The notes under the pieces were generated by a model. That model saw nothing but the letters and a program-made list of their open reading frames with translations. It was not told the origin of the DNA and ran no database searches. Below, in pieces: positions 1 to 14,042 of a stretch of 14,042 bases of DNA; within the stretch, counting starts at the first letter, position 1; the number at the start of each line of letters is the position of its first letter. Source of the DNA: Shewanella sp. (lineage in GTDB: Bacteria; Pseudomonadota; Gammaproteobacteria; Enterobacterales; Shewanellaceae); NCBI GenBank assembly GCA_004195335.1, contig SDWK01000681.1, positions 1 to 14,042 on the forward strand, given 5' to 3'. A program made the translations under genes and the position numbers.

Positions 1-8
1 TATCTTAA

Positions 9-43
9 CTGCAAACCGCAATCCTACGGTGGGTTTGTGACAG
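9..43. repeat. Imperfect palindromic intergenic element, copy 1
   Basis: The arms CAAACC (12-17) and GGTTTG (32-37) can pair, with CTG (9-11) and CAG (41-43) as an outer clamp around a 3-nt bulge. The string GCAAACYGCAAT followed by GTTTGTGRCA is shared with the hairpin at 12453-12485, so both look like members of one intergenic repeat family. There is no U-run after it, so it is a poor terminator. Nothing else is clear in the first 165 bases: TTGGCA at 55-60 resembles a -35 box, but no good -10 box is spaced from it. Confidence 0.35.
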
Positions 44-165
44 TAATATTACACTTGGCACGATAGATGGAAATTTGATTAAGTTTTAATTAAATTTTAA
101 TGACCACCATTAGGAGCGTTGAAATCACCGCTCCTAACATTGATGAAAGAGCGAGCTGCAGGCTA

Positions 166-1668
166 ATGGACGCCGAAATAGAACTAAAATTATTTTTCCA
201 ATTAGAACAACAAGAAGCCTTGGTTCACTTACTGAATAGTTTACCTCACTCTGAGCCAGAAGGGGTAAAGAAACTCATCAACAGATATTTCGATACTCCC
301 GATCTTCAGCTTAGAAAATGGAATATGGGACTGAGAGTCAGAAATGATGATGGTGAGAGAGAGCAGACTATAAAAACGGCTGGCAGTGTGATCGGAGGGA
401 TCCATTCCCGGCCGGAATTCAATGTGGCTATCGAACAAGATGAACCTGACCTTACTCTATTTTCTGAAAAAATGTGGCCTGAGCTGTCTAAAGTTTCATC
501 AGTGCAATCTGAATTGCTCTGTTTGTTCAATACCGATTTTGTCAGACAAATATGGCATATTTATATCGATGATAGCTTAGTTGAGCTCGCGTTAGATGTT
601 GGTCAGGTGAGTGTCAAAAGAGAAGGGGAAGTGATATCCGAGCCTATTTGTGAGCTTGAATTTGAGCTTATGGCGGGTGAAACATCGGCGCTTATTCAGT
701 TGGGGTTATTGGTTGCCGAGCAGATCCCGGTGCGTTTAGGAAAGGCGAGTAAGGCACAAAGAGGATACCGCTTAGCCGCCCAGGCGAGCCCTCTGAGTCT
801 GGACGTGTTAGATTTTATTGCATTAGTACCAGAGCAGGATCTAAAAAACACCTTTATTGTACTGTTAAGCACTGGCCTCGAACGTTGGCAGTTACTTGAA
901 GCTATGATACTCGAATCCGGTGTTAAGAATAATGAGCAGGCACCTCACCTCTGCTATAGGCTTAGGGCATGTGTTCGTCTACTCAGATGTACATTAGCTC
1001 AATTTAATCTGCTTGATGACAAGTTAGCGTCCAAGTTTGATTGTATCGAAGGGCATTTAGATTTTATTGAAACGGGCTTGAGCTTGGTCGAAATTATCGA
1101 TCAGAATAGTTTATTAATCGCCAAACTCCCTCAGAAAAAGCAGCTAACGGCCTTGGCTTATGCGCAACTGAACGCATTATCTATCCCTACTCTTATCGAT
1201 AGTATGCTTAATGATACTTGCTATGGCGGGCTTCAGTTAGCCCTGGTTGAGCTACTACTTGCCTTTCAGGCGGGTAAAAGAGTCATCGATAAAAGGCTAG
1301 AGTTGCAAGAGTTTGCCGATAAAATGCAAGAAGCTTCTTGGCAGAGAATTGTTGAGTTGATGCCATCAGATGAAAATCTCAGTAGTCAGGAGTACCAATC
1401 ATTTGCGCGGGCCCTCGATGAGAGTATTTTTGTCGGCGTCGCTTATGGCGCCCTATATCCGACGAAAGACAGAGATCTATTCAGGGCACCTTGGGAAGAT
1501 CTTGTTTTAGGAATAAGGACATTGGCGGCATATCGACAACTGGCAGAGTTGAGCAAAGCCAAGGGGATCGATCTCTCTGACTGGTTGCTTAATAAGGAGC
1601 AGAGTTTACTCTTTGCTATGGAGCACTCAAGACGTTCGGCGTTAAACAATCAGCCTTACTGGCGCTAA
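166..1668 (+). CDS. ygiF: CYTH+CHAD domain inorganic triphosphatase, YgiF family
   Basis: This is probably a cytoplasmic inorganic triphosphatase that hydrolyses PPPi to Pi and PPi, the activity known for E. coli YgiF. The N-terminal CYTH (triphosphate tunnel) domain starts with the ExExK signature (E4, E6, K8). It continues with NRYFDTP (39-45), MGLRVR (54-59), EQTIK (66-70), VELALD (139-144) and ICELEFEL (161-168), which supply the acidic and basic residues lining the tunnel. The remainder, from about residue 225, is a helical CHAD domain with a recognisable HLCYRLRACVRLLR segment (about 261-274), a family linked to polyphosphate binding. I chose the ATG at 166 because MDAEIELK matches the usual family start (E. 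coli MAQEIELK) and an AGG lies just upstream. An in-frame ATG at 100 would add 22 residues but has no ribosome-binding site. At 500 residues it is longer than the 433 of E. coli YgiF. In E. coli this gene directly precedes glnE; here glnE is about 7.8 kb downstream. Confidence 0.88.
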   Translation: MDAEIELKLFFQLEQQEALVHLLNSLPHSEPEGVKKLINRYFDTPDLQLRKWNMGLRVRNDDGEREQTIKTAGSVIGGIHSRPEFNVAIEQDEPDLTLFSEKMWPELSKVSSVQSELLCLFNTDFVRQIWHIYIDDSLVELALDVGQVSVKREGEVISEPICELEFELMAGETSALIQLGLLVAEQIPVRLGKASKAQRGYRLAAQASPLSLDVLDFIALVPEQDLKNTFIVLLSTGLERWQLLEAMILESGVKNNEQAPHLCYRLRACVRLLRCTLAQFNLLDDKLASKFDCIEGHLDFIETGLSLVEIIDQNSLLIAKLPQKKQLTALAYAQLNALSIPTLIDSMLNDTCYGGLQLALVELLLAFQAGKRVIDKRLELQEFADKMQEASWQRIVELMPSDENLSSQEYQSFARALDESIFVGVAYGALYPTKDRDLFRAPWEDLVLGIRTLAAYRQLAELSKAKGIDLSDWLLNKEQSLLFAMEHSRRSALNNQPYWR

Positions 1669-1682
1669 ATGCGTTTAACGAG

Positions 1683-1708
1683 GGCGTAGCCTGATTGATG
1701 GCTGCGCC
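1683..1708. other. Hairpin between convergent genes
   Basis: GGCGTAGCC (1683-1691) pairs with GGCTGCGCC (1700-1708), giving 9 bp with one G-U and an 8-nt loop. It lies 14 nt after the ygiF stop and downstream of the convergent channel gene. Neither strand has a U-run after the stem, so it is at best a weak, possibly bidirectional, transcription stop or an mRNA 3'-end stabiliser. Confidence 0.35.
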
Positions 1709-1782
1709 AGCTGAATGTTTCTGTGTCGCTTTGTCTTCATTCTCTTCGTGTTAGCTAATCATATGTTGAGATGAAGCTAGTA

Positions 1783-2589
1783 TTAGCTTTTTGGCGTCTC
1801 TCTCTTTTCTTCTAATTTCTGATTCAATTGGGCCACTTGCTCCATCAACAGGCCTTGATTGGCTTCCATTCTTTCCAGTGCCTCTTGCAGTTCACAACGG
1901 ATCTGCTGGCTTTGTTCTTCAAGTCTTTCTGACTCATCTGGAGCGATAAACAGAGAGGCCATATAACCCGAGATAACACCGAAAAAACTGACGCCACAAA
2001 TAATGACGACACCACCAATGACGTGGCCAGCAGCCGTCACCGGGTAATAATCACCATAGCCCACGGTCGAGATAGTGACTAAGGTCCACCAGATCGCATC
2101 TTCTGCGGTATGAATGTTTGCGTCCGGCACGCCCGCCTCTACGATCAGCATCAATACAGATGCGAAAGTCAGGATGGTGACCATTGCAACTAAGAGACTG
2201 GCGAGTGTCGCTTCTCTGCGCTGCTTTATGATGGGGATGATTAGGGACTGAGTCATACGGATAAGGCGTATCACCCGTAAAATCTGGAATAGCCTTGCGA
2301 GCCTTAGGGGCTCTATTGCCGGAATGCTGGCAACGAAATCGATCCAGTTGTGTTTGATATAATCAATTTTATTCTCTGCTCTGAACAAATTAACAAAGAA
2401 GTAGGTCATAAAAATCATGCAGATAGTGAAATCTACAAACACCAAGAGTCGCTTGGTTTCCGAGTCTAGAGAAACAAAGCTGAGAACAATAACCACAATG
2501 ACAGACAATAGTGAAAGCAGCATCATTGCAAGTTGGAAGGGGGTTGGAGCTTGCTCCGGGTGAAGTAACCAGCGTTTTTTCTCTGCCAT
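1783..2589 (-). CDS. Voltage-gated potassium channel-like protein with C-terminal coiled coil
   Basis: This is an inner-membrane six-helix cation channel. Counting from the chosen ATG, S1 is about 18-41, S2 49-69, S3 80-91 and S4 95-113. S4 carries regularly spaced arginines (R96, R99, R105, R108, R111), as expected of a voltage sensor. S5 is about 129-150, the pore helix 163-174, the K+ selectivity filter TVGYGD is 175-180, and S6 is about 187-215. The tail (about 218-263) is charged, with heptad-like spacing, and reads as a cytoplasmic coiled coil. No RCK/TrkA nucleotide-binding domain is present. I prefer the ATG at 2589, with GGACGAG upstream. A GTG at 2607 would add six residues but lacks a clear ribosome-binding site. 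It is the last gene of the - strand block, 71 bp after the RHH-like gene. Potassium selectivity follows from the filter; the trigger and physiological role are not visible. Confidence 0.88.
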   Translation of the reverse strand: MAEKKRWLLHPEQAPTPFQLAMMLLSLLSVIVVIVLSFVSLDSETKRLLVFVDFTICMIFMTYFFVNLFRAENKIDYIKHNWIDFVASIPAIEPLRLARLFQILRVIRLIRMTQSLIIPIIKQRREATLASLLVAMVTILTFASVLMLIVEAGVPDANIHTAEDAIWWTLVTISTVGYGDYYPVTAAGHVIGGVVIICGVSFFGVISGYMASLFIAPDESERLEEQSQQIRCELQEALERMEANQGLLMEQVAQLNQKLEEKRETPKS

Positions 2590-2660
2590 GATCTCGTCCA
2601 ATATCACTCTACTTTATCGATTGCCCACCCATCTTTATGGTAGGGATCTGCATGAGTGTA

Positions 2661-2990
2661 CTAGCTTTTATCAACAAAGTGGATGAGATCGTCTAACACA
2701 TGTTTCTTTATTTCGAGTTGCTGCTCTGCCGATAGGTCATATTTTTCGGCTAACAGGACATAATCTTCTGGGCTGAGAGAGACGGTGAGTCTGGGACGTT
2801 TTGGCCGTTTCGTTACCGAAAGCCCTAGAATGGTACGGATCTGATCCGACGGGCTGAAGCCTGAATCTAGCGCGGCTTTACGAATAGAGTATTGGAACTT
2901 CTCATCGAGATCGAAAGCCACCTGTGTCGCCTTGGCCGCTTTCTGGTTTTGTAACCATTGTTCCGGTAGTGGGCTCTTCTGCTTAGTCAT
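2661..2990 (-). CDS. Small protein with two ribbon-helix-helix-like units, possible DNA-binding regulator
   Basis: I do not recognise a named family for this 109-residue protein. Residues 21-56 read as a short strand (TQVAFD), a helix (29-42), a glycine turn (G44) and a second helix (46-56), which is the layout of an Arc/MetJ/CopG ribbon-helix-helix unit. Residues 66-105 repeat the pattern less clearly: strand PRLTVSL, helix 73-84, helix 87-105. A basic linker, KRPKRPR (61-67), joins them. The ATG is preceded by AAGG at suitable spacing. It lies between yjfK and the channel gene on the same strand, with short gaps, so it is probably co-transcribed with both. A role as the local regulator is an inference from fold pattern and position; it could equally be a small channel-associated protein. 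Confidence 0.72.
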   Translation of the reverse strand: MTKQKSPLPEQWLQNQKAAKATQVAFDLDEKFQYSIRKAALDSGFSPSDQIRTILGLSVTKRPKRPRLTVSLSPEDYVLLAEKYDLSAEQQLEIKKHVLDDLIHFVDKS

Positions 2991-3018
2991 ACCGTTTACC
3001 TTAAAAATTATTGTTAAG

Positions 3019-3108
3019 CTACGAGCTACGAGCTACGAGCTGCGAGTTGCGAGTGAGACTTGCTTTGCCCTGTCTTTGGCTCGCTGCTCGCGACTCACGG
3101 GCTACGAG
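3019..3108. repeat. Heptamer array (CTACGAG)n with an inverted, diverged arm
   Basis: Three exact CTACGAG units (3019-3039) are followed by CTGCGAG and TTGCGAG (3040-3053). After a 20-odd base spacer the same unit appears inverted and diverged (CTCGCTG, CTCGCGA, about 3080-3093), then once more direct at 3102-3108. The two arms can form an imperfect hairpin. It lies in the 125-bp gap between yjfK and the RHH-like gene. Short peptides translated from such arrays (SYELRVAS-like) occur as spurious hypothetical proteins, so the + strand reading frame across it is not a gene. Confidence 0.8.
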
Positions 3109-3115
3109 CTTATTA

Positions 3116-3772
3116 TTATTTCCCTGGCCAATAATCTCTGATATCGGACAATGGACGATACAAGGTTAACATGACATCGGTTTCACCACCGTCATAGACT
3201 TCGACATCGATAGCAAATCTCTCATCATCATCCAGTAATAAGTAGGATTCAAATGCTTCGCCTGTTGCCCCATCTTCATCCTGTGGCGGCTTCTTGCCAC
3301 GATAATCTTCGCGATGAAAGTAACCAAACTGAGTAAAGTTAACTTGATGATATTCTTTGCCTAACCACTGTTCAAACTCTGCGGCAAGTTCATTGGGTAA
3401 AGCTAGAGTCGTAAGCTGTGCTTGTTCATCCTCTTCGAAAATGGCCCCAAAGTGTTCGAGATCGAATATCTGTTCAACTTGTCCGCGATTGACCTTAATG
3501 GAGAGGGCTAAATAGGTTTCATCATCTTCATCGAGTGAGAGAAAAATCGTATCTTTGCCATGACCTTTAAGCACCCATTCAGGCTTCTGACTGCGCTCAT
3601 ACTCGTAGGTGTTGACGGATTCGACTCTTAACTGTTGGCCGCGAAGCTGAGGCGGTAAGGCAAAACTGTCATCGAGGGAGATCATATCTCCGATCATGAG
3701 ATCAGAGGGGCTCTCGAGTTGACGTTTTGGCACCTCTTTCTTACCGAAAAGGCCTTTTAAAAATCCCATCAT
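3116..3772 (-). CDS. yjfK: DUF2491 family protein (YjfK)
   Basis: This is a soluble acidic protein of 218 residues, matching the approximately 219 of E. coli YjfK; its biochemical function is unknown. Visible features are an N-terminal hydrophobic/basic segment (MMGFLKGLFGKK), a mixed alpha/beta body rich in Asp and Glu, an FGYFHREDY segment near the middle of the C-terminal half, and a closing YRPLSDIRDYW. It sits downstream of the DUF2170 and PspA-like genes in the same order as yjfI-yjfJ-yjfK in E. coli, which supports the assignment. Two consecutive ATG codons follow an AGGAG. The second (3769) has the better spacing, so the true start may be one codon later. A 202-bp gap holding a strong hairpin separates it from yjfJ, and three 16-bp direct repeats lie just upstream, so it may have its own control. 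No membrane segment is evident. Confidence 0.85.
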   Translation of the reverse strand: MMGFLKGLFGKKEVPKRQLESPSDLMIGDMISLDDSFALPPQLRGQQLRVESVNTYEYERSQKPEWVLKGHGKDTIFLSLDEDDETYLALSIKVNRGQVEQIFDLEHFGAIFEEDEQAQLTTLALPNELAAEFEQWLGKEYHQVNFTQFGYFHREDYRGKKPPQDEDGATGEAFESYLLLDDDERFAIDVEVYDGGETDVMLTLYRPLSDIRDYWPGK

Positions 3773-3781
3773 CGACTCCTG

Positions 3782-3829
3782 ATACTTTGGTTTATTAATA
3801 CTTTAGATTATTGATACTTTTGCTTATTA
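3782..3829. repeat. Three 16-bp tandem repeats in the yjfK leader
   Basis: The unit ATACTTTNGNTTATTR occurs three times in exact 16-bp register (3782, 3798, 3814), varying only at positions 8, 10 and 16. A degenerate fourth (GCACTTTTGG) begins at about 3831. The array ends about 10 bp before the yjfK start codon and abuts its ribosome-binding site. The period of 1.5 helical turns and the upstream position suit a binding array for a protein, or a translational control region, but no protein is identified. Confidence 0.75.
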
Positions 3830-3899
3830 AGCACTTTTGGGGAGTAAGCACGGTTCGCTCGAACAATCCCAGTCTTAGGATAAGCAATATATTATCGCT

Positions 3900-3942
3900 G
3901 AGACGAAAATAGCGCCTTCCTTAGTCATAAGAAAAGCGCTAT
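3900..3942 (-). terminator. Intrinsic terminator-like hairpin after yjfJ
   Basis: On the - strand a 15-bp stem (3928-3942 with 3909-3923) closes on a 4-nt loop TGAC, with only two G-U pairs, and runs into TATTTTCGTC. The + strand version has C-A mismatches instead of G-U pairs, so the structure is oriented for - strand RNA. It begins 32 bp after the yjfJ stop and probably ends or attenuates the yjfI-yjfJ transcript. Confidence 0.7.
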
Positions 3943-3974
3943 AGCTCAAAATGCGAGTGATACCGACTCTATGT

Positions 3975-4661
3975 TTACTTGCGCGACTTTAGGCGGTCAA
4001 GTACAGCATTAGCATTTGATTTTTGCTCACCGATACCCGCTTCAGCGAGTTTAGCGTGCAGTGACTTATCACTGTTTTCATCGGCCAGTTGCTCGGCTGC
4101 AACCAAACGGTCATCAAACTGCTGCTGACGAGCCTTGATACGCTCCAGTGAATCTTTAGCATTTAATAGCTTAGAGCTGCTGCCTGCGAAAGAATCTGTG
4201 ATGCTAGCCGTAGCCTTTTGAACACTTTCAGTGGTTTTCACCATGCTCAGTTGACGTTGGTAATCGGTTAGCTGACGCTCAGTCTTACGTACGAGATCTT
4301 TAAGACGAGTCGCATGAGCGGTGAAGTTAACGTTTGCACCCTCTTGCTCTGCAAGCTCTTGGTCTAGTTGAGAGATCTTCTCAGCAACTTCCATTGCTAA
4401 GGCTTCATTTTCTTTCTCAAGCGCTTGAGTCGCATAACCTTCATGTTCGCTGATAGAGCGCTTTAGACGGTCAACTTCACGGCTAGCTTGCATCTCTTTA
4501 GCCATAACGTCAGTTAATTCACGTTTTGCTTTAGTCAGGTGATTCTCTGCATCACGGATCTCCTGCTCGAAGATACGGGTTGAGTTAGCATCGACGATGT
4601 TTTGGCCAACTTCAGTAGCACCACCACGAAAAGCGGTTAAAATCTTGTTTAGTATGCCCAT
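3975..4661 (-). CDS. yjfJ: PspA/IM30 family membrane-stress protein (YjfJ)
   Basis: This is a peripheral inner-membrane protein of the PspA/IM30/Vipp1 family, which bind and stabilise stressed membranes through oligomeric coiled-coil assemblies. The 228 residues begin with an amphipathic stretch (MGILNKILTAFRGGATEVGQ, 1-20) suited to membrane insertion, followed by long charged helices to about 192. The C-terminus carries KLAEAGIG (204-211) and AVLDRLKSRK (219-228), which closely match the E. coli YjfJ tail. An AGGAG lies 9 nt before the ATG. It is 73 bp downstream of yjfI, and a strong hairpin follows. No pspF, pspB or pspC gene is in the window, so regulation is not that of the classical psp operon. 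The family assignment is firm; paralogue identity as YjfJ rests on the tail and on the flanking yjfI and yjfK. Confidence 0.92.
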   Translation of the reverse strand: MGILNKILTAFRGGATEVGQNIVDANSTRIFEQEIRDAENHLTKAKRELTDVMAKEMQASREVDRLKRSISEHEGYATQALEKENEALAMEVAEKISQLDQELAEQEGANVNFTAHATRLKDLVRKTERQLTDYQRQLSMVKTTESVQKATASITDSFAGSSSKLLNAKDSLERIKARQQQFDDRLVAAEQLADENSDKSLHAKLAEAGIGEQKSNANAVLDRLKSRK

Positions 4662-4734
4662 AATGTGGCTCCTTTTACGTTGTCTCAGCGACTTGTGCCA
4701 AGACCAACAAATTGATAATTAGGTTGATAACAAA

Positions 4735-5148
4735 TTACTTTAAGAAGTCGACCATCTCGTCGATGACTTCCAGGCAGTTATCGGAAAGAACTGAAAGCTC
4801 TTGTTCGATCTCCTGCATATTTGACTGAACAGAAAGTGCACCGTAAACCACATATTTATCATCGATTTTTGCAAATGATGACAGTGGCATTGGGATGTTG
4901 AGCTCTAACATGGTCTCAAGCATCTCTACGCGACGTTCCTGATTTACTTCATCTTCGCCCCAAAGGTAACTGATGCAGAGAACTTGGTTATCTGTCACCG
5001 ATACGAATACAGGGATCTCTTCACGTCCAACGATATTGACCTGCAATACCTCGACTTCGCCATTGATTGGATAACAATCAAATTGCAAGCCTGTTTGGCT
5101 CTTGTCACAAAGATCATTGAGGTGGTTGGCAATAGTGTGAATATTCAT
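4735..5148 (-). CDS. yjfI: DUF2170 family protein (YjfI)
   Basis: This is a small acidic cytoplasmic protein of 137 residues, close to E. coli YjfI in length and always considered with yjfJ; its molecular function is unknown. The core holds strand-rich segments EVEVLQVNIV (31-40) and PVFVSVTDNQVLCIS (46-60), then the characteristic SFAKIDDKYVVYGAL (91-105) and an acidic C-terminal helix. The start ATG follows AAGGA with a 5-nt spacer. It is the first gene after the promoter and twin palindromes at 5161-5209, so it probably heads the yjfI-yjfJ transcript. I see no transmembrane segment or signal peptide. Confidence 0.85.
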   Translation of the reverse strand: MNIHTIANHLNDLCDKSQTGLQFDCYPINGEVEVLQVNIVGREEIPVFVSVTDNQVLCISYLWGEDEVNQERRVEMLETMLELNIPMPLSSFAKIDDKYVVYGALSVQSNMQEIEQELSVLSDNCLEVIDEMVDFLK

Positions 5149-5160
5149 ATTTGTCCTTAT

Positions 5161-5173
5161 GACATATTATGTC
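5161..5173. promoter_or_regulatory. Palindromic operator, promoter-distal copy (downstream of +1)
   Basis: GACATATTATGTC is a perfect 13-bp palindrome (6-bp arms around one base). It sits just before the yjfI ribosome-binding site and would begin about +2 relative to the start point predicted from the -10 box at 5182-5187. A protein bound here would block initiation or escape. The sequence is the exact reverse complement of the copy at 5195-5207 and of the core of the glnE-proximal copy. Confidence 0.7.
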
Positions 5174-5181
5174 TGCGGTTA

Positions 5182-5209
5182 AAGATAGCACTACGACATA
5201 ATATGTCAA
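5182..5209 (-). promoter_or_regulatory. Sigma70-type promoter for yjfI
   Basis: Read on the - strand, a consensus -35 box TTGACA (5204-5209) is followed, after 16 bp, by TATCTT (5182-5187), a 4/6 match to the -10 consensus. The -35 box overlaps one palindrome and the predicted start point lies just before the other. This is the clearest promoter in the block. Confidence 0.6.
5195..5207. promoter_or_regulatory. Palindromic operator overlapping the -35 box
   Basis: GACATAATATGTC is a perfect 13-bp palindrome that covers four bases of the TTGACA -35 element. Its centre is 34 bp from that of the partner palindrome, a little over three helical turns, so the two sites could bind one multimer cooperatively. 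Occlusion of -35 plus a second site at +1 is a typical repression layout. The regulator is not identified. Confidence 0.7.
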
Positions 5210-5233
5210 GCGCTATTATTCAGAAAGTTTCAC

Positions 5234-5256
5234 GACTTGGCTTTTTAGGTCAAGTC
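5234..5256. other. Hairpin downstream of the spermidine-synthase-like gene
   Basis: GACTTGGC (5234-5241) pairs with GTCAAGTC (5249-5256) over an A/T-rich loop. It lies 8 bp after the stop of the - strand spermidine-synthase-like gene. The - strand stem has one mismatch and no U-tail, so it is a weak terminator candidate. Confidence 0.3.
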
Positions 5257-5263
5257 TTAGCTG

Positions 5264-7060
5264 TTATGGTTTTAAAAATAAAGTGACGCCTTGATTTTCT
5301 GCCCATGCCTTTTGGTGATATTGGTACAGTTGCATCGAGCCTATTCGGTTGGGTTCGATCTTATCCATATCCTGATAGAAGTTACCGGGGAACTCAAATG
5401 ACCCTTTAATGAGCCCCGGAGTCAGCCAGTCATCTTTTATCGATAGCTGTTTTATGTCACTCAATCTTGCCTTAGCATTTTTACCCGATGCAGTGGCTAT
5501 GCTCCAACCCCATTCACCAAAGCTGGGTACGTTGTGATGATACTGACTCACATCAAAACCCGCCAGTGCTAAGGTTTTTCCAACGGATATAAAGGCCTTA
5601 GGGGCATGATAGGGCGAGGTTGATTGTACGGTTAGAGCCCCATCTGCACTCAAGAGTTCCTTTAATTTTTTATAAAAGAGATCGGAGTAGAGTTTATTCA
5701 AATCAGGATGGCTCGGGTCGGGCAGATCGACAATGATGGCATCGTACTTCTCACCCTTACGCAGTAGCTTATCCACCCCGTTAAAGGCGTCATCGACTAT
5801 GACGTTGACCCTAGGGTCATTGAGCGCATCACCATTTAGCTTGAGCAAGGTTTGGCTTAAACGTGTCGGCATTTCCACATCGTGAGAGGTGAAAAGCTCA
5901 AGCAGATCTTTATCGAGATCCATCAAGGTAACAGATTCAGGTTGCCATTTAAGTACTTGCTTTAACCCCAAACCATCACCGCCACCTATGATCAATATCT
6001 TGTTGTGACGTGCACTTGCTTCCAGTGTCGGGTGAACGAGAAAGGCATGATAAATATGTTCATCTTCGCTGGAAAACTGCAGTCGTCCATTGATATAGAG
6101 TGAGTAAACAGGAGCTATGCCTGCGCCTCTCAAACGTTCAGTAAAGGTTAGCTGTTGAAAGCGAGTCGATTTGGCATAAATAACCTGATCTTTATAGAGC
6201 AGGTTATTAAAGTTTTGCTCCCAACCCGGACCGTGCCAGGCTAGCAAGAGTAATATTGCTGACGCGATAAAGTGGCCAACGAGTAAGATTTTTACGAAAC
6301 GAATACGATCCCAGAAACGCCAGATAAAGATGAAGCCTGCGAGTAAGTTAAAGCTGGCCGTTAATGCCGCCGCGAGCTGAATATCGATAGCGAGCATAAA
6401 GCTGACCCAGATGGCAGCACCTATGCCTGCACCGACATAATCAGCCCCATAAATCGTACCTGCGTTATGCATCAAGTGTTCATCACACAGAGACTGACGT
6501 ACACGGGCAATAAGTGGGATTTCCATGCCTATCATCAAGCCGAGTAAAACGCCCCAAACATAAGGTAGGTATTCACTTAAGTGTTGCAGTAGACCGATAA
6601 AGCCACCTTCAGGCAGTAGATCCGGTGGCAAGCCTAAGGTGCTGGCGATAATAAGGGGAAGTTGCTGACCGAAGCCAATGACTGCCGCTGTGATTAATAT
6701 AGCCAGAGAGCCACAAAGCGCGACGCTGAGCTCTAGAACGGCAAAGCCTGTGAAAGCGCAGCGTATTTTCCTAGCAGCAAAGGCACCGACTCCCATAGAG
6801 ACTATCATCAGGCCTATCATGGTATAAATAGCAGCTTCTAATGCACCTAAGATGCGACCAGCATAATGGGACAGTAGGTATTCATAGATCAAGCCACAAC
6901 CTGCTAATACGGCCATAATGCCGAGCAGTAAGGTGTCATCGAACCAGCTTAACTTTCGTTCTTTGCCTAGGGTATTTGTGCCTTGTGAAGGGGATTGGTC
7001 CTTTGCATCAGGCAGAGTCTCTTCAGGCTGGGTTAGTTTGGAACTCGTCACTTCACTCAC
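5264..7060 (-). CDS. Membrane-anchored spermidine-synthase-like aminopropyltransferase
   Basis: This fusion of an inner-membrane domain and a cytosolic Rossmann-type aminopropyltransferase domain is 598 residues long; bacterial SpeE is usually under 320. About seven membrane segments are visible (roughly 44-64, 72-95, 104-131, 166-185, 204-225, 228-249, 257-275). The C-terminal domain shows YAKSTRFQQL (295-304), DEHIYHAFLVHP (333-344), the decarboxy-SAM loop IGGGDG (358-363), MDLD (380-383), VDDAFN (422-427) and VDLPDPSHPD (444-453). D445 and D448 align with the catalytic aspartates of SpeE. Two departures stand out: the Glu of the SpeE YHE motif is Ala here (A339), and the VEID glutamate that binds the donor ribose is Asp (D381). 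The acceptor may therefore not be putrescine. A GTG at 7060 is the chosen start, with only a weak GAG before it. A terminator-like hairpin lies upstream, so expression may depend partly on read-through from DUF350. Similar fusions travel with DUF350 and PspA-like genes, as I recall from comparative genomics. Confidence 0.85.
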   Translation of the reverse strand: MSEVTSSKLTQPEETLPDAKDQSPSQGTNTLGKERKLSWFDDTLLLGIMAVLAGCGLIYEYLLSHYAGRILGALEAAIYTMIGLMIVSMGVGAFAARKIRCAFTGFAVLELSVALCGSLAILITAAVIGFGQQLPLIIASTLGLPPDLLPEGGFIGLLQHLSEYLPYVWGVLLGLMIGMEIPLIARVRQSLCDEHLMHNAGTIYGADYVGAGIGAAIWVSFMLAIDIQLAAALTASFNLLAGFIFIWRFWDRIRFVKILLVGHFIASAILLLLAWHGPGWEQNFNNLLYKDQVIYAKSTRFQQLTFTERLRGAGIAPVYSLYINGRLQFSSEDEHIYHAFLVHPTLEASARHNKILIIGGGDGLGLKQVLKWQPESVTLMDLDKDLLELFTSHDVEMPTRLSQTLLKLNGDALNDPRVNVIVDDAFNGVDKLLRKGEKYDAIIVDLPDPSHPDLNKLYSDLFYKKLKELLSADGALTVQSTSPYHAPKAFISVGKTLALAGFDVSQYHHNVPSFGEWGWSIATASGKNAKARLSDIKQLSIKDDWLTPGLIKGSFEFPGNFYQDMDKIEPNRIGSMQLYQYHQKAWAENQGVTLFLKP

Positions 7061-7085
7061 TCGTATCTCACAGTCAAACGCTTGT

Positions 7086-7120
7086 GGATAAAATAAAACG
7101 GCTAATCAAATGATTAACCG
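7086..7120 (-). terminator. Intrinsic terminator between DUF350 and the spermidine-synthase-like gene
   Basis: On the - strand a 9-bp stem (7099-7107 with 7112-7120, one G-U) closes on a 4-nt loop and is followed by TTTTATTTTATCC. It begins 30 bp after the DUF350 stop. On the + strand the stem has a C-A mismatch and a poorer tail, so it acts on - strand RNA. I see no obvious promoter in the remaining gap, so partial termination with read-through is possible. Confidence 0.72.
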
Positions 7121-7150
7121 AATTTTATGTGTTATTACAAAAGTACTGGG

Positions 7151-8050
7151 CTAGTACATCAGGCTCGTTAGGATAAGAGCTACAGCGACACTAATTGCCA
7201 GCTCTACGGTAGCGATACCAATATTGTGTTGCTGCTCGACTTCCTGAGCTAAATGGATTCCCGATAACACCAACTTTTTCACTATCTTAATCAGCACTGA
7301 AAGTGCAACTAGCATGATCACCGAGAAGATTAACCAGCCAACAAGGTTAGCAATATAGGCTTCCGGGTTATAGATGATGAAGTGGCTGGCAGCATTAAAA
7401 CTCAAAGCCATGGCTAACATATAGCCGCTATGGCGAATTGCGACTGCGGTGTGGCCTTGAACTAGCGCATCTTGCATCGAAGCATCTTGGTTTCGCTTAG
7501 CATAACGGTACTCACGAAAGCGAGTTAATAGCACTAGCATTAACTGAGAGATTGCAAAGGCACTGAAGATGGCAATAAAGGTGTCAACGGTCAGATCTTC
7601 TGCCCAGATAAGTACTGAGCGAATGATGATGGCGGTAGCAATTGCAGCACTCGCATCAACGATAGCCACTGAGATATTACCTTTGAGGATCTGCTCATTT
7701 TTATTGAACTCATTAAGGGCAATTTTATCGTGTAGATATCGACCCAGTTTAATTAGGATTAACCCAAATAAACCATAAGCACTCATGCCAATCGCTTCGA
7801 AGATATAAGAATCAGCAGCCTCACCTGAAATTGCGCCAGTGAGCACAATGCCTAGGCCAGCAATTGCCCCAGCAGTGCTTATCCCGAAGGCAAAATTATC
7901 TTTCTCTGCCAGTTCGACACGGCTATCAACATTCGCAGTCCAGCCTTGAAGGTAACGCATTAAGGTTAAAAGAATAATGGCAATAGTCAGATCGATCACT
8001 AAGATAATGGCGAGATCTGTTGTGATGCCGAAGTTTTGAAAAAATGTCAT
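7151..8050 (-). CDS. yjfL: Duplicated DUF350 inner-membrane protein (YjfL family)
   Basis: This integral membrane protein has about eight helices (roughly 11-33, 52-73, 84-103, 124-148, 156-176, 201-221, 233-258, 275-298). Single DUF350 proteins such as E. coli YjfL have about 130 residues; this one has 299 and contains two DUF350 domains in tandem. A recurrent unit (polar residue, N/H, small residues, A-I, then a long hydrophobic helix) appears four times, at DNFAFGIS (51-58), GNISVAIV (124-131), GHTAVAIR (199-206) and HNIGIATVE (275-283). The molecular function of DUF350 is unknown. The start follows AAGGA and lies 13 bp after the lipoprotein stop, so the two genes are almost certainly co-transcribed. 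A terminator-like hairpin follows. In E. coli yjfL is downstream of yjfK; here it is upstream of the set. Confidence 0.87.
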   Translation of the reverse strand: MTFFQNFGITTDLAIILVIDLTIAIILLTLMRYLQGWTANVDSRVELAEKDNFAFGISTAGAIAGLGIVLTGAISGEAADSYIFEAIGMSAYGLFGLILIKLGRYLHDKIALNEFNKNEQILKGNISVAIVDASAAIATAIIIRSVLIWAEDLTVDTFIAIFSAFAISQLMLVLLTRFREYRYAKRNQDASMQDALVQGHTAVAIRHSGYMLAMALSFNAASHFIIYNPEAYIANLVGWLIFSVIMLVALSVLIKIVKKLVLSGIHLAQEVEQQHNIGIATVELAISVAVALILTSLMY

Positions 8051-8063
8051 GGTATTTCCTTAT

Positions 8064-9023
8064 CTATTTGCCTCGGCGTACACCGCGAGTAGTGCGACTG
8101 TTAGAATTGCGGAAGTTGCTGTTCTTAGAGTAATTAGAACGGAACTTGCTGCCACTTTTACTGGGAGTGCCTGTCGAGCTCGCCTTGGGTGTACTCGTGC
8201 TTTGACGCGATAAGCTTGTTGAGCCTGTGCGTGATTTTGCATAGGGGCTGTCGAATTTTTTCCCCTGTGAGTTGAACTGTTTCTTGGTTCGCTCGAAGGT
8301 TTTGTTCTGTGCACTCGCCTGTTTCGGTGAGGTGTAACGGTAACGCCCTACATCATTGTAGTAACTGTAGTTTCTTCGGCTGGACCAGCGATCGTAGCCG
8401 ATAGGGCCGCGCATCACATTGGAGAACATGGAATACATGCCGTACCAGGCCCAGAAAGACGTACCATTTGAGCCTGTTTGCCAGTTGCCATAGCCCGGGT
8501 TACCGACTAATTGACTACCCGCACCCAAATCTTCGGCACCATTGGCGAGAGCCGCAGCCTCACGACTGATGGAGTTGACTCGGCCCAAGGCGCCTTTAGA
8601 CATGTCTGCAACGACATTCAGTGGATCGGAAAGCATATCGTTATACAAGCTAGGATCGGCGGCTTGATAGATATTTTCAGCTTCAGCTAATTGCTGATCT
8701 AGACTGACATAGTTCTTGGCATCGCCCACCTCTTTATAACGACGCACCAAGGAGGTGAACATAGGCCCTTTAGTGGTCGCGTCTTTAGCGAGTTCATTGA
8801 GTAGCGGAGCCATATCGGTTTGCTGCTTGGCTAAAATACTGGTGTATTGTTTTAGCAAGGTGGCATTACGGATCTGACCATTATCGAGCATTTGGCTAAG
8901 GGAATCGATTCTCTGCCCGGCTAATTGCTGAAATTGAGCAATGCGTTCGGGCCTGTCATCGCCACAACCCACTAAGGTTAATAGCAATGTAAGAGTGAGA
9001 ACACGTATGAACATCGCTGCCAT
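8064..9023 (-). CDS. Putative lipoprotein with basic Ser/Asn-rich tail, family not recognised
   Basis: Residues 1-20 form a lipoprotein signal ending in the lipobox LVGC, with the lipidated Cys at 20. The following GDD has Asp at +3 rather than +2, so outer-membrane sorting is plausible. Residues 21-165 are predicted helical and mostly polar. A distinctive aromatic/glycine stretch (TSFWAWYGMYSMFSNVMRG, 188-206) follows, then a Tyr/Arg-rich part (210-230). The last 90 residues are low-complexity, strongly basic and rich in Ser, Asn, Thr and Lys, ending RTTRGVRRGK. I do not recognise the family. E. coli yjf clusters carry a DUF1190 lipoprotein (YjfM), also with a low-complexity tail, so this could be a functional counterpart, but I see no convincing homology. 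The ATG at 9023 follows GGAG at good spacing; an ATG three codons later is less well placed. It heads the - strand block. An 84-codon frame overlapping its 3' end is a shadow of the biased tail. Confidence 0.82.
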   Translation of the reverse strand: MAAMFIRVLTLTLLLTLVGCGDDRPERIAQFQQLAGQRIDSLSQMLDNGQIRNATLLKQYTSILAKQQTDMAPLLNELAKDATTKGPMFTSLVRRYKEVGDAKNYVSLDQQLAEAENIYQAADPSLYNDMLSDPLNVVADMSKGALGRVNSISREAAALANGAEDLGAGSQLVGNPGYGNWQTGSNGTSFWAWYGMYSMFSNVMRGPIGYDRWSSRRNYSYYNDVGRYRYTSPKQASAQNKTFERTKKQFNSQGKKFDSPYAKSRTGSTSLSRQSTSTPKASSTGTPSKSGSKFRSNYSKNSNFRNSNSRTTRGVRRGK

Positions 9024-9049
9024 GTTTTCTCCATTTATATTTGGTAGAG

Positions 9050-9118
9050 GCTGATAAAATATAATCAGCTTAGTATTTCATTAGGTTATAGTAACCCTTA
9101 CTTTGAAATAAAAAGTAA
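9050..9118. promoter_or_regulatory. Cluster of three dyads upstream of the lipoprotein gene
   Basis: Three inverted repeats lie within 70 bp: GCTGAT/ATCAGC (9050-9055, 9064-9069; 8-nt spacer), GGTTA/TAACC (9084-9088, 9092-9096) and TTACTTT/AAAGTAA (9098-9104, 9112-9118; 7-nt spacer). They occupy the expected promoter and leader of the - strand lipoprotein-DUF350 unit. I could not fix a -35/-10 pair with confidence, so they are listed as a candidate control region only. Confidence 0.4.
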
Positions 9119-9174
9119 TCTTTTTTTGTTTAAACTCAGTTCGGTGATGAGATTAAATCTGGTTCGTTATATTA

Positions 9175-9446
9175 GTTATACCAGTCTCATTAAATATGTT
9201 ATCAATTCAGAGTCACTCAGACTTTTAAATTCAAGGCGTATTGGTGAGAGAATGGTTATTCCCTTGTAAGTCAATGCAACGCAGAAGTGGAAAGTCTGAG
9301 AGACTCCCACAGGGCGGGTTTCAAAGCCCTGCATGCTACGTTCGATGCTTTTGATATAGAATAACTATGATCTTCAATCATCCGCCTTGCCTTCAGCGCT
9401 TTGAATTCCCGCTGAATGAACAGATATTCGATGAAATTGGTATTAC
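9175..9446. mobile_element. MITE-like non-autonomous element, about 272 bp
   Basis: The two ends are imperfect terminal inverted repeats: 9175-9200 and the reverse complement of 9421-9446 agree at 19 of 26 positions (shared core ATACCA, then TCAT, then AATAT). Inside is a second inverted pair, 9210-9225 with 9291-9306 (15 of 16 positions), plus a hairpin CAGGGC/GCCCTG (9310-9315, 9326-9331). There is no open reading frame of note and no clear target-site duplication. It fills most of the 9024-9493 intergenic region and ends 4 bp before the glnE-proximal palindrome. The ends resemble repeats I recall from Shewanella intergenic regions; a genome-wide search would settle copy number. Confidence 0.65.
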
Positions 9447-9450
9447 AACC

Positions 9451-9467
9451 AAGACATAATATGTCTT
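9451..9467. promoter_or_regulatory. Palindromic operator upstream of glnE
   Basis: AAGACATAATATGTCTT is a perfect 17-bp palindrome with 8-bp arms. Its central 13 bases are identical to the sites at the yjfI promoter. It lies 47 bp before the chosen glnE ATG. The surrounding AT-rich sequence could hold a promoter (TTACAA at 9443-9448, TTAATT or GATAAT downstream), but none has good spacing and consensus together. Confidence 0.68.
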
Positions 9468-9514
9468 AATTGATAATAAGTCGATTGCCATAATTGTTAG
9501 GGATTATTACTACC

Positions 9515-12379
9515 ATGGAAAATATCAGTAACAAGCCGTTACCCGCCATTATCACTGACGTTGCGGATCGTTACTGGCAGAGGTTAAATGAAGCGTGGCC
9601 TGAACTTTCGACGTCAATAGACAAGCAATGCAGTGATGAGTTGTATCGGATCATGGGGTTGAGTGATTTTATCGCGGAGCAATTATGCCGACATCCTGAC
9701 TGGATCCCCGCCCTGTTTGATGGCCAATTAGACAGGGTTGAAAGGATCAGTTTCGATAAAGAGCTGCATGAACTCCTGGAGCCTTGCCGCAGCGAAGATG
9801 AAGCGAAAGCCATTTTAAGACGCTACCGAAATCGGTTGATGGTGCGACTGGCCTGGCGAGACTTTTTCGGTTATGCGAGCCTGGAGGATTCACTGCTCGA
9901 TCTATCCGCCTTGGCCGAGGCGCTGATTATTGCCGGTCGTGACTGGCTTTATCGTGAGCTCTGTCAGCAATACGGAACACCTTGTGATAATGAGGGGAAT
10001 CCTCAGCCTTTGATGGTTATCGGGATGGGCAAGCTGGGAGGACGTGAACTCAATTTTTCTTCAGATATCGATCTTATCTTTGCCTTTCCTGAGCACGGAG
10101 AGACACAAGGTGGCCGCCGCGCCATAGATAACCAGCAGTTCTTTATTCGAATGGGCCAGCGTCTGGTGAACCTACTCCATCAGGTTACCGTGGATGGTTT
10201 TGTCTACCGTGTCGATATGCGCCTTCGCCCTTATGGAGAGAGTGGACCTCTGGTGGTCAGTTTTAGCGCTCTGGAAGATTACTATCAGGAGCAAGGCCGC
10301 GACTGGGAGCGTTATGCCATGGTTAAGGCTCGTGCGCTGGGCCCATGGACGGCATTTTCTGATGAGCTGCACTCCATGTTGAGGCCGTTTGTTTATCGCC
10401 GCTATATCGATTTTTCGGCTATCGAGTCCCTGCGCAAAATGAAGCAGTTAATCACTCAAGAGGTCAGGCGACGTAAACTTACCGATAATATAAAGCTCGG
10501 CGCCGGTGGGATACGGGAAGTCGAATTTGTGGTGCAGAGTTTCCAACTTATCCGGGGAGGACGGGAGCCTTCGCTGCGTCAGCAAAGTTTATTCGCCGCT
10601 ATCAATACCCTGTATACCTTAGGGCAGCTTGAATATTTGGCTGTCGATGATCTCAAGCAGAGTTATCTGTTATTGCGACGAGTGGAAAATTTACTTCAAG
10701 CCATCGGTGATAAACAAACACAGACATTGCCCGATAATGGCCTGGATTGGTATCGATTGTGCCACTGTATGGGGATGGCATCTGAGGCCGAGCTGAGAAC
10801 GCATATCGAGTCTGCAATGAGTAAAATTCATCGCCACTTTAATGATACGGTCGGTGGTAATGAGCAGGATGAGCCGTCTCAATTGTGGACTTTGCAGCTG
10901 TGGAGCGTGCAGGATGATGAGGATGCACAAGCGCTCATTAGCGAGCAGTCTATCGACGATCCGGATCTTTGGCCCATGCTTAAATCATGGCGTGATAGCA
11001 TTGCTAAACGTTCCATTGGACCCCGTGGCCGGGATACCTTAGATAAGTTGATGCCCTGGCTCTTGCGTGAGTTAACACCGCTGGTATCTCCTTCTAAAGC
11101 CTTTGCGCCCGTGTCTAAGGTACTAGATCAGATTCTGACCCGTACCACCTATCTTGAACTCTTGTATGAGAATCCCGGCGCTCGTCAACAGCTGGTGAGT
11201 TTATGTTGTGCCAGCCCCTGGATTTCGACTCAGCTGGCAAAATTTCCCATGTTGCTCGATGAGTTGATCGATCCGGCTCAACTTTATGATACAACCTCAT
11301 TAGATGACTACAGCAGCGAGTTGCGTCAGTACCTGTTGCGAGTACCTGAAGAGGATATGGAGCAGCAGATGGAGGGGCTGAGACAGTTTAAACTATCGCA
11401 GCAATTGAAAATTGCTGCGGCTGACGTGACCGGGGTATTACCTGTGAGTCAGGTGAGCGAACATCTGACCTTGCTGGCAGAAGCGATAATTGAGCAAGTG
11501 GTGATGCAAGCCTGGTTACAGGTCAGCTCCCGCCATGGCGTTCCTACTCATCTTGACGAGGGGGATATGGGGTTTGCCGTTATCGGCTATGGTAAGGCCG
11601 GTGGGATTGAGCTGGGTTATGGCTCAGATCTTGATTTGGTATTTTTACACAGTTACTCCCGCGAACGTTTTCCTGAGCATACAGAGACTAATGGTGATCG
11701 TCCGATAGAGGCTGGCCATTTTTATCTCAAGTTGGCGCAAAGGATTTTACACCTGTTTTCAACCCGAACGACCTCGGGTGAGCTTTATGAAGTCGATATG
11801 CGTCTTCGCCCCTCCGGTGCATCGGGCCTACTCGTGAGTGAGATAGAGAACTTCGGTCAGTATCAGCGTGACGAGGCATGGACATGGGAGCATCAAGCCT
11901 TAGTTAGAGCCCGATTTATGTTTGGAGATAATGCGTTATCCAGTCGTTTTAGCACCTTGCGCTCTGATGTTTTACAGCTGCATAGAGAGAAGAGCGCTTT
12001 GGCTCAAGCGGTGAGAGATATGCGTTTGAAGATGCGTGATCACCTGCTTAAGGTGAGCCCTGATATGTTCGATCTTAAACAGAGTGCCGGCGGGATTGCA
12101 GATATTGAATTTATTGCTCAATATCTGGTGTTAGCCAATGCACATGAACACAGTGAGCTCTGTACTTGGTCTGATAACATCCGAATATTTTCAACGCTCG
12201 GCGAGTTAGCCCTGTTGCCTCATAATGACGCTCAGGAGTTAATTCAAGCTTATCTATTTTTGCGTGATGAAAACCACAGGCTGACATTGCAACAAAGGCC
12301 CGGGCAGCTAGCCGCGGCACAGGTAGATCAATATGCACAGCGGGTGACAGAAATTTATCAAAACGTGCTCGATTTCTAG
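9515..12379 (+). CDS. glnE: Bifunctional glutamine synthetase adenylyltransferase/deadenylase
   Basis: GlnE attaches AMP to, and removes it from, the conserved tyrosine of glutamine synthetase GlnA, under control of PII and glutamine, and so tunes nitrogen assimilation. The 954 residues (E. coli 946) contain both nucleotidyltransferase domains. The N-terminal deadenylase has GMGKLGG and SSDIDLIF (170-189; metal ligands D184 and D186). The C-terminal adenylyltransferase has GYGKAGG and GSDLDLVF (D705, D707). Each is followed by a second conserved segment, [14 protein letters not shown] and [14 protein letters not shown]. The C-terminus is complete. I chose the ATG at 9515; it has AGGG upstream at a rather long distance. 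An in-frame TTG at 9494 would add seven residues and has no ribosome-binding site. A palindrome shared with the yjfI promoter lies upstream. In E. coli ygiF precedes glnE and hldE follows; neither neighbour is adjacent here. Confidence 0.97.
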
Positions 12380-12405
12380 CTATCCTATCGTTCGGTTAAC
12401 CTCTT

Positions 12406-12418
12406 ATTTACTGTAAAT
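12406..12418. promoter_or_regulatory. 13-bp palindrome downstream of glnE
   Basis: ATTTACTGTAAAT is a perfect palindrome with 6-bp arms, 27 bp after the glnE stop and about 190 bp before the outer-membrane gene. It may be an operator for the latter. No matching copy was seen elsewhere in the window and the regulator is unknown. Confidence 0.3.
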
Positions 12419-12452
12419 TATACTATTGAGGGGGAGAGTGTTAAGCCTTGAA

Positions 12453-12485
12453 CTTGTCGCAAACTGCAATGCAGTTTGTGGCAAG
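12453..12485. repeat. Long hairpin after glnE, palindromic element copy 2
   Basis: CTTGTCGCAAACTGC (12453-12467) pairs fully with GCAGTTTGTGGCAAG (12471-12485) around a 3-nt loop, with two G-U pairs. The tail AATTTGG is only mildly U-rich. It may end the glnE transcript, but its resemblance to the element at 9-43 (GCAAACYGCAAT, GTTTGTGRCA) suggests a dispersed intergenic repeat that also serves as a stop or stabiliser. Confidence 0.55.
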
Positions 12486-12551
12486 AATTTGGCGTTATAT
12501 TTGATCTTACTTCAGGCTCCTTCCTAAGCAGTTGATACTTATCGGCCGCAT

Positions 12552-12590
12552 ATTTGGTTGGCTCGACTATTGCTTGTTATTTAACCAAAT
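12552..12590 (+). promoter_or_regulatory. Possible leader hairpin before the outer-membrane gene
   Basis: ATTTGGTT (12552-12559) and AACCAAAT (12583-12590) are perfect 8-bp inverted arms with a 23-nt loop. The 3' arm ends just before the GAGGAG ribosome-binding site, so folding could affect translation, or the arms could be a split protein-binding site. Confidence 0.35.
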
Positions 12591-12610
12591 CCTTAGTTGA
12601 GGAGTGAGCA

Positions 12611-13393
12611 ATGAAGAGGCTCATCGATAATCCAAGCGACGCTAATATTCCATCGGCTCTCTCTATATTGAGTTTGCAATCCGTTTCCAACCCCAACGAG
12701 CTTAAAGGAGAGTTTGAAGCCTTAGGCTGTATATCTAAGCGGTGTTCATTCCCCTCAGCCTGGTTAACCCTACTGTTCTTCTTGTTGCTTTGTCATCACG
12801 TGTCAGCAAGTGAAATTTTTCAGCGCAGTAGCTATCGCTCTGAACAGCCAGTTACTCCAATGAGGGACTCTCGACTCGCCAATCTACTCGAGAGTGATTC
12901 GGTTCGCCAACTCATTAATGAGCTCAATGTGACCAGATTAGAAGATGGAGGGTTAACAAGTACACCCATATCACAGCTGAAAAAATTAGGTTGGCAGTTG
13001 AACTTAGATTACATCGAACTTGGGGGCATAGGTCGGGGTTATCAGGATATGGGGACGACTCAGGACTATCGCTATCGAGACCTGCTGAGTCAAGACAGCC
13101 GCTTATATTCAGGTTGGGGAGCAAGAGTCGGTTACCGATTCGAGCTCACCTCAGGGGTATCCGCATTAGTTAATATCGGTGCGATCAATTGGGAACAGGA
13201 GCCTGGCCTGTTACTTGACCCAGAGCAGAACCGGACTCAGACGGTTGATCCTGATGGAATATCACCCTATTTAGGAGTGGGGTTTAATTTTAAGGTGTCT
13301 CCCCAAACAGATATTCGCTTCGAATGGGATCATTTTGAACTTGATGAGCGCAGCTTTGAAGTCATTGGGCTTAAATTTGAGTATCGATTCTAA
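12611..13393 (+). CDS. OmpA-like outer-membrane beta-barrel protein with long N-terminal extension
   Basis: This is a predicted outer-membrane protein. The C-terminal half alternates polar and hydrophobic residues as in a small beta-barrel (WQLNLDYIELGGIG 128-141, SGWGARVGYRFEL 167-179, SALVNIGAINW 184-194, ISPYLGVGFNFKV 217-229, TDIRFEWDHFEL 233-244) and ends EVIGLKFEYRF with the terminal Phe expected by the Bam machinery. The secretion signal is internal: K43-R44, a hydrophobic core at 50-61, and likely cleavage after VSA (A66). About 42 residues thus precede a normal signal peptide. The ATG at 12611 has a strong GAGGAG, so the extension is probably translated; a TTG at 12674 is the only nearby later alternative I noted. 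Between signal and barrel is a polar helical segment (about 67-125). No close functional family is recognised. Confidence 0.8.
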   Translation: MKRLIDNPSDANIPSALSILSLQSVSNPNELKGEFEALGCISKRCSFPSAWLTLLFFLLLCHHVSASEIFQRSSYRSEQPVTPMRDSRLANLLESDSVRQLINELNVTRLEDGGLTSTPISQLKKLGWQLNLDYIELGGIGRGYQDMGTTQDYRYRDLLSQDSRLYSGWGARVGYRFELTSGVSALVNIGAINWEQEPGLLLDPEQNRTQTVDPDGISPYLGVGFNFKVSPQTDIRFEWDHFELDERSFEVIGLKFEYRF

Positions 13394-13457
13394 AGAGGGT
13401 CGCAAGGATTAAGAGAGAGCTGATACGAATTGTAGCATTAGTCTGAACCTATGACGT

Positions 13458-13485
13458 TTTACTGTATGGTGTTTTGCTTTATATT
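13458..13485 (+). promoter_or_regulatory. Sigma70-type promoter for the 118-residue gene
   Basis: TTTACT (13458-13463, 4/6 of the -35 consensus) and TATATT (13480-13485, 5/6 of the -10 consensus) are 16 bp apart. They lie 36 bp before the start codon of the small downstream gene. Confidence 0.45.
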
Positions 13486-13521
13486 GTCGAATATGTGTGG
13501 TGAAATTCTGAGGCTAAAGTA

Positions 13522-13878
13522 ATGATAATAAGTGGTATTAGTAATCCATCTCCTCAGAATGCCGCTCTGGCGGATAGTCAGAGGAATACTCAGGCTAACA
13601 TTCAAAACAATACTCAGGCTGGCATTCAAATAGATCCTGTTGGCCCCGCAACCAGTCAGGTATCCGAAGTGATAACCTCTCCCGCCGCATCAAGCGCAAA
13701 AGATGTCCCAGAAAAAGATGAGGCCGCTCAGTCCACAAGCGTAAAGTCTTTTGCTTATGGGGCTCTTGGCATGGATCATCCCGATAAAGTGGAACAGAAG
13801 CAAGATGACTCTTATACTGCCGGACAATACCTAAAAGCTGCCGCAACCTTAGGTAGTGTGATCGCCCTCTTCATATAA
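13522..13878 (+). CDS. Small hypothetical protein with disordered N-terminus and hydrophobic C-terminal end
   Basis: I do not recognise this 118-residue protein. Residues 1-75 are low-complexity, rich in Gln, Asn, Ser, Ala and Pro, and contain an 8-residue tandem repeat (NTQANIQN, NTQAGIQI; 22-37) encoded by a 24-bp DNA duplication. The last 43 residues look folded and conserved in style (SFAYGALGMDHPDKVEQ, 76-92; SYTAGQYLKAAATLGSVIALFI, 97-118), with a hydrophobic helix ending at the C-terminus. It has no signal peptide, so a tail-anchored or peripheral membrane location is possible. A GAGG 8 nt upstream and a promoter-like pair support the start. The neighbouring outer-membrane gene is 128 bp upstream and probably separately transcribed. 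Confidence 0.72.
   Translation: MIISGISNPSPQNAALADSQRNTQANIQNNTQAGIQIDPVGPATSQVSEVITSPAASSAKDVPEKDEAAQSTSVKSFAYGALGMDHPDKVEQKQDDSYTAGQYLKAAATLGSVIALFI
13585..13632 (+). repeat. 24-bp in-frame tandem duplication
   Basis: Two consecutive 24-bp units starting AATACTCAGGCT (13585 and 13609) differ at only three positions by eye. They encode the eight-residue repeat in the disordered part of the small gene. High nucleotide identity suggests a recent duplication by slippage. Confidence 0.8.
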
Positions 13879-14042
13879 ACGACTGACTCTGAGCCCGAGA
13901 TACGTTCAAATATTGCCTCCAGTGGTAAATAACAATGGCTTTAAAATGCATAACTGTTAGGGGGCTCTATTTAGAGATAAATTCAGTGTTTTTATATCCT
14001 TAATGAATTATTAATCATATTTGCTCAGATATTGCTCTTCTC

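Follow-up and report, generated by a model that had tools for sequence, protein, structure and literature searches.

The 13-mer GACATAWTATGTC is, judging from its conservation in front of orthologous genes, a real operator shared by several promoters of Shewanella. It most likely serves a small repressor, for which the best candidate is a 109-aa putative ribbon-helix-helix (RHH) protein encoded in the operon led by yjfI. The signal is present at promoters of a few membrane-maintenance genes, both in Shewanella and in numerous related marine bacteria, and this repressor, encoded nearby, probably reads it. The window, that is, the whole analysed stretch of 14,042 nucleotides (contig SDWK01000681.1), contains three operators and the candidate repressor gene. 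No published description of the operator was found in our literature searches.

The motif or its reverse complement occurs exactly at positions 5161-5173, 5195-5207 and 9453-9465 of the window, as the preliminary description had noticed, and AA/TT arms extend the last copy to 9451-9467. With A or T as its centre base, the 13-mer reads as a perfect palindrome, GACATA-W-TATGTC. The 5.93-Mb genome from which the window derives contains five exact copies versus approximately 0.3 expected (an estimate from base composition) and none of the reversed-pattern control. All 60 sampled genomes of the genus, the window's own included, carry four to nine copies each (362 in total, a figure which counts copies doubled at contig ends), and the reversed control is found as one copy each in two of them. 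In the per-column motif values, the 13-mer columns add no proof, because the loci were picked by the exact motif.

Two of the operators precede yjfI (4735..5148, minus strand; DUF2170, PF09938, E = 1.2e-36). O1 (5195..5207, minus strand) overlaps the -35 hexamer TTGACA (5204..5209, minus strand), whereas O2 (5161..5173, minus strand) is located at the predicted start point, with the two centres 34 bp apart, an arrangement already recognised from the window. The -10 hexamer TATCTT (5182..5187, minus strand) follows after a 16-bp spacer. In 80 named yjfI loci, the top 80 among the 303 relatives found, O1 and O2 are both exact, with TTGACA at O1 (80/80) and TT directly before it (80/80), and there is always one operator pair, upstream of the gene for the 109-aa protein in the same locus (80/80). 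TATCTT with the 16-bp spacer is kept in 68 of these 80 best-matching loci, and ATGAA is found 12-14 bp past the end of O2 in 79. A single exact site is present at yjfI in four loci of family f15 (L128, L129, L151, L152). Such an anatomy, with the -35 element and the predicted start point covered, fits a repressor.

Downstream of yjfI, all on the minus strand, are pspA/yjfJ (3975..4661; PspA_IM30, E = 4.2e-40), a DUF4178-like gene (3116..3772; E = 6.8e-05, 23.5 bits with a cut-off of 25), the gene for the 109-aa protein (2661..2990) and an ion channel gene (1783..2607; Ion_trans, E = 2.1e-18). Reading of L046, L048, L053 and L058 gave the order yjfI-pspA-DUF4178-like-109-aa protein in all four. 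As far as the available text of Ravi et al. 2024 (PMC11237479) goes, this is the same operon as their second PSP operon group, which comprises CesT/Tir-like YjfI (DUF2170), PspA, a membrane spermidine-synthase-like protein, YjfL (DUF350), a lipoprotein and DUF4178 (example accessions AAN56744, AAN56746 and AAN56747) and in some cases ends with a terminal RHH transcription factor. Within that text, Ravi et al. (PMC11237479) name the RHH factor, with neither an operator nor targets beyond the operon nor a mode of action.

When copies from nine genomes of the genus were placed, 51 of 54 distinct copies fell at one common promoter set, namely yjfI-pspA (two copies), the yjfM/glnE gap, htpX, nfeD-SPFH, a bacterial-PH protein and a CAAX-protease-like protein. 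The same five positions recur in 9/9 genomes where every copy was placed. The operator is thus conserved before orthologous genes, and the random scatter which the preliminary description had set against a shared operator is not seen. Of the three other copies, all off the regulon, one (L266) falls within a large ORF. At htpX, the operator covers the -10 element; at nfeD-SPFH, it is upstream of a conserved extended -10 and ends about 21 bp before it. The operator is likewise present at pspA, nhaA and flotillin-like genes of other families. The targets htpX, nfeD-SPFH and others, as well as the probable regulator gene in the window, were absent from the earlier account.

The third operator, O3 (9453..9465, minus strand), lies in the gap between yjfM and the divergent glnE (9515..12379, plus strand; PF03710, E = 1e-179). 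The minus-strand gene starting at 9023 is likewise downstream of O3, a position which had been overlooked. This gene, yjfM (8064..9023, minus strand; named by position, with no Pfam or NCBIfam match), is the first of the upstream operon, which further includes yjfL (7151..8050, minus strand; DUF350, E = 6.8e-38) and the membrane-anchored spermidine-synthase-like gene speE (5264..7060, minus strand; E = 3e-33). In relatives, O3 holds the -35 of a promoter composed of a TCGACA-like hexamer within the operator, 17-18 bp and then TATA; judged by eye, it faces yjfM-yjfL-speE in 12/12 other sequences of the genus. In the window, the -10 seen in relatives is displaced by a dispersed repeat (about 9175..9446, unstranded; 44 genome matches, the near-full ones spanning query 6-277) between O3 and yjfM. 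The yjfM operon is a probable target of O3.

Sites and the 109-aa protein travel together. Among 247 genomes of the order, at least two sites are present in 56 of the 77 with the protein versus 2 of the 170 without it (Fisher 3e-35). When only yjfI carriers are considered, the proportions are 56/77 and 1/29 (Fisher 2.5e-11), so that the sites track the 109-aa protein and not the target gene. The one case without the protein is G166, whose contig stops about 850 bp past yjfI (L297), short of the place of the protein gene. Of 18 f7 genomes, G177 alone encodes the protein, and it is also the only one with sites. In f6, two or more sites are present in each of the 7 protein-positive genomes, and the 11 protein-negative ones have none, except for one site in G256. 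The yjfI pair represents the only exact sites in G177, G246 and G293, which points to a regulator inside the operon. At least one site is found in 13 of the 170 genomes without the protein, and at least two in G166 and G139. Sites were placed in six of these 13, omitting the single-site genomes G077, G120, G136, G142, G200, G241 and G282. G139 has one site close to a cold-shock-like ORF and the other in a gap; in protein-less f21, the L289 site overlaps a cold-shock-like ORF at its start, and the sites of L290 and L291 apparently have an equivalent position; in G256, it is near the end of a gyrB-like ORF and in G157 within an ORF. A -24/-12 sigma54 promoter with at most one mismatch was found before yjfI in 0/20 of the genomes searched (20 of the 29 yjfI-positive protein-less ones).

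Variant operators account for most of the protein-positive genomes with fewer than two exact sites: 17 of these 21 are Psychromonas (f11/g12), where GACATTWAATGTC is found at yjfI in 17/17. The presumed recognition strand is QIAF in 10/10 Psychromonas loci checked, and QVAF in 23 of the 25 ATA-type loci checked, the others having QLAF or QMAF; this co-variation of operator and strand occurs in one lineage and counts as one event. The reversed GACATTWAATGTC control is less clean (present in 7 of 36 genomes searched, 3 being Psychromonas), so the argument leans on the yjfI position. The four f25 genomes with the protein have one exact site each, the one placed being at htpX (L282), while at yjfI the variant GACTTATTATGTC is found in 3/3 f25 loci read.

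RHH repressors of the MetJ/Arc/CopG type are small, have a strand-helix-helix fold, bind palindromic operators overlapping promoters and regulate their own synthesis. The 109-aa protein resembles them in size, in its strand-helix-helix-like pattern, in the palindromic operators on promoters and in predicted autoregulation, but differs in that all Pfam RHH models remain below cut-off and that its C-terminal half (about residues 60-109) has no assignment. It has no Pfam or NCBIfam match above cut-off, and no solved homologue was found by sequence. The top Pfam model over its members is PF25760, a phage family with function not stated (18/46, best E = 0.0019, below cut-off), followed, amid unrelated models, by a NikA-like match (11/46, best E = 0.014, below cut-off); RHH_1 (2/46, best E = 0.14) and FitA-like RHH (1/46, 0.19) are also below cut-off. 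The AlphaFold monomer is weak (pLDDT 75.5, pTM 0.39) and lacks the strand, and a fold search gave no significant match, although its rows include NikA, AtaR, FitA and VapB. Some homologues are labelled ribbon-helix-helix in the sources. Tandem RHH in one chain was rejected: profiles of residues 14-60 and 60-109 match over 18 columns only, in another register, with probability 43. The 109-aa protein is the sole DNA-binding candidate recognised within the operon, and together with the co-occurrence this makes it the likely repressor of the operator.

From the observed sites, their conservation, the positions of promoter elements and the protein-site co-occurrence, we infer repressor binding, repression and a releasing signal. 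At yjfI, the repressor would occupy both the -35 and the start point, resulting in autoregulation; it would also sit on the -35 of the yjfM-yjfL-speE operon and the -10 of htpX, and would flank the extended -10 of nfeD-SPFH. Membrane-maintenance genes would then be held low until a membrane-related signal frees the repressor. More tentatively, a stand-alone RHH repressor might govern a PspF-independent membrane-stress regulon in marine gammaproteobacteria (PspA, HtpX, NfeD/SPFH, flotillin-like, PH-domain, CAAX-protease-like, NhaA), having begun as a local autoregulator (Psychromonas and genus g3, where sites occur at yjfI alone) and become global in Shewanella and others, with release via proteins of its own operon, for example the chaperone-like YjfI.

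The preliminary description had placed the PspA unit and glnE under one regulator. A shared operator and a single regulator are supported, but the proposed coupling of membrane stress with nitrogen metabolism is improbable. It would be favoured by the 49 bp separating the end of O3 from the glnE ATG (9515), by the location of O3 a short way before glnE in other Shewanella sequences inspected, and by the loci of other genera, where glnE is in the stretch in 24/40 and directly adjoins yjfI in 20/40; in the four f15 loci with a lone exact operator (L128, L129, L151, L152), which are among those 20, the operator extends into the initial codons of glnE. However, no glnE-facing promoter was recognised at O3 on inspection by eye, and the conserved yjfM-facing promoter speaks against glnE as its target. 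Moreover, in f6 genomes O3 is fixed at yjfM whereas the distance to glnE varies (176 bp in L076, about 70 in L262, about 215 in L263), and the yjfI pair is retained where glnE is more than 1 kb away (L147-L150) or outside the stretch read (L133). We therefore regard glnE as a conserved divergent neighbour whose link to the regulon is not supported. An origin of the sites by chance or from a dispersed repeat can practically be dismissed: the repeat is about 6 bp from O3 and three of the placed copies are off the regulon, but its 44 matches contrast with five 13-mers, O3 is outside the repeat, which excludes this origin for O3, and the sites are conserved before orthologues.

A reader other than the 109-aa protein is a more serious alternative, although a fairly unlikely one. 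The operator would then be recognised by an unlinked transcription factor, with the 109-aa protein as a co-regulated passenger; the lack of above-cut-off profile matches and of a solved homologue would suit this reading, and an unlinked regulator co-inherited with the protein would give equal co-occurrence. Against it, the sites track the protein and not yjfI, three genomes have sites at yjfI only, strand and operator differ jointly in Psychromonas, and an RHH factor closes the operon in some cases in the available text of Ravi et al. (PMC11237479). Activation from these sites seems still less probable than either an unlinked reader or control of glnE. The nfeD operator, ending about 21 bp before the -10, has a position open to activators too, but sites on a start point (O2), a -35 (O1, yjfM) or a -10 (htpX) normally block RNA polymerase, and the perfect TTGACA of yjfI would presumably need no activator. 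Repression by the 109-aa protein remains the preferred reading.

Control of pspA is exerted by PspF and sigma54. By contrast, the yjfI promoter is of the sigma70 type (TTGACA/TATCTT) with two operators, which suggests a membrane-stress control distinct from PspF/sigma54. The SigW regulon of Bacillus subtilis includes pspA, pairs of flotillin and NfeD genes and further genes for membrane protection; however, SigW is an ECF sigma factor, whereas the Shewanella circuit would rely on a palindromic operator on ordinary promoters. In Escherichia coli, Cpx controls htpX, an envelope-stress target; this target is shared with the Shewanella circuit, but the operator and the protein family differ. The Pseudomonas bac operon, which is of the yjfI/bacA-pspA type, is under sigma54 control (PMC10948618). 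For the PSP-type operon, for which no account of control was found, the present analysis supplies an operator with a list of its targets and names a candidate repressor. It also gathers several membrane proteins whose function is unclear (DUF2170, DUF350, DUF4178-like, NfeD/SPFH, bacterial-PH) in one putative response, making their role directly testable in Shewanella.

The 13-mer GACATA-W-TATGTC, a perfect 13-bp palindrome once the centre base is taken as W, is, on sequence grounds, genuine and conserved as the operator of a regulon of the membrane-stress type. This part of the preliminary description stands, whereas its coupling of the regulon to glnE is not supported. The three copies that it listed were all re-found, two upstream of yjfI (O1, 5195-5207; O2, 5161-5173) and one in the gap between yjfM and glnE (O3, 9453-9465), all on the minus strand. 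The genome of the window (5.93 Mb, 1060 contigs) contains five exact copies, with about 0.3 expected from base composition; the other two are located at C388:8972, upstream of nfeD and a Band_7 (SPFH) gene, and at C1060:61, ending 46 bp upstream of htpX (Peptidase_M48). All 60 sampled genomes of the genus carry 4-9 copies each (362 in total), and the reversed control pattern occurs as a single copy in each of two of the 60. All copies were placed in nine genus genomes, namely, that of the window (G000), G009, G021, G028, G033, G036, G043, G055 and G058. With two G021 copies repeated at contig ends excluded, 45 of the 54 distinct copies occupy five core positions (yjfI twice, yjfM/glnE, htpX and nfeD), found in all nine genomes. 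In G009, G028 and G058 the yjfI pair was assigned from its spacing and from how far it lies from the yjfM site, and in G043 from the known yjfI position; in the remaining genomes it was read directly. Four copies lie upstream of a gene behind argA for a bacterial-PH membrane protein, identified by a bPH_5 profile match in G036 and by likeness in the other cases. Two copies, both in G055, lie upstream of a CAAX-protease-like (PF02517) protein, and three elsewhere (one in G043, two in G058). The exact G043 copy at site 2001 of locus L266 (1-3590) is within a large ORF, the sole such copy in the nine genomes. Two genomes contain an additional pair of operators spaced by 63 bp (L057, 2501-2576; G037:C5:53772-53847), and in L057 this pair precedes a CAAX-protease-like membrane protein.

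The promoter of yjfI (DUF2170) consists, on the minus strand, of TTGACA (5209-5204), 16 bp and TATCTT (5187-5182). As originally proposed, O1 spans the -35 element and O2 lies at the predicted start. Among the 80 named loci, the best 80 of 303 encoding a relative of the small protein of the operon (Shewanella or Parashewanella, bar one Thalassotalea), O1 and O2 are exact and TT precedes O1 in all 80, the centre-to-centre distance is 34 bp in 67 (33-38 in the others), the end of O2 is 12-14 bp upstream of ATGAA in 79, and there is one O1/O2 pair per locus, upstream of the candidate repressor gene. The make-up of this set points to Shewanella as the source of the window. Judged by eye, htpX has a CTTGAA -35 followed by an operator holding the -10, and the nfeD operator lies upstream of CTGATATAGT, a sequence retained in most Shewanella rows. 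Likewise by eye, the yjfM -35 lies within the operator and reads TCGACA in most sequences, with TATA 17-18 bp beyond it in 12 of 12 other sequences of the genus. The simplest reading of this layout is that the promoters would be repressed through occlusion.

A strong candidate for the repressor is the 109-aa protein encoded at 2661-2990 (minus strand), in the end part of the yjfI-pspA operon, with an ion-channel gene downstream on the same strand. Its predicted structure is a weak model, and no fold match to it is significant. The stretch between its gene and a DUF4178-like gene (3015-3110) contains, by eye, direct repeats of short units such as ctacgagctacgagctgcgag. Among 247 genomes of the order, the candidate repressor is present in 77 and DUF2170 in 106. 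At least two sites occur in 56 of the 77 genomes with the candidate repressor versus two of the 170 without it; for yjfI carriers only, the corresponding fractions are 56/77 and 1/29. The 21 repressor-positive genomes with fewer than two sites belong to Psychromonas (17; f11/g12) and f25/g26 (four). In all 17 Psychromonas genomes yjfI is preceded by GACATTWAATGTC, found elsewhere just in G064 among 19 other genomes searched; its reversed control is present in seven of 36 genomes searched. The residue in the presumed recognition strand of the candidate repressor was compared with operator type in 40 loci. All 10 Psychromonas loci, which have the ATT operator, carry I; the 25 loci with the ATA operator carry V in 23 cases, L in one and M in one; three further V loci, all from f25, have GACTTATTATGTC, and two V loci have no operator within the stretch read. 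Operator and strand residue differ together in Psychromonas, a co-variation that represents a single evolutionary event and so is no more than suggestive.

The proposal that the regulator joins the PspA unit with glnE (9515-12379, plus strand) is not supported, because the conserved promoter elements at O3 point toward yjfM. The end of O3 is 49 bp from the glnE ATG, and in f6 genomes the yjfM side of O3 is constant, with a varying distance to glnE. In other genera, glnE is within the stretch read in 24 of 40 loci, and in 20 of the 40 it is divergent and directly adjoins yjfI (L114-L126, L128, L129, L138-L140, L151, L152). In four f15 loci, a lone exact operator overlaps the first glnE codons. 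The yjfI pair is retained with glnE more than 1 kb off (L147-L150) or outside the stretch (L133). We treat glnE as a conserved divergent neighbour of the operator; control of it by the regulator has a low probability. Between O3 and yjfM, a dispersed repeat (9175-9446; 44 matches in the genome) begins about 6 bp past O3 and has TAATAC at the position of the yjfM -10 of relatives. Its ends are imperfectly inverted (by eye). Since the repeat displaces the -10 found in relatives, transcription of yjfM-yjfL-speE may differ in this strain.

Other families of the order have sites upstream of genes that profile matches identify as pspA (L077), a flotillin-like Band_7 pair (L298), nhaA (L082) and an M16 peptidase (L064). 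Inspection by eye adds further cases for pspA (L081), the flotillin-like pair (L079), nhaA (L286 and L294) and the M16 peptidase (L073). In L078 the site precedes a Band_7/HflK-like gene. From the targets we infer that the regulon serves membrane stress. The copy number is 4-10 in Shewanella, f12, f16 and part of f6, and the regulon there, where read, is broader. Genus g3 has 2-3 exact copies, with the yjfI pair in all four loci read (L147-L150), and together with Psychromonas it looks like a case of local autoregulation. The change would have run from local to global. In a search of open-licence papers, outside the RegPrecise database, the titles and abstract openings of the matches listed contain no description of the regulon, and the sole match to either spelling of the palindrome there, an Ephedra phylogeography paper, offers no relevant context. 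On word search, the terms CopG, ribbon-helix-helix, htpX and psp are all absent from a study of Shewanella regulons (PMC3223726), as are htpX, CopG and ribbon-helix-helix from PMC5343134. PMC3168786 tabulates upstream sequence matches, S. oneidensis htpX among them. YjfI, encoded at 4735-5148, matches the NCBIfam Pseudomonas BacA model with a score below its cut-off (46 of 300 bits). A Pseudomonas bacA mutant is reported to accumulate bac operon proteins (PMC10948618), which raises the speculation that YjfI acts on the regulator. The 13-mer is also present in three f21 genomes that lack the candidate repressor (L289, L290, L291), apparently in the same place, which possibly reflects another constraint; in L289 it overlaps the start of a cold-shock-protein-like ORF.
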